Below, in pieces: positions 1 to 64,000 of a stretch of DNA of 64,000 bases; the first letter of the stretch is position 1; each line of letters starts with the position of its first letter. The stretch is taken from assembly GCF_018866305.1 (NCBI RefSeq), contig NZ_CP076456.1:186001-250000 (forward strand). Direction: 5' to 3'. The notes under the pieces were generated by a model. The model did no database searches and was not told where the DNA came from. It worked only from the letters and a program-made list of their open reading frames with translations. This stretch comes from Arthrobacter sunyaminii. Lineage in GTDB: Bacteria > Actinomycetota > Actinomycetes > Actinomycetales > Micrococcaceae. A program made the translations under genes and the position numbers.

Positions 1-3
1 GAA

Positions 4-423
4 CTAGGCATGGTTCCCGCTGCGGCGCCGGATGACGAACGTTCCGGCCCCGGCGGCCGCCAGCATGAATCCTCCGGCCAGGGCGACTGAACCGAAGTCC
101 GTCCCCTTCTCCGCCGCCACACCGGCATCCACTCCGCCCTCGGGCATGGGCATCCCGGTGTCTGTCGGCGCCGGCGGCTGCGAGGGGTCCGTTGTGGGAG
201 GATCGCTGGGAGTTGACTCGGAGTTTTCGCAGGCGATTCCGTCGCCGTCCCGATCCAGGTCGGGACTGTAAAGAGGATCGCCGGCGGGAATGTTGTACAC
301 CCCGTCAGCTGCAGCGTCGCCACAGGTTGCGTAGGGCGTCGTCATAGCGAAAGCCGGCGTCGCGGATAGTGCCGAGAGTCCGGTTACGGTTGCGAGTGCG
401 AGTCCTGCTGTGCGTTTCTTCAT
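4..423 (-). CDS. Excalibur calcium-binding domain surface protein
   Basis: Small exported protein of 139 aa. The N-terminus is a signal peptide (MKKR, then a hydrophobic stretch ending in ATPAFA), followed by an excalibur domain: a Cys-Gly-Asp start, then the EF-hand-like loop DRDGDGIACE with the paired cysteine. A Pro/Thr/Ser-rich spacer follows, then one C-terminal hydrophobic segment ending in RRRSG, so it probably stays membrane-anchored outside the cell. The start at 423 is preferred over an upstream ATG at 453 because GGAAAG lies at ribosome-binding distance and the signal peptide begins there. Calcium binding is the family expectation; the physiological role is unknown. Confidence 0.8.
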   Translation of the reverse strand: MKKRTAGLALATVTGLSALSATPAFAMTTPYATCGDAAADGVYNIPAGDPLYSPDLDRDGDGIACENSESTPSDPPTTDPSQPPAPTDTGMPMPEGGVDAGVAAEKGTDFGSVALAGGFMLAAAGAGTFVIRRRSGNHA

Positions 424-560
424 TGGGCTCTGCTTTCCATGTGGGGTCGTCATCCGAGTGACGGTGACAGGAAAGAGAGTATGGACACGGTAGTTTTGTC
501 ACCCGGGTAGCCGCCGTTTATGCCTGTGCAGCATGCAGATTAAATCGGGCCAATAGCGGG

Positions 561-1154
561 TCAGGGAAGGATGCTGGTCGTCACAGCAACTATTTGCGGT
601 TTCGGCGGCACTGAGCTGAAACCGAACCGAACCGGCGGATCTACAGGTGACAAACCACCCAAATCCCGGCCGTCCCAACTGGCCAGTGCCCCCGTGACGG
701 AACGGATGGACCGGACCCCGTAGTACTCGCGCCGCCCGCCGCCCGCAGACCCCGACGTCCGGACACCGGGCACCAGCAGCCCGGCCAGGGGGCTGACGGC
801 GGCCAGCCAGCGCGGATGCACAGCCACAGCGGGCGGAACACGCTCCAGCAGCTGCCCGAGGGCGGTGCGCGGACCCAGCTCGGCCCTGAGCCGCAGCGGT
901 CCCGCGCTGACCAGGAGGCTGTCCGCCGTGAGCCGGGCATCGACGTCGAACACGTCCACCGCATCGAAGGAATAGGTACCGGACACGTAGTCCGCAACCT
1001 CGGAGCTGGGGGCCAGCAGCAGGCGTGACCCGGCGGCGTTCTCCGCCATGACATCCGTGAACGCGCCAAATGGCGACTCCAGCCAGTGGCCCACCACCAT
1101 CCGGGTGCCGGAGGCTGTTCCAATGCCGGCGATGTAGCCCACAAAACGGTCCAT
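561..1154 (-). CDS. Conserved hypothetical protein, 197 aa
   Basis: I do not recognise this family. The protein has no signal peptide or membrane segment and looks like a soluble beta-rich protein: it opens MDRFVGYIAGIGTASG, with many alternating hydrophobic residues. Codon use is typical of the window, with strong third-position GC, which supports real coding over the alternative frames on the same stretch. It is monocistronic, divergent from purA, and has a weak ribosome-binding site. No function is proposed. Confidence 0.6.
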   Translation of the reverse strand: MDRFVGYIAGIGTASGTRMVVGHWLESPFGAFTDVMAENAAGSRLLLAPSSEVADYVSGTYSFDAVDVFDVDARLTADSLLVSAGPLRLRAELGPRTALGQLLERVPPAVAVHPRWLAAVSPLAGLLVPGVRTSGSAGGGRREYYGVRSIRSVTGALASWDGRDLGGLSPVDPPVRFGFSSVPPKPQIVAVTTSILP

Positions 1155-1385
1155 CCGGCCACGCTACCCGGGTAACACCGGGCGGAATACATCTTATGGC
1201 GCTTCCAAAAGAGCACAGGACCTACAATCGGCTAAACTTGACAGGTAAGAGCCCCGCGACTCCGGCCAGACCCGGCCCACAGCCATTTCCGGTCCGGCTT
1301 GGGAGTCTAGGGGCGTTCTCATGCACGGAAGCGGATCGCGCCGTCGGCGTTTTTCTCCCTTTCGTAACTAATGGGGGAGGATCCC

Positions 1386-2675
1386 ATGCCCGCAATTGTC
1401 ATCGTCGGCGCCCAGTGGGGCGACGAAGGTAAAGGTAAGGCCACTGACCTGCTCGGGGGCCGTGTCGACTACGTCGTCAAGCCCAACGGCGGAAACAACG
1501 CCGGCCACACCGTCGTCGTCGGCGGTGAAAAATACGAACTCAAGCTTCTGCCGGCAGGCATCCTGAGCCCCAACGCCATTCCGGTGATCGGCAACGGCTG
1601 CGTGGTGAACCTCGAGGCGCTCTTCACCGAAATTGACGGGCTGGAAGCACGCGGGGCTGACACCTCCAAGCTGCGCATCTCCGCCAACGCCCACCTCGTG
1701 GCCCCGTTCCACCAGGTCATGGACAAGGTCACCGAACGGTTCCTGGGCAAGCGCGCCATCGGCACCACCGGCCGCGGCATCGGCCCGGCCTACATGGACA
1801 AGGTGGCACGCCTGGGCATCCGCGTCCAGGACATCTTCGACGAGTCCATCCTGCGCCAGAAGGTTGAAGGCTCCCTGCGCCAGAAGAACCAGCTGCTGGT
1901 CAAGGTCTACAACCGCCGCGACGTGGACGTTGAAGAGGTCGTCGAATACTTCCTGTCCTACGCGGACCGGCTGCGCCCCATGGTCATTGACTCAACGTTT
2001 GAGCTGAACCGGGCGCTGGACGAGGGCAAGGTCATCCTGATGGAAGGCGGCCAGGCAACGTTCCTGGACGTGGACCACGGCACCTATCCGTTTGTGACCT
2101 CTTCCAACCCGACCGCCGGCGGCGCGTCGGTGGGCTCGGGCATCGGCCCCACCCGTATCACCCGCTCGGTGGGCATCATCAAGGCCTACACCACCCGCGT
2201 GGGGGCCGGTCCGTTCCCCACCGAGCTTTTCGACGACATGGGTCTGTACCTGCAGAAGACCGGCGGCGAGTTTGGCGTGAACACCGGCCGGCCGCGCCGC
2301 TGCGGCTGGTACGACGCCGTGCTGGCCCGCCACGCCTCGCGCGTCAACGGCTTCACGGACTACTTCGTGACCAAGCTGGACGTGCTCACCGGCATTGAGA
2401 AGATTCCGGTGTGCGTGGCTTACGACGTCGACGGCGTGCGCTTCGACGAAATGCCGATGACGCAGACCGATTTCCACCACGCCAAGCCCATCTTCGAGTA
2501 CTTTGACGGCTGGACCGAGGACATCACCGGCGCCAAGACCCTTGAGGACCTGCCGGAGAACGCCCGCAACTACGTGCTGGCACTGGAGAAGATGTCCGGC
2601 ACCCGGTTCTCCGCCATCGGCGTGGGCCCGGACCGGGACCAGACCATTGTGGTGCGGGACCTGATTTCCGAATAA
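1386..2675 (+). CDS. purA: Adenylosuccinate synthase
   Basis: Catalyses GTP-dependent conversion of IMP and aspartate to adenylosuccinate, the first committed step of AMP synthesis, in the cytoplasm. The protein has 429 aa, the usual family length. The GTP-binding P-loop GDEGKGK lies near residues 11-17, followed by the [15 protein letters not shown] segment, [10 protein letters not shown], and the C-terminal GVGPDRDQT region. A 5-codon longer start at 1371 exists, but GGGGGAGGA sits just upstream of the ATG at 1386 and the conserved [15 protein letters not shown] start begins there. A hairpin follows the stop. It is separate from the purSQL cluster at 22-25 kb. Confidence 0.97.
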
Positions 2676-2686
2676 GGCGCCCGTTA

Positions 2687-2722
2687 GCCGGGGACGATGC
2701 GTGAGCCCGCATCGTCCCCGGC
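2687..2722 (+). terminator. Probable terminator hairpin after purA
   Basis: Perfect 14-15 bp inverted repeat (GCCGGGGACGATGCG and its complement) around a 7-nt loop, starting 11 nt after the purA stop. There is no clear T-run after it, so intrinsic termination is likely but not certain. Confidence 0.65.
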
Positions 2723-2891
2723 TCCCGTTAACGCGGCTCCCGTCTGAGCTGCGGTCAAACCGGCTGGTCCGCACGGCGTCGTCCACCGGGACGGCGCCGT
2801 CGTCGTAGGCGGCCCGTGGTTCCCCGCCATTGGACCGCCGCCGTGGCAGAGTAATTGGTGTCACGCATATCGGGGGAAGGACTACGGGGAA

Positions 2892-4184
2892 ATGAACGAC
2901 GACGTATTGGCCAGCCTGAGGCGGGCCGTTGAAGCCAGCCCGGAGGACACAGGCCTTCGCCTTCACGTAGCGGAAATGCTGCTGGCAGCAGGCCGGCATA
3001 CCGAAACAATCGGCGAGGTAAATGCCGTGCTGCAGCAGGAGCCGACCCATGAGGCGGCACTGGAGCTGCTCAGCCGCACCGTGGCAGCGCTGACCTCAGC
3101 GTCCGCCGCCGCGGCCTCCGCGGCCTCCGGGGCCCCGAGTGCTGGCCCCGCCACGGAGCCGGGCCCGGTCTCCGACCCGGAAGAACCTGCTGCCGCCGCT
3201 TTCGACTGGACCCGCGCAGAAACCGAGGTTGGCTCCGATGTTCCGCCGCCCTTCGTAGCGGAACCGCAGCTGGCAGCAGGAGAGGGCCGCGAGGGTGTGG
3301 CTCCGCTGGAACCCGAAACCCCGCCGGTCACCCTCAAGGACGTGGGCGGCCTGGAGGCCGTCAAGAAGCGGCTGGACGAGTCCTTCATGCAGCCCATGAA
3401 GAATGCAGAGCTTGCCAAGGCCTTCGGCAAGTCGCTGCGCGGCGGTCTGCTGCTGTACGGGCCGCCCGGCTGCGGAAAAACGTTCCTGGCCCGCGCAGTG
3501 GCGGGAGAACTGGGCGCCGTCTTTATGTCCGTGACCATGACGGACATCCTCGATCCGTACCACGGGGTGACCGAGAAGAACATGAAGGCCGTCTTCGACT
3601 CTGCCCGGGCCCACTCGCCAACCGTCCTGTTTTTGGATGAAGTGGACGCCATTGGAATGAAGCGCAGCGGACTGGGCCACCATGCCATGATCCGGCAAAT
3701 GGTGAACCAGCTGCTCATCGAGATGGACTCCATGGCGGGCAACAATGACGGCCTGTACCTGCTGGCCGCCACCAACCACCCCTGGGATCTGGACGAAGCC
3801 CTGCTCCGGCCCGGACGGCTGGACCGTACGCTGCTGGTGACGCCGCCGGACTTTGAGGCACGCCGCACCATTCTGGAGTACCACCTCAGGGACCGTCCGC
3901 TGGCCGGAATTGACCTGACCAGCATCGCGTCCCGGACGGAGATGTTTTCCGGCGCGGACCTGGCCCACATCTGCGTGACCGCGGCTGAAAAGGCCATGAC
4001 GGAATCCATCCAGGCCAACCGGATCTGCCCCATCAGCATGACGCACATTGATGCGGCGTTGGAGGAAATCGGTCCCTCCACCCTCGCCTGGCTGGAGTCC
4101 TCCCGGAACGTGGTGAAATTCAGCAACGACCACGGCCGCTACAACGACCTGGCCGAATACCTGCGCTCCCGCAGCATCCTGTGA
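2892..4184 (+). CDS. AAA+ ATPase with N-terminal TPR-like helices
   Basis: A single-domain AAA+ protein of 430 aa of the FtsH/Cdc48 type. Residues 1-65 look like one or two TPR helix pairs, residues 68-140 are a low-complexity Ala/Pro/Glu linker, and residues 145-400 form the ATPase module. Walker A is GPPGCGKT (about 190-197), Walker B is FLDEVD (about 247-252), sensor 1 is AATNHP, and the arginine-finger region is RPGRLDR. No protease domain or membrane segment is present. The downstream gene starts inside the stop codon (GTGA overlap), so the two products are probably made together and may form a complex. The substrate is unknown. Confidence 0.85.
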   Translation: MNDDVLASLRRAVEASPEDTGLRLHVAEMLLAAGRHTETIGEVNAVLQQEPTHEAALELLSRTVAALTSASAAAASAASGAPSAGPATEPGPVSDPEEPAAAAFDWTRAETEVGSDVPPPFVAEPQLAAGEGREGVAPLEPETPPVTLKDVGGLEAVKKRLDESFMQPMKNAELAKAFGKSLRGGLLLYGPPGCGKTFLARAVAGELGAVFMSVTMTDILDPYHGVTEKNMKAVFDSARAHSPTVLFLDEVDAIGMKRSGLGHHAMIRQMVNQLLIEMDSMAGNNDGLYLLAATNHPWDLDEALLRPGRLDRTLLVTPPDFEARRTILEYHLRDRPLAGIDLTSIASRTEMFSGADLAHICVTAAEKAMTESIQANRICPISMTHIDAALEEIGPSTLAWLESSRNVVKFSNDHGRYNDLAEYLRSRSIL

Positions 4185-5662
4185 GCGACGTCCTCGACCC
4201 GGATCTGATAGCCGTCCGGTACACCGCCTATGCACAGGCGGGCAGGTACGAGGAAGCTGTGGCGCTGCTCCGGGACCAGATTGGCCACCACATGGACGAT
4301 GAGCGGCTCTGGTTCTACCTGGGAAGCGGGCTGGCCAGCACCGGGGAGCTGGAGGAATCCGAACGTGCCGTCCGGGAGGCCTTGAACCTGGCCCCGAATA
4401 TGCTTCCGGCGCTGGTGCTGCTCAGTTATGTTTTGGGATGGCTCAGGCGCGGTGACGAGTCCGTGGAAGCTGCGCTCCAAGCTGCCGCGGAACATCCGCA
4501 GGAACCTTCCGCGCACCTTGCCGTTGCCTCCGCCCATTTTTACCGCCGCTCGAGCGGGACGGACCTGTGGACTGCATTGCAGGCCGCCCTGAATGCCATC
4601 AATTTGTCAGCGGAACTCGAGGACGCGTTTGCGCTGGGAAGCCGGGCTGCAGACCTGCTGGGCCGCAAAGACCAGGCACTTGATCTGCTGCGGACCGGCC
4701 TCGCCGCCCACCCCAACAGTGCGGTGCTGCTACAGGCCGCCGGGATTGTCGACGGCGGTGAGCGGGTGGTGGGCGACCGTGCACCGCTGTTGTCCTCTCA
4801 GCTGGCATCCAACCCGTTTGATGATGAAAGCGCGGAAGACCTGCGTGCCCTGGCCTTCCGGGGACTGCGGCGGCTCTTCTACCTGCCGTGGCTGCAGGGT
4901 TTGGTTTTCGGTGTCACTTCCGGACTGGTCCTGCCGCATCCGGCGGCTGCAGCGCTGGTGGCCCTGGGGCTGACCGCGGCGGTTTCCGCGTTCTTCTTCC
5001 TGTCCTTCCGCCGGCTCGAAGGACGGCTGCCGCGGGGATATTTGCGGGGAGAACTCCGCTCATCACCCCGGGCGCTCAGGGCTGTGAAGTGTGCGGCAGC
5101 GGCAGAAGCATGGGTGAGCGTGAGTGCGCTCTGGGTTGCCCTGTCCGGGGGCAGCCAGCTCGGTGCCGTTGCGCTGGCCCTGACGGCGGTTCCGGTCATT
5201 GCCAGCCAGCACCTGCTGAGCCAGGGGCAGTACCCCGAGCTCTTCTCCGCCTGGCCCGATGCCGATGCGGACGCCAGGCGTGCCTACTGGAACAACCGCG
5301 TGAAGATATACCTGTCGACCCGGCGGATTGCCTGGGCCGGGTTGATTCTCGGCATCGCCGGGATGTCGGTGGCCGGGCTTTCCGAATCGGATACACCTGC
5401 CGCCGCGGGGGCGGGAGCTTGCCTGGCAGCGCTGCTCTGGATGGCACGCGCGGCGTACCTTGCCCGCCTGCAGCTTGCCCTCGGTGCGGACAATCCCTTC
5501 GTGGTGGGCAGGGTGCTGCAAAAGCCCGCGGGACGGGAGTCTTCCGCCCGCAGGCACGGAGCATGGGATGCAGTGGCCTACACCCTGCGCATTACGCTTG
5601 TTCCGCTGATCCTCTTCATAGTCGGCGCCGGAATCCTGGTCTCCAACGCCATGCCTGAGTAA
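4181..5662 (+). CDS. TPR-repeat membrane protein, partner of the AAA+ ATPase
   Basis: A 493-aa protein. The first ~210 residues contain TPR repeats (for example YTAYAQAGRYEEAVALL and LGSGLASTGELEESERAV). The second half holds about six hydrophobic segments, the first pair near residues 245-275 and the last at the C-terminus. The GTG start overlaps the ATPase stop by 4 bp, giving translational coupling. The layout suggests a cytoplasmic TPR docking platform tethered to the membrane for the upstream ATPase; this is inference from architecture and coupling. I cannot name the family. Confidence 0.75.
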   Translation: MSDVLDPDLIAVRYTAYAQAGRYEEAVALLRDQIGHHMDDERLWFYLGSGLASTGELEESERAVREALNLAPNMLPALVLLSYVLGWLRRGDESVEAALQAAAEHPQEPSAHLAVASAHFYRRSSGTDLWTALQAALNAINLSAELEDAFALGSRAADLLGRKDQALDLLRTGLAAHPNSAVLLQAAGIVDGGERVVGDRAPLLSSQLASNPFDDESAEDLRALAFRGLRRLFYLPWLQGLVFGVTSGLVLPHPAAAALVALGLTAAVSAFFFLSFRRLEGRLPRGYLRGELRSSPRALRAVKCAAAAEAWVSVSALWVALSGGSQLGAVALALTAVPVIASQHLLSQGQYPELFSAWPDADADARRAYWNNRVKIYLSTRRIAWAGLILGIAGMSVAGLSESDTPAAAGAGACLAALLWMARAAYLARLQLALGADNPFVVGRVLQKPAGRESSARRHGAWDAVAYTLRITLVPLILFIVGAGILVSNAMPE

Positions 5663-5667
5663 AAGGC

Positions 5668-6660
5668 CTACCAGCGGTGCCGGGCCTCCTCGATCCAGCC
5701 GCCCAGCCCGTCCAGGGAGTAGCTGGTGCCGTCCGGGGTGCGCGCCGTTCCGGTCCAGGTGCCAAAGGCCTGCCAGATCTCCGAGGAAATGACACCCAGC
5801 TTGGTGGCGGACTCCCTGCGGTGGAAGGGCGTGAGCACGGCGTCGATCCACGGACCGTGCACGGTCCAGGTGGAGGCGGGATCCGAGAGATCGTACGCGA
5901 ACTCCAGTTCGCCGTCGTAATGGTGCAGCCGGCCGTCAACAATGAGGGCGTTTTCCGTGGCCGGAGTTCCGGCGGTCCACTGTCCGCCGATCTGCAGGCC
6001 AAGCCGGGTACCGTTTACGGTTCCTGATCCGGCACCCCAGGTCCAGGTGGTCCGGTACGGCCAGCGGCCCCGTCCGCGGTCCAGCACGGCAAAGGCATCT
6101 GCCCCCACTGTGAAGACTTTGCCGTCCACGGTCACTGTTCCGGACACGCTTCGCGCCACGTCCTTGAGGGTGTACTGGAACCGCCGGTCCGACCACGGCA
6201 CCACGACTCCCAGCACATCGCCCGACGCCGGGGCGTACAAGTCCACCGACACCCGCGGGGAGCGGGCGCGCAGGCGGGTGCCGCCGCCGTCGTCGTGGAA
6301 ACGCAGCGTCACGTCCCCCGCGGTGCCCAGTGCCGTGAGCGGAGGCAGGGTATCCGGGAGCACGATGTCCGCGGCGCCGGGCAGGATCTTCAACGGTTCA
6401 ATGCTGATTTCCTCGCCGGTTGCACGGTTCAGGACGTAAATTTGCAGCGTCGCGGCGTAGCCAAGGTTCACGATGGTCATGCCGACCGCCAGCTCCGGCG
6501 TGAGCACACCCCAGTATTCCCAGCGCTTGGTGCGCATCCGGGACGCCGTGTTGCCAGCGAGCGGAGTGCGGTGCAGCGGTGAGCGGGAGTAGCCCACCGC
6601 CTCCGGGTTGAGGGTTCCGCGGGCGGTGGTGAGGTCCGTCGGCAGCGTGAGTTCGTTCAT
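5668..6660 (-). CDS. DUF2804 family protein
   Basis: A 330-aa beta-rich protein matching DUF2804 in overall pattern: KRWEYWGVLTPELAVGMT near the N-terminus, a central VVPWSDRRFQYTLKD, and a late WTWGAGSG / GLQIGGQWT. The fold resembles lipocalin-like or tocopherol-cyclase-like barrels, but no reaction is established. The start at 6660 (MNELTLPTDL) is chosen over a 15-codon longer start because homologous sequence begins there. It converges with the TPR membrane gene, leaving only 5 bp between the stops. Confidence 0.75.
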   Translation of the reverse strand: MNELTLPTDLTTARGTLNPEAVGYSRSPLHRTPLAGNTASRMRTKRWEYWGVLTPELAVGMTIVNLGYAATLQIYVLNRATGEEISIEPLKILPGAADIVLPDTLPPLTALGTAGDVTLRFHDDGGGTRLRARSPRVSVDLYAPASGDVLGVVVPWSDRRFQYTLKDVARSVSGTVTVDGKVFTVGADAFAVLDRGRGRWPYRTTWTWGAGSGTVNGTRLGLQIGGQWTAGTPATENALIVDGRLHHYDGELEFAYDLSDPASTWTVHGPWIDAVLTPFHRRESATKLGVISSEIWQAFGTWTGTARTPDGTSYSLDGLGGWIEEARHRW

Positions 6661-6810
6661 GCGGCCCAAGTCTAGGCGGGTCAGCGGCACCCGCCGGCGC
6701 ACCACCCCGGCCGGAGCCTGCCTTTTGCGCCCGCTGTTTCCGTGCCGGGCCCAGCGGTCCTGGTCTAGGCTGGGGGAGAAACTTCAGCCCAGATAAGGCG
6801 GTGCCGCACA

Positions 6811-7617
6811 ATGTTGGTGAGCGTAGGTCAGTTCAGTCCCACGGGCGACGTCGGAGCGAACCTCGAGGTGATGCGCTCGCTGGCGTCCAAGGCCAGGGCG
6901 GACGGCTCCGAGCTGATCGTGTTTCCTGAGGAGTCCATGTTCAGTGTGGGCAAGGTGGAAGGTTCCCTGGCAGCTGCGGTGGATGCCGGCTGGACCACCT
7001 TTGTCCAGCAATTGTCGCTGCTGGCAGCGGAACTGGGCATGGCCGTTGTTGCAGGTGGCTATGAGTCCAGCGGGGAGGAACGTCCCTACAACACCCTGGT
7101 GCTCATCGATGAGACCGGCCGGATTGCTGACACCTACCGCAAACTGCACCTCTACGACGCGTTCAGCTACTCCGAGTCCTCCCGGATTAAACCCGGCGAC
7201 GGCGGCGTGAAAGTGGTGGAACTCAACGGCATCAACGTGGGTCTGATGACCTGTTACGACATCCGCTTCCCCGAACTGGCCCGTGCACTGACCGACAAGG
7301 GTGCCGATTTGCTGGCCGTTCCCGCCGCGTGGTTCAAGGGCGAGCACAAGATTGAACACTGGGAAACCCTGCTTAAGGCCCGTGCCATTGAAAACACGGT
7401 CTGGGTGGCTGCTGCGGGGACCTCCAGCCGGCACACTGTGGGGCACTCGGCCATCCTCGACCCCATGGGAGTGCCGCAGGCATTCCTCGACGACGAACCC
7501 GAGGCCGTGGTCACCGCGGAAGTTACCCGGAAACGGATAGACGATGTGCGCGAGTTCCTGCCTGTGCTGAAGAACCGGCGGTTTGCGGCGAACGACCAGA
7601 TAAATTCAGCCGGATAG
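6811..7617 (+). CDS. Carbon-nitrogen hydrolase (nitrilase superfamily)
   Basis: A 268-aa cytoplasmic amidase-type enzyme. The catalytic triad is visible: Glu in FPEES, Lys in YRKLHLYD, and Cys in MTCYDIRFPE. The LLAVPAAWFKG and HWETLLKARAIENT segments match the omega-amidase / YafV-like branch that hydrolyses small omega-amides. The exact substrate cannot be read from sequence. The length is normal for a stand-alone nitrilase-fold enzyme. It is monocistronic and divergent from the DUF2804 gene. Confidence 0.88.
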   Translation: MLVSVGQFSPTGDVGANLEVMRSLASKARADGSELIVFPEESMFSVGKVEGSLAAAVDAGWTTFVQQLSLLAAELGMAVVAGGYESSGEERPYNTLVLIDETGRIADTYRKLHLYDAFSYSESSRIKPGDGGVKVVELNGINVGLMTCYDIRFPELARALTDKGADLLAVPAAWFKGEHKIEHWETLLKARAIENTVWVAAAGTSSRHTVGHSAILDPMGVPQAFLDDEPEAVVTAEVTRKRIDDVREFLPVLKNRRFAANDQINSAG

Positions 7618-7731
7618 GAGCCAATCCGGGCTCGTATTCTGGCCGGACGCTCCGCTCAACCGAAAGAATAAAAAAATTATCGAGCGGGGCGTAACCTTTT
7701 TGGAACCGGTAACGATTACTCTCTTGGAACG

Positions 7732-7772
7732 TCCGCACCGAGGCTTATCCCCCCAACGAGCCCCGGTGCGGA
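7732..7772 (+). promoter_or_regulatory. Leader hairpin upstream of the sigma-factor gene
   Basis: A long stem: TCCGCACCG at 7732-7740 pairs with CGGTGCGGA at 7764-7772, extended by GGCT/AGCC (7742-7745 with 7759-7762) around a C-rich loop. TGTTTCTTT follows directly. It resembles an intrinsic terminator placed just before the sigma-factor start codon. It could end the upstream nitrilase transcript or act as an attenuator in the leader of the sigma gene. Confidence 0.55.
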
Positions 7773-7836
7773 TGTTTCTTTATGTCCGCGGGATATCATG
7801 TGGGATGCTCATCTTTCGCGAGGGAAAGACCGCCCC

Positions 7837-8397
7837 TTGGCCATAACCCCGACTGAGGAAATTCTTTCCGCTGCTCGTGAGGGACAGCCCCGGGCACTGC
7901 GCGATATTTATGAGTTCCTGGCTCCCTCCATATTGGCGTATCTCGCCGGCAAGGGCTGCGACGATCCCGAGGGTCTCACCCAGGAAGTCTTCCTGACCCT
8001 GTTCGGCAAGCTGGGGAACCTCACCGGCGGGGTCAGCGGGTTACGGACTTTTGCCTTTTCCGTGGCCCACGCCCGCATGGTCGATGACGTGCGGCGCCGG
8101 GAACGCCAACCCGTGCTGGCACAGTTTGACCCCCAAGCTGATGACAGGTTCAGCTCATCAGCTGAGGAAACCGTGCTGGGGTCAGCCTCCGGGGTGAGCG
8201 CACTGCTTCAGGGCTTGACGCGCCGTCACCAGGAAGTGCTGCTGCTGCGCGTCGTGGCGGACCTCTCCATCGAAGAAACAGCCAAGATCATGGGCATCAG
8301 CGCCGGTGCCGTCAAACAATTGCAGGGTAGGGCCCTAAAGACCCTGAAGGACCGGATGGAACACGAGGAGGTGCCCGATCATGAACAAATCGCCTGA
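7837..8397 (+). CDS. Sigma-70 family RNA polymerase sigma factor
   Basis: A small two-domain sigma factor of about 186 aa from this start. Region 2 spans LTQEVFLTLFGKLGNL through LRTFAFSVAHARMVDDVRRRER; region 4 is LTRRHQEVLLLRVVADLSIEE followed by the helix-turn-helix AKIMGISAGAVKQLQGRALK. There is no region 1 or 3, so it is ECF-sized or ShbA-like. The start is uncertain: a TTG at 7837 has AGGG upstream and fits the conserved N-terminus, but an ATG at 7798 is also open. The next gene overlaps its end by 17 bp and encodes a membrane-spanning protein with the layout of an anti-sigma factor. Confidence 0.85.
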   Translation: MAITPTEEILSAAREGQPRALRDIYEFLAPSILAYLAGKGCDDPEGLTQEVFLTLFGKLGNLTGGVSGLRTFAFSVAHARMVDDVRRRERQPVLAQFDPQADDRFSSSAEETVLGSASGVSALLQGLTRRHQEVLLLRVVADLSIEETAKIMGISAGAVKQLQGRALKTLKDRMEHEEVPDHEQIA

Positions 8398-9334
8398 GCA
8401 GGACGACATCATGATCCGGCGGCTCCTGACTGAATCGGGGGTCGAGGAAAGCCCTGAGCTGTTGGAGGGGCTGCGGAGGCTTCGGTTCTACTCCGCCGCG
8501 TCCGCACCGGTTCCAACCGGCGAGCTGGGCCAGCTGCTAGCGGAAAGGCCGGAACCTGCGCCTAAGCGGCCGCAGCGGCGCAACCGGGGCCTCATCCTGA
8601 GTTTCACGCTGGCCGCTGCTATGGCAGCCGGAGCAACCGGAGTGGCTGCCAATACCGGCACCGGCCTGCGCCTGACCGCCAGCCCAGCGATAACAGCCGA
8701 CCGCGAGACGGTTTCGGGACAGGAAATCACCGCCCAGGATGCAGAGGCGGAAACTCCAGCTCCCGCCGAGGTCATCCCGGAGGACACCGATAACGCGGAC
8801 CTGCCCGCACCGGTGGCTGCGGACGCCTCCACTACTGGGGATCCGAGTGGCGTCTCCGGCCCGGAATCCGGAGCGGACGGCGCTGTCTCCGCGCCCCCTG
8901 CCGGCGCTGCACCGGTTCATCCCGCCCCAGGGCTTCCCGAGGTAGCGGATCCCGAGTGTGAGGACGACGACGTGACCGGGTGTGATTCCGGCACGCCAGA
9001 CCGGAACCCCGGGGCGGACACGGGCACCCGCCCCGACGGCCGGAACGGCCCTGAGCGCAGCGGTCCCGGCCGGAACGGCGGCGTGCGTCCGGACGGAGGC
9101 CGCAGTAACGACAGCGAAAACAATGCTCCTGAAGCCCCGAGGGAAACCGGCGGCCCCGGCCCCCGGGAAGGCGGAGGCCAGGATCGCGGGCCGGGGGAGA
9201 ACGGACGCAGCCGTGTCGGAGAGCCCGGCGGCGCCGGCGGGAAGCAGGCCGAAAACAAGCAATCCGGTGACAAGCATCCCGGTAACCCCGCCCAGGGCTC
9301 CCCCGGGAGGCCCGGCGGAGCCGGCAAGCCCTAA
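8381..9334 (+). CDS. Putative membrane anti-sigma factor with long low-complexity tail
   Basis: A 317-aa protein. Residues 1-66 are a charged cytoplasmic segment, residues ~68-88 (GLILSFTLAAAMAAGATGVAA) a single membrane span, and the rest an extracytoplasmic tail very rich in Pro, Gly, Glu, Asp and Asn. There is no canonical zinc-binding anti-sigma motif (HxxxCxxC), so the assignment rests on position and topology: the gene starts inside the sigma gene and would be co-translated. The tail may be a wall-spanning spacer. The last 4 bases overlap the convergent CoA-binding gene. Confidence 0.6.
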   Translation: MNKSPEQDDIMIRRLLTESGVEESPELLEGLRRLRFYSAASAPVPTGELGQLLAERPEPAPKRPQRRNRGLILSFTLAAAMAAGATGVAANTGTGLRLTASPAITADRETVSGQEITAQDAEAETPAPAEVIPEDTDNADLPAPVAADASTTGDPSGVSGPESGADGAVSAPPAGAAPVHPAPGLPEVADPECEDDDVTGCDSGTPDRNPGADTGTRPDGRNGPERSGPGRNGGVRPDGGRSNDSENNAPEAPRETGGPGPREGGGQDRGPGENGRSRVGEPGGAGGKQAENKQSGDKHPGNPAQGSPGRPGGAGKP

Positions 9335-9834
9335 GCGGTCAGCTGCCGCTTGGAGGAAATGACCCCGGTATTGAAACCCGCCAGGTTCAAACCGCCGTGG
9401 AAGCGGGCGTGTTCAATCTTCACGCAGCGGTCCATCACTACATCCAGCCCGGCAGCTTCCGCATCTCGGGCCACCTCCTCGTGCCAGGAGCCTAGCTGCA
9501 GCCAGAGCGTTTTCGCACCGACGGCGATGCTCTCCTGCAGCACGGAGGGCAGGTCATCATGGCGGCGGAACACATCCACAATGTCGGGCACCTCCGGCAG
9601 GTCAGCCAGCGACGCGTAGACCGGCTGCCCCAGAATCTCCTTGGCGACAGGGTTCACGAAATAGACCGTGTACGGCGAGGAGGACAACAGGTAGGTTGCC
9701 ACAAAATAGGACGCCCGTGAGGGTTTGTCCGAGGCGCCCACAATTGCGATGGACTTGGCCCGGCGCAGCAGCGCCAGCCGTTCCGGGGCGCTCGGGCCCT
9801 CCCAGGTGCGCGGTGCGGCGGCTTCAGCGGACAT
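9331..9834 (-). CDS. CoA-binding domain protein (YccU-like)
   Basis: A 167-aa Rossmann-fold protein. It has the AIVGASDKPSRASYFVATYL nucleotide-binding start, NPVAKEILGQPVYASLADLP, then VDVFRRHDDLP and the TLWLQLG and GLDVVMDRCVKIEHARF signatures of stand-alone CoA-binding proteins. The function of the family is not settled. The ATG at 9834 lies inside the end of metY (11-bp overlap), so it is co-transcribed with, and probably coupled to, metY. A second, diverged copy is at 19290-19709. Confidence 0.85.
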   Translation of the reverse strand: MSAEAAAPRTWEGPSAPERLALLRRAKSIAIVGASDKPSRASYFVATYLLSSSPYTVYFVNPVAKEILGQPVYASLADLPEVPDIVDVFRRHDDLPSVLQESIAVGAKTLWLQLGSWHEEVARDAEAAGLDVVMDRCVKIEHARFHGGLNLAGFNTGVISSKRQLTA

Positions 9835-11215
9835 GGGCGGACTCCTCAAGATCAAAGGTGCGGGCCTGCGGGGCGGTGCCGGACAGTGCGGCGGCGGCGG
9901 GAACGCCTGGTTCGGATCCGGCCTGCGGTGCAGACGCGGCAACGGCCAGAGCCTGGTCCAGATCCCAGAGGATGTCCTCAAGGTCCTCCAGGCCAACCGA
10001 AATCCGCACCAGATCCTCCGCGACTCCGGCGGCGGCAAGCTGTTCGGGGGAGAGCTGGCCGTGCGTGGTGGAGCCCGGGTGGATCACCAGGGTGCGCGAG
10101 TCACCCACGTTCGCCAGATGCGACGCCAGCTGCAGGGCCTCGATGAACGCCTTGCCGGCCTCCCGGCCCCCGCGGACACCGAAGCTGAAGACCGATCCCG
10201 GTCCCTTGGGCAGGTACTTCCGGGCCCGATCGTAGTGCGGATGGGACGGCAGTCCGGCATAGCTGACCCAGGACACGCGCGGATCGGTTTCCAGCCACTG
10301 CGCCACTGCGGAGGCGTTGCGCAGATGCTCGTCCAGTCGCTGCGGCAGGGTTTCCACGCCCTGCAGCAGCTGGAACGCCGACTGGGCGCTGAGCGAGGGG
10401 CCGATGTCCCGCAGCTGCTCCGAGCGCAGCTTCGTCAGGAACCCGTACTCGCCGAAGTTTCCCCACCACGAAATGTTGCCGTAGCTTGCCACGGGCTCGG
10501 TCATGGCGGGGAACTTTCCATTGCCCCAGTTGAACTTTCCGGATTCGACGACGACGCCGCCCAGGGTGGTGCCGTGCCCGCCGAGGAACTTGGTGGCGGA
10601 GTGGATCACAATGTCCGCGCCGTGCTCAAACGGCCGCACCAGATACGGCGTGCTCAAGGTGGCGTCCAGGATCAGCGGCACACCGGCGTCGTGCGCCACC
10701 TGAGCCAGCCCGGCAATGTCGGTGACCTCGCCGCTGGGGTTGGCAACCACCTCGGCGTAGACGGCCTTGGTGTTCTCCCGAATGGCCGCAGCATAGTCGG
10801 CCGGGTCCGTGCCGGCCACGAAGGTGGTGTCGATCCCGAACCGGCGCAGGGTCACGTCCAGCTGGGTGACGGTGCCGCCGTACAGCTGGGCCGCGGCCAC
10901 GATGTGGTCACCGGCTCCGCACAAGGCGGCGAAGGTGACGAATTCCGCGGACATGCCCGACGCCGTCGCCACCGCTCCGATGCCGCCCTCCAGGGAGGCG
11001 ATGCGCTCCTCGAAGGCCGCGACCGTGGGGTTGCCGATCCGCGAGTAGATGTTGCCGTACTTCTGCAGCGAGAACAGGTTCGCGGCATCGTCGGTGTCCT
11101 TGAAGACAAAGGACGTGCTCTGGTAGATGGGCACGGCACGGGCACCGTGCGTGGCGTCGGGGGTGCCGCCGGCGTGCAGGGCACGGGTACGGAAGCCAAA
11201 CTGGCGATCACTCAT
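9824..11215 (-). CDS. metY: O-acetylhomoserine sulfhydrylase
   Basis: A PLP enzyme of the Cys/Met metabolism family, 463 aa. It condenses O-acetylhomoserine with sulfide to give homocysteine (direct sulfhydrylation). It shows the N-terminal FGFRTRALHAG, YQSTSFVF, SRIGNPTVAAFE, and the PLP-lysine motif SATKFLGGHGTT near residue 207. The start at 11215 has a strong AGGAAGGAG ribosome-binding site. A perfect 7-bp GC hairpin (11241-11257) lies just upstream of that site in the leader. No SAM riboswitch is visible in its leader, unlike the sulfur genes at 16-17 kb. Confidence 0.93.
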   Translation of the reverse strand: MSDRQFGFRTRALHAGGTPDATHGARAVPIYQSTSFVFKDTDDAANLFSLQKYGNIYSRIGNPTVAAFEERIASLEGGIGAVATASGMSAEFVTFAALCGAGDHIVAAAQLYGGTVTQLDVTLRRFGIDTTFVAGTDPADYAAAIRENTKAVYAEVVANPSGEVTDIAGLAQVAHDAGVPLILDATLSTPYLVRPFEHGADIVIHSATKFLGGHGTTLGGVVVESGKFNWGNGKFPAMTEPVASYGNISWWGNFGEYGFLTKLRSEQLRDIGPSLSAQSAFQLLQGVETLPQRLDEHLRNASAVAQWLETDPRVSWVSYAGLPSHPHYDRARKYLPKGPGSVFSFGVRGGREAGKAFIEALQLASHLANVGDSRTLVIHPGSTTHGQLSPEQLAAAGVAEDLVRISVGLEDLEDILWDLDQALAVAASAPQAGSEPGVPAAAALSGTAPQARTFDLEESAHVR

Positions 11216-11385
11216 GAAATGAGTGCTCCTTCCTGGTGTGCCGCCGCAAAGCGGCGGGTGGATCGTTGCAAGTAGAGGGCGGCGGACGAACAATGGGGAA
11301 CAGGACTGCAAGGCTGGGCAGAACCGCAGATCCGAGACGGACAGCGGCGGGGGAGCCGGACGGCACGACGAAGGGCAAGATCCCA

Positions 11386-11646
11386 ATGGACCAATACGTG
11401 GTTGTCATCGAGACCGGCTACAAAGTTGCCGCTGCTACACACAAGGTCACCGCCACCGATCCGATGCCGCCGGTGGAGGCTAACCGGCTGTTCCTGGAAC
11501 TGCTGGAGGGCATGCACGCTGACCTGCTGCCGGCCAAGGCGGACACCACCATGCTGGAGGTTTCGCCCACGGAATTCGTGCGCATCCACCGCCTGATGGG
11601 CGGCGTGGTGGTGCTGGACCGGGTGACCCTGGCCCGCGTTCACTGA
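11386..11646 (+). CDS. Small conserved hypothetical protein, 86 aa
   Basis: Starts MDQYVVVIETGYKVAAATH after an AAGGGCAAGA ribosome-binding site. It is soluble, with no signal peptide and a compact alternating hydrophobic pattern consistent with an alpha/beta fold. It is divergent from metY, and its last 7 bases overlap the end of the convergent acs-like gene. Function unknown; third-position GC supports it as a true gene. Confidence 0.65.
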   Translation: MDQYVVVIETGYKVAAATHKVTATDPMPPVEANRLFLELLEGMHADLLPAKADTTMLEVSPTEFVRIHRLMGGVVVLDRVTLARVH

Positions 11647-13709
11647 GAAACCCCGCGGCGGCGCGCTTCACACACATCCGCGATGTCCGCGATGCACGGT
11701 TCATTCTGCAGGCTGGTGGTGTCGCCCAGTGGCGTGCCCTCGAACAGCTGCGTCAGCAGGCGGCGCATGATCTTCCCGGACCGCGTCTTGGGAACATCAG
11801 GAACCACGACGACGGCGGCCGGCTTGGCGATCGGCCCGATCTGCCGGGCAACGTGTGCCCGGAGCTCAGCCGTGACCCGCTGGGTGAAATCCGAATCCGG
11901 TTTGGTGCCCGCTTTGGTGCCCGCTTTGGTGCCCGCTTCGGTGCCCGCGGCGGGTGCAGCGGAGGACAGCACGACGAACGCGGCAATGGCATGCCCGGTC
12001 TTCGGATCCGCAACCGGGCAGACCCCGGCTTCGGTGACCCAGGGATGGGACACCAGCGCGGACTCGATTTCAATCGTGGACAGCCGGTGTCCGGAGACGT
12101 TGAGGACGTCGTCGGTGCGGCCCAGGATCCAGGTGTCGCCGTCGTCGTCGTACTTGGCGCCGTCACCGGCGAGGAACCAGCCCTGCCGTGCGTACTGCCG
12201 CCAGTAGGACGCCAAGTAACGCTGCGGATCGCCCCAGACGGTGCGGGCCATGGCCGGGCCGGTTTTGTCCACCACGATGAACCCCTGGGTGTGCGGGGGA
12301 ACCGGGTTTCCGGCGTCATCCACAATCCGGGTGGATACCCCGGGCAGGGCACGGGAGGCGCAGCCGGGCTTGAAGCCGGTGTCGGTGGGACGCGGGGAGA
12401 GGATGGTGGCGCCGGTTTCGGACTGCCACCAGGTGTCGATCACGGGAACTTCGCCGCGGCCGAGCTGCCCGCGCATCCACCGCCACGCCTCGGGATTCAC
12501 GGCCTCGCCCACGGTGCCGAGCAGGCGGATGGAGGACAAGTCCCAGGTGTCCGGGACGCCGTCGGGGAACCAGCCCATCAGCGACCGGACCAGGGTGGGA
12601 GCGGTGTAATAACTGGTCACCTTGTAGCGCTCGATGATCTCGAAATGCCGTCCCGGATGCGGGGTGTTCGGGGTGCCCTCGAAGATCACCTGGGTGACGC
12701 CGTTGGAGAGCGGCCCGTAGATCTCGTAGGTGTGCGCGGTGACCCAGGCCAGATCCGCGGTGCACCAGTGGACGTCCGCTTCCCGTGCACGTTCGTCCGG
12801 GTTGGCGAAAAGGAACTCGTAGCTCCAGGACGCCTGGGTCAGGTAACCGCCCATGGTGTGCACGAGGCCTTTGGGACGTCCGGTGGTTCCGGACGTGTAC
12901 ATGATGAACAACGGTGTTTCGGCGTCGAACGCCTCGGGTTCGTGGATGTTGGAGGCGGTGTCCACGGTCTCGTGCCACCAGAGGTCGCGGCCTTCGGTCC
13001 AGGCGATGTCGCAGCCCGTGCGGCGGACCACCAGAACGTGTTCGACGGCGTTGGCCCCGGACACGGCTGCATCGGCATTGTCCTTCACCGGCACGGCGGC
13101 GCCGCGGCGGAACTGGCCGTCGGTGGTGACCAGCAGCTTGGCGCCGGCGTCCTCGACCCGGAATTTCAGGGCCTCGGCGGAAAAGCCGCCAAACACGAGG
13201 GAATGGACGGCGCCGATCCGGGCACACGCCAGCGTGATGACGATGGTTTCCACGATGACCGGCAGGTAGATGACCACGCGGTCACCTTTGCCGATGCCCA
13301 GGTTCAGCAGTGCGTTGGCGGCGCGGGAGACCTCGCGCTGCAGATCCGCGTAGGTGACCGTGCGCCGGTCGCCGGGCTCGCCCTCGAAGTGCAGGGCCAC
13401 CTTGTCCCCGCGGCCGGCGGCAACGTGGCGGTCCACGCAGTTCACCGCCACGTTCAGGGTTCCGCCGGCAAACCATTCGATGGCAGGGATGCTGTACTCG
13501 GCCTCGGGCTCCGGGATCTCCGGTCCGCTCAGCCGCTGCGGCGGGGTAAACGTATGCGCCGTGTGCCAGGGCTGCTCCCACTGCAACCGCCGGGCGGCGG
13601 CTTCCCAGAACGCGATCCGCTCGGTTTCGGTGGTTGGGTCCGCCGCCGAGCTCTTCACATCCTGCAGTGCTTCTTCGAGTGTTTCCTGCAGTGTTGTGCT
13701 CAGGCCCAT
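11640..13709 (-). CDS. acs: Acetyl-CoA synthetase-like AMP-forming acyl-CoA ligase
   Basis: A 689-aa ANL-superfamily ligase that activates a short carboxylic acid via an acyl-AMP to acyl-CoA. Motifs include YTSGTTGRPKG (A3), the Acs-type ADVHWCTADLAWVTAHTY and DTWWQSETGA segments, GRTDDVLNVSGHR (A8 hinge), and PKTRSGKIMRR with the regulatory/catalytic lysine. Length and motifs fit acetyl-CoA synthetase. It starts inside the permease stop region (10-bp overlap) of a sulfonate-type ABC transporter and is probably controlled by the SAM-I riboswitch at the head of that operon. That makes a sulfur-linked acid or supply of acetyl groups for O-acetylhomoserine a possible role (inference). An AGTK tetrapeptide repeat interrupts the C-terminal domain. 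Confidence 0.88.
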   Translation of the reverse strand: MGLSTTLQETLEEALQDVKSSAADPTTETERIAFWEAAARRLQWEQPWHTAHTFTPPQRLSGPEIPEPEAEYSIPAIEWFAGGTLNVAVNCVDRHVAAGRGDKVALHFEGEPGDRRTVTYADLQREVSRAANALLNLGIGKGDRVVIYLPVIVETIVITLACARIGAVHSLVFGGFSAEALKFRVEDAGAKLLVTTDGQFRRGAAVPVKDNADAAVSGANAVEHVLVVRRTGCDIAWTEGRDLWWHETVDTASNIHEPEAFDAETPLFIMYTSGTTGRPKGLVHTMGGYLTQASWSYEFLFANPDERAREADVHWCTADLAWVTAHTYEIYGPLSNGVTQVIFEGTPNTPHPGRHFEIIERYKVTSYYTAPTLVRSLMGWFPDGVPDTWDLSSIRLLGTVGEAVNPEAWRWMRGQLGRGEVPVIDTWWQSETGATILSPRPTDTGFKPGCASRALPGVSTRIVDDAGNPVPPHTQGFIVVDKTGPAMARTVWGDPQRYLASYWRQYARQGWFLAGDGAKYDDDGDTWILGRTDDVLNVSGHRLSTIEIESALVSHPWVTEAGVCPVADPKTGHAIAAFVVLSSAAPAAGTEAGTKAGTKAGTKPDSDFTQRVTAELRAHVARQIGPIAKPAAVVVVPDVPKTRSGKIMRRLLTQLFEGTPLGDTTSLQNEPCIADIADVCEARRRGVSQ
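11901..11948 (-). repeat. 12-bp tandem repeat inside acs (AGTK units)
   Basis: Three exact copies of TTTGGTGCCCGC on the plus strand plus one copy with a single change (TTCGGTGCCCGC). On the coding strand this gives one AGTE and three AGTK tetrapeptides in the C-terminal domain. The unit is a multiple of three, so copy-number change would keep the frame. Confidence 0.92.
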
Positions 13710-14527
13710 TTGGCCACCGCCTTCTTTTCGGCCAGTCCCAGCAGGGCGTCGGTAATCTTGCCGATCACCGCCAGCAGGATGATGGCCAGCAGCAGCCGGT
13801 CGGTGCGCCCGTTGTTTTGCGAATCGGTCAGCAGGAAGCCCAGCCCCATGGAAGAGGCGATGAGTTCCGCGGCCACGAGGAACAGCCAGGACTGTGCCAG
13901 CGCCAGCCGCAGCCCGGAGAATACCGCCGGAACGACGGCGGGCAGCTGCACCGTGGTCAGGAGTTTCAGCCCGTTGAGTCCGAAGGCGCGGGCGGCCTCC
14001 ACCAGGTTCCGGTCCACGTGGCGCAGGGCCAGTGACACGGTGGTGAACACCGGGAAGAAGGCACCGATCGCAATCAGCGTGATTTTGGAGTCCTCGCCGA
14101 TCTTCAGCCACAGGATCAGCAGGGGGACCCAGGCCAGCGACGGCACGGCACGCAGTGCGCCGATCATCGGACCCAGCAGGATGTCGGCCAGGCGGGACAG
14201 CCCCAGCACGGCGCCCAGGGCCAGGCCCAGCAGCCCGCCGGCGGCGAAACCGATGAGCACCCGCTGGGTGGAGATGGCCACGTGGTTGCCCAGCTGGCCG
14301 CGGCCGATCAGGTCAGCTGCCGCGGTGTAGACGGCCGACGGCGAGGGCAGCTGGACCGGGCTGAAGATACCGGCGGCTGTGCTGATCTGCCAGGCGGCCA
14401 GTACCAGGACGGGAACCACCAGGCCCAGGCCCGCGCGGGTCCAGCGGCTGGCCAGGATGGTGTCGGCCGGCGCTGTATTCCCGGCACCGGCGCTCGCGGA
14501 TGCCGGGGTCTTCAGGGCCGAACTCAC
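13700..14527 (-). CDS. Sulfonate/nitrate/taurine-type ABC transporter permease
   Basis: A 275-aa inner-membrane subunit with about six transmembrane segments. The binding-protein-dependent permease (EAA-like) loop is at EAARAFGLNGLKLLTTVQLPA, as in SsuC/TauC. The GTG start overlaps the stop of the substrate-binding protein gene by 4 bp, and its 3' end overlaps the acs-like gene by 10 bp, so the three are translationally coupled. Confidence 0.87.
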   Translation of the reverse strand: MSSALKTPASASAGAGNTAPADTILASRWTRAGLGLVVPVLVLAAWQISTAAGIFSPVQLPSPSAVYTAAADLIGRGQLGNHVAISTQRVLIGFAAGGLLGLALGAVLGLSRLADILLGPMIGALRAVPSLAWVPLLILWLKIGEDSKITLIAIGAFFPVFTTVSLALRHVDRNLVEAARAFGLNGLKLLTTVQLPAVVPAVFSGLRLALAQSWLFLVAAELIASSMGLGFLLTDSQNNGRTDRLLLAIILLAVIGKITDALLGLAEKKAVAKWA

Positions 14528-15585
14528 TGTGCATCCGAAATGGACTCGGGATCAGCGGACTTCACGAAGGAGTCATCGAACAGGCCGTCCAGTGCCTTGT
14601 CCACGGCATCCTGGCTCGCGACGTCCCCGGTTTCCACCAGTGTGGGGCCGATTTTCTCAAGCACGCTGCGCTGGGCCTCACCCGGGGCGGGGTCCACGTC
14701 CAGATTGCTGCGTTCCAGCACCACGGTCTGGGCCACCGCCAGGTCCAGGCCGGCAACCTCGGCCAGGATCTGCGCCGTTTCCTCCGGGTTTTCAGCAGCC
14801 CACGCGCGGGCCTTCTCATAGGCGTTGACCACCGCCTGGGCGAGTTCCGGATCCTCTTCCAGGAAGGATTCGTTGGCGGCAAGGATGCCGTAGGTGTTGA
14901 AGTCCAGGTTGCGGTGGATCAACCGGGCACCGTTTTGTTCGGCACCCGCCATGATCGGGTCCAGCCCTGCCCACGCATCCACTGATCCGTTTTCCAGGGC
15001 GCTCCGGCCGTCTGCGTGCTGCAGCTGTTCCACGGTGACGTCGTCCAGGCTCAGTCCGGCTTCGTCCAGGGCCTGGACCAGGAAGAAGTAGGGGTCGGTG
15101 CCCTTGGTGGCCGCCACGGACTTGCCCTTGAGGTCCGCCACGGAGGTGATGTCCGAGTCGGCGCCCACCGCCAGGGCCGCCCATTCCGGCTGGGAGAAAA
15201 TGTCGATGGCCTTGATCGGGGATCCGTTGGCGCGGTGCAGCAGTGCTGCGGAGCCTGCGGTGGAACCGACGTCGATCGCCCCGGAGCGCAGGTTTTCATT
15301 GGCCTTGTTGGAGCCGGCCGACTGCACCCACTCCACCGTGACGCCGTCGTCGGCGAGGGCGGATTCCAGCCAGCCCTGGTCCTTGATGATCAGGCTGAGC
15401 GGGTTGTAGGTGGCGAAGTCGAGGGTGAGGGTTCCGCCGTCGGCCGCGCCGGCGTCGGCGGCGGCATCGGAATCCTCGCCTGCCACGCAACCGGTCAGCA
15501 GCAGGGAAGCTGCGGCGGCGGCTGCGGCCAGGGCCTTGAGCGCGGTGCGGGAAGCTGAGGGGGAACTGAGGGAACGGCTGTTCAT
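14524..15585 (-). CDS. Sulfonate-type ABC transporter substrate-binding lipoprotein
   Basis: A 353-aa lipoprotein. The N-terminal signal ends in a lipobox (LLLTGC), followed by an acidic linker and a SsuA/TauA-type periplasmic-binding fold (LTLDFATYNPLSLIIKDQGW, IDVGSTAGSAALLHRANG, VAATKGTDPYFFLVQAL, and VDAWAGLDPIMAGAE). It captures an organosulfonate or similar small anion outside the membrane and passes it to the adjacent permease. The precise ligand cannot be determined, but the riboswitch context favours a sulfur source. Confidence 0.88.
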   Translation of the reverse strand: MNSRSLSSPSASRTALKALAAAAAAASLLLTGCVAGEDSDAAADAGAADGGTLTLDFATYNPLSLIIKDQGWLESALADDGVTVEWVQSAGSNKANENLRSGAIDVGSTAGSAALLHRANGSPIKAIDIFSQPEWAALAVGADSDITSVADLKGKSVAATKGTDPYFFLVQALDEAGLSLDDVTVEQLQHADGRSALENGSVDAWAGLDPIMAGAEQNGARLIHRNLDFNTYGILAANESFLEEDPELAQAVVNAYEKARAWAAENPEETAQILAEVAGLDLAVAQTVVLERSNLDVDPAPGEAQRSVLEKIGPTLVETGDVASQDAVDKALDGLFDDSFVKSADPESISDAQ

Positions 15586-15692
15586 GGAAATTCTTTCTGA
15601 TGAGTTGGCTGCGAGGCATCGCGGTTCATGCGCAAAATGGGCGCAGAACGGCGGGGGTAGCGGCCCTTAGACGGGTGACGCCGGGAGAAGTT

Positions 15693-16517
15693 CTAGTGGC
15701 GGTCGACGCCGAGGCGGGCCAGGAGCTCGCCGCGCATTCGGGCCAGCTCGGCCGAGGCGCGGTTCCGCGGGCGCGGGCCGGGCACGGTGATGGTGTCTGT
15801 AATGGTGGCTCCGGAAGCACCGGGCTCCCTGCCCAGGACGATGATGCGGTCCGCCAGCTGGAGGGCTTCGTCCACGTCGTGGGTTACCAGCAGCACCGTG
15901 GTGGGGGTGGCCCGGTGAACCGCGAGCAGCAGGTCCTGCATCTTCAGTCGGGTCAGGGCATCCAGTGCACCGAACGGTTCATCCAGCAGGAGCACGCCGG
16001 GCGTGCGGGCAAGGGCCCGGGCAAGAGAAGCGCGCTGCGCCATGCCGCCGGAAACTGCCCGGGGACGGTGTTTGGCGAAGGCGGCCAGTTCCACCAGCTC
16101 CAGCAGTTCGGCCACCTTGGCCTTGCCGTTCTTGGCGCTGATGCCCTTGGGCAGGCCCATGGCGATGTTGGCCTGCAGGGTTTGCCAGGGCAGCAGCCGC
16201 GGTTCCTGGAACGCGACGGCGCACCGGTCATCAATGCCGCGCACGGGTGTTCCGTTGATCCGGACTTCCCCGCTGGTTGGAGCGTCCAGGCCGGCTGCGG
16301 CCCGCAGGAGCGTGGACTTTCCGCAGCCGCTGGAGCCCAGGATGGCCAGGACTTCGCCGGCATGTACGTCAAAGGTGATGTCCCGCAGCACCTGGTGGGT
16401 TTCACCGCCGGAGCCGAATGCGCGGCCGAGGGAGGAAAAGGCAACGGGAAGGGCGGAGCCGGCGGCGCGCGTTTGGGGCGGCGCGGCGGCAGGGGACTGT
16501 GAAGCCAGAGCGGTCAT
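15693..16517 (-). CDS. Sulfonate-type ABC transporter ATP-binding protein
   Basis: A 274-aa ATPase of the SsuB/TauB type. Walker A is GSSGCGKST, the signature is VSGGMAQRASLARAL, Walker B is LLLDEPFGALD, and the switch is LLVTHDVDEAL. An extra ~25-residue Ala/Pro-rich N-terminus precedes the domain. It is the first gene of the transporter-acs operon. The ribosome-binding site GGAGAG is directly abutted by the 3' strand of the SAM-I riboswitch closing stem, which suggests translational control. Confidence 0.9.
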   Translation of the reverse strand: MTALASQSPAAAPPQTRAAGSALPVAFSSLGRAFGSGGETHQVLRDITFDVHAGEVLAILGSSGCGKSTLLRAAAGLDAPTSGEVRINGTPVRGIDDRCAVAFQEPRLLPWQTLQANIAMGLPKGISAKNGKAKVAELLELVELAAFAKHRPRAVSGGMAQRASLARALARTPGVLLLDEPFGALDALTRLKMQDLLLAVHRATPTTVLLVTHDVDEALQLADRIIVLGREPGASGATITDTITVPGPRPRNRASAELARMRGELLARLGVDRH

Positions 16518-16524
16518 GTTAACT

Positions 16525-16685
16525 CTCCATCGGTCCTGGCAGTAGCACCCTACGGATAACGCCTTGGGCCGGTAGGCCTCCTGCGGTGTTGTCCTCGCTA
16601 TTGCCGTCCCTCAAGGAGGAGGTACGGCAACCAGGGTTGCTGCGGCTTCACTGATCCAGGTCTCTCAGCCGCTCGGGATGGTCAA
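16525..16685 (-). promoter_or_regulatory. SAM-I (S-box) riboswitch controlling the sulfonate transporter-acs operon
   Basis: Read on the minus strand, the leader has the S-box core: closing stem CCATC (16677-16681) with GATGG (16527-16531), GCGGCTGAGAGACCTGG, then GAAGCCGCAGCAACC and downstream GGGTGCTACTGCCAGGACC. The P2 loop ACCTGG can pair with CCAGG as the expected pseudoknot. The variable P3 arm is long. The P1 3' strand runs straight into the GGAGAG ribosome-binding site of the ABC ATPase gene, 10 nt before its ATG. SAM binding would be expected to lower expression when methionine is plentiful. Confidence 0.85.
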
Positions 16686-16913
16686 GAGCAACTAAACGCG
16701 CGATTGCGGAAACCGGCAAGTCCCCCGCGTAATATTTCGACGCCGCCTGTGCCGGCGGGGGCGCCGGGGGGGTGGGAGTGGAGGCCAAGCTATCTGTGGA
16801 GTCTGGGACAGGATGGGGCGTGCTGCCAACCAGTGGTCATGCGGGGTCATAAATCCGTTCACACGGGGTCATGTTCTTTCCTTGCCTGTTCCGCTGTGCA
16901 AATACTGGTGGCG

Positions 16914-16998
16914 AAGGATCATGAGTCCCAACGCAAAGCTCTGGCTGGTTGGGCGGCAACCCTCTTTCCGTAGCGGGGTGCCCCAGATGAGGATCCGG
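16914..16998 (+). promoter_or_regulatory. SAM-IV riboswitch controlling the FMN monooxygenase gene
   Basis: On the plus strand: closing stem GGATC (16916-16920) with GATCC (16992-16996); ATGAG; CCCAAC...GTTGGG stem; the conserved GGCGGCAACC; and GCGGGGTGCCCC before the 3' strand. The arrangement matches the actinobacterial SAM-IV class rather than SAM-I: short, with no long P4 arm inside P1. It ends about 70 nt before the GTG at 17067. Confidence 0.85.
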
Positions 16999-17066
16999 CC
17001 GTGTCGCGTCCGCGAACGGCAAGTACGGCGCCCCAGCGGGTGCGTCCCGTCCCGAAGGATTTCCCC

Positions 17067-18488
17067 GTGTCCGAATCATCTTCCTCAACACCTCAGAACA
17101 GCCGGCGGCAGATCCGGTTCAACGCCTTTGACATGAACTGCGTGGGCCATCAGTCTCCGGGACTGTGGCGCCATCCGCAGGACCAGTCCGCGAATTACAC
17201 GGATCTCCGCTATTGGGCCAACCTGGCCCAAACCTGCGAGCGCGGATTGTTTGACGGCATTTTTATCGCAGACGTCCTGGGTACCTATGACGTGTATGGA
17301 AACTCCAACGAGGCCACACTGCGGCAGGGCACCCAGGTGCCGGTGAATGACCCGCTGCTGCTGGTCTCCGCCATGGCACTGGTCACCGAGCACCTCGGTT
17401 TCGGCATCACCGCGGGAACAGCCTATGAACACCCCTACCCCTTCGCGCGGCGCCTCTCCACCCTGGACCACCTCACCAACGGCCGGGTTGGCTGGAACGT
17501 GGTTACCGGCTACCTGCCCTCGGCGGCCCGCAACATGGGTGCCGAAGACCAGCTTGAGCACGACGAGCGCTACAACCACGCGGATGAATACCTCGAGGTG
17601 ATCTACAAGCTGCTGGAAGGCTCCTGGGAGGATGACGCCGTCGTCCGGGACAAGGACAGCGGCATCTTCACCGACCCGGCGAAGGTGCATGACATCAACC
17701 ATGAGGGCAAGTACTTCAAGGTTCCCGGCATCCATATCAGTGAGCCGTCACCGCAGCGCACCCCGGTGATCTTCCAGGCCGGCGCCTCGCCGCGGGGCAT
17801 TGCCTTTGCCGCCGGCAATGCCGAGGCCGTCTTCGTGGGCGCCCCCACGAAGGAAAAGCTCAGGGCCACGGTCACCCGGATTCGTGATGCCGCCGAAGCC
17901 GCCGGCCGGGACCGCCACTCCATCCGGATCTACACGCTGCTGACCATCATCACCGCGGCAACATCCGAGGAAGCCGAAGCCAAGCATGTGGACTACCAGC
18001 GGTACGCCAGCGACGAGGGTGCCCTGGCCCTGATGTCCGGCTGGCTCGGCGTGGATCTGTCCACCTACAACCTGGACGAGCCGCTGGGCAATGTGCAGTC
18101 CAATGCGATCCAGTCTGCCGCGGACAACTTCCAAAAAGCGAAGGACGACGGCGAACCCTGGACGGTGCGCGACATCGCCGAATCCGCGGGGATCGGCGGG
18201 CTGGGTCCGCGGCTGGTGGGCTCGGGGTCCGACGTCGCCGAGGAGCTGATCCGGTGGGTGGAAGAGACCGATGTGGACGGCTTCAACCTGGCCTACGCCA
18301 TTACCCCGGGTACCTTCGAGGACGTGGTGGAATTTGTGGTGCCGGAGCTGCAGAAGCGCGGTGCCTACCGGACGGAATATACCCCGGGGACGCTGCGCCA
18401 CAAGCTCTTCGGTGCCGGTGACAAGCTGCCCGAAAACCACCGCGGCGCGTCCTTCCGTCTGCAGCCGGCAGGGATTCCGGCACGCTGA
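17067..18488 (+). CDS. NtaA/DszA-family FMN-dependent monooxygenase
   Basis: A 473-aa luciferase-like flavin monooxygenase that uses reduced FMN from a separate reductase. Family segments: FNAFDMNCVGHQSPGLWRHP at the start, RGLFDGIFIADVLGTYDVY, RRLSTLDHLTNGRVGWNVVT, and QAGASPRGIAFAAGNAEAVF. Members of this branch attack nitrilotriacetate, dibenzothiophene sulfone and alkyl-sulfur compounds. The upstream SAM-IV riboswitch and divergent sulfonate transporter point to release of sulfur from an organic compound (inference). The GTG at 17067 has GAAGGA upstream and is preferred over a GTG at 17001, which lies too close to the riboswitch. Confidence 0.88.
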   Translation: MSESSSSTPQNSRRQIRFNAFDMNCVGHQSPGLWRHPQDQSANYTDLRYWANLAQTCERGLFDGIFIADVLGTYDVYGNSNEATLRQGTQVPVNDPLLLVSAMALVTEHLGFGITAGTAYEHPYPFARRLSTLDHLTNGRVGWNVVTGYLPSAARNMGAEDQLEHDERYNHADEYLEVIYKLLEGSWEDDAVVRDKDSGIFTDPAKVHDINHEGKYFKVPGIHISEPSPQRTPVIFQAGASPRGIAFAAGNAEAVFVGAPTKEKLRATVTRIRDAAEAAGRDRHSIRIYTLLTIITAATSEEAEAKHVDYQRYASDEGALALMSGWLGVDLSTYNLDEPLGNVQSNAIQSAADNFQKAKDDGEPWTVRDIAESAGIGGLGPRLVGSGSDVAEELIRWVEETDVDGFNLAYAITPGTFEDVVEFVVPELQKRGAYRTEYTPGTLRHKLFGAGDKLPENHRGASFRLQPAGIPAR

Positions 18489-18615
18489 GGGGTTCCGCCG
18501 TCCGGCCGGAGGTTTGCGGGGCGGGTTCCGGGCGGGGCCATTGACCGGGGACGGACTGCCTCCTTACGTTTGAAGGGTCCGCGCAGTGAACCCCTTTAGC
18601 GAGCAGGAGTCGGCT

Positions 18616-19233
18616 ATGGAACCCTCACCCAGCGCCACCGGCATGGCCCTTTCCGCCGACGGCACCCGCATCGCCTGGTCCCGGCAGGGCGACGGTCCAC
18701 CCCTGGTGATCGTGGATCCGCTGACAGCTGACCGCAACAGTTCCAGTACCCGGGCCCTGGCGCAGCTGCTCTCCGGAAACCACACCGTCTACACGTATGA
18801 CCGGCGCGGACTGGGTGAAAGCGACGTGGGGGAGGAGTATACGGCCGAGTCCGACGTTGATGACCTGCTGGCAGTGGTGCAGGTGGCCGGCGGAAGGGCA
18901 GACCTCTACGGGTTCGCGTCTGGTGCCTTCCTGGCGCTGCGCGCCGCCGAGGAATCCGCCGTGATCACGCGGGTTGTCGCGCTGGAGCCGACCCTGGCCC
19001 TGGAGGAGGGCGAAGACGAGATGCTGGTGCTGCAGACGGAACTTGAGGGACTCGGCGGTGTGCAGGTGCCCGTGCTGGTGCTGGCAGGGAGCGCCAGCGG
19101 CAACGAAACGCAGGATCTGGCCCGGCGGGCCGCCGATGCCCTGGAGGAAGGGGAGTTCCAGCTGCTGGAAGGCAACACCGCCAGTGTGCCGGAGACCGCC
19201 CTGGCCGATGCCATCGAATCTTTCCTGAGCTGA
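18616..19233 (+). CDS. Alpha/beta-hydrolase-fold protein lacking catalytic residues
   Basis: A 205-aa protein with the fold's landmarks: GDGPPLVIV (strand 3), VYTYDRRGLGESD (oxyanion/strand 4 region), and a nucleophile-elbow-like ADLYGFASGAFLAL. Where relatives have Gly-x-Ser-x-Gly, this has Gly-Phe-Ala-Ser-Gly, so the nucleophile position (about residue 101) is Ala. Near the C-terminus the usual Gly-x-Thr-His is GNTAS, so the catalytic His is also absent. The cap region is short compared with ~260-aa relatives. It is probably a non-catalytic binding protein. The start at 18616 has AGGAG upstream. Confidence 0.75.
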   Translation: MEPSPSATGMALSADGTRIAWSRQGDGPPLVIVDPLTADRNSSSTRALAQLLSGNHTVYTYDRRGLGESDVGEEYTAESDVDDLLAVVQVAGGRADLYGFASGAFLALRAAEESAVITRVVALEPTLALEEGEDEMLVLQTELEGLGGVQVPVLVLAGSASGNETQDLARRAADALEEGEFQLLEGNTASVPETALADAIESFLS

Positions 19234-19289
19234 GACACGCAGCCGGGCGTAAGCTGGTGCCCGATCCAGAGCCCACCGAAGGACGGCAG

Positions 19290-19709
19290 ATGACACACGT
19301 CAATAACCCCGCAGTTGTCGAAGCACTTCTGACCAACAAGGGCGCCCGCTGGGCGGTGGTGGGCCTGTCCAACAATCCGCGCCGCACCGCCGTCGGCGTC
19401 TCCCGTTACATCCAGGACCACCTCGGAATGGAAATCATCCCGGTGAGCCTGAAGGGAGACGATGTCCACGGCAACAAGGGCTACCGGCAGCTCAGCGAAA
19501 TCCCCGGACAGATCGACGTCGTTGACTGCTTCGTGAATTCCTCCCGTGTCGGGAACATAGTGGACCAGGCCATCGAGGCAGGCGCCAAGGCGGTGTGGCT
19601 CCAGCTGGGCGTGATCGACGAGGCAGCGGCGCAGCGGGCGGCCGACGCCGGGCTGGACGTGGTCATGGACACCTGTCCCGTCATCGAAGCTCCCCGGTTC
19701 GGTCTCTGA
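19290..19709 (+). CDS. CoA-binding domain protein (YccU-like), second copy
   Basis: A 139-aa Rossmann-fold CoA-binding protein: RWAVVGLSNNPRRTAVGVSRYI, GYRQLSEIPGQIDVVDCFVN, AVWLQLGVID, and AGLDVVMDTCPVIEAPRF. It is clearly related to the product of 9331-9834 but shorter and diverged. It follows the hydrolase-like gene by 56 bp on the same strand and has GAAGGA before the ATG. The function of the family is unsettled. Confidence 0.85.
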   Translation: MTHVNNPAVVEALLTNKGARWAVVGLSNNPRRTAVGVSRYIQDHLGMEIIPVSLKGDDVHGNKGYRQLSEIPGQIDVVDCFVNSSRVGNIVDQAIEAGAKAVWLQLGVIDEAAAQRAADAGLDVVMDTCPVIEAPRFGL

Positions 19710-19713
19710 TCCG

Positions 19714-20541
19714 TTACAGCTTGGCGAACCGGGCGCGCAGGATCCCGGTGTACAACCCGTAACAGATCATTCCGGCGCCCACGGCTCCCAGCGCCAGCAC
19801 GCCGAAGGGCTGCTCGCGCAGGGCGCGGAGTGCGCCGTCGAGCCCGGTGGACTTCTCCGGGTCGGCCGTGAAAGCAGCCACCATCACAAGGAGGCCCAGA
19901 ATAGCCAGGGACACTCCCTTGGCGACAAAGCCCAGCGTGCCGGTAATGGTGACGGCGCGGTCCCAGATGCCCGCCGGAATCGCCGTCAAATCCTTGCGGA
20001 AACGTCCGGTGGCGCCCTTGAAAATGAAATAGCCGCCAACACCGACGATGCCAAGTCCCACCAGGCCCAGCAGGACGGCGCCCGCCGGCTGCGCCATCAG
20101 CTTGGCGCTCCAGCCTGCGGAACTCTCGCCGCTATCCGTGCCGCCGCCCAGGGCTACGGTGCCGAAGGATACGCCGATGGCACCGTAGGTGATGGCCTGG
20201 GTGGCCGCGGAGCCTCGCACTTTCCAGGCGTCTTTGCCCTGCAGCCCGCGGCCGTCCAGCCAGACGCGCGATGCCTGAAACAGCGCGAGGGCGAGGCAGC
20301 CCAGGAAACAGATCCAGAGCAGGACCAGTCCGCCCGGCTGGGCGGCCAGGGCAGAGACGGCGCCGGAGGAATCCGCGCTGCCGCCGCTGCCGGACGCAAT
20401 CTGCAGGGCGATCACGCCGATGAGCAGGTGCAGCACTCCGCTGGCGACGTATCCCATGCGTGCGGCCCGCTCAAACCCCTGTGAATCCGCCGCTTTTTCC
20501 GCGGCCGAAGCGAGCCGGTCCCCATGTCCTGTGCGAGCCAA
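19714..20541 (-). CDS. DUF1206 membrane protein
   Basis: A 275-aa integral membrane protein with about six hydrophobic segments in three pairs, each pair corresponding to a DUF1206 repeat (for example AARMGYVASGVLHLLIGVIAL, RGSAATQAITYGAIGVSFG, and VTITGTLGFVAKGVSLAILG). Short charged loops contain repeated Lys/Arg/Glu. The role is unknown. It converges on the CoA-binding gene with 4 bp between the stops. Confidence 0.85.
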   Translation of the reverse strand: MARTGHGDRLASAAEKAADSQGFERAARMGYVASGVLHLLIGVIALQIASGSGGSADSSGAVSALAAQPGGLVLLWICFLGCLALALFQASRVWLDGRGLQGKDAWKVRGSAATQAITYGAIGVSFGTVALGGGTDSGESSAGWSAKLMAQPAGAVLLGLVGLGIVGVGGYFIFKGATGRFRKDLTAIPAGIWDRAVTITGTLGFVAKGVSLAILGLLVMVAAFTADPEKSTGLDGALRALREQPFGVLALGAVGAGMICYGLYTGILRARFAKL

Positions 20542-20649
20542 AACTGTCCTCCGTTAGGTGAGCACACGTGCGGTGTGTGGCGGGTTGATGCTGGTCTGGC
20601 TTCCATTTTGTCACCTGTGGCGCGGCCTGGGGCGACGTACTACGCTCGG

Positions 20650-21039
20650 ATGATGGACGCGGCAGAGGTAAGGCGGTTGTGCCTGGGCTTCCCGGGCGCT
20701 TACGAGGACTTCCCCTTTGGTCCGGAATCGTCCGTGTTCAAGGTCCAGGCAACCGGCGGCAAGGCGAAAATGTTTGCCCTGTGTGCGCTGGCCGGTCTTC
20801 CGCTGACGATCAGCCTGAAGTGCGAGCCGGAGTTGGCCCGGCAGCTGCGGGCCGCGCATCCGCAAATCAACGGTGCCTGGCACATGAACAAGACCCACTG
20901 GAATTCCGTGGTGCTGGATGACGGACTGGAGGACGGGCTGGTGCGCGATTTGGTGGAGGATTCCTATGATCTGGTGGTGGCCTCCCTTCCGGCACGGGAC
21001 CGCGAGTCGCTGGCCTGGAAAGGGCTGGCGGGTGGATGA
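20650..21039 (+). CDS. MmcQ/YjbR family protein
   Basis: A 129-aa protein with the MmcQ/YjbR (CyaY-like) fold: VRRLCLGFPGAYEDFPFGPES, VFKVQATGGKAKMFAL, LTISLKCEP, MNKTHWNSVVLD, and DLVEDSYDLVVASL. Members are often annotated as DNA-binding, but the role is not established. Two in-frame ATGs (20650 and 20653) are possible. The stop overlaps the ATG of the next gene (ATGA), so the pair is coupled. Confidence 0.85.
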   Translation: MMDAAEVRRLCLGFPGAYEDFPFGPESSVFKVQATGGKAKMFALCALAGLPLTISLKCEPELARQLRAAHPQINGAWHMNKTHWNSVVLDDGLEDGLVRDLVEDSYDLVVASLPARDRESLAWKGLAGG

Positions 21040-21605
21040 GCCGGGATCTGAGCTATGCGGAAAGCGGCTACACCCGCCGGCCCTATCCGCAGCCGCTGAC
21101 CGACCGGTGGCCTGAAGGCTACCGGCTGGTGCTGCGCCGGGAGAGTTTTGACATTCCGGATCCGGCGGCCGGGTACCTGCGGCTGGCCAGCGGAATTCTG
21201 AACTGGGATTTGCACCGGAGAAGCGGGCTGCGGGTGGCGCCGGGCACGCCGCGTGCGGCGCCGGGAGTGGAAATGGCCTCCGGGATCGGCGCGGGACCGC
21301 TGCGCTACTACGCTCCCTGCCGGGTTTTGTGGGCTGATGAGCCAGCAGTGGACGACGACGGCACCCCGGTTCCGGGGCAGCGGGCCGGCTTCGGCTACGG
21401 AACCCTTCGCGGGCATCCGGAACGGGGCGAAGAGGGTTTCTACGCTGAACTGGACGGCGACGGAAAGCTCATCTTCCGCATCGCTGCCTACAGCCGCCCT
21501 GCCAACAAGGTGATAGCTGCCGGAGACTTCGCCAACCGTGCAGTGCAGGCCTTCATCACCCGGCGGTACCTGGGCGCAGCCTACAAACTCGCGTCCGGCA
21601 ACTGA
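21036..21605 (+). CDS. DUF1990 family protein
   Basis: A 189-aa protein matching DUF1990: LSYAESGYTR, ASGILNWDLHRRSGLRV, APCRVLWADEP, GFGYGTLRGHPERGEEGFYAEL, and FANRAVQAFITRRYL. Function unknown. The start overlaps the upstream stop by 4 bp. The last 25 bp overlap the convergent acetyltransferase gene. Confidence 0.87.
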   Translation: MSRDLSYAESGYTRRPYPQPLTDRWPEGYRLVLRRESFDIPDPAAGYLRLASGILNWDLHRRSGLRVAPGTPRAAPGVEMASGIGAGPLRYYAPCRVLWADEPAVDDDGTPVPGQRAGFGYGTLRGHPERGEEGFYAELDGDGKLIFRIAAYSRPANKVIAAGDFANRAVQAFITRRYLGAAYKLASGN

Positions 21606-22129
21606 TCACGGAGCAGGACAAACGTCAGTCCCAGGCCCGGGATTTCTACCGGCATAAAACCGGCGGTGAGCAGGAGTTCCTGCGAGGCGGTGTTCTCTTC
21701 CTCCGTGTGGGCAATGACCCGGGAGACGGTGGGCTCGTCCAGAGCCACCCGGGAGAGCGCAAGCAGTGACTCAGTTGCGTAGCCCTGATTGCGGCGGGAA
21801 GGAACCACGCTGTAGCTCACCTCCGCGTCGCCCGCCTCAGGCAGCATCAGGAAACCAATGGTTCCCACCACCTCGCCCGTCTTCTGCTCGCGGATAACCC
21901 GCGTCGCCAGGGCAGGGGCAGCGGTGTGAAGGCCCTGTTCAAAAAACTGCCGGGCGGCGTCGAGGTCCGTGGGCTGGGGAAAGTCCTCGGCCCAGTCTGG
22001 CAGCCGGGACTGGCTAATAAGGGCATCCATCTCTGCGGGAGACATGGTCTCCAGGCGCAGCCGTTCGGTGAGCACACTCGTGGAGGGTGCCGAACGTTCC
22101 GGGGTAAGGGTCACAGCATAATTGTGCAC
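21581..22129 (-). CDS. GNAT family N-acetyltransferase
   Basis: A 182-aa RimJ/RimL-like acetyltransferase: TERLRLETMSPAEMDALI at the start, GTIGFLMLPEAGDAEVSYSV, the acetyl-CoA loop SRRNQGYATESLLAL, then NTASQELLLTAGFMPV. It transfers an acetyl group from acetyl-CoA to an unknown amine. Its 3' end overlaps the convergent DUF1990 gene by 25 bp. Confidence 0.85.
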   Translation of the reverse strand: MHNYAVTLTPERSAPSTSVLTERLRLETMSPAEMDALISQSRLPDWAEDFPQPTDLDAARQFFEQGLHTAAPALATRVIREQKTGEVVGTIGFLMLPEAGDAEVSYSVVPSRRNQGYATESLLALSRVALDEPTVSRVIAHTEEENTASQELLLTAGFMPVEIPGLGLTFVLLRDQLPDASL

Positions 22130-22183
22130 GTCAGACGGCCCGTGCCCTCACTCAGGGAAAGAGATCTTCCCCACATCGTGACA

Positions 22184-22230
22184 GAGGGCGGCAGGGGCGG
22201 CCCCGGACGGGACGAGCACCTGCCGCCCTC
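22184..22230 (-). terminator. Probable terminator of the purSQL operon
   Basis: Perfect 12-bp inverted repeat GAGGGCGGCAGG / CCTGCCGCCCTC, starting 18 bp after the purL stop. No strong T-run follows on either strand, as is common in this GC range. Confidence 0.65.
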
Positions 22231-22247
22231 AGCGGACGGAGAGGAGG

Positions 22248-24557
22248 TTAGCCGAAATGCTTCGGCAGGGTTCCCTCGTGGGCTTCCTTCAACTCGGACA
22301 GGGGCAGCGAGAAGCGGCCCTGGAAGTCCAGCGCCTCAATCTCGGTGTCCACCACGCCAATACGCATGTGCGCATAGCCGCGGGCCGAGCACATGTCCTT
22401 GAAACGGACCTCTTCACTGCGGGCCACGGACACCAGGGCACGGGACTGGGACTCGGAGAACAGCATCGTGAACAGGTCCACGCCGTCGCGTTCGCAGACC
22501 TCGTCCAGCCCAATGCGGGCACCCACGCCGAAGCGCAGCGCCATCTCGGACAGGGCCGCTGCGAGACCGCCTTCGGAGAGGTCATGCGCGGCGTCGATCA
22601 TGCCGTCGCGGGAGGCGTTGACCAGCAGTTCGCCGAGCAGCTTTTCCGTCTTCAGGTCCACCGCGGGCGGCTGTCCGCCCAGGTGGCCGTGCAGGTTGGC
22701 GAATTCTGAGCCGTCCAGCTCGTCCTTCGTGACGCCCATCAGGTAGATGGCCTGACCGTCTTCGCGCCAGCCCGACGGCGTGCGGCGGGCGACGTCGTCG
22801 AACACGCCCAGCACACCCACCACGGGGGTGGGGTGGATGGCAACGCCGCCGGTCTGGTTGTACAGGGAGACGTTGCCGCCTGTGACCGGGATGCCCAGTT
22901 CCTGGCAGCCGTCGGCCAGGCCGCGGACGGCCTCGGCGAACTGCCACATAACCTCGGGATCCTCGGGGGAGCCGAAGTTCAGGCAGTCGGTCACCGCCAG
23001 CGGGGTGGCCCCGGAGGTGGCCACGTTGCGGTAGGACTCGGCCAGGGCCAGACGCGCACCCTCGTAAGGGTTGAGGTAGGTGTAACGGCCATTGGCGTCG
23101 GTGGAGATGGCCACGCCCAAACCGGTTGTCTCATCCACGCGGATGACACCGGCGTCGTCGGGCATTGCCAGTGCGGTGTTGCCCTGGACGTAGCGGTCAA
23201 ACTGGTTGGTGACCCAGGACTTGTCGCACATGTTGGGGGAAGCCATCAGCTCCAGGATGGATGCCTTGATGGCCTCGGCGCCGAACGGGCGGGAGCCGGC
23301 AAAAGCGTCGGCCTGCACCTTGTCCTGCCATTCGGGGCGGTGGAAGGGGCGGTGGTACACCGGGCCCTCGTGCGCCACGGTCTTGGGATCGACGTCGACG
23401 ATCGTTTCGCCGTCCCAGTCGATGATCAGCCGGCCGGTGCCGGTGACCTCGCCGAGCCAGGAGTACTCCACGTTCCACTTGTCCATGATGGCCTCGAACG
23501 CCTCAACGTTCTCCGGCGTGACCACGGCCATCATGCGTTCCTGCGACTCTGACATCAGGATTTCGCCCGGGGTCAGGGTGGGATCGCGCAGCAGCACGTT
23601 GGTGAGCTCCACGTGCATGCCGCCGTCGCCGTTGGACGCCAGTTCCGACGTCGCGCAGGAAATGCCGGCCGCGCCCAGGTCCTGGATGCCCTCCACCACG
23701 GAAGCCTTGAACAGTTCCAGGCAGCACTCGATGAGGACCTTTTCCGCGAACGGATCGCCCACCTGCACGGCGGGGCGCTTGGACGGTTTGGTGGCGTCGA
23801 AGGATTCGGAGGCCAGCACTGAGGCGCCGCCGATGCCGTCGCCGCCGGTGCGCGCACCGAACAGGACCACCTTGTTGCCCACGCCGGAGGCGTTGGCCAG
23901 GCGGATGTCCTCGTGGCGCATGACGCCCACGGCCAGCGCGTTGACCAGCGGGTTGCCCTGGTAGACGGAGTCAAAGACCACTTCGCCGCCGATGTTGGGC
24001 AGGCCCAGGGAGTTGCCGTAGCCGCCGATGCCGGAGACGATGCCGTGCACCAGCCGGGCGGTGTCGGGGTGGTCGATGGCGCCGAAACGCAGCGGATCCA
24101 TCACGGCCACCGGGCGGGCGCCCATGGAAATGATGTCGCGGACAATGCCGCCGACGCCGGTCGCGGCGCCCTGGTAGGGCTCCACGAAGGAGGGGTGGTT
24201 GTGGGATTCCACCTTGAAGGTCACGGCCCAGCCCTCGCCGATGTCCACGACGCCGGCGTTCTCGCCGATGCCCACCAGCAGGTGCTCCTTCATCTTCTCG
24301 GTGACCTTCTCACCGAACTGTTTCAGGTGCACCTTGGAGGACTTGTAGGAGCAGTGCTCGGACCACATGACCGAGTACATGGCCAGTTCCGCCGCGGTGG
24401 GGCGGCGGCCCAGGATTTCCACAACGCGGTTGTATTCGTCTTCCTTCAGGCCGAGTTCGGCCCAGGGGAGATCGGTGTCCGGGGTCGCGGCGGCGTGCTC
24501 GACGGTGTCGATGCGGAATTTCTTCGCTCCGGCGGGGGAGTCTGCGGAAACTGTCAT
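22248..24557 (-). CDS. purL: Phosphoribosylformylglycinamidine synthase subunit PurL
   Basis: The 769-aa small-type PurL, the ATP-dependent synthase subunit that with PurQ and PurS converts FGAR to FGAM in purine synthesis. Visible motifs: [16 protein letters not shown] near residue 65, [29 protein letters not shown], a second domain [23 protein letters not shown], and [15 protein letters not shown]. The start codon directly follows the purQ stop (TAAATG), so the genes are coupled. Confidence 0.97.
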
Positions 24558-25331
24558 TTATTTGCCTCCGGCAACAAGCGAGGTGAGAACTGAGGTGAAA
24601 ATGCCCAGGCCGTCGGTGCCGTAGCCCAGCCCGACCTCGCCGTAGGCGGAGGAATCCGGGCCGAAGCCGGCCTCTACCGCATGTTCGGGGTGCGGCATGA
24701 GTCCCACGACGTTGCCGGCGGCGTTGGTGATGCCGGCAATGTTCCGGCGCGAGCCGTTGGGGTTGGCGCCGTCGTAGCGGAACACCACGCGGCCTTCACC
24801 CTCGAGCTCGTCCAGCGTCTTTTCATCCGCGACGTACTGGCCGTCCTGGTTTTTCAGTGGAATGACCATGCCGGAGTTTTTCTCGTAGGAACCGGTCCAG
24901 GCCGTGGTGTTGTTTTCCACGCGCAGGAGCTGGTCCGCGCAGGAGAACTTGAGGTGGTTGTTCTTGATCATGGAGCCGGGCAGCAGATGTGCCTCGGTGA
25001 GGATCTGGAAGCCGTTGCAGATGCCCAGCACGGGCATGCCGCCCTTGGAGGCATCCACCACCTTGTCCATCAGCGGCGCAAAGCGGGCGATGGCCCCGGC
25101 GCGGAGGTAGTCCCCGTAGGAGAAACCGCCGGGGATGATGACGGCGTCCACGCTTTGCAGGTTCGCTTCGTTGTGCCAGAGGCCGACGGCGGTGCCGCCG
25201 GCGAGCGTTACCGCACGGGCGGCGTCGCGGTCGTCCAGGGTGCCGGGGAAGGTGACAATGCCAATCCGCACGGCCCGCAGGGCATCGTTTTCGGGGGCGA
25301 CGGAGAAGTCGCCGATCAGGGGAGTGCTCAA
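24558..25331 (-). CDS. purQ: Phosphoribosylformylglycinamidine synthase subunit PurQ
   Basis: A class I glutamine amidotransferase, 257 aa, supplying ammonia to PurL. The nucleophile Cys is in [36 protein letters not shown] starts the domain, and the His/Glu pair lies in [16 protein letters not shown] ~20-residue N-terminal extension precedes the domain. The gene begins 2 nt after purS. Confidence 0.96.
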
Positions 25332-25333
25332 AA

Positions 25334-25588
25334 TCAGGCCTCCGGGATTACTTCAACGCGGGTGACGTCTTCAATAACGGGGTTGGACAGCAGCGTGGCG
25401 GCTGCCGTGCGTGCCTGCTCGAGGACTTCTTCAGTCACGTCGCCGTCCACGGTCAGTTCGAAGCGCTTGCCCTGGCGGACGCCGGTAAATCCGGTCAGGC
25501 CCAGGCGCGGGAGGGCGCCGGCGATGGCCTTGCCCTGCGGATCGAGGATTTCGGGTTTGGGCATAACGTCAACAACGATCCGGGGCAT
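25334..25588 (-). CDS. purS: Phosphoribosylformylglycinamidine synthase subunit PurS
   Basis: The 84-aa small subunit that bridges PurQ and PurL for ammonia channelling. It opens [22 protein letters not shown], then [17 protein letters not shown] and a final [10 protein letters not shown], all standard for PurS. It is the first gene of the purSQL operon; the promoter is expected in the 158-bp gap upstream. Confidence 0.95.
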
Positions 25589-25746
25589 CCGGGCAACTCC
25601 TGTGAGAGAAAATGGGTGGCCGCGGACCCTGCCGTCTCACGCTGATTCAGCGCTCCGCGAGCTTGCACTGTCCAGTCTAGCGGCGTTTTCCGTGCCCGTC
25701 CTTTCGTGTCTTTCAGGGGTCCGGAACGGCCCTTTCGGCGGGGCCG

Positions 25747-26523
25747 CTAGTGGTCCAGCAGCCGCTGCACGAACTGGCGGGTGCGCTCCTGCTTCGGGGC
25801 CGCAAGAACCTCCGAGGGCGGCCCCTCCTCCACGACAACGCCCCCGTCCATGAAGATGACGCGGTCTGCCACATCCCGTGCGAAGCGAAGCTCGTGCGTG
25901 ACAAGCAGCATTGTCCAGCCCTCGGCTGCGAGTTCACGGATGGCCTCCAGGACCTCACCCACGAGTTCCGGATCCAGTGCGGAGGTGGGCTCGTCGAAAA
26001 GCAGCAGGCGCGGCTTGAGGGCGAGTGCCCGGGCTATGCCCACCCGCTGCTGCTGGCCGCCGGAGAGCTGATAAGGATAAGAGTCGCTCTTGTCGGCAAG
26101 CCCAACGCGTTCCAGCAGGGCCAGCGCGTCTGCGGAGGCTTCCTCCCGGGGGCGCCGCTGCACCCGAACCGGCCCCTCCATCACGTTTTCCAGCACCGTG
26201 CGGTGGGGAAACAGGTTGTAGTGCTGGAAAACCATGGCGCTGTGTTCCCGCAATCCCGACACCGTGCGGCGCGGAGGTTTGCTGCCGAAGTCCACCGCGG
26301 CCCCTTCGGCAAACTGCACCGTCCCCAAGCCAGGTACCTCCAGGCCGTTGAGGCAGCGCAGGACGGTGGTTTTGCCTGATCCGCTGGGACCAATCAGTGC
26401 AACCACTTGGCCGCGGCGGATGTCCAGGTCAATTCCCTTGAGCACTTCCACCGGGCCGAAGCGTTTGTGGAGGCCGCGGACGGTAAGGACGTCGGACCCG
26501 GCCGGGTTCTCATTTGGCGACAT
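25747..26523 (-). CDS. Amino-acid (probable cystine) ABC transporter ATP-binding protein
   Basis: A 258-aa ATPase of the polar amino acid uptake family. Walker A is GPSGSGKTT, followed by the TcyN/HisP-like FQHYNLFPHRTVLENV; the signature is LSGGQQQRVGIARAL, Walker B LLFDEPTSALDPELV. The ATG at 26523 has AAAGGAGG upstream and overlaps the permease stop by 14 bp. A TTG at 26544 would extend it by 7 codons. Confidence 0.9.
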   Translation of the reverse strand: MSPNENPAGSDVLTVRGLHKRFGPVEVLKGIDLDIRRGQVVALIGPSGSGKTTVLRCLNGLEVPGLGTVQFAEGAAVDFGSKPPRRTVSGLREHSAMVFQHYNLFPHRTVLENVMEGPVRVQRRPREEASADALALLERVGLADKSDSYPYQLSGGQQQRVGIARALALKPRLLLFDEPTSALDPELVGEVLEAIRELAAEGWTMLLVTHELRFARDVADRVIFMDGGVVVEEGPPSEVLAAPKQERTRQFVQRLLDH

Positions 26524-27178
26524 GGCGGTCCAGCCTCCTTTCAAGGGCTGATTGTCCCGTGGACAGGACGAGGCAGATCATCCAATAGATGAAGGCGGCC
26601 TCAATGTAGAGGGCCATAAACTCCCGGCTGAAGGCCGCTATCTCCTGTGCCTGCCGGAAGAGCTCGGTGACGAGGATCAGCGAGGCGAGGGAAGTGTCCT
26701 TGACCAGGCTGATGAAGGTGTTCGAGAGTGGCGGCACCGATACCCGTGCCGCCTGGGGGAGGATCACGCGGATGAGGGTCTGCGCGGGGGACATCCGGAT
26801 GGTGTACGCCGCTTCCCACTGGCCGCGCGGGACGGAGAGGATGGCGGCCCTGATGACTTCGGCCGCATAACCGCCCACGTTGAGGGAGAACGCGATGACG
26901 GCGCTGGGCCACGGGGGAACCAGCACTCCGATGGAAGGCAGCCCGTAAAAGATGACAAAGAGCTGGACCAGCAGCGGCGTGCCCCGGACAACCGACACGT
27001 AGGCGCGGGCAATGCCGGAGAGGATCCGCACCTTCGACAGGCGCATCAGGGCGATGCCGAGCGCAATGGCCAGACCCAGGACAAACGAGACCAGGGCCAG
27101 CGGGATGGTGCCCTTTACCGCTCCTTCCACAAGGGGCAGGAAGGAGCGCAGGACAAGGTCCCAGGTCGACTCATCCAC
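26510..27178 (-). CDS. Amino-acid (probable cystine) ABC transporter permease
   Basis: A 222-aa HisMQ-type permease with about five transmembrane segments. Characteristic parts: YVSVVRGTPLLVQLFVIFYG, the GGYAAEVIRAAILSVPRGQWEAA motif and LPQAARVSVPPLSNTFI. The start is GTG, 8 nt after the stop of the binding-protein gene. Confidence 0.9.
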   Translation of the reverse strand: MDESTWDLVLRSFLPLVEGAVKGTIPLALVSFVLGLAIALGIALMRLSKVRILSGIARAYVSVVRGTPLLVQLFVIFYGLPSIGVLVPPWPSAVIAFSLNVGGYAAEVIRAAILSVPRGQWEAAYTIRMSPAQTLIRVILPQAARVSVPPLSNTFISLVKDTSLASLILVTELFRQAQEIAAFSREFMALYIEAAFIYWMICLVLSTGQSALERRLDRHVAK

Positions 27179-27186
27179 GGACGGAC

Positions 27187-27993
27187 CTACTCGGAGACGT
27201 TCTCGCCGAAGTACTTCTCCGAGATCTCGGCGAGCGTTCCGTCAGCACGCAGTTCGGACAGTGCTTCGTTCACGGCGTCGCGCAGTTCAGTGTTGCCCTT
27301 CGCGAAGGCGAAGGCCGAAAGCGCGGGGTCATCGGTTTCGGCGGCGACCTCCAGCGGGGCGTCAGGGGTCTGCTGCATGTAGTCCAGGTACGTGAGCTTG
27401 TCATTGACCGTCGCGTCAACGCGTCCCTGCTCCAGCAGGGCCACTGCCTGGGCCCAGCCCTCCACGGCTTCGACTTTTGCCCCGTTTTCCTGCGCCAGTG
27501 TGTACCAGTTGCTGGTGAGGGACTGCGCGGTGGTCTTGTCCTTCAGATCCGCAAAGGAGCTGATGGACGATTCGCCGGCGGGTACCACAATGACCCCCGG
27601 GCTCACGGTGTAGGGCTCGGAGAACTCGTATGATTCCTCGCGCTGGGGGTTGATGGACACCTGATTGGCGATCATGGCAAAACGGTTGGCCTCCAGCCCG
27701 GCAAAGATGGCGTCCCACTGCGTTTCTTCGAACTCCACGTCAAGGCCGAGTTTGTCCGCTACGGCCTCGGTGATTTCGATGTCATATCCGGTCAGGTCAC
27801 CCGAACCGTCAGTGTGGAAGCTGAACGGACGGTAGGTGCCTTCCGTGCCAACCACTATGGTGCCGGCTTCCTGAATGGCCTCAAGTCCGGTGGGAGCGGT
27901 GGCGGCGTCATCAGTCCCGCCTGACCCGCAGGCAGCAAGCGTCAGGGTCCCGGTGGCCAGTGCGAGTGCTGCGAGGGTCTTGTGGATGCGCAT
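27187..27993 (-). CDS. Amino-acid (probable cystine) ABC transporter substrate-binding lipoprotein
   Basis: A 268-aa lipoprotein with signal peptide and lipobox LAAC. The mature part is a family-3 solute-binding protein. The segments GTEGTYRPFSFHTDGSGD, FEETQWDAIFAGLEANRF, and MIANQVSINPQREESYEFSE closely resemble the cystine-binding TcyA/FliY group; hence probable cystine uptake, consistent with other sulfur-acquisition genes in the window. The ligand remains inference. It is the first gene of the three-gene operon. Confidence 0.88.
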   Translation of the reverse strand: MRIHKTLAALALATGTLTLAACGSGGTDDAATAPTGLEAIQEAGTIVVGTEGTYRPFSFHTDGSGDLTGYDIEITEAVADKLGLDVEFEETQWDAIFAGLEANRFAMIANQVSINPQREESYEFSEPYTVSPGVIVVPAGESSISSFADLKDKTTAQSLTSNWYTLAQENGAKVEAVEGWAQAVALLEQGRVDATVNDKLTYLDYMQQTPDAPLEVAAETDDPALSAFAFAKGNTELRDAVNEALSELRADGTLAEISEKYFGENVSE

Positions 27994-28033
27994 GAGTCTC
28001 CTAGGGGTGTGGCAGACACACTACGCACTGGCG

Positions 28034-28076
28034 GCGGGATCTGCACGCAGCTTGTTACGTTGCGTGCAGATCCCGC
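28034..28076 (-). terminator. Strong hairpin between the zinc-ribbon gene and the cystine-type operon
   Basis: Perfect 16-bp inverted repeat (GCGGGATCTGCACGCA with its complement) around an 11-nt loop, starting 9 bp past the zinc-ribbon stop. It probably terminates that gene. Because it also lies about 40 bp upstream of the binding-protein start, it could instead sit in the operon's leader. Confidence 0.6.
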
Positions 28077-28085
28077 CTGGCCCGG

Positions 28086-28496
28086 TCAGGCCGGCACGCT
28101 GATCTGGAACCCGCAGCGGCACCGCAGCACTGTGGTGTCCAGCTGGACCTCGGGAACGGGAGTGCCGTCCGGGTCGGTGAAGACGGGTTCAAAAATGGAC
28201 GCTATGGCGCTGTCCTTGGGCTGCATCGGCTCTCCGCAGTGCAGATACTGTGCGGTGGTGCTGTCCGATTTCAGTTGCCGTGCACGCACGGACGAGTGCC
28301 GCACCGGATGGCCATAAAAGCTGTCGCATTCCGAGCAGGTGTAGCTGATTTCCAGGAACTCCGCTGCATCATCGCCAACGGCCGGTTCCACGGATTCAAT
28401 AATGAGGTAGTCATCCGTTCCGCACTGGGTACACCAGGGAACGTAGGGTTCAGGCGCAGGGTCTGCTTCGCCTTCGGGTCGTGCCTGCGTTGACAT
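28086..28496 (-). CDS. Zinc-ribbon hypothetical protein
   Basis: A 136-aa soluble protein with three cysteine pairs: CTQC near residue 22, CSEC near residue 54, and CRC near the C-terminus, plus a single Cys in YLHCGEP. The pattern fits a structural zinc ribbon. I do not recognise a named family. It is divergent from the DUF4442 gene. Confidence 0.65.
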   Translation of the reverse strand: MSTQARPEGEADPAPEPYVPWCTQCGTDDYLIIESVEPAVGDDAAEFLEISYTCSECDSFYGHPVRHSSVRARQLKSDSTTAQYLHCGEPMQPKDSAIASIFEPVFTDPDGTPVPEVQLDTTVLRCRCGFQISVPA

Positions 28497-28648
28497 TTGT
28501 GCCTCCAGATATGGTCCGGGCGGAAGACCTCCGGCCGGATCGGATACTAAGCATGCTTAATGATTTTACGTAGTGAAGGGGTAGGGAACAAGTCTTCGAA
28601 GGCAGGCGGATGGAAGATGAGCTGCGTCACGGCCGCTAGAGTGGGTGC

Positions 28649-29131
28649 GTGAAAGCTCTAACCGTGAAGCCGGCCGTGATGCGCCGGTTCATCAATCTTT
28701 GGCCGCCCTTTGTTTTTTCCGGCATTCACATCACGCATCTGGGCGCTGATTCGCTGTCCGCAGAGGTGCGGCTGCGGTTGCACTGGTGGAACCGCAATGT
28801 AGCGGGGGTGCATTTCGGCGGGTCGCTTTTTGCCATGACGGATCCCTTTTGGATGATGCTTCTGCTGCGTCATCTGGGCGCGGACCACGTGGTGTGGGAC
28901 CGGGCGGCGGAAATCGATTTCATCAAGCCCGGCCGCGGCGAGGTCACGGCCCGCTTTGTCCTGGCACCGGCCGACGTGGAGCGCCTCAGGAAGCTGGCTG
29001 CCGGCGGGGACAAGGTCCTGGAGTGGTTCTCCGTGGACGTGGTGGATGCCGACGGCGGTGTGGTGGCGCGGGTGCGCAAGCAGGTCTACGTCCGCCGCAA
29101 GCAGGAGCGGAACAAGACAGTAGCTGGCTAA
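28649..29131 (+). CDS. DUF4442 hotdog-fold protein (thioesterase-like)
   Basis: A 160-aa protein with a hotdog-fold pattern: MRRFINLWPPFVFSGIHI, VRLRLHWWNRNVAGVHFGGS (the VGTxHGG-like helix start), FAMTDPFWMMLLL, and IDFIKPGRGEVTARF. DUF4442 proteins are related to acyl-CoA thioesterases; the substrate is unknown. Starts with GTG. Confidence 0.82.
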   Translation: MKALTVKPAVMRRFINLWPPFVFSGIHITHLGADSLSAEVRLRLHWWNRNVAGVHFGGSLFAMTDPFWMMLLLRHLGADHVVWDRAAEIDFIKPGRGEVTARFVLAPADVERLRKLAAGGDKVLEWFSVDVVDADGGVVARVRKQVYVRRKQERNKTVAG

Positions 29132-29151
29132 CCGAACGCTCGGACCGGCCG

Positions 29152-29679
29152 CTACAGGTTTCCCTCCGCCGGGCCGAGCAGGGCGGTAAGGCTCTCCCAC
29201 CGGCCGATTTCACAGCCGTCCCGCAGCGAGAAGGTGCGGTCCACGGCTTCGCCGTTCACAGTGCCGGTGACATGGGCGCGCTGCTGCCCCTTGATGATCT
29301 GCGTGCACATCAGATTTGCGTCCGGGGCGGCAAACAGCGCGCTTCCCTGCTCCGCCAGTCCTGCGCAGGCCGCTGCCGGATCCGGTGCGTCGGAGCTGCC
29401 CACGGGGGTGGCGCCGTCGCACTGCAATGTCCAGGTTGCGCTGGTGGTCTCACCGTCTTGCCGGTACTCCACGGTCAGCGAGGTCCCGGCTGATGATGCA
29501 TCCGGTGCCGTAGTTCCTCCGGCTGACGGGGATGCTGAGGGGGAAGCAGAGGAAGAAGCAGAAGAGGAAGCAGATGGAGAGGCAGAGTCGGCTGACGGTG
29601 CGCCGGCGGAGTCGCCGCACGCCGACAGGGCAAGGGCGGCAACACCAAGGACAAGCAGTCCTCGAAGGGAACGGAACAT
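29152..29679 (-). CDS. SSI-like (subtilisin inhibitor family) lipoprotein
   Basis: A 175-aa exported protein. The signal peptide ends in LSAC; then comes a Ser/Ala/Pro-rich linker with repeated ASPSAS units, then a ~100-residue domain with four cysteines (TLQCDG, AAACAG, LMCTQII, DGCEIGRW), the layout of Streptomyces subtilisin inhibitor-like proteins. Family members bind serine proteases. Whether this one inhibits a protease is unproven. The start at 29679 has GGAGG upstream; a longer ORF start at 29751 has none. Confidence 0.78.
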   Translation of the reverse strand: MFRSLRGLLVLGVAALALSACGDSAGAPSADSASPSASSSASSSASPSASPSAGGTTAPDASSAGTSLTVEYRQDGETTSATWTLQCDGATPVGSSDAPDPAAACAGLAEQGSALFAAPDANLMCTQIIKGQQRAHVTGTVNGEAVDRTFSLRDGCEIGRWESLTALLGPAEGNL

Positions 29680-29710
29680 GGGCGAGACCTCCGGGTAGGG
29701 TGGCCCCAGC

Positions 29711-30244
29711 CTAGCCAATTCCGCCGGTTTCGTCCGCATCCGCTGCAGCACGCGCCTGAGCTAGGAAATATGGTCCCTGGCCGGGGTAATAGTCACCGAA
29801 CTCCGGAACCGTGGCGCCTCCGCGGACAGCCGCCAGCCGGTCCAGATAGTATTCCCAGCCGGGCCCCACGCCTTCCGCAGCCAGCGGATCGTCCAGATGA
29901 TGAATGAAATCCAACCGGGTTCCGCCGGAATGGCCCTGGAAACGGATCTCCAGATCCCAGCTGCCGTACTCGTCCTTCACCAGCAGGCGAAGCAGTTCAG
30001 GGGCGGTGCATTCGGAGACCTGCAGCCGGCTCCACGGCAGCCCATCCTCATAGAGCATCTGAAGATCCAGCCATGATCCCCGGGCGGGGGTGCCCTGCCA
30101 GCGTCCAAACCAGGAGGCCGTTTGGGCGGAATCCGTGAAACTGGACCAGACGGCGTCCGGCGGTTCCGAAAACAACCGGGAAAAAGTCAGGTCGTAGGAT
30201 TCCGGTCCGGTGCGGGTGATCCTGCCGGTGGGTTGTGGCTCCAT
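29711..30244 (-). CDS. SRPBCC / AHSA1-like protein
   Basis: A 177-aa protein with the AHSA1-like ligand-binding fold: LTFSRLFSEPPDAVWSSFTD, ASWFGRWQGTPARGSW, LLRLLVKDEYGSWDLEIRF, and GTRLDFIHHLDD. The ligand is unknown. Its ATG lies 58 bp inside the end of the upstream gene in another frame, preceded by a strong AGGAGC site, so the long overlap appears genuine. Confidence 0.8.
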   Translation of the reverse strand: MEPQPTGRITRTGPESYDLTFSRLFSEPPDAVWSSFTDSAQTASWFGRWQGTPARGSWLDLQMLYEDGLPWSRLQVSECTAPELLRLLVKDEYGSWDLEIRFQGHSGGTRLDFIHHLDDPLAAEGVGPGWEYYLDRLAAVRGGATVPEFGDYYPGQGPYFLAQARAAADADETGGIG

Positions 30245-31167
30245 AGCTGCTCCTGAAGGGGTTCCAGCAGGCCAAGGATGCGGGCCCGCAGCAGTTGTGA
30301 TTCTTCACTGAACTGTCGCTGGGCGGCAGCATATTCACTCCGGCCGCCCGGGGTTTCCACACGGATTGGAGAGTAGCCCCAATCCTGCAAATCGTAGGGG
30401 GAGGCCTGCATGTCCATGGTTCGAATGCGCCAGGACAGTTCAAAGCAGTCCATGACCAGTTCGCTCGGCAGCAGCGGAACCAGCTTGTAGGCCCACTTGT
30501 AGAGGTCCATGTTGGCGTGCAGGCAGCCGGGCTGCTCCAGGTCAACCTGGTTTTCGCGGGTGGGCCGGAGTTCATTCAGGGGCACCGCCTGCGGTGCGTA
30601 GAAACGGAATGCGTCGAAGTGGGTGCACCGGATCTTGCTGCGCTCCACGAGCTCGTCAGTTCCCTGCGCACCCAGGCGGAGCTGCAGGTATTCATGTCTG
30701 ATGCCGTTGGTGTCCGACTTGTAAGCCATCGCCCACTCATGCATGCCGAAGCAGCCCAGTGTTGCCTTCCGTGCGGCAGTGCGGGCAAGCAGCCTGGCAG
30801 TGAAGGCAGTGGCGTCTCCCCGCGCCGCCGCAAAGGCGGGCAGGTCCACGGTCACCGCCGTCGTGCCGGCGCCGAGTCCCGCCGCTGCAAGTTCCGGCTC
30901 GCTGAGGGGGCGGTAAAATTTCCAGTCTTTGCGCTCGCCGGCCGCCGTCCCGGCCAGGACGACGCCGGCCCCCGGATGCCAGCGCAGCAGCTGTCCGGGC
31001 TTCTGGGAGTAGTAGGTAAAGAGGAAATCTTCCACGGGGTGCTTTTGCCCCGCGGACCGGCGGGACAGGAATCCCTCCGCGAAAGGCTGCACGCGCTCCC
31101 GGTGCTGCTGAACCAGCGGCAGCCACTGATCCTCTCGGAGGACGGCGGAGAAAGCGGAAGAAGTCAC
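30187..31167 (-). CDS. 3-methyladenine DNA glycosylase-annotated family protein
   Basis: A 326-aa soluble protein of an actinobacterial family usually labelled 3-methyladenine DNA glycosylase: LVQQHRERVQPFAEGFLSRR, HPVEDFLFTYYSQKPGQLLRWHP, GCFGMHEWAMAYK, LRPTRENQVDLEQPGCLHANMD, and LVMDCFELSWRIRTMDMQ. I see no helix-hairpin-helix motif, so the glycosylase label is weak. GTG start at 31167. The 3' end overlaps the SRPBCC gene by 58 bp. Confidence 0.65.
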   Translation of the reverse strand: MTSSAFSAVLREDQWLPLVQQHRERVQPFAEGFLSRRSAGQKHPVEDFLFTYYSQKPGQLLRWHPGAGVVLAGTAAGERKDWKFYRPLSEPELAAAGLGAGTTAVTVDLPAFAAARGDATAFTARLLARTAARKATLGCFGMHEWAMAYKSDTNGIRHEYLQLRLGAQGTDELVERSKIRCTHFDAFRFYAPQAVPLNELRPTRENQVDLEQPGCLHANMDLYKWAYKLVPLLPSELVMDCFELSWRIRTMDMQASPYDLQDWGYSPIRVETPGGRSEYAAAQRQFSEESQLLRARILGLLEPLQEQLWSHNPPAGSPAPDRNPTT

Positions 31168-31237
31168 GCAATCATTATCCCGCTCCAGCTCCCCGTTGTG
31201 GGGCCCGGTGCCGTTGCTGCGGCCCCCGGGGACCGAA

Positions 31238-31696
31238 TCAGTTCTGATCCGCTGCCACTGCCAACTGTGCGGACTCAATCAGACGCCGCATGGCTTCATT
31301 CAGTTCCTGCACCTGGTCCCGGGTCAGATTCAACCGTTCCAGCATGGTGCCCGGGACCTCAGCAGCCTTCCCCCGAAGGGAACGTCCGGCTTCCGTCAGC
31401 TCCACGGCCAGGGACCGGTCATCTTCCGGTGCACGGTTGCGTGTGAGGAGCCCGGCCGCCTCCAGTCGCTTGAGCATCGGGGACAAGGTGGCCGGCTCCA
31501 TGGCCAGGGCCGCACCGAGGCTGCGGACGCTTCGCGGGCTCTGCTCCCAGAGGGCAAGCATGACCAGATACTGCGGATGGGTGAGACCGAGTTTTTCCAG
31601 CACGGGTTTGTAGGCGCCGACAACGCTTCGGGAGGCCACGGACAGGGCAAAGCACAGCTGATGTTCCAGCAGGAGGTCCTCATCAACCCGGCTCAT
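31238..31696 (-). CDS. OhrR-like MarR-family transcriptional regulator
   Basis: A 152-aa winged-helix repressor. From this start the N-terminus aligns with the organic-peroxide sensor OhrR: QLCFALSVASR puts a lone Cys at residue 15, KPVLEKLGLTHPQYLVMLALWE follows, and the DNA-binding part is LGAALAMEPATLSPMLKRLE with wing DDRSLAVELTEAG. Tyr29 is kept, but the residue-19 Tyr of Bacillus OhrR is Ser. The start at 31696 has a good site (AGAAGG...GAGG); longer starts would run through the palindrome. No ohr gene is adjacent. Confidence 0.85.
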   Translation of the reverse strand: MSRVDEDLLLEHQLCFALSVASRSVVGAYKPVLEKLGLTHPQYLVMLALWEQSPRSVRSLGAALAMEPATLSPMLKRLEAAGLLTRNRAPEDDRSLAVELTEAGRSLRGKAAEVPGTMLERLNLTRDQVQELNEAMRRLIESAQLAVAADQN

Positions 31697-31714
31697 GTCC
31701 TCATCCCTTCTTGA

Positions 31715-31736
31715 AATCATTAGTGCACTAATGATT
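31715..31736. promoter_or_regulatory. Perfect 22-bp palindrome, probable MarR/OhrR operator
   Basis: Half-site AATCATTAGTG followed directly by its exact complement. It lies 18 bp upstream of the regulator's ATG and 46 bp upstream of the divergent small gene's ATG, the usual place for an autoregulatory MarR operator. Confidence 0.8.
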
Positions 31737-31782
31737 AGCGTACTATGGGCTGCAGGCAAGGAAGTTGCGAAAGGTGCAGGAC

Positions 31783-31998
31783 ATGGCTGACAAAGAGAGC
31801 TTTACCTCAAAATTCATGCGGACAACCGGCAAGGTCCGGTTGATTTTCGGTCCTGCCCAGACCAGTGCCCTGGACCATCCCATGACGGATGAAAACCAGC
31901 AGCTGCTCAAGGAACAGCAGGCCCAGGAGAAGGCTCTTTGGGAAACGGTTACGCGCGCCGACGGCAGCAGTTACATCGTTTCCCGCAAGCCTGAGTAG
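31783..31998 (+). CDS. Small hypothetical protein divergent from the OhrR-like regulator
   Basis: A 71-aa soluble protein, MADKESFTSKFMRTTGKVRL then FGPAQTSALDHPMTDENQQLLKEQQAQ, a short charged helix and a C-terminal SYIVSRKPE. No family recognised. It shares the palindrome-containing promoter region with the regulator, so it is a candidate target. Confidence 0.6.
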   Translation: MADKESFTSKFMRTTGKVRLIFGPAQTSALDHPMTDENQQLLKEQQAQEKALWETVTRADGSSYIVSRKPE

Positions 31999-32137
31999 CA
32001 ACTCCGAGAAAACCCGATACCGACGTTTGCGTATTCGACCCGTACCACCGCGGTGAGCGCGTACGGTTGATTAACCCGGAACCCAGGCCACCTGCGTCTG
32101 GACGGACTTCCGGCCTCAACCGCACAAGGAACTTTCC

Positions 32138-32449
32138 ATGAGCGCTGAAATCCCTCCCCGGCCTGCACCCTTCGCCCACGGCGCCGGGATGGCCGGTCGG
32201 GTGGCCCGCCTGGTCTCCGTTTTCTACGGAGATGCTGAACGCGATCGCGTAACCGAACCCGTACGCCATCTGCATGACGATCTGGAAAATGAGATCGACG
32301 ACCAGCTACGGTCCATTCGGGTGGAAACGGATGCAGACGGCAGGCACTACGCCGTCCGGGTTACCGACCCGGCGGAACCTGAGCCGCCGGGACTGCCCCT
32401 GTCCTACCGGAACTATTCGCTTCGTCCGCCGCTGCCCCCGGACGCCTAA
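32138..32449 (+). CDS. Hypothetical protein, 103 aa
   Basis: A soluble, acidic protein with AAGGA before the ATG. It has a central helical segment VARLVSVFYGDAERDRVTEPVR and a Pro-rich C-terminus. No family recognised. It converges on lysC with 9 bp between stops. Confidence 0.55.
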   Translation: MSAEIPPRPAPFAHGAGMAGRVARLVSVFYGDAERDRVTEPVRHLHDDLENEIDDQLRSIRVETDADGRHYAVRVTDPAEPEPPGLPLSYRNYSLRPPLPPDA

Positions 32450-32458
32450 ACAGCCGTT

Positions 32459-33745
32459 CTAGCGGCCGGTGCCGCCGTACACGGTGGCCTCGGCTTCGCC
32501 GTCGAGCCCGAATGCGGCATGGACGGCGCGGACAGCCGTGTTCAGAAGCGCGGCGTCAGTGACAACCGAGATGCGGATTTCCGACGTGGAGATCATGTCG
32601 ATGTTCACCCCGGCCAGATGCAGTGCTTCGAAGAACTTGTGCGAGACGCCCGGGTTGGAGCGCATGCCGGCGCCGATCAGGGACAGCTTGCCGATCTGCT
32701 CGTTGTAGTCGATGCTGTCGAAGCCCACCTCCGCCTTGGCCGCGTTCAGGGCTGCCATGGCCGCCTGGCCGTCAACGATCGGCAGGGTGAAGGAGATATC
32801 CGTCTTTCCCGAGCCCTGGGTGGAGACGTTCTGCACGATCATGTCGATGTTCGTGTTGGCACCGGCCACGATGCCGAAGATCTCTGCCGCCTTGCCGGGG
32901 ATGTCCGGCACGCCCACCACGGTGAGCTTGGCTTCGGAGCGGTCATGTGCGACGCCGGAAATGATGGGCTGTTCCAAGGGTTCTCCCTCTTGAATCTTGA
33001 TCTTGTCATCGGGGCTGGGCAGGACCCAGGTTCCCTCGTGCTGGCTGAAGGAGGAGCGCACATGCAGCGGAACGCCAAAACGGCGGGCGTACTCCACGCA
33101 GCGCAGGTGCAGGATCTTGGCTCCGGACGCCGCCATTTCCAGCATTTCCTCGCTGGAGATGGTGTCAATCTTCTGAGCGGTGGGGGCCACGCGGGGATCC
33201 GCGGTGTAAATGCCGTCCACGTCGGTGTAGATCTCGCAGACGTCAGCGCCCAGCGCGGCGGCCAGCGCGACGGCGGTCGTGTCCGAACCGCCGCGGCCCA
33301 GCGTGGTGATGTCGTGGCTGTCCCGGCTCATGCCCTGGAACCCGGCGACAATGGCGACGTCGCCCTTCTCGATGGCCGTCTTGATCCGGTGCGGCGAAAC
33401 ATCAATGATGCGGGCCTTGCCGTGGATGGCATCGGTGATCATGCCGGCCTGGCTGCCGGTGAAGGATTGGGCGGATCCGCCGCGTTCGTTGATGGCCATG
33501 GCCAGCAGCGCCATGGAAATACGTTCACCGGCGCTCAGCAGCATGTCCATCTCGCGGGCGTTTCCGCCGGAGGTAATCTGCGCGGCCAAATCCAGCAGTT
33601 CATCGGTGCTGTCACCCATGGCGGAAACCACCACCACCACCTCGTTGCCGGCGGCGTGAGTGTCCACAACCCGCTGGGCAACGCGCTTGATGCCTTCGGC
33701 GTCCGACACGGAGGAACCGCCGAATTTCTGAACTATCAGGCTCAT
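32459..33745 (-). CDS. lysC: Aspartate kinase
   Basis: A 428-aa aspartokinase: ATP-dependent phosphorylation of aspartate, the entry step to Lys, Thr, Met and diaminopimelate. The kinase domain carries KFGGSSVSD at the N-terminus, LLSAGERISMALLAM, GRGGSDTTAVALAAAL, and YTDVDGIYTADPR; two ACT domains follow (VGVPDIPGKAAEIFG and IGAGMRSNPGVSHKFFEAL), the feedback-inhibition region. Downstream asd, often next to lysC, is not adjacent here. recR and dnaX lie upstream on the same strand. Confidence 0.96.
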   Translation of the reverse strand: MSLIVQKFGGSSVSDAEGIKRVAQRVVDTHAAGNEVVVVVSAMGDSTDELLDLAAQITSGGNAREMDMLLSAGERISMALLAMAINERGGSAQSFTGSQAGMITDAIHGKARIIDVSPHRIKTAIEKGDVAIVAGFQGMSRDSHDITTLGRGGSDTTAVALAAALGADVCEIYTDVDGIYTADPRVAPTAQKIDTISSEEMLEMAASGAKILHLRCVEYARRFGVPLHVRSSFSQHEGTWVLPSPDDKIKIQEGEPLEQPIISGVAHDRSEAKLTVVGVPDIPGKAAEIFGIVAGANTNIDMIVQNVSTQGSGKTDISFTLPIVDGQAAMAALNAAKAEVGFDSIDYNEQIGKLSLIGAGMRSNPGVSHKFFEALHLAGVNIDMISTSEIRISVVTDAALLNTAVRAVHAAFGLDGEAEATVYGGTGR

Positions 33746-33990
33746 GCGTACACGCTCTCTGAATCACTTCCGGTTTGCTGCCCGGCGACGTCCTCGGCGC
33801 AGTGCATCTGATGTCATCCCCGGCAGTCCAGGGAAGCCGGGCCACGGATACTGTGGCCAATCATCAAAAGTCTAGCGTTGCGGCCTGAACCGGCCGAAAT
33901 AGAGGGGACATATGCACTTAATGTCACGTTCGGGCAGGTCCGGGGGGATGCCGGATGCTTCCGAGGTGCAGACGGGACCCGGAGAACCGG

Positions 33991-34587
33991 CTAGGACATG
34001 CTGCGCCGGCCCTCGAAGGCCCGGCCCAGCGTAATTTCGTCGGCGTATTCCAGGTCCCCGCCCACCGGCAGGCCGGACGCCAGCCGTGTGACGTTGATGC
34101 CCAGCGTCTTGAGCATGCGGGACAGGTACGTGGCCGTCGCTTCGCCTTCGAGGTTGGGGTCCGTGGCGATGATGATTTCGGAGATCTGCTCGTCCGAGAG
34201 CCGGCTGAGGAGCTCACGGATGCGAAGCTGGTCCGGTCCGATTCCGGCAATGGGATTAATGGCGCCGCCCAGCACGTGGTACCGGCCGCGGAAGGACCGG
34301 GTGCGTTCCACCGCAATGACGTCCTTGGACTCTTCAACCACGCAGATCATGGTCGGGTCCCGGCGGCTGTCGCGGCAGATGGCACACGTTTCCTGCTCGG
34401 TAACGTTGCCGCAGATGCTGCAGAACTTCACCTTGTCCTTAACCGTGACGATGGAGGACGCCAGTTTCCGCATGTCCTCCGGATCCGCTTCCAGAATGTG
34501 GAAGGCAATGCGCTGGGCGGACTTGGGGCCAATCCCCGGAAGCCGTCCCAGCTCATCAATCAGTTCCTGAACTGCGCCTTCGTACAC
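33991..34587 (-). CDS. recR: Recombination mediator protein RecR
   Basis: A 198-aa protein that works with RecF/RecO to load RecA at gaps. The N-terminal helix-hairpin-helix [18 protein letters not shown] is followed by the four-Cys zinc finger CSIC...CAIC, then the Toprim domain starting [14 protein letters not shown]. The GTG at 34587 has AGAAGG upstream and gives the standard [14 protein letters not shown]-terminus. ybaB, which often separates dnaX and recR, is missing; the gap from dnaX is 121 bp. Confidence 0.95.
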
Positions 34588-34708
34588 GTGACCTTCTCTG
34601 CTGGATTGGTGCGCCGCCGTTGGGGCTGCGTTGGTGCTGCCGTTACCGGACGATCCCGCCGGCAAGCCGACGGGAGTGCATTGTCAGTCGGACCGCGGAA
34701 ACGGCGGG

Positions 34709-37699
34709 TTACCGGCCGTCGACGCTGCGTTCTTCGATCAATCGGCCGCCCAAGATTCGCTCGATGGCTTTCCTGCCCACCAGCCCGGAATCTTCAAGCC
34801 GGATGTCATCCGCGCTGGGGATGTCTTCCACCAAGTTTACTGTGCTGCGCCCGGCGGAGGGGTTTGCCGAACCGCTGCGCGCGGCAGCTTCATTGAGCAG
34901 TTTTTGATACCGGCTCAGCGGCCGCCCGTCGTTGCCCGGCCCGGGCGCGGCGGTGGGAGGCACCGCAGCGGAAGGGGCGGACCGCTGTGCCTGCGGCTGC
35001 ACGGGCGCGCTTGCGGACGACGACGATGCCTGGGCCGATCCTGCCTGGGCCGGTGCTGCTTGTGCCGCCGTGGACGGGGCGCCCTGGGCTGCCTGTGTTC
35101 CGCCCGCTTGCCGGGCCGGTGACGAACCTGTGCCGGCCCAGTTAGTGGCAGCCCATTCGCTGTCGGACAGATTGCCGGACGAGTACACGTCAACGGGCGG
35201 CTCGGCCTGCTCCCAGGCGTTGCTTTCCGGACCGCCGGCATACGGATCCTCCGGCGGCTCCTGCTGCCAGTCATCCGGCAGCGGGCCGGGTTCGACGGAA
35301 GTGCTTCGGCCGCCGCGGCCCGGGAACCGCGAAGAGGACGAGGACTGCTGTGCTGAACCCTGCTGGGGGCCGGAACCTTGCTGGGGGCTTTGCCCGCGGC
35401 GACGGTTCAGGGCAGCGGCAGCCGCGGGACCGGAAACAACGGCCGAGGAGCCGTGGGCGCGCTGTGGCTGCGCTGACGGTCCTGAGGCGTCGGGACGTGC
35501 CGGCCCGCTGGGCTGTTCTGGGCTGACGGACGGTGCCGAGCTGCTGGGCGGTACCGAGTTGCTGGACGGTACCGAGCTGCTGGACGGTACCGGCATGCTG
35601 GGTGGCGCCGGGCGATCGGAACTGACCTGGGCAGCCGGAGCTGCGGCGCGTGCGGGGGAATTTACGGAAGCCGCCTGTGCCGACGACACAGCCGGAGCCT
35701 GTGCCGAATGGCCGACGGATTGCTGGGACGGAGCCTGGACCTGAGCGGGAGCCGGCGCCGGGGTTAACCGGCTACCTGCTTTTGGGCCCGACTCACCCGC
35801 CGAACTGTCATGCACCACATTGACCTGGCAATCCAATCCAAGGACCTGGCTGACCGCCTTCCGGAGGTTCTCCAGATGGTCCGGGCGGTTGAAGTTTGTG
35901 GCGGCGCCCTGATTACTGAACGCCAGCTGCAGGATTCGCCCGTCGAAGGACTTGGGGCTGGCGTTCTTGCTGACATTGAGCCATGTGGCGCGGCGGATTC
36001 CCGTGAGGGCATCCATGATTTCAGGCCACGCGCGGCGGATCATTTCGATCTGGCCGCCCGAAGCATCACCGGCACCACCCGTCTGCTGCGCGGCAGGGGC
36101 TGGAGTTGCGGGTGCCTGTGCCGCGGAAGGTGCCTGCCGGGGATCCCGTTCTGCAGGTGCAGGTGCAGGTGCAGGAGCGGCCGGACCGGCAGCCGTGGCC
36201 GGAGGCGTTGCACCGTTGCCGGCAAATCCGGACGGGGCGGCCGCCGCGGAGCCTTGGAACGTGTTTGTTGCGCCCTGCGGTTCCGGTGCAGTTGCCCACG
36301 TTCCGCCCCAGTCCAGGGGAGAACTGTCCGCAGCACCTGTTGAACCCGAAGTCTCGGCAGCACTCGAAGCGGCCGCAGCTGCCGGCACGGCATCCGGTCG
36401 GGATTCAGCCGGCGCTGCCGGTGCATCCGCAACCACGGCGGGTGTCTCCGGTGCCGCCGTCGGGCGTGCCGCCGGGATGGATTCCACCGGCGACGACGCA
36501 GCTGCAGCCCGGCCCACGGCCTCGGTGCTGTCCCCGGCGTAGCTCAGGCGCCGTTCAATGCGGTCTACACGTGCGGCGGTGCCGCGTTCGGTCTGGTCCG
36601 AGGCCGGCAGCAGGATGCGTGCACACAGCAGCTCCAGGTGCAGCCGCGGGGACGTGGCGCCGGTCATTTCCGTCAGCGCGGTGTTGGTGATGTCTGCGGC
36701 GCGGGAGAGCTCGGCGCCGCCTAGCTGGGTTGCCTGCGTGCTCATCCGGTTGATCTGATCTTCCGGCATCCCACGCAGCACCGCAGCGGCGCTGTCCGGC
36801 ATGGCGTGGACAATAATCAGGTCGCGGAAGCGTTCCAGCAGGTCCTCGACAAACCGGCGGGGGTCCTGGCCGGTCTGGATGACGCGGTCCACGGCGCGGA
36901 AGACGGTGGCGGCGTCGCCAGCCGCGAAGGCGTCTACGACGTCGTCGAGCAGCGAGATGGGCGTGTAGCCCAGGAGGTTGACGGCCAGCTCGTAGTCCAA
37001 CCCAGATTCTCCGGCGCCGGCCATCAGCTGGTCCAGCACCGAAAGCGAGTCGCGCACGGATCCGCCGCCGGCACGGATCACCAGGGACAGGACGCCGGGG
37101 GCAACCGGAACGTTTTCCTGCTGGCAAAGCTTGTCCAGGTAGGCCAGGAGCGGTTCAGGCGGAACCAGACGGAACGGATAGTGGTGGGTGCGGGACCGGA
37201 TGGTGCCGATCACCTTGTCCGGCTCCGTGGTGGCGAAGATGAACTTGATGTGCTCCGGCGGTTCTTCGACGATCTTCAGCAGCGCATTGAAGCCGGCGGA
37301 CGTGACCATATGGGCCTCGTCGATAATGAAAATCTTGTAGCGGTCGCGGACCGGGGCAAAGGTGGCGCGTTCGCGCAGGTCGCGGGCGTCGTCGACACCG
37401 CCGTGGCTGGCGGCGTCAATCTCGATGACATCGAGGCTGCCGGAGCCGTTGCGGGCCAGCTCGACGCAGCTGTCGCACTTGCCGCAGGGGACCGGCGTCG
37501 GGCCCTCGGCGCAGTTCAGGCAGCGCGCAAGGATGCGTGCGGAAGTGGTTTTGCCGCAGCCTCGGGGGCCGGAGAAGAGATAGGCGTGATTAACGCGGTT
37601 TTTGGAGAGCGCCGCCATCAGCGGTTCAGTGACGTGCTCCTGCCCGATCACATCCGCGAAGCTCTCGGGACGGTAGCGGCGGTAAAGGGCTGTACTCAC
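34709..37699 (-). CDS. dnaX: DNA polymerase III subunit gamma/tau
   Basis: A 996-aa clamp-loader ATPase subunit. It begins with GTG (VSTALYRRYRPESFADVIGQ). Walker A is GPRGCGKTT, the zinc module is CLNCAEGPTPVPCGKCDSC, Walker B IIDEAHM, and SRC-like motif ATTEPDKVIGTIRSR. After residue ~390 there is a long Ala/Pro/Ser/Gln-rich region with short internal repeats (VPSSSSVPSSNSV; AGAGAG), interrupted by a conserved tau-like block (WPEIMDALTGIRRATWLNVS). I see no obvious A-rich frameshift site, so a single product is assumed. Confidence 0.95.
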   Translation of the reverse strand: MSTALYRRYRPESFADVIGQEHVTEPLMAALSKNRVNHAYLFSGPRGCGKTTSARILARCLNCAEGPTPVPCGKCDSCVELARNGSGSLDVIEIDAASHGGVDDARDLRERATFAPVRDRYKIFIIDEAHMVTSAGFNALLKIVEEPPEHIKFIFATTEPDKVIGTIRSRTHHYPFRLVPPEPLLAYLDKLCQQENVPVAPGVLSLVIRAGGGSVRDSLSVLDQLMAGAGESGLDYELAVNLLGYTPISLLDDVVDAFAAGDAATVFRAVDRVIQTGQDPRRFVEDLLERFRDLIIVHAMPDSAAAVLRGMPEDQINRMSTQATQLGGAELSRAADITNTALTEMTGATSPRLHLELLCARILLPASDQTERGTAARVDRIERRLSYAGDSTEAVGRAAAASSPVESIPAARPTAAPETPAVVADAPAAPAESRPDAVPAAAAASSAAETSGSTGAADSSPLDWGGTWATAPEPQGATNTFQGSAAAAPSGFAGNGATPPATAAGPAAPAPAPAPAERDPRQAPSAAQAPATPAPAAQQTGGAGDASGGQIEMIRRAWPEIMDALTGIRRATWLNVSKNASPKSFDGRILQLAFSNQGAATNFNRPDHLENLRKAVSQVLGLDCQVNVVHDSSAGESGPKAGSRLTPAPAPAQVQAPSQQSVGHSAQAPAVSSAQAASVNSPARAAAPAAQVSSDRPAPPSMPVPSSSSVPSSNSVPPSSSAPSVSPEQPSGPARPDASGPSAQPQRAHGSSAVVSGPAAAAALNRRRGQSPQQGSGPQQGSAQQSSSSSRFPGRGGRSTSVEPGPLPDDWQQEPPEDPYAGGPESNAWEQAEPPVDVYSSGNLSDSEWAATNWAGTGSSPARQAGGTQAAQGAPSTAAQAAPAQAGSAQASSSSASAPVQPQAQRSAPSAAVPPTAAPGPGNDGRPLSRYQKLLNEAAARSGSANPSAGRSTVNLVEDIPSADDIRLEDSGLVGRKAIERILGGRLIEERSVDGR

Positions 37700-37783
37700 A
37701 GATAGAACCCTATCGGTTGGCACTGACGGTTTGCATCCCGGCACCTGGGGCGGGGAAAACCTGTTGGTCCTGAAAAAATTAAA

Positions 37784-37870
37784 GACCCCCCATGCACCTG
37801 CCAGAGCCCGCTTACCCTTGCTACCTTCCGGTCCTGGGGGAGTTCACAGGATGACACCACATGAGGGGCC
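37784..37870 (-). ncRNA. ffs: Signal recognition particle RNA (small type)
   Basis: On the minus strand the sequence has the SRP apical motif GGACCGGAAGGTAGCAAGGG with the AAGCGG...CTGGCAGG return strand. The ends form an 11-bp helix (GGCCCCTCATG with CATGGGGGGTC). TTTAATTTTTTC follows as a terminator-like tail. It lies just upstream of dnaX, a common actinobacterial position. Confidence 0.92.
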
Positions 37871-38025
37871 GCGAACCAGTCTACCCGATTTTTTGAGTGC
37901 TTATGCGGCGGCCGGCTCCAGGAGGTTCTGCCTGCCCTTCGGGGCTCTTGTTTGCCCCTGAACGCGACCTGTATTTAGGAGACACGCAGAATATAGGAGA
38001 GCCGCAGAGGAGGCGAATCCGAGGG

Positions 38026-38619
38026 TCAGAGCGGCGTCCGTATGTAGCGGTACATGTCCTTCCACTGCGTCCCCACCTTCTGCCAGGAGGGCAGCAGTGC
38101 ATCCCTTCTGTAGCCGGCCCGTTCCGCCGTACGCCAGGACCCCTCATTCCATGGCTCTATATACAGGTGGATTCGGCGCATGTTCGCCTCCGTCAGGGCC
38201 CACTCCGTCAGCAGGTCCAGTGCGGCACCCGCATAGCCCTGTTTCCGGTGGTCCGGGCCGATCCAATATCCGATGGTGTCCGGGTTGCTGGTCCGGCGGG
38301 AGGATTGCCCCGGCCACAAGCCGATCTGGCCCACGGCAGTATCGGAGGAGGCATCGGCAATGGCGAAGGACCAGCCGGATCCGCTGTGCAGCCGCTGATG
38401 CTGGCGTTCTATGAATGCCAGGGCTTCGGAGAAGCCGGAGGTAGAGGGCACGGAGGTGATGAGGGGAATCAGGGGATCCCGGGACGCCGATTGGATAAGT
38501 TCGACGTCGGCGGCTGTGAAAGCACGCAGCATCACCCGGGTGCCGGCAGTGTGGGAGGGGGACGTGAGGACGGGGAGTTCGAGCGGAATGCTCAGCGCCC
38601 GCTTATGGGACGACGGCAT
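38026..38619 (-). CDS. GNAT family N-acetyltransferase (RimJ/RimL-like)
   Basis: A 197-aa acetyltransferase: GTRVMLRAFTAADVELIQSA, IADASSDTAVGQIGLWPG, GYWIGPDHRKQGYAGAALDLLTEWAL, and IEPWNEGSWRTAERAGYRRDALL. The fold and the acetyl-CoA loop (RKQGYAG) are clear. The substrate is unknown. A strong AGGAGGG site precedes the ATG. Confidence 0.87.
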   Translation of the reverse strand: MPSSHKRALSIPLELPVLTSPSHTAGTRVMLRAFTAADVELIQSASRDPLIPLITSVPSTSGFSEALAFIERQHQRLHSGSGWSFAIADASSDTAVGQIGLWPGQSSRRTSNPDTIGYWIGPDHRKQGYAGAALDLLTEWALTEANMRRIHLYIEPWNEGSWRTAERAGYRRDALLPSWQKVGTQWKDMYRYIRTPL

Positions 38620-38691
38620 GGCACTCCCTCCTATTGCTCCTCGGCCCAGGAAGCCGTTGCGGGGACAACTTCCTGTCCCCTTATCCTTAGC

Positions 38692-38739
38692 TGCACTGTG
38701 TACCCATGCACTGTGTACCCAATCTGCACTATGTCCCTA
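38692..38739. repeat. 15-bp tandem repeat upstream of the rrn operon
   Basis: TGCACTGTGTACCCA occurs twice back to back (38692-38706, 38707-38721), with a third diverged copy TGCACTATGTCCCTA at 38725-38739. It lies 72 bp upstream of the acetyltransferase start and about 130 bp before the rrn promoter candidate. Confidence 0.85.
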
Positions 38740-38867
38740 TCTATAGCGTGTCCGCTACCTATCCTGCAGGGCTCCGGCGTCAGCCGGATCTTTCGGACTC
38801 TTCCCACGCGCTCCGGCATCCGTTTGGGACGGGAGCGGAGGAGGCTTGGGGACGGTTTGAGGCCGAT

Positions 38868-38896
38868 TTGCGGGTGGGTCAAAACCTGTGTAAAGT
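38868..38896 (+). promoter_or_regulatory. Candidate rrn promoter
   Basis: TTGCGG (38868-38873), 17-bp spacer, TAAAGT (38891-38896), followed by CTTCTAAGTCGCCG. The position is about 445 bp upstream of 16S. Spacing is ideal. The assignment is from pattern only. Confidence 0.55.
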
Positions 38897-39165
38897 CTTC
38901 TAAGTCGCCGCGGCCGGGAGTTGGAAAACATCCCGAGCATGGCGGCCAAACCCCACCAAAAACATCCTGGTGATCCTTCCTGCGCCTTACGGCCCGGGAG
39001 CGGAAAGCCGGGGCTTTTGCGCGGGCTCAGCCGGACAAAATGAAGCACACTTCGGGAATTGCCCCGAATTGCCAAATAGGGTCCGGATGAAATAGAATAA
39101 AGAAACACTGCAGCGAAGAGAAAAGAAAAACATTCTTTGTTTTTCCGAGTATTTCGGATGCATCT

Positions 39166-39192
39166 GTTGTTTGAGAACTCAATAGTGTGCCA
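39166..39192 (+). promoter_or_regulatory. rrn leader boxA-like element and pre-16S stem (5' arm)
   Basis: TGTTTGAGAACTCAATAGTG is the actinobacterial boxA-like antitermination motif. Its 3' part CTCAATAGTGTGCCA (39178-39192) can pair over 15 bp, two of them wobble pairs, with TGGCACACTGTTGGG in the 16S-23S spacer (41085-41099), forming the pre-16S RNase III-type stem. A similar TTGTTTGAGAACT occurs before 23S. Confidence 0.75.
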
Positions 39193-39340
39193 AGTTTATT
39201 GATACCAATTATTTTAATTGGTTGAACTGGTTGTTTCCGCCCACCCCGTGGGTTGGGAGCAGCTTTTTTAGCTGGTTTCGAATTTAGTGCAGGACTGTGC
39301 AGCCAATTTTCCTTGGCTCCGGTCTTGTGTCTGTAACACA

Positions 39341-44533
<5,193 letters not shown>

Positions 44534-44831
44534 CACCCACAGTCTGGGCAGGAAACGACTTCAAACGTTCCCGCCAAAGAAGGATTGTGTTGATCATGCT
44601 GCTTGCGTCCACTATGTGGTTCCCGGATAACAAACCCGTGTGTGGTTTGTCACCGTGGAACGAACCGCTGATTGTCCTTTCGGGGATGGTTGGGTGGTTT
44701 AGAATAAAAGAGAAGTGTTCATTCTTACGCGTGGATACTTTATCATGACAGGCACGGTTGAACGTGTTTGGTTGTGACCCATTGTTTTCCCCTCCACCAG
44801 GAGCAGTTTGGCCGGTGGTGCGGGTGGTAGG

Positions 44832-44950
44832 GTTACGGCGGTCATAGCGTGGGGGAAACGCCCGGTCCCATTCCGAACCCGGAAGCTAAGACCCACTGCG
44901 CCGATGGTACTGCATCCGGGAGGGTGTGGGAGAGTAGGTCACCGCCGGAC
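44832..44950 (+). rRNA. 5S ribosomal RNA
   Basis: About 119 nt from GTTACGGCGGTCATAGCG to CACCGCCGGAC. It has the conserved CCCATTCCGAACCCGGAAGC loop and terminal helix. About 300 bp after 23S, same operon. Confidence 0.96.
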
Positions 44951-44968
44951 AATATTTCGGTAGAGAGA

Positions 44969-45002
44969 GTAAGGCCCCGCCATCGGCGGGGCCTTACTTG
45001 TT
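44969..45002 (+). terminator. rrn operon terminator
   Basis: Perfect 13-bp stem GTAAGGCCCCGCC / GGCGGGGCCTTAC with a 3-nt loop, followed by TTGTTT. It lies 18 bp after 5S. Confidence 0.92.
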
Positions 45003-45079
45003 TAACCAACAACCAGTCAGCTGGACCTCCGGCGGGCCCCTGGGGTGACGCAGTGGGTGCAATCCGCCACACTGGCTGT

Positions 45080-45733
45080 GTGTCCATCAAGAGCATGAAC
45101 GAAGCGTTCGCCCAGCGGGTTAATTCCGGTGCGGACGTAGAGCGCACCGCTTTCTTCAGTGATGCAGTGTTTGCCATTGCCATGACCCTGCTGGCCGTGG
45201 ATATCAAGGTTCCGCGGGTGGCCGGCGATGAGCTGGGCCGGGCCGTCGTCGAGCAGGGTCCGGAATTTGCCGCCTACCTGCTGTCCTTCGTGGTGACTGC
45301 AGCGTACTGGCTCAGTCATCACCGGCTTTTCCGGCTGTTGTCCGGCTATACAGTCGTCCTGCAGCGCCTCAACCTGGGGCTGCTCCTGATGGTTGGGCTT
45401 ATCGGCTATGCCGCTGACATGATGGCCTTCTACAGCGATCAGGTGCTGGGTGTGGTGATTTACGCGACGATCCTCGGGCTGATCGGGGTGGCCAACACTA
45501 CGCTGTGGGTCTATGCCGGGCGCCGCGGATTGTTTCAGGACGACATTGACCCCCAGCTTCTGGCCTACGCGCAGCGCCGCGTCGCGGTGACGCCTGCGGT
45601 CTTCCTGCTTTCCATACCGATTGCCTTTATTAGCCCCACTGCGGCCGCCTTGTCGTGGGCCGCCATCGTCGTCGGCAATCTGGTATTCCGGTTCCTGGGG
45701 AGACGGGCCGCAGCGGCGGATGTGAAGCCTTGA
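45080..45733 (+). CDS. TMEM175/DUF1211 family membrane protein (putative K+ channel)
   Basis: About 217 aa with six hydrophobic segments. The family signature (R)xxxFSD is present as RTAFFSDAVFAIAMTLLAVD at the first helix. Bacterial TMEM175 proteins are tetrameric K+ channels with a single 6-TM repeat, which fits the length. The start is unsure: GTG at 45080 or ATG at 45095; neither has a strong ribosome-binding site. Confidence 0.85.
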   Translation: MSIKSMNEAFAQRVNSGADVERTAFFSDAVFAIAMTLLAVDIKVPRVAGDELGRAVVEQGPEFAAYLLSFVVTAAYWLSHHRLFRLLSGYTVVLQRLNLGLLLMVGLIGYAADMMAFYSDQVLGVVIYATILGLIGVANTTLWVYAGRRGLFQDDIDPQLLAYAQRRVAVTPAVFLLSIPIAFISPTAAALSWAAIVVGNLVFRFLGRRAAAADVKP

Positions 45734-45800
45734 TCCCCCGATTCGTTGGTTTGGCCCTTTGTCGGGTAGTCTTATATCTGCTTCTTCGGGAGCAAAGCCT

Positions 45801-45888
45801 GGAGGATTCGCCTAGCGGCCTATGGCGCACGCCTGGAACGCGTGTTGGGTTAACGCCCTCGGGGGTTCAAATCCCCCATCCTCCGCCA
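45801..45888 (+). tRNA. tRNA-Ser (GGA anticodon)
   Basis: Type II tRNA: acceptor GGAGGAT pairs with ATCCTCC, discriminator G, encoded CCA. Anticodon stem CACGC/GCGTG encloses CTGGAAC with anticodon GGA. A long variable arm (TTGGGTTAACGCCCTC) and the TTCAAAT T-loop are present. Reads UCC/UCU codons. Confidence 0.95.
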
Positions 45889-45890
45889 AT

Positions 45891-45927
45891 AAGAAACACC
45901 CCGGTCCCTTGGACCGGGGTGTTTCTT
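45891..45927 (+). terminator. Terminator after tRNA-Ser
   Basis: Perfect 17-bp inverted repeat AAGAAACACCCCGGTCC with its complement, CTT loop, and A/T-rich flanks on both sides, so it may act bidirectionally and also end the convergent DsbA-like gene. Confidence 0.92.
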
Positions 45928-45988
45928 TGTCTGGACGGCGTTCGCGCCGGTCCAGCCGGGCGTGCGGGTCGCCTAGCAGGCGCAAGTA

Positions 45989-46678
45989 CTATTTGCCGAG
46001 TGCGTTATCCAGAGGCTTCTGGATTTCGCTGTAGGCACCGGTTTCCAGCTGTACGGCCGTTCCGTCGAGATACAGCGTGGGAGTGCCGGGTACCTCAAGG
46101 TCCTGGGCATCCTGCAGATCCCGGGCCACGCGCTCCTTGATGGCGTCGGAGGAGTAGTCGGACTGGAACTGCTCGATGTCCAGCCCCAGCTCCTCGGCGT
46201 AGCCGGTGAAGATTTCATCCGTGTTGGATTCGTTCTTCCAGTCTTCCTGGTGCTCGAAGACTTTGGCGGCCATGGCCTCCAACTTGCCCTGCTCCGCAGC
46301 GGCTTCGACTGCGCGGGCGGACGCCTCGGCGTTCTTGTGCTTGGGGAGCGGGTAGTTCCGGACAAGGATGCGGACCTCGTCTCCGTAGTCGGCCTTGGCC
46401 TGCTGGATCATGGGGTCCATCATGGCGCAGTAAGGGCACTGGTAGTCGGTGAAGAGCACCAGGGTGGCCTGCGGGTCCGCCGGATTGGTGATGGCCCGGG
46501 CGTCCGTGGGAACCAGCTGGTCCATCTGGTCCGCCGGTACGGTGACTTCCGGGGAGGGGGAAGCAGAGGCGCTGACCGAGGTATCGGGGGAGGAAGACTC
46601 TCCGGAGGTTCCGCAGGACACGACGCCGCCGCTTACCAGCAGGCCGGCGATGATCAGTGACGGTACAGCTTTGTGCAT
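45989..46678 (-). CDS. DsbA-like thioredoxin-fold lipoprotein
   Basis: A 229-aa exported protein. The signal peptide ends in a lipobox-like VVSCG, followed by a Ser/Pro linker and a DsbA/thioredoxin domain with FTDYQCPYCAMM: the CPYC redox site. A cis-Pro loop VPGTPTLYLDG is present near the C-terminus. It likely oxidises or isomerises thiols in exported proteins. Confidence 0.9.
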   Translation of the reverse strand: MHKAVPSLIIAGLLVSGGVVSCGTSGESSSPDTSVSASASPSPEVTVPADQMDQLVPTDARAITNPADPQATLVLFTDYQCPYCAMMDPMIQQAKADYGDEVRILVRNYPLPKHKNAEASARAVEAAAEQGKLEAMAAKVFEHQEDWKNESNTDEIFTGYAEELGLDIEQFQSDYSSDAIKERVARDLQDAQDLEVPGTPTLYLDGTAVQLETGAYSEIQKPLDNALGK

Positions 46679-46864
46679 AGTTCCTTTCCTGCATGGGGAG
46701 CGCGCGCCGATGCGCGCCGGATACGGGTTGGGAGTTGCTGTCCTTTAAATGGTTCCACCGGGGCCGGGGGGATTGGAAGGGGGCTTTCCGCCCGGTTCCT
46801 GTGATCTTGATCAGCTTGGCCTGTGGCTCACAGGACGGTGCCGGTGACCCCGGGGCGACGCCGG

Positions 46865-47446
46865 TTACCGTGGCTCGATGCTGATACGCATGACGGTCTT
46901 GCGCTTGCCGATGTGCCGCTCGAAGGTGAATCCGGCCTTCTCGAACATGGCCCTCGTGCCGTTGTGGAGGAACGAGGATGAGGTTCTCTTGTCTGGGACG
47001 AGTTCGTTGGGGAACGAGACCACCTCGCCGCCGCCGGCCCGGGCGATCAGCTCAAGCGCACCGTCCAGTGCCTCCCGCGCCACCCCGGAGCGCCGGTGGT
47101 CCCGGTCGACGAAAAAGCACGTGATGCGCCACGGCGCCGGTCTCGTTTCGCCCGCGTCATACTGCTTGCGGTGGTAGATCCCCGGCAGCTCGTCCGGACT
47201 GCCGTACTGGCACCAGGCAATCGCCGCGTCGCCGTCGAACACGAGTGCCGCGTGAGCTGCACCTTCGGCTACGAGCCGCTGCTTGAAGGTGGGCCTGTCG
47301 TACTCGTCTTTGACGGTGTCCTGTGTGTCGCCGTGGAAATACGAGCAGTAACACCCGACCCACACTCCGTTGTGCTTCTGCGCGAGGGTCAGCCACGCTG
47401 GATAGGTCTCCGGGGTGAGTGGTTTGATGACGTGTGCCTGTGCCAT
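46865..47446 (-). CDS. GNAT family N-acetyltransferase
   Basis: A 193-aa protein. HNGVWVGCYCSYFHGD near the N-terminus and AWCQYGSPDELPGIYHRK mark a specific GNAT subgroup; the acetyl-CoA loop is FVDRDHRRSGVAREALDGAL, and NGTRAMFEKAGFTFERHIGKRK closes the fold. The substrate is unknown. The start at 47446 has GGAGG upstream; the longer ORF start at 47503 lacks one. Confidence 0.82.
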   Translation of the reverse strand: MAQAHVIKPLTPETYPAWLTLAQKHNGVWVGCYCSYFHGDTQDTVKDEYDRPTFKQRLVAEGAAHAALVFDGDAAIAWCQYGSPDELPGIYHRKQYDAGETRPAPWRITCFFVDRDHRRSGVAREALDGALELIARAGGGEVVSFPNELVPDKRTSSSFLHNGTRAMFEKAGFTFERHIGKRKTVMRISIEPR

Positions 47447-47578
47447 GCCCGCCTCCAGGATTGCCGCGGGATCACGCCACCCGCGTGTGTGCGAACAGTA
47501 CATCCGATGCGGGGCCGGCCTTCAAGACGAAATCGGCCGGTGCGGCACTATTTCGAGTCCTGACTGGCTTCCCGCCGC

Positions 47579-48487
47579 TCAGTCCTGCTGCTGGGACAAG
47601 CGGGCAAGTCGCTCGCGGGCTGAGCGTTCGGACGGGCCCATGTTTCCGAGCCCGAACTGGATGACGCGCAGCACCAGTCTCACCGGGCCGTGCACCGGCA
47701 GCTTGATTGGCCCCAGACAAGGTTCGCGGAGGCCGAGCAGTTCGCGGTGCCGCGGTTCCAGGGAGGCGACGGCGCCGGCGAACAGGACCCGGTAGCCGAT
47801 GAGCTGGTTCTTCGGCAGGGGAGGGTGGCGCAGGAAGCGCACCACTTCCTGCACCGTGGCGCTGGAGCGCAGCTCGGGATCGAAGGCGGCCATCTGCTTC
47901 CGCAGCCCGGCCAGGTCCCGGGGCGGGCTGTCGATGCGCATCAGTTCACCGGCGGTGGCCCACTCGGCCACGTAGGCATCCGGGCCACCGGGTATGGACC
48001 CGCCAAACTCCATGTGAGAGGTCAGGAACGCATCGGTAAAGGCGAGGTGGACCCAGCGGGCCAGCTCGGGATCGTTCGCCGAATAGGGCCGTTCGACGCC
48101 GGCGGCATCCTCGTAGGTGCCCCGAACCCGTTCATGCAGCCGCAGCACCCAGTTTGATGCGCCGCGTGCCGCCGTCGTATCCCCGTAGGTGACGGTGAAG
48201 ATCCAGCGGATGGTGCCCGCGAGCCGGCCGAGCGGATCTTCCTTGTAGTTGGAATAATCGCGCACGCCGGCCATCGCGCCGGGGTGCAGCGCCTGCAGGA
48301 GCAGGGCACGGATGCCGGCGACGATCGTCGTCATGGACCCGTGGACCGCCCACACTGCGGAGTCCGGTCCGTAATAGCCGCGGTCAGTGCCGTTGGCGAG
48401 TTCCAGTTCCCATTCCGGGATGGTCTCGGCATTGTTGCTGAAGGTGCCGACCAGCTGCCGGCGCCAGGAAGAAAGAAGCGTGCCCAT
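47579..48487 (-). CDS. MpaB/DUF2236 family oxygenase-like protein
   Basis: A 302-aa protein of the latex-clearing-protein-related MpaB/DUF2236 family: SAVWAVHGSMTTIVAGIRALLLQALHPGAMAGV, the DYSNYKEDPLGRLAGTIRWIFTVTYGD segment, LHERVRGTYEDAAG, and WVHLAFTDAFLTSH. The conserved histidines (HP, LH, WVH) fit a b-type haem or metal site. The reaction is unknown. It sits immediately downstream of jetC, where jetD would be expected. Confidence 0.82.
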   Translation of the reverse strand: MGTLLSSWRRQLVGTFSNNAETIPEWELELANGTDRGYYGPDSAVWAVHGSMTTIVAGIRALLLQALHPGAMAGVRDYSNYKEDPLGRLAGTIRWIFTVTYGDTTAARGASNWVLRLHERVRGTYEDAAGVERPYSANDPELARWVHLAFTDAFLTSHMEFGGSIPGGPDAYVAEWATAGELMRIDSPPRDLAGLRKQMAAFDPELRSSATVQEVVRFLRHPPLPKNQLIGYRVLFAGAVASLEPRHRELLGLREPCLGPIKLPVHGPVRLVLRVIQFGLGNMGPSERSARERLARLSQQQD

Positions 48488-48512
48488 CGTCCCAGTATGG
48501 CCCCGGCGGCTG

Positions 48513-48538
48513 GGAGGTGCCCGGCAAGGGGCACCTCT
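48513..48538 (-). terminator. Terminator hairpin after the jet operon
   Basis: GAGGTGCC (48514-48521) pairs exactly with GGCACCTC (48530-48537). It lies about 45 bp after the jetC stop, so the operon ends here before the MpaB gene. Confidence 0.65.
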
Positions 48539-48583
48539 CCGGATCAGAGGACCCCGGCCAACCGAACCCGGGACCCCCAGGAC

Positions 48584-51500
48584 CTAGCGCAGCTGGATGT
48601 CCACCGACCGGGAATTGCCCAGCCCGCGCTCCAGCACGCCGGAACGGTTGGTGACGTCGTCGCGCAGGATTTCGGTGACCGAACCCAGGAACCTGGACAG
48701 GTCCACCTTGTCCTCCGGGGCGGCGAGCAGCAGCTGGAAGCCGAACTCGTGCAGCGCATTGATGGACGCCTCCGCGAAGGACAGCGAGGACTTCACGAAC
48801 GCCTCATCCATCATCACCGTGCCGTAGGTGCTGAACCCCTGGGACACGATGCCCAGCTGGTAGGCCAGTGCTGAGGCCATGATGAACGCCGTGAACCGCT
48901 GGCCCTCGCCGCCGGACATCAGCGACGCCTGCAGATTGGTGTACGTGTGGCCGTTGGCAAGGCGGTGGTTGCAGGTGATGGTCACGTGCGAGCGGACATC
49001 CAGCACCTCGGCCCGCCAGCGCTTCTCCTCCGGATCCTTCAACCGGTCCACCAGCGTCTCCAGGGCCGCGTAGCGGGCGTCCATCTCCGCCTTGTCCTGC
49101 CGCCGCCCCATCATGGGCAGCGCGTTCTTCAGCTCGGTGCGGAACTTGTACGCGGCGTCGGGAACGGTGGTGGCCACCTCGATCTCCAGGTGGCTGCCCG
49201 CGTGGTATTCCACCCGTCGCAGCACGGAGTTCAAGGGCAGCAGCCGGGAGGAGATGCTCCGGCGTTCCTCATCGAGCAGCTGCAGCAGGTCGCTGAAGCG
49301 CTCGTAGGTGCGGTTGTTGAAGTACTCGCGGAACTCTGCCTCGCGCTGCGGCAGGCCCTCGGTGATGATGCCTTCGAACCGGTCCTCGTAGGCGCCGGCA
49401 GCCTCCACGGAGGTGCCGAAGTCCGAACCCCACTTGTCGGAGTACGTTTCGAAGGTCCGCTCCAGCTTCGCGCGGGTCTCCAGCAGGGTCTTCTCCAGCC
49501 GGCTCTGCTCGGTGATCAGGGACCGTTCCACCTCCCCGGCGGCCTCCTTCAGCGCGGCGGCGTCGGTCAGGTCCCCGAACGGAGCAAACAGGTTCGCCAG
49601 CGCGGTGCGCAGCCCCTCGGAGAGATTGTCGGGCGCCTTGGCGGAGAGTGCGGTGCGGCGTTCGACGGCGGCGGCCAGGTCCGCGTTCAGCCGCGCAGTG
49701 TTCTGCTTCAGTCCGCCCACCCGCTCCGTGGCGGCGGTCAGGTCCAGCTCGGCGGTGTCCAGCTCAAAGCGGATCTGCTCCAGGTCCTCGTTGGCATCCC
49801 GCGCCGACTCCAGCCGGTCGGTGGCCTGCGCGACGGCGGCGCGTGCGGCCTCCGCGGACAGCTCCTCCCAGGTGCGGCCGTCGTCGAGCACACGGCGCAC
49901 CGCGGCCAGCCGTCGGACAATCTCATCCTGTTCCCGGGCGTGCTGCTGGGAGACAGTGTCCGCCTCCTCGAAGACCGCACGCAGGGCCAGCAGCTCGTTG
50001 CCGAGCGCCGCGACGGTGTCCTTGTTGTCAAAGCCCAGGACGTTGTCCGAGGCCTTGGTGTGCCGGTCATCTTTTTCGGTGGTGCTGCGGTTGCGCTTGA
50101 CCGCACCGCCCAGGCTCACGCCCTTGGCGACGCCGGCCAGCCCGGCCGGGTCCTCCACGCAGACAAAGTCGTAGTGTGCGGTGATTTTCCGGCGCACCCA
50201 GTCGCCCATGGCGGAATCGTGGGTGACCAGCTTGGTGATCAGGTCATCGGGTCCGGGCTCGGCGGGGCCGTCCAGGGGCACAGAGACGTCGATGCAGCGG
50301 ACGTAGCCCTGCATGTCGTTCTCACTCAGGAAGCGGGTGACCGCGGCCATGTGTTCGCCGGGCACCAGCAGGGCGGTGGCCAGGGAGCGCAGGGTGCGCT
50401 CGGCGGCCGGACGCCACTGGGCGTGTTCGGCGGGCAGGTCGATCAGTTCGGCGGCGAAGGGCATGTCTGCCTCGTCGATGCCGGTGGCCGCGCAGATCCG
50501 GGTCCGCTGGTCCAAGGATTCCTGCCGGATGCTGGATTTGCGGCGGCGGAAGGAACCGATCTCGTTCTCCAGCTTGGCGATCTGCCCCTTCAGCGACCAC
50601 GCCTCGCCGTGCGCGTTGCTGCTGCGCTCCTTGGCGGCGTCCAGGTCCTTGGTCAGGGACTTCATCAGGTCCGCGGCGCGGCTGCGGGCCGTGACCAGCC
50701 CGGCGGGGGAGAAATCGACGTCGATCCCCGCCGCGGTGAGCTCGTCGCGGAACGCGTTCTCCACGGTTTCGCGGGAGCGCAGCTGCGCGGCCGCGGCGGC
50801 GAGTTCGCGTTCCAGGGTGGCGATGGCGCCGCCGCCCTCTTCTGCGTAACGGGTGCTCAGGGCATCGCGCTGGTCCTTCAGGGTGGCCCGGCGGGCTTCC
50901 GCGGCGGACAGTTCCGCGCGGGCAGCTGCGGCTTCAGCTTCCAGCTTCTCGGCGGTGCGTCGGGCGCCGTCCAGGGCCAGGCGCTGCCGGTAGGCGGGCA
51001 GTCCTTCCTTGGTCAGGGCCCGGTTGTGCGCCAGGGCGTCCGCGGCCTGCCGGTAGCGGGTGTGGAGTTCGGGGACGGAGGCCAGGTGGTCGCGCTGCTG
51101 CCGGGCGCGTTCGAGCTGGCGGCGGATGCTGCGCAGGTGGCTGAAGTCCTCCACCGCTTCCTCGGCGGCGGTGAGGGTGCGCGGGGTGTCCAGCACATTG
51201 GTGCGGAAGAAGTCATTGACGGTGCCGCCCAGGCCCTTGCCGGTCTGCAGGATGCGCAGCAGGTTGAAGGCCTTCTCATCCTCCACGCCCAGGGCCTGCC
51301 GGTAGCGTTCGGCGAACGTCTTGTGCGAATCGAACACGGCGGCGCCGGGCAGCAGCGCCTCCAGACTGCCCTTGGTGAAGCGGCCGCGGATGCCGGTCTG
51401 CAGGGCGGCGAGGTCCAGGGGCCGGTTGTGCACCAGGTAGAACCGGCCCAGGTTGTGTTCGGTGCCGGTGGCCGGCAGATCCATCACCACGGAGAGGGAC

Positions 51501-51895
51501 GTGATCTGGCCCAGCCCGTTGTCGAAGGTCAGGCAGACCGCGGACCAGGTGGCGCCGGGGCGCTGGTAGGCGGTGCCCGCGCCGTCGTCCGCTCCCTGCG
51601 TGCCCAGCCTGCCGCGCATGTAGGAGAAGGCGGTGCGCTTTTCCTCGGCGTTGGTGCCGTTGTTGTTCTGTGCGGCCTCGTTCATCTTCGGGCGGGCGTC
51701 CATCACCAGCAGCATCGCGTCAAAGACGGTGGATTTGCCCACGCCGGAGTCGCCGGTGAGCAGGGTGCCGGCACGGTCCACCTTGATGGTGTGCGCGCCG
51801 TCGAAGGTTCCCCAGTTCACGATCTGCACGGAGGAGAGCCGATTCTGGCCGGGGTTGATCAGGTCGCCCATGGGGAGGGTGGTTTCGATGCTCAT
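48584..51895 (-). CDS. jetC: JetC / MksB-type SMC ATPase of a Wadjet-like system
   Basis: A 1103-aa SMC-family motor. Walker A GDSGVGKST at residues 48-56; the signature LMSGGEGQRFTAFIMASALAY near residue 990; Walker B GTVMMDEAFVKSS after it; two long coiled-coil arms rich in Ala/Arg/Glu between, with a hinge-like globular region around residues 440-600. Wadjet JetC/MksB extrudes DNA loops and with JetA, JetB and JetD cleaves small circular DNA. The ATG overlaps the jetB stop (ATGA). It is the last gene of this operon; no jetD follows. Confidence 0.9.
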   Translation of the reverse strand: MSIETTLPMGDLINPGQNRLSSVQIVNWGTFDGAHTIKVDRAGTLLTGDSGVGKSTVFDAMLLVMDARPKMNEAAQNNNGTNAEEKRTAFSYMRGRLGTQGADDGAGTAYQRPGATWSAVCLTFDNGLGQITSLSVVMDLPATGTEHNLGRFYLVHNRPLDLAALQTGIRGRFTKGSLEALLPGAAVFDSHKTFAERYRQALGVEDEKAFNLLRILQTGKGLGGTVNDFFRTNVLDTPRTLTAAEEAVEDFSHLRSIRRQLERARQQRDHLASVPELHTRYRQAADALAHNRALTKEGLPAYRQRLALDGARRTAEKLEAEAAAARAELSAAEARRATLKDQRDALSTRYAEEGGGAIATLERELAAAAAQLRSRETVENAFRDELTAAGIDVDFSPAGLVTARSRAADLMKSLTKDLDAAKERSSNAHGEAWSLKGQIAKLENEIGSFRRRKSSIRQESLDQRTRICAATGIDEADMPFAAELIDLPAEHAQWRPAAERTLRSLATALLVPGEHMAAVTRFLSENDMQGYVRCIDVSVPLDGPAEPGPDDLITKLVTHDSAMGDWVRRKITAHYDFVCVEDPAGLAGVAKGVSLGGAVKRNRSTTEKDDRHTKASDNVLGFDNKDTVAALGNELLALRAVFEEADTVSQQHAREQDEIVRRLAAVRRVLDDGRTWEELSAEAARAAVAQATDRLESARDANEDLEQIRFELDTAELDLTAATERVGGLKQNTARLNADLAAAVERRTALSAKAPDNLSEGLRTALANLFAPFGDLTDAAALKEAAGEVERSLITEQSRLEKTLLETRAKLERTFETYSDKWGSDFGTSVEAAGAYEDRFEGIITEGLPQREAEFREYFNNRTYERFSDLLQLLDEERRSISSRLLPLNSVLRRVEYHAGSHLEIEVATTVPDAAYKFRTELKNALPMMGRRQDKAEMDARYAALETLVDRLKDPEEKRWRAEVLDVRSHVTITCNHRLANGHTYTNLQASLMSGGEGQRFTAFIMASALAYQLGIVSQGFSTYGTVMMDEAFVKSSLSFAEASINALHEFGFQLLLAAPEDKVDLSRFLGSVTEILRDDVTNRSGVLERGLGNSRSVDIQLR

Positions 51896-52707
51896 GCCGG
51901 CTCCTCGCCGTCGTTCGTGGCGGGTTCAGCGTTCTCAGGCACAGTGTCGGTGCCGTCCAGATCCAGGGTGGCCGCGCCGTCGTCCGCTGCGTCGTCCCCC
52001 GCGTCCCCGGACAGGGTGTTCATAAAGGTGACGATGTCGCCGATCTGGCTGTAGGGCAGGGCCAGCGGCAGGGCGGGGGAGATGACCCAGACGTTGTCCA
52101 GCTCGGTGGGGATGAGCAGGCGGCGGTCCTGGACGAGCTTGCGGATGGCGGCGTCCGCGGTGTCCTCCACGGATTTCGCGTCGCGCTGTCCCGGGTCCAC
52201 GTAGGACTCGAGCACCTCGAGGATGTCCTGCCGGGCGATGGTGGCCTCGTTCCCGGTGCCGGTGTGCCGGTCCAGGATCAGCCGCAGGCGCAGCAGCAGC
52301 AGGGTTTCCTCACGGGTCATTTCGCGCTGGCGCTGCAGGGCGGAGGTGTGCGGGTCGGGCATTTCCACCGGGCGCAGCAGCGCGACCTTGCGGTCCTCGT
52401 CAATGACCAGGGTGAGGAACAGTTCGCTCAGCCGCACGCGCAGCTGGTCCTGGTTGTCCACCACGGTCTCGTACACGTTGTCGGACGAGGTGCCGTCCAG
52501 GTACGGGCCGCGCAGCAGCCGGATCAGGGCCTGGCGCAGCTTCAGCGGCAGGGTGCCGGTGTCGCCGGGGAACAGTTCCGGGCCGTCGACCAGGAGGTCG
52601 CGCGGGGCGTCGGTTTCCTCGGTGTCTTCTGCTTCCAGCTCCGGGTTTTCCGGGACGTGTTCTTCCAAGACGTTCTCGTCCGGGGCGGCGTGGATGGTCT
52701 CGCTCAT
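51892..52707 (-). CDS. jetB: JetB / MksE-type DUF4194 protein
   Basis: A 271-aa winged-helix kite-type subunit (DUF4194): LPLKLRQALIRLLRGPYLDG, YETVVDNQDQLRVRLSELFLTLVIDEDRKVALL, EMTREETLLLLRLRLILDRH, and IATQ-like RRLLIPTELDNVWVISPAL. The N- and C-termini are acidic. It would bridge JetA to the SMC heads. Overlaps both neighbours by 4 bp. Confidence 0.88.
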   Translation of the reverse strand: MSETIHAAPDENVLEEHVPENPELEAEDTEETDAPRDLLVDGPELFPGDTGTLPLKLRQALIRLLRGPYLDGTSSDNVYETVVDNQDQLRVRLSELFLTLVIDEDRKVALLRPVEMPDPHTSALQRQREMTREETLLLLRLRLILDRHTGTGNEATIARQDILEVLESYVDPGQRDAKSVEDTADAAIRKLVQDRRLLIPTELDNVWVISPALPLALPYSQIGDIVTFMNTLSGDAGDDAADDGAATLDLDGTDTVPENAEPATNDGEEPA

Positions 52708-54149
52708 TTTTCGGGGGCTTTCGCGACGGCGACGGCGGGCAGCAGCGCGGTGCGCTCGCTGCCGTCGATCTGGGTAAAGGTAACGGATTCAAGGGTGTCG
52801 CCTGCAGCTGAGCCGCCGGCGAGCAGGGCACGGATGCTGTTCAGGTGCCGGTGCTCGGGCGGCAGCTGCTCGAACACCTGGGCCACCGTGGCACCGGGGC
52901 GTTTCGCCGTCGCCCGGGAGACGGCGTCGGCCAGCACCCGCCGGTCCGCACGCGGGGTGCGGACCGAGCGGTGGATGTCCGCCTCGGTGAACTGCGGCGG
53001 TTCGGGCAGCGTGCGCGGGGCGGCGTGGTCTTCGGGGTTGTAGACCCGGACCATGCTCAGGGACTCGAAGCCCGACCCGTACAGCTGCGGCGCGGGCACG
53101 ACGGCGGCGCGGCGGCGTCCGCGCGGAGCCTTGTGGATGGCGGCCTCGGCGGCGCGGATGAGCTGGCGCAGCTGCACCGATTCGCGGTACTCGTCGCTCT
53201 GCACGTAGGTGTGCATGGATTCGGAGAGCCGGCCGTAGATGCGGTGGATTTCGGTGGCCTGGTCCCGCATGTCGGAAATCAGCCGGTACAGGCTCTGCCG
53301 GTCCTCGGAACTGAGGTTGTCCGCGAAGTCCCGTTCCAGGACCTCGGCGATGGCGGCGCGGAAGCGGGCCTGCTGGTCGGCGTCGTTCAGGAAGGCGGTG
53401 AAGCCCTCGTAGGTGCGGCCTTCGGCGGTGCTGCGCAGCTTTTTGTCCGCTTCGAGGATTTCGCCCATGGTCAGGCCCTTGGCGGCGTTGGATTCCACCA
53501 TTTCCTGGCGCAGGTTGTGCAGCATCTTTTCCAGGCCGTCGCGCATGCGTTTGAAGTCGGCCGGCAGGGCGGCGGCCAGGTCCAGGATGTCGCGGGCGGC
53601 TTCGACGGCGGTGTCCTCCGGCAGCGGCGGAGGAGCCTCGCCGGTTTCCAGGGCGCGGATCATCTCCTCGCGGCGGGCGACCTCTTCTTTAAGGACAGCG
53701 ATGCGTGCGGCCGGGTCCGGGTTGGATTCCTGCGCAAGGTTTTCCACCCGGTCCAGCAGGGTGGCAAGGCGGGAGGAGTTCAGGGACGTTTTGTCGCTGG
53801 TGTAGCCGTCCAAGTAGGAGAGGAAGCGGGCGGAGGATTCGGTGAGTTCGTAGACGAACTTCCCGTCGGCGCGGGGCCGGGCCAGGAAGCGGCGGGCCAC
53901 CCAGTCATCGGCGTAGTTCCGGCCGGTCCAGTCTTCGCGCAGGGATACGCCGTCCATGCGGAGCCGGTTCAGGAAGCTGTCCGTCATGGCGTGGAAGTCG
54001 TCCAGCGGAACCCGCGGGCGGGTGCGGGTGAAGGCTTCGCGGAAGAGCGCCGGGACCCAGGCGTTGGCGTTGGTCAGTTTCCAGCCGGGGGAGGCCTGGA
54101 GCCGCTGCAGTTCGGCCCAGCGGGCGACGGCGTTCTCGATGAAGGACAT
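52704..54149 (-). CDS. jetA: JetA / MksF-type DUF3375 protein
   Basis: A 481-aa kleisin-type subunit (DUF3375): NAVARWAELQRLQASPGWKLTNANAW at the start, LNRLRMDGVSLREDWTGRNYADDWVARRFLARP, YELTESSARFLSYLDGYTS, and REEMIRALETGE. It closes the SMC ring with JetB. First gene of the operon, with GGAAAG before its ATG; promoter expected in the adjacent gene-free region. Confidence 0.88.
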   Translation of the reverse strand: MSFIENAVARWAELQRLQASPGWKLTNANAWVPALFREAFTRTRPRVPLDDFHAMTDSFLNRLRMDGVSLREDWTGRNYADDWVARRFLARPRADGKFVYELTESSARFLSYLDGYTSDKTSLNSSRLATLLDRVENLAQESNPDPAARIAVLKEEVARREEMIRALETGEAPPPLPEDTAVEAARDILDLAAALPADFKRMRDGLEKMLHNLRQEMVESNAAKGLTMGEILEADKKLRSTAEGRTYEGFTAFLNDADQQARFRAAIAEVLERDFADNLSSEDRQSLYRLISDMRDQATEIHRIYGRLSESMHTYVQSDEYRESVQLRQLIRAAEAAIHKAPRGRRRAAVVPAPQLYGSGFESLSMVRVYNPEDHAAPRTLPEPPQFTEADIHRSVRTPRADRRVLADAVSRATAKRPGATVAQVFEQLPPEHRHLNSIRALLAGGSAAGDTLESVTFTQIDGSERTALLPAVAVAKAPEK

Positions 54150-54823
54150 TCTGCGCTTTCCGCCCGTGCGGTGGGGAAAAACGGGCCTCCTCGATTTTAG
54201 CCGGGTGGGAGGGTGGCAAGCCCCGCGGCACGCAGGCCGGCACCCGCTGCCGCGGCCGGCCTACCGCCCGAGAGTGATCACAGACGACGCCCAGGACAGC
54301 CGCAGCAGCGACCAAACCCGCCCGGCGCACCCGCCGGAAACCCCGGCGACCACACCGCCGCCGGGCACCATCCGAGCCGGTTCAAAAGCGCCCGCTAACC
54401 ACCCTCACCGAGGCAGCCAGCCCACCCACCGACCGAGGAAACCAACACCCGAAACAGCAGCGCACCAGCTCCGAAATCCGCCACCGGCACCCCCCGGCCA
54501 CAACCACGCCTCCCACCCGCCCTAACGCCGCACGGCGCACGCCTCACGCGCGCGTCGGCGGCGGGCTGGATCCACCAGGGGAACCAGCTGCGGTACCAGG
54601 ACGGCGGCGGGGTGGAGATTGGTCTCCACCCCCAGCGGGACGGGACTGGCAGCAACAGGCCGCCGCGGGGGATCAGACCAGGGCCGCGCAGGGGCCGGCT
54701 AACCATGGACAGGCAGCAGCAGCGTGCGAGCTGCGGCGTGCGCCGGGGGAGAACCTCGAGGGATTCCAAGCCTCTAAGGGGGAGCGGGAAACAGTGCAGC
54801 AGACAGCACCAGGCGCAGGGACA
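54150..54823. other. Gene-free, strand-skewed region upstream of jetA
   Basis: About 670 bp in which I see no credible gene. From about 54280 to 54550 the plus strand is very rich in C and A and poor in G and T (long runs of CCA, CCG, CAC), followed by a G-rich part. Candidate ORFs on either strand are low-complexity and match nothing. It presumably contains the jet promoter and may hold decayed coding sequence. Confidence 0.6.
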
Positions 54824-55243
54824 CTAGAAATATCTGCGTCGATATCGAAGCCCCGAAATCGCACCAGCGCAGAGCATCAGACTCCCAAGGGGGAGCGCCA
54901 CGAAGACAAGAGCCACAACCCACGAGGGCACCGTCTCTGTGAGGCCGGTAACCCAGAGTGATCCCCCGTAGAAGAAGACACCTCCTACGAGAAGCCCCAA
55001 GATTGTCCGGAACTGAGTTTTCCTAGTCTTCTCAGCTCTCTCGGCAGAACTAGGCGCAATCGCCTTGACCCTCCGCTCAATCTCAGCATTCAGCGCGTCT
55101 TTTCCATCCCCCGGGTCTAGGGCACCACGAAGCTCAATCAGTTCCTTCAGCGCCGCGCGTTCACGCACGTCCCCCCGGACGCCGAAATAGGCTGTTACAA
55201 CGACGACGAAGCACGAGGCGATTGCCCCCAAAATAATTTGCAC
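54824..55243 (-). CDS. Small membrane protein of unknown function
   Basis: A 139-aa protein: an N-terminal hydrophobic helix (ILGAIASCFVVVVTAYFGV), a charged cytoplasmic segment with ERAALKELIELRG and AEIERRVKAI, then two adjacent C-terminal helices (ILGLLVGGVFFYGGSLWV; VVALVFVALPLGSLMLCAGAI). GTG start. Codon use is less GC-biased than in the neighbours, which suggests acquired DNA. No family recognised. Confidence 0.6.
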   Translation of the reverse strand: MQIILGAIASCFVVVVTAYFGVRGDVRERAALKELIELRGALDPGDGKDALNAEIERRVKAIAPSSAERAEKTRKTQFRTILGLLVGGVFFYGGSLWVTGLTETVPSWVVALVFVALPLGSLMLCAGAISGLRYRRRYF

Positions 55244-55266
55244 TAGGGAATCCTATAGGTGAGTGC

Positions 55267-56066
55267 TCAGTCCGCAGGACCGGCGGCGGAAAATGGAAAA
55301 CGAGTGAGCCCGGCATCCCACCGCTGGCAGCCGGGAACCGGCCAGTCGAACGCAGCTGGTCGGGCAGCGAACGATGCAATTTTCTCGGCGGTCAGGAGCT
55401 CCGCCAGCTGCCGGCCCAGCTCCCCTGCAGTCACGCGAGAACTCGCTCAACCCCCTCGACTTCCTCAGCGTTCAACGCATCGCCGATCCAGCCACAGCAC
55501 GGTCGGCAGCTCGTGGTCGCTGTGGAAGGTGACTCCGTGGTCCTCTCCGTACCGTGCCCGTCGGCCATGGCGAGGACGTGGTCGCCTTGCAATCGGCATT
55601 GTTGACCAGGACGTCGAACACCGCCATCTGCCCCAGCACCGCAGTGTCCTCATGAACCAGTGAGGCGATCCTCCAGGTCTCGTCCTGGCCCTGGAGCACA
55701 TCTTTCCACCCGCTGTCCGGCACCTTGTCAACAGCCACCAGGTTCACGGCGGTCTGCCCGGGATCGGTCTCCTGCCAGAGCTGGACCATGCCCTCGCCGA
55801 GCGGTCCGTCGCCCGGCCAGGGTGCGCGGCACGATGTTCCAGCCCAGCGCCTCTGACACCAGGTACGCGGCCCACCTCGCGGTGTGCCAGGCATCCGTCG
55901 GGAAAGCCCACAGCGGCTTTTCGCCGGCGAGCGGTTTGGAGACCACGACGGCGTCGCCGGTGCTGCCCAGGAAGTCGGTGTTGGATGCCGTCACCAGATC
56001 GCCTTTAAGTGTGCCCGTCGGGCTCAGCATCGTCGTCGTCCTCGAGGAAGACGCCGTCGTCCCCAT
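55267..56066 (-). pseudogene. Frameshifted SCO1664-family pseudogene
   Basis: Pieces of one protein in order but in different frames: SPTGTLKGDLVTASNTDFLG / VVSKPLAGEKPLWAFP / AAYLVSEALGWNIVP, then LGEGMVQLWQETDPG / VNLVAVDKVPDSGW / MAVFDVLVNNADCK, then EDHGVTFHSDHELPTVLW, then GWIGDALNAEEVEGVERVLA with a stop, and finally LGRQLAELLTAEKIASF. At least four frame breaks plus an in-frame stop make it non-functional. SCO1664-family proteins are PI3/4-kinase-like and usually sit beside DUF3090; no intact DUF3090 gene is here. Confidence 0.75.
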
Positions 56067-56310
56067 CCACCTCTTCGAGGGGGTAGGGCTCGTCGACCAC
56101 CTGCGTCGTCGTCGGGTCCCATCTCAGGGCTCACCACCCCGGCGCGGAACTGTTCCTGAACACCCTTGAGATCGTCATTGTCCACGAGTGCCAGGGGAAT
56201 GCCGCTCGCGGGAACGGTGAGGCAACCACGCACCCACCCACCTCTGGTACCACCCGCCCCCGGCGCCTAGACTGACGGAGCCGTCTGAGCGCGCCGAACT
56301 GAGGAGCAGC

Positions 56311-58029
56311 ATGCCCACGATCGCCGAGACCGTCGTCCACAACCTCGCTGCCAACGGGATCCAGCGGATCTGGGGAGTTCCCGGCGACTCCCTGAATGCG
56401 GTGACTGAGGCCATCCGCCGGGAGAAGGGCATCGAGTGGATGCTCACCCGGCATGAGGAGGAAGCCGCGTTCGCCGCCGCCGGGGAGGCGGCGCTGACGG
56501 GCGAGCTCGCGGTATGCGCGGGCAGCTGCGGCCCCGGCAACATGCACCTCATCAACGGGCTCTACGACGCGCACCGCAGCCGGGTTCCCGTGCTCGCGAT
56601 CGCCTCGCACATCCCGAGCGACGAGATCGGCAGCCAGTACTTTCAGGAGACCCGGCCCACCGAGCTGTTCCGTGACTGCACGGTCTTCTGCGAGATGGTC
56701 CTGAGCCCCGACCAGATGCCGCGGCTGCTGGAGATCGCCATGCGGACGGCCATCGAGAAGAGGGGCGTCGCCGTGCTCGTGATGGCGGGCGACACCGCGC
56801 TGGAAGGCGCCGTCGACGAGCGCGTCTTCACCGTCCGCCGCACCGACCCCGTCACCATGCCCTCCCCGGCAGAGCTGCAGGAGGCCGCCGCCACGCTGAA
56901 CTCCTGCGGGAACGTGACCATCCTGGCGGGCGCCGGCGTCGAGGGGGCGCGCGAGGAGGTCCTCGCCCTCGCCGACGCACTCGGTGCGCCGATCGTACAT
57001 GCCCTCCGCGGCAAGGAATTCATCGAGCATGACAACCCGTTCGACGTCGGCATGACCGGCCTCCTGGGCTTCGCGTCCGGCTACCGGGCCATGGAGGACT
57101 GCGACGCACTGCTGATGCTCGGCACCGACTTCCCGTACCAGCAGTTCTACCCGAAGCACGCGAAAATCCTGCAGATCGACATCCGGGGCGAGCAGCTCGG
57201 CCGCCGCGTGCCGCTCACCCAAGGCATGGTCGGCGGCGTGCGCGAGACAGCGGAGGCACTGCTGCCGCTGCTCGAACGGAAGTCCAACCGCACCCACCTC
57301 GAGAAGTCGCTGGACCACTACCGCCGCACCCGGAAGCAGCTCGACGACCTCGAGAAGCAAGGTCCGGGCACCATCCATCCGCAGCACCTCGCCCACCTGA
57401 TCGACAAGCTCGCCGACGACGACGCGGTCTTCCTGCCCGACGTCGGCACTCCGGTCATCTGGGCGTGCCGGCACCTGCACATCGGCGCGCGACGGCGGCT
57501 GATCGGCTCCTTCTGGCACGGCACCATGGCGGCGGCCACCCCCCTCGGTCTCGGCGCCCAGGCGGTGGACCGGAACCGGCAGGTTGTCATCCTCGCCGGC
57601 GACGGCGGCCTGGCGATGATGCTCGGTGAGCTGCTGACTGCGGTGCAGCACAAGCTGCCGATCAAGATTGTCGTGTTCGACAACGCGGCGCTCAGCTTCG
57701 TGGAGGTGGAGATGAAGGCGGCGGGCATCGTCAACTTCGGCACCGGGCTCGAGAACCCGGACTTCGGTGCGGTCGCGCAGGCTGTGGGGATGCACGGCGA
57801 GAGCGTCACGCGTCCGGAGGATCTCGAGGGCGCGCTGCGCCGTGCGTTCGCGTACGACGGCCCCGCGCTTGTCTCAGTCGCGGTGGAGCGGCAGGAGCTC
57901 TCCATGCCGCCGAAGATCGAAGCGAAGCAGGCCACCGGCTTTGCTGTCTACGCGATGCGGACGGTGCTTGCCGGCAATGGACGCGAACTTATCGACCTGG
58001 CAAAGGCCAACGCGCGGCAGCTGCTGTGA
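56311..58029 (+). CDS. poxB: Thiamine-dependent pyruvate oxidase/dehydrogenase (PoxB-like)
   Basis: A 572-aa TPP/FAD flavoenzyme of the pyruvate oxidase / quinone-dependent pyruvate dehydrogenase group, converting pyruvate to acetate and CO2. GIQRIWGVPGDSLNAVTEAI and the catalytic-Glu region RHEEEAAFAAAGEAAL are near the start; the central FAD domain has ILAGAGVEGAREEVLALADALG; the TPP motif GDGGLAMMLGELLTAVQHKL is near residue 430. AGGAGCAGC precedes the ATG. Codon use (more CTC Leu) differs from core genes, hinting at transfer. Confidence 0.9.
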   Translation: MPTIAETVVHNLAANGIQRIWGVPGDSLNAVTEAIRREKGIEWMLTRHEEEAAFAAAGEAALTGELAVCAGSCGPGNMHLINGLYDAHRSRVPVLAIASHIPSDEIGSQYFQETRPTELFRDCTVFCEMVLSPDQMPRLLEIAMRTAIEKRGVAVLVMAGDTALEGAVDERVFTVRRTDPVTMPSPAELQEAAATLNSCGNVTILAGAGVEGAREEVLALADALGAPIVHALRGKEFIEHDNPFDVGMTGLLGFASGYRAMEDCDALLMLGTDFPYQQFYPKHAKILQIDIRGEQLGRRVPLTQGMVGGVRETAEALLPLLERKSNRTHLEKSLDHYRRTRKQLDDLEKQGPGTIHPQHLAHLIDKLADDDAVFLPDVGTPVIWACRHLHIGARRRLIGSFWHGTMAAATPLGLGAQAVDRNRQVVILAGDGGLAMMLGELLTAVQHKLPIKIVVFDNAALSFVEVEMKAAGIVNFGTGLENPDFGAVAQAVGMHGESVTRPEDLEGALRRAFAYDGPALVSVAVERQELSMPPKIEAKQATGFAVYAMRTVLAGNGRELIDLAKANARQLL

Positions 58030-58080
58030 GTGATGTATGTGCCCTGACCCAATGAATTTACAGATCGGGGGAGCGGAGCT

Positions 58081-59532
58081 TTAGTCCAGAAAATAGGAGC
58101 TGGTTTTGTTCTTGCTATCCAGTATCTCGTCAGTGGGGACACCTAGCGCTCGTGCAAGATCAATCGATCCACGGAGCGCAATCTGAAGATCAGGCGAGAA
58201 AGCCCGTTCCAGGACTGCCAGGTAGTTGGATAGACCCTGGTTCAATTCGTCGACGAGGCGGCCGTACTGTGCCGCCAGCTCTTCATCCAGAGCGCGTTGG
58301 TCCGCGAGGTAGCCCTTAATTAGGTCCGCCTCGGTCCTGGAGAGTGAAGCGGAAACACACTGGTACATGATGGTGCCAACGGTATTGCCGATCACGGCGC
58401 CGATGACAGGAACCGGGATTAGTGCTTGTCCCACGAAGGACGACAGGGCGGCTATGGCAGCTTCCAGGCAAACGACTTCGGCGTTCTCGAGGAATTCGAG
58501 CGCGCCAAGCTCGCCATTACGTAGCCTGTGCGCCTGCTCTGCAATGCCGAAAGTAGCGGTAACGATTGAGCTGGCCACTGCCGCCGATGTGGCGGTGAAG
58601 TTTGTCAACGAGTAAACGCTCACACCTCTGACTCCGCCTCTAGCCACTCCAAGTCCTGATTCGGTGAGGATCTCGGCCCAGTCTTGGGCGCTGAACTCTT
58701 GGAACTGTTTACCTGCCTTACGTTTGGCCATAACTGCCAGTAAAAAACTCGTACCGCCTTCTAGCGTCGCAGCAACCAGAGAAGCCTTCGCTCCCTCCTC
58801 CAGCTTTGGGCGGCTTCGCTGGTAAGCGCGGTCACGCAACGCTCGGTCAGTGGATCTCAGCGAGTCCTGTTCGGACTCCAGGGTCGACGCGTATGTCCCT
58901 CTTTGTACGTCGCGATAGTCCAGCTTCGAGGGTTCCAATGATTCGATTTGGATCGATCCCTCGTTGAAGAATTTATTAATTCGCTGCCAATCCTTGAAGG
59001 ACTCGCCCTTGCCACTGCGGGACACCAGCCTTCCCGCCTCCTCCGGGGACATGGAGTGCAGCCGTTGAACGGTCGTGAAATGATCTTGTGGGATCTGGTA
59101 CCGACCACCGTTTTTGACATAGTCCGGATACCTTTTGAGATGTTCTTCCACCGCCGCGAGTGAGAAACTCCCTCCTGACATGGAGAACTTCTGCTGGATA
59201 TCCACTCCGGCGCGCATGAGGTCCACTGGCCCGTTATCGTTCACCCAGGTATAGGTCGCCTTCTGGCCGCTTATCAGCTCTCTGGCGTTCCCTATTCCCA
59301 ATTCGGCTATCTCAGCGATGAACCCATGCATTCCCTTTTGCCCGCCTCGATTGGTTGAGACGACTTCGAGATCGATCTTCAAGAGAGCATTATTGATGCT
59401 GGAAATCGCGTCGCTGAGGTTATCTTTTTGCGTAGCGAGCAACTCTAATAGGGCGTCCACTCGAAGCTGGTTTAGATAGTTTATCCAAGCGGCGGTCGCT
59501 TGTTCCTGGGTAGTCTGGGCGAACTTGTTCAT
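58081..59532 (-). CDS. Unknown protein with Gly/Ala-rich hydrophobic segments (module gene B)
   Basis: A 483-aa protein of unknown family. Residues 1-60 are helical; residues ~60-160 hold a distinct block (QKGMHGFIAEIAELGIGNAR, WVNDNGPVDLMRAGVDIQQK, YPDYVKNGGRYQIPQDHF); residues ~200-245 are charged helix; residues ~250-400 contain three hydrophobic Gly/Ala/Val stretches (LVAATLEGGTSFLLAVMA; NFTATSAAVASSIVTATFGIA; LIPVPVIGAVIGNTVGTIMY); the tail is helical. No signal peptide or enzyme motif. It starts 1 nt after the stop of gene A, so the two are co-translated. GC is clearly lower than in the surroundings. Confidence 0.75.
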   Translation of the reverse strand: MNKFAQTTQEQATAAWINYLNQLRVDALLELLATQKDNLSDAISSINNALLKIDLEVVSTNRGGQKGMHGFIAEIAELGIGNARELISGQKATYTWVNDNGPVDLMRAGVDIQQKFSMSGGSFSLAAVEEHLKRYPDYVKNGGRYQIPQDHFTTVQRLHSMSPEEAGRLVSRSGKGESFKDWQRINKFFNEGSIQIESLEPSKLDYRDVQRGTYASTLESEQDSLRSTDRALRDRAYQRSRPKLEEGAKASLVAATLEGGTSFLLAVMAKRKAGKQFQEFSAQDWAEILTESGLGVARGGVRGVSVYSLTNFTATSAAVASSIVTATFGIAEQAHRLRNGELGALEFLENAEVVCLEAAIAALSSFVGQALIPVPVIGAVIGNTVGTIMYQCVSASLSRTEADLIKGYLADQRALDEELAAQYGRLVDELNQGLSNYLAVLERAFSPDLQIALRGSIDLARALGVPTDEILDSKNKTSSYFLD

Positions 59533-59533
59533 G

Positions 59534-60535
59534 TCACTCGTCCGTGGTCTCCGGGTCAATCCGCCGGCCCAGCAGCGCGGCACAGGCCTTCGTGTTGTTC
59601 ACCAATGTTGCGAGCCGCACATGATCCGCCTCATTTAGGGTGGCAAAATCAGCACGGTAAAATGTCAGACACTCTGCATATAGCGAGACCAAGCGGTTAC
59701 GCAACGAAGAAGTCTCCTCTAACAAGGTTGCGATCTGAACATCGCTTTGTTTAGTTAGAGCGATGTTCTGCTTTATCGCAGTTAATGCTAGGTCTTTCGC
59801 AGCTCTATTCTCGAACTTTTTCTTCGAGAAGAGTACGACGGTTGTCAGCAGAGTGGCACCGGCGATCGTCCAGCCAACCGGACCGGCCAGGGCGAGCAGC
59901 GCACTCCCAGAGGCGGAACCAGCGCCGCCCGCGGTGAGAGCGCCTCCGCCAAGCCAAGCCAGCGCGGCATTGGTGGCGGCCGCGCCGGAAAGGGTGGAAA
60001 TGGCAGTGCCCGTTGACGCGGTCCCAAACGTGGTCGCTGCCCACATTGCGGCGGTGGGGGCCACGCTGGCAATGGCGGCGCCCGCGGTGAAACCCGCCCC
60101 TGCTCCGACTGCCGATCGCCGTGCTGCCTCCAAGTCCTTTCGAGCAAACTCCTCGGCTTGCAGGAACTCCTTCTTGCGGAGCAGGATCTCGTCGAAATCG
60201 GCACGGAATGACTTCGGTGTGTTGGCGATACTGTTCACCAACATCTCGACAAGGGTGATCAGGTCGGCAGATCGTTCACGTTGCCGCATGAGCGACATGC
60301 CCTTGTCGCTCATCGCGGTGAACACGCCGTTGTATTCCGCCACAGCTTCGTCATATGAGTCGGGGGCTCTGGTGTTGAGTTCCTCGATCTTCTTTTTTGT
60401 CTGGCTGGTCTGGTCAACCAGGTGTGTCGACAAGACTCGACTGGTTTGGCGGACGCTCTCGGTGATCCTTCCGAGTCCGTCGAAGGCCTTGCCTTTGTCG
60501 TGTTTACCTTTGCCAGCATTGAGAGGTCCATCCAT
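59534..60535 (-). CDS. Unknown protein with glycine-zipper-like hydrophobic domain (module gene A)
   Basis: A 333-aa protein. Residues 20-140 are predicted helical and charged with coiled-coil character (SQTKKKIEELNTRAPDSYDE; LRKKEFLQAEEFARKDLEAA). Residues ~143-236 are a long Gly/Ala/Ser/Thr-rich hydrophobic region (GAGAGFTAGAAIASVAPTAA; FGTASTGTAISTLSGAAATN; ALAWLGGGALTAGGAG) that could insert in a membrane. The C-terminal ~90 residues are helical. The ATG at 60535 has GGAG upstream; a GTG at 60547 is also open. The upstream region carries clustered CTAGA sequences, including the palindrome GTTCTAGAAC at 60586-60595. Function unknown. Confidence 0.75.
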   Translation of the reverse strand: MDGPLNAGKGKHDKGKAFDGLGRITESVRQTSRVLSTHLVDQTSQTKKKIEELNTRAPDSYDEAVAEYNGVFTAMSDKGMSLMRQRERSADLITLVEMLVNSIANTPKSFRADFDEILLRKKEFLQAEEFARKDLEAARRSAVGAGAGFTAGAAIASVAPTAAMWAATTFGTASTGTAISTLSGAAATNAALAWLGGGALTAGGAGSASGSALLALAGPVGWTIAGATLLTTVVLFSKKKFENRAAKDLALTAIKQNIALTKQSDVQIATLLEETSSLRNRLVSLYAECLTFYRADFATLNEADHVRLATLVNNTKACAALLGRRIDPETTDE

Positions 60536-60767
60536 TGTGATCTCCACCCTTGGGTTCCTCCCGGTTACATCTAGACCGGCTTTGTGTTCTAGAACTCTAG
60601 TCGACCCACTGACGCTGATGTTGGAAGACTTCCGTCAAAGATGGCAGTGCCCACGGCTGGCACGGGATCCTGGTCGAAACGTCCCTAAGGACGGTGTTGC
60701 CGTGCACCCCCGGAACCATATCTGACAGGATGTTTTGCTTAAGACCCTCTCGCAGCGGCGACGCCCC

Positions 60768-61403
60768 CTACGGAGCAGATGCCTCAGCCCCGTCCACCCC
60801 CGCATCGCGTGCTGCTGCCACGGCCTGCGCCCGGGTGGTGACACCGAGCTTAGGGAAGATGCCCGAGACCACGTTGCGCACCGTTTTGACCGAGAGCACG
60901 AGCACATCAGCAATATGTTCGTTGGTGCGGCCCCGGCTCATCAGGCCCAGCACATCCCGCTCGCGCGGTGTGAGCTGCGGGAACGGCTCCGGCGGGCGCA
61001 GTCCTGCACGCAGGCCCTGGGCAACCTCCGGCGCGATCGTCATACCGCCGGATTCCACGGCGTCCAATGCGGCCTGGATTTCCGCATGGCCGGCGCCTTT
61101 GAGCAGGTAACCGCTCGCTCCTGCCCGCAGCGCCGCAAGCATGGTTGCCGGTTCGTCCACCATTGTCAGTGCCAGAACCCGGACTAACGGATGCTCAGCC
61201 ACGATGCGCCTCGTGGCTTCCACGCCGCCCATGCCCGGCATCGACAGGTCCATGACCACAATGTCGGGTTCGCAGGCCGCCACCAGCATCACCGCCTCCT
61301 CTCCGCTCGCCGCTTCGGCAACTACCTCGACTCCGAGCTCATCGAAGAGGGCCCGCAACCCGTCCCGGTAGACCGGATGGTCGTCACACAGCAGGACTCT
61401 CAT
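60768..61403 (-). CDS. NarL/LuxR-family response regulator
   Basis: A 211-aa two-component regulator. Receiver domain: acidic pair in VLLCDDHPVYRDGL, phospho-acceptor Asp52 in VVMDLSMPGMGG, and conserved Lys in GYLLKGAG. The C-terminal LuxR helix-turn-helix is LTPRERDVLGLMSRGRTNEH followed by VLSVKTVRNVVSGI. It is paired with the histidine kinase 13 bp upstream. Target genes cannot be read from sequence; the adjacent membrane gene is a candidate. Confidence 0.93.
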   Translation of the reverse strand: MRVLLCDDHPVYRDGLRALFDELGVEVVAEAASGEEAVMLVAACEPDIVVMDLSMPGMGGVEATRRIVAEHPLVRVLALTMVDEPATMLAALRAGASGYLLKGAGHAEIQAALDAVESGGMTIAPEVAQGLRAGLRPPEPFPQLTPRERDVLGLMSRGRTNEHIADVLVLSVKTVRNVVSGIFPKLGVTTRAQAVAAARDAGVDGAEASAP

Positions 61404-61416
61404 ACGCGTGCCAATC

Positions 61417-63090
61417 TCAATCCGGAACAGGGATCCGGGCGCGGACGGCGGTGCCCGCGCTGCTGCTGGTGATGGACAGTTCTCCGTTCAGCTCAGCGAC
61501 GCGCTGGTGCATCGAGGCGAGCCCGACGCCGGCGCTGGGCTGGGTGGGATCGAACCCGGTACCGTCGTCGACGACGTCCAGATGCAAGGCGTCCCGGTCC
61601 ACCGTCAATCGGATATCCACGGCGGAGGCGCCGGCATGCCGTACCGCGTTGCCCGCCGCCTCCGCTGCAAGACGATAGACCGCCACCTCGACCGCTGCCG
61701 GCAGAGATGCCGCCGCCATCGCCGTCACCCTCACGCTGGTTAGTCCCGAGAGCCGGAAAGCGAGTTCGTTGAGGGCACCTGCCAGCCCGAGGGTGTCGAC
61801 GGCGACAGGGTGCAGGTCGCGGGAGATCCGGCGAAGAGCGGTGACGGCTTCGCTGCCGGCGGTGCGTGCCTTGTCCAGGGACTCGCGGGCGTGCTCCGGT
61901 GAACGGTCCAGGGCCAGGCCGGCGACGTCTGTCTGGGCGATCACCGCAGCGAGCAGGGGTCCTACCTCATCGTGCAGATCACGGCGCACGCGCCGTCGTT
62001 CCTCCTCCCGGGCCACCGCCAGCTCGGCGCGGGAACGCCGGACGTCCGCCGCGAGCCTGGCCGAGCTGAGCACCGCGGCGATCGACGGTGAAACCGCGTC
62101 TATTTCTTCAGCGGCGTCTCCGGCCAGCTTCGGCGTGAAGAGGAACCCCTCTAGCCGGCCCAGATGAAGGAGCGTCACCCGGTGGTGGCCCGGATCGCCG
62201 ACGGAGGCCACGACGTTTTCGCCGACCTTGATGGCGAGGCCCGAGACGCCAAGGTCGCGGGCGACTTCAGCGAGCGTCGTGTTCAGGGCGCTCGACGGAT
62301 CGGCGGCGCCGTCGAGCTGGGGGCCCACCGAGCGGAGGGTGCGCGAGCCCGTGCCGATCGTGGTCAGGGACAGCGCGATCGGCAGGAGGGGGAGGGTTAG
62401 TACCTGAATCAGGGGCGACCATTCATTCGCGGCTGCTCCCACTGCGATTCCTGCCAGGCCCGCGATGGCTGCGATCAGTACCGGCAACGCCTGCCGGCGT
62501 CGGGCGGGACTCGTCAGCTGCAGCGCCAGGAACGCTGCCGCGGCGAAGGCGGTGCATGCGGTGAGCAGGACGCCTGTCAGGGACAGGGCAGGAGAAAAAG
62601 GAAGCTCGAGGGGGTTGGGATACTCGACGCCTTCCTCCACTGTGACCGTTGGCAGTGTTGCGAATCCGAGTGCCATCACCGCGGTGCTGAGGACGGCGGC
62701 AAGCTTAAGCCGGGAGGAACTCCGCCAGCGCGCAGCCCTCAGCACGCCCAGCGTGTAGGACAAACCGACGGCGCTGCCCCAGGCCCAGGTGCATATCCAA
62801 CCCGCGGTGACGGACAGGGGCGAGCCCGCCACCGCCAAACCACCCGTCGCGGCCGCCACACTCCAAGCTGCCGCGATGGTCAGGACAGCCCCGGCCGGGC
62901 GGCCGCGGACCGTCCAGATGGCCGCAAGCACCGTCCATGACAGAGCCGCCACCGTGTCCTGCACCAGGTTTGACGTGAGTGCCCGCTCAGGACCCACGAC
63001 GACGACTGCTCCGGCTGCGCCCACGGTCAAAAGGATGCAGACCGTGGGCCCTGTCAGGGCGCGAAGGCGGCGGGCGGTTGGCTGGTTCAT
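61417..63090 (-). CDS. NarL-type sensor histidine kinase
   Basis: A 557-aa membrane kinase. The N-terminal half has about eight hydrophobic segments with no large extracellular loop, then a GAF-like region, and a HisKA_3 dimerisation domain with the phospho-His in EERRRVRRDLHDEVGPLLAA. The HATPase part is AAEAAGNAVRHAGASAVDI and VVDDGTGFDPTQ. The signal is unknown; the membrane-embedded sensor suggests a membrane or redox cue. Confidence 0.92.
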   Translation of the reverse strand: MNQPTARRLRALTGPTVCILLTVGAAGAVVVVGPERALTSNLVQDTVAALSWTVLAAIWTVRGRPAGAVLTIAAAWSVAAATGGLAVAGSPLSVTAGWICTWAWGSAVGLSYTLGVLRAARWRSSSRLKLAAVLSTAVMALGFATLPTVTVEEGVEYPNPLELPFSPALSLTGVLLTACTAFAAAAFLALQLTSPARRRQALPVLIAAIAGLAGIAVGAAANEWSPLIQVLTLPLLPIALSLTTIGTGSRTLRSVGPQLDGAADPSSALNTTLAEVARDLGVSGLAIKVGENVVASVGDPGHHRVTLLHLGRLEGFLFTPKLAGDAAEEIDAVSPSIAAVLSSARLAADVRRSRAELAVAREEERRRVRRDLHDEVGPLLAAVIAQTDVAGLALDRSPEHARESLDKARTAGSEAVTALRRISRDLHPVAVDTLGLAGALNELAFRLSGLTSVRVTAMAAASLPAAVEVAVYRLAAEAAGNAVRHAGASAVDIRLTVDRDALHLDVVDDGTGFDPTQPSAGVGLASMHQRVAELNGELSITSSSAGTAVRARIPVPD

Positions 63091-63113
63091 AACGCCTCGT
63101 TGGGGACGTTCGT

Positions 63114-63755
63114 TTAGGCATCAGTGTGAACGCTTGCCGGTTGCGGAGCAAGGGAAAACACTTTGTAGACCGCAAGCGCGATCAGGGCGGCGACGAGTGG
63201 TATCTGGGTGAGTGCGACGACGGGACCTTGGCCGGCGGTGAGGAACCCTAGAACAACTCCGGCGAGCAACAGCAGGGGCATCCACCGGGGAGCTGACTTG
63301 GCGATCAGCAGGCCGATGCCCATGACGCTGAGTCCGATGCCGAACAGCGGAACCGACCAGTACGAGACCGCCAAACCCGCCGGGCCGTCTTCCAGGTGCA
63401 GGAGGGTTTGCATGGAGGCCCCGTGGTCGAGCCCCGGGGCCGTTGCTCCCCAGGCGGCGTAGCCCTGGACCGCCTGGCTGACGGCGTTGAAGAAGGTGCC
63501 CACAGCGGCGATGGCCGCGCCCGCGCGCGTGACAGTTCCGCCCAGTCCGGCCACCAGCCAGAACAGGGGAAGCAGCAGGTAGGCGCCGGCGGTCGTGAGG
63601 AGGCGGGAGAGGATGAGCTGATCGCGGTATTCCAGCATCAGGGGAAAGGCCGTGGCAGGGTCACGGCCCAGATTCGGCAGGAGCGCCTGACCGGTAACAA
63701 AGAGGATTGGAGCGGCGAGGGCCGCGGCGAGCAGAAGGATACGTGTTGGTGTCAT
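63114..63755 (-). CDS. Multi-pass membrane protein of unknown function
   Basis: A 213-aa protein with about six hydrophobic segments (ILLLAAALAAPILFVTGQAL; LLTTAGAYLLLPLFWLVAGL; SYWSVPLFGIGLSVMGIGLL; LLLLAGVVLGFLTAG), similar in layout to DUF4386-type proteins. It precedes the histidine kinase by 23 bp on the same strand, so it is probably the first gene of the two-component operon and could modulate sensing. The start at 63755 begins the first helix; a longer start at 63815 adds a charged leader. Confidence 0.7.
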   Translation of the reverse strand: MTPTRILLLAAALAAPILFVTGQALLPNLGRDPATAFPLMLEYRDQLILSRLLTTAGAYLLLPLFWLVAGLGGTVTRAGAAIAAVGTFFNAVSQAVQGYAAWGATAPGLDHGASMQTLLHLEDGPAGLAVSYWSVPLFGIGLSVMGIGLLIAKSAPRWMPLLLLAGVVLGFLTAGQGPVVALTQIPLVAALIALAVYKVFSLAPQPASVHTDA

Positions 63756-63827
63756 GTGCTGATGCTGGCCCGGGCCGTTCCCGGGCGGACAGAGGCGCAG
63801 GTCCCGGTTTGTCACCGTGCTTCGATA

Positions 63828-63992
63828 TCACTGTCCGTGCGCCGGTTTCCGCACCAGGGGCAGGATGCAGCATGACGGGTTCCTAGCATGAAGTTCCGTC
63901 ACCGCCTTGTCGATGAAAGCGGTGTCAGCGGGGTTGCTGCCGCCGCCGGCGAAATGCCCCCAGATGCCGGGAAGGACGCGCACTTCGGCCCG
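63828..63992 (-). pseudogene. C-terminal remnant of an alpha/beta hydrolase at the window edge
   Basis: In one minus-strand frame the sequence reads AEVRVLPGIWGHFAGGGSNP then ADTAFIDKAVTELHARNP and a stop at 63828. The WGHFAGGG-NP-DTAFID pattern is the catalytic-His end of homoserine-acetyltransferase-like alpha/beta hydrolases. An in-frame stop (63993-63995) lies just upstream, so it is either a decayed remnant or an intact gene broken by a frameshift beyond what the window shows. Confidence 0.55.
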
Positions 63993-64000
63993 TCATTTAG

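Follow-up and report, generated by a model that had tools for sequence, protein, structure and literature searches.

Divergent SAM-IV and P4-less SAM-I-type riboswitches at an organosulfur locus of Arthrobacter sunyaminii

Between a sulfonate-type ABC operon and an FMN monooxygenase gene of Arthrobacter sunyaminii, a preliminary description placed two divergent SAM riboswitches of different classes, and proposed that these unrelated-looking sensors would let uptake and catabolism respond to SAM with different sensitivities. Are both elements what they were taken to be, and is it the difference in class that matters? Both questions were addressed in the window, the whole 64,000-nucleotide stretch that was analysed (NZ_CP076456.1, positions 186,001 to 250,000), and in related genomes, for which G, C and L numbers are our handles for genomes, contigs and loci.

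Genes of the locus

9824–11263, minus: O-acetylhomoserine sulfhydrylase family (TIGR01326, above cut-off)
11640–13709, minus: acetate–CoA ligase (TIGR02188, above cut-off)
13700–14527, minus: SsuC-like permease (below the equivalog cut-off)
14524–15585, minus: SsuA-family substrate-binding protein (TIGR01728, above cut-off)
15693–16517, minus: sulfonate-type ABC ATP-binding protein (nearest NCBIfam families are sulfonate, nitrate and taurine ATPases, all below cut-offs)
17067–18488, plus: NtaA/DmoA-family FMN-dependent monooxygenase (TIGR03860, above cut-off)
18586–19233, plus: alpha/beta-hydrolase-like protein, the next plus-side gene (weak family matches)
19257–19709, plus: small CoA-binding-domain-like protein (weak family matches)

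The minus strand encodes, in order, the ABC ATPase, binding protein and permease, then acetate–CoA ligase and O-acetylhomoserine sulfhydrylase. The closest solved chain to the monooxygenase is 6ak1, a dimethyl-sulfide monooxygenase (E 3.4e-175), and the family matches agree with the earlier assignment of an ABC operon to the minus side and an FMN monooxygenase to the plus side. From the ATG at 16517 (minus) to the likely GTG at 17067 (plus) the intergenic gap measures 549 bp, with 232 bp between the aptamers, as previously given (549 bp and about 230 bp). The sequence CGGGGTCAT occurs between the riboswitches in two direct copies (16842–16850 and 16864–16872, together spanning 16842–16872) and is a possible regulator site.

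Identification of the two aptamers

16524–16684, minus: P4-less SAM-I-type aptamer, 5′ leader of the sulfonate-type ABC operon (RF00162)
16917–17031, plus: SAM-IV aptamer, leader of the monooxygenase unit (RF00634, 97.0 bits)

Covariance models find two SAM-clan elements in divergent orientation, RF00162 on the minus strand and RF00634 on the plus strand, bearing out the two classes first reported. The plus element is a SAM-IV riboswitch: a cmscan of the whole window matched it over the full model (1–116) against a cut-off of 38 bits. The preliminary description had its class right but its span (16914–16998) too short, omitting P5 and the 3′ strand of PK-2. For the minus element, the match at 16684–16524 agrees with the SAM-I span proposed before (16525–16685); a cmscan of a 641-base stretch covers the full model (1–108) at 42.0 bits (E 3.7e-8). 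The match falls 2.4 bits short of the RF00162 gathering score of 44.4, and the element is missing from the default whole-window Rfam scan, appearing once the cut-off is relaxed. SAM-I outscores SAM-IV for it in clan competition. The SAM-I/IV class is ruled out, as RF01725 matches nowhere in the genome at E ≤ 10, and a weak SAM-Chlorobi match (14.2 against 35 bits) was taken as chance. The minus element is a P4-less SAM-I variant in the SAM clan; we do not class it with the standard form, as it lacks P4 and scores under the cut-off. The observation of two divergent SAM riboswitches is confirmed, and the interpretation first given to it is partly supported: the sensors are not unrelated, as SAM-I and SAM-IV form one clan and share one ligand pocket according to the available parts of PMC6890682.

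The plus element fits SAM-IV fully, P5 (seen in the cmscan alignment) and PK-2 included, with the following features.

16968–16972, plus: 5′ strand of PK-2, CCGUA, in the P3 loop (sequence)
17024–17028, plus: 3′ strand of PK-2, UACGG (sequence)
17054–17069, plus: Shine-Dalgarno GAAGGA (17054–17059) and likely GTG start of the monooxygenase (sequence; layout similar by eye in orthologues)

The PK-2 strands CCGUA/UACGG pair, and the other SAM-IV elements of this genome read CCGCG/CGCGG, GCUC/GAGC and UGUUC/GGACA, the letters changing together in four of the five; in the fifth (L003) the strands pair in a different register only.

Core of the minus-strand element

16677–16681, minus: 5′ strand of P1, CCAUC (sequence, alignment)
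16656–16660, minus: P2 loop strand of PK-1, CCUGG (alignments)
16548–16636, minus: P3 insert module, a three-way junction with hairpins P3a and P3b (covariation, model R2)
16535–16539, minus: J3/1 strand of PK-1, CCAGG (alignments); no P4 between this strand and P1
16527–16531, minus: 3′ strand of P1, GAUGG (sequence), its GG being part of the Shine-Dalgarno GGAG
16525–16528, minus: Shine-Dalgarno GGAG, 7 nt before the ATG at 16517–16515

Across the genus the minus element is 161–166 nt long and retains the SAM-I core. The k-turn letters in P2 match the consensus and vary little or not at all among 30 elements, and PK-1 reads CCUGG/CCAGG in all 30 elements of alignment A1; in other elements its strands change as pairs (UCUGG/CCAGA, CCUGCC/GGCAGG), alongside occasional wobbles and a single mismatch (L015). 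The GCAACC/GGUGC core of P3 is present, and the pocket residues (6–8, 11–12, 44–47, 57–59 and 87, after the available parts of PMC6890682) equal the Rfam consensus in the alignment by inspection. What departs from RF00162 is the absence of P4 and the replacement of the P3 tip by a three-way-junction module of 89–102 nt; the element is not a textbook SAM-I.

In place of P4, 2 nt stand for 18 model positions in the cmscan alignment, as they do in all five SAM-I alignments of shorter elements shown. Pattern parsing of 85 distinct elements gave a stretch of 8–12 nt, as split, from GGUGCU to the P1 strand in 83; the remaining two were misparsed, yet have the same letters. P4 is absent from all 85 parsed SAM-I elements, a count that favours the Arthrobacter form, as the patterns admit only near-Arthrobacter forms, require the k-turn letters and overlooked some covariance-model matches (SAM-IV at L181–L183; L006). 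P4 is a discriminator of SAM-I against SAM-IV (PMC7270179, in part) and its absence a SAM-IV trait (PMC6890682), a trait that the minus element shares. It differs from SAM-IV in keeping the SAM-I k-turn and in having no room for P5 and PK-2 3′ of P1, where the start codon follows GGAG by 7 nt. SAM-I/IV belongs to the same broad superfamily of SAM pockets and is the reverse case, with P4 and without PK-1, in the account of PMC6890682 available.

The low RF00162 score is probably explained by the loss of P4 together with the change in P3. A sub-threshold score and a missing stem are also what a decayed SAM-I remnant would show; that reading is highly improbable, as the core is invariant among the 30 elements (P1, P2 and PK-1 in 100% and P3 in 99.5% of cells), the inserted stems covary, and the shorter sister elements, P4-less in the five alignments shown, pass the cut-off. 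Among SAM-I matches in relatives or elsewhere in this genome, 13 of 15 pass, at 49.6–64.6 bits. Given the 85 parsed elements, P4 seems dispensable in nature, a point relevant to the diversification of SAM-I, SAM-IV and SAM-I/IV around a common pocket; no description of a P4-less SAM-I was found in the mostly open-access literature, including the available parts of PMC2258182 and PMC3764141.

The P3 insert

The module, about 90 nt in the window element, is a conserved RNA fold without an assigned role. Its junction letters, AUA(A/G)CGAGG and CCGUA, are nearly invariant, and its stems covary: among 45 distinct sequences, two-sided changes occur at 10 of 11 P3a pairs, 6 of 9 P3b pairs and all four apical P3b pairs, and 96.1% of cells over the whole structure are paired, compared with 83.5% after shuffling and 30–57% with slid partners. 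Further pair types, one of five covariation measures and less striking than the others, are not exceptional (reached by 58 of 500 shuffles for A2 and 19 of 500 for A1). The 45-sequence alignment was fitted to the structure; the picture was no different in a MAFFT alignment of 30.

A module-only model found the insert in 27 of 197 family genomes, which represent 4 of 32 genera. Each of its 32 matches falls within a long SAM-I element detected by model R1; both R1 and R2 necessarily recover the sequences on which they were trained. Across 394 genomes of the class there are two strong matches, both within this family, and a further marginal one (G441, E 7.9e-4). The genes behind module-bearing elements encode the sulfonate-type ABC ATPase and, from translations of the frames downstream of 12 of the elements, more ATPases, an SBP_bac_5-like binding protein and an MFS-like transporter; in this sample the module precedes uptake genes only.

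We consider that the insert probably stiffens or tunes the aptamer. The covarying three-way junction with its nearly invariant letters, its confinement to long SAM-I elements and the transporter genes behind it would also suit a second sensing or protein- or RNA-binding domain supplying a second input to the uptake operon. That reading appears unlikely: a structural role would yield the same covariation, orthologous ABC operons of other species lack the module, and at E ≤ 10 only the SAM families of Rfam overlap it. The fuller version, a composite sensor in which a P4-less SAM-I with a nested P3 domain feeds a sulfur-metabolite, ion or protein input to transporter genes, opposite an ordinary SAM-IV on the catabolic side, is likewise doubtful.

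Kissing between the C-rich P3a loop and the G-rich P3b internal loop is unsupported, though all 45 distinct sequences allow 3–4 pairs: the observed mean was reached in 38 of 2,000 permutations of the 45 sequences and in 1,842 of 5,000 with the 20 unique loop pairs, and in A1, where one pair covaries, 7 of the 30 elements break another.

Conservation within Arthrobacter

Of 29 genus genomes, 28 have the minus element ahead of the orthologous ABC ATPase, and its position before the same sulfonate-type operon argues that it is real. The orthologous monooxygenase is present at 17 genus loci. SAM-IV precedes it at 16 of these, in one case (G012) as a SAM-IV–monooxygenase unit 8.6 kb away; at the seventeenth (G014) a SAM-I element (63.0 bits) stands there instead. 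A further 11 of the 28 loci have the ABC operon and its riboswitch with no monooxygenase in the stretch examined. The ABC unit therefore seems to be fixed, and the monooxygenase with its riboswitch to be a movable neighbour. At L089 in G023 both the ATPase and the monooxygenase are spread over several frames.

Several genus relatives (L068, L071–L073, L078, L080 and L082) have a sulfur island that carries three or four SAM riboswitches, and in it a further SAM-I-led ABC unit and a second monooxygenase (41–42% identical) lie about 4–9 kb beyond the pair.

Divergent pairs and exchange of class

A search for the same divergent pair in related genomes found a mixed pair within 1.3 kb in 15 of 29 genus genomes. 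Among the RF00162 and RF00634 matches entered for the genomes, all pairs within 1.3 kb are divergent, with none convergent and none on the same strand: 16 in the 29 genus genomes (15 SAM-I/SAM-IV, 1 SAM-I/SAM-I) and 15 in 46 named genomes (4 SAM-I/SAM-IV, 7 SAM-I/SAM-I, 4 SAM-IV/SAM-IV). Nine of the 15 mixed genus pairs have gaps of 137–261 bp and six of about 1.0–1.1 kb. Divergence is not a law, because among the matches listed for model R1 a same-strand SAM-I/SAM-I pair lies 733 bp apart in G220. The genus count rests on 60 SAM-I and 134 SAM-IV matches, 83 of the latter adding no pair within 3 kb. The named-genome count rests, under stricter filters, on 82 of 86 SAM-I and 96 of 111 SAM-IV matches, those left out being G029 (the same as G013) and eight SAM-IV matches of 33–45 bits, none near a SAM-I by eye; the named genomes come from 46 of 49 loci hand-picked among at least 80 monooxygenase loci.

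Mixed pairs also serve other genes (names partly from translations). In G042, SAM-I before a metF-like gene stands opposite SAM-IV before a metY-like gene; in G056, SAM-IV before an acyl-CoA-dehydrogenase-like gene stands opposite SAM-I before a MetE-like gene; and in G033 a SAM-I-like element with a UU pocket, described below, precedes a MetE-like gene opposite SAM-IV. The SAM-IV/SAM-IV pairs are 146–166 bp apart (G030:C44, G031:C105, G056:C28 and G057:C30), the one in G030 lying between a flavin-reductase-like and a binding-protein gene, as named from translation.

That the mixed pair is kept in so many genus genomes could mean that the two classes are retained for differing SAM affinity or kinetics, with uptake and catabolism switching at different SAM levels, as first proposed. 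We regard this as improbable. SAM-I lies directly upstream of the orthologous monooxygenase in G014 and seven named relatives, and on a quick protein tree of the monooxygenase the SAM-IV label needs at least two changes, the starred branches forcing two (55 rows, SH-aLRT support only). The tree holds 55 of 104 rows, with nine duplicates dropped and the riboswitch-less group cut to 18, and its label 'none' means none by pattern, the L108 genome having a SAM-IV that was not placed. Because class is exchanged before orthologous genes and same-class divergent pairs occur, the difference in class appears not to be what matters, and the idea of different sensitivities is weakened. SAM-I and SAM-IV look interchangeable at these loci. 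From the pair survey and the class changes, the arrangement is a genome habit of back-to-back SAM-controlled sulfur units whose class is free to change, not a dedicated two-sensor device.

Tandem SAM riboswitches (SAM-II/SAM-V, SAM-II/SAM-I-IV and double SAM-I) likewise combine two or more SAM sensors at a single locus, but they sit in a single 5′ leader (PMC9481103, in part), whereas the present pair lies on opposite strands in different transcripts. No description of divergent SAM-I/SAM-IV pairing was found in the mostly open-access literature, including the available parts of PMC9481103 and PMC12452182. Repeated class swaps before orthologous genes make the functional interchangeability of the SAM clan directly testable, and natural riboswitch pairs in one intergenic region provide material for such a test.

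Predicted regulation

16714–16719, minus: putative −35, TTGCCG (17-nt spacer to the putative −10)
16691–16696, minus: putative −10, TTTAGT (9 nt before P1)

We consider it likely that the two sides are independent translational OFF switches for an organosulfur-scavenging locus, with SAM binding and the OFF logic taken from the riboswitch families. When SAM, an end product of sulfur assimilation, is plentiful, both halves, sulfonate-type uptake and the DmoA-like monooxygenase, would fall, each aptamer operating independently. On the minus side, TTTAGT lies 9–10 nt before P1 in all 28 genus loci and GATGGAG, in which GGAG overlaps the 3′ strand of P1, occurs in all 28, so the leader seems barely more than the aptamer and the RNA would start at or beside it. 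An ATG stands 6–8 nt past GGAG in 27 of the 28 as parsed, and at 8 nt by eye in G025, where the pattern had picked a nearer ATG. SAM would stabilise the 5-bp P1, hiding the GG of the Shine-Dalgarno and blocking translation of the ATPase, with the aptamer relying on its k-turn and PK-1 and having no P4. SAM-I riboswitches are known to place the ribosome-binding site within the 3′ side of P1 (PMC2258182, in part), as the minus element does.

On the plus side, SAM-IV most likely acts on translation too, because a consensus scan found no terminator-like site. Such an absence is weak in a high-GC organism; with this caution, transcriptional attenuation was set aside. The aptamer ends 22 nt before the Shine-Dalgarno, and by eye an anti-Shine-Dalgarno just after PK-2 is clear in some orthologues and not in others, the window included, with no single one kept in all orthologues. 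A sigma-70 consensus scan found no promoter site, and the unconstrained minimum-energy fold of the minus leader is unexceptional (z −1.34).

The wider regulon looks like sulfur metabolism. Elsewhere in this genome, SAM-IV elements stand before a metY-like gene (PF01053) and before a flavin reductase (PF01613); those of SAM-I type lead a peptide-type binding protein (PF00496) and, at another site, a MetE-like protein (PF01717). Against a sulfur OFF switch count the two of five SAM-IV elements of the genome with no obvious sulfur gene behind them, the score of the minus element below the Rfam cut-off, and the missing P4, which could weaken or alter binding. The SAM-IV elements with unclear targets are at 980454–980577 and 3403321–3403457, both on the plus strand; one has an Nramp-family gene about 740 nt on, and one precedes a 128-aa frame with no Pfam match.

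Variants of the SAM-I core elsewhere

Outside the window, SAM-I-like elements at two loci, L248 (G056:C20) and L254 (G058:C1), read AGCAAAU and AGCAAGU in place of AGCAACC, a possible core change or decay. The element before the MetE-like gene of this genome (L008; G000:C1, 1964237–1964334, plus strand) is SAM-I-like and reads AGCUUCC where SAM-I has AGCAACC, which changes pocket residues A45 and A46 to UU (numbering after the available parts of PMC6890682 and PMC3764141). Thirteen distinct elements have the change, each upstream of the same gene (L008, L026, L183, L239–L247 and L249), and their PK-1 is flipped to CCUGCC/GGCAGG; 15 of 295 family genomes, from 2 of 32 genera, contain the signature, with none in a backwards-read control. 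More distant MetE-like homologues (L186 and L250, 63–64% identical) have AGCAACC elements. SAM-I variants with changed pocket letters took spermidine as ligand in the portion of PMC10853860 available, and the UU element is a possible candidate for a ligand-altered SAM-I variant.
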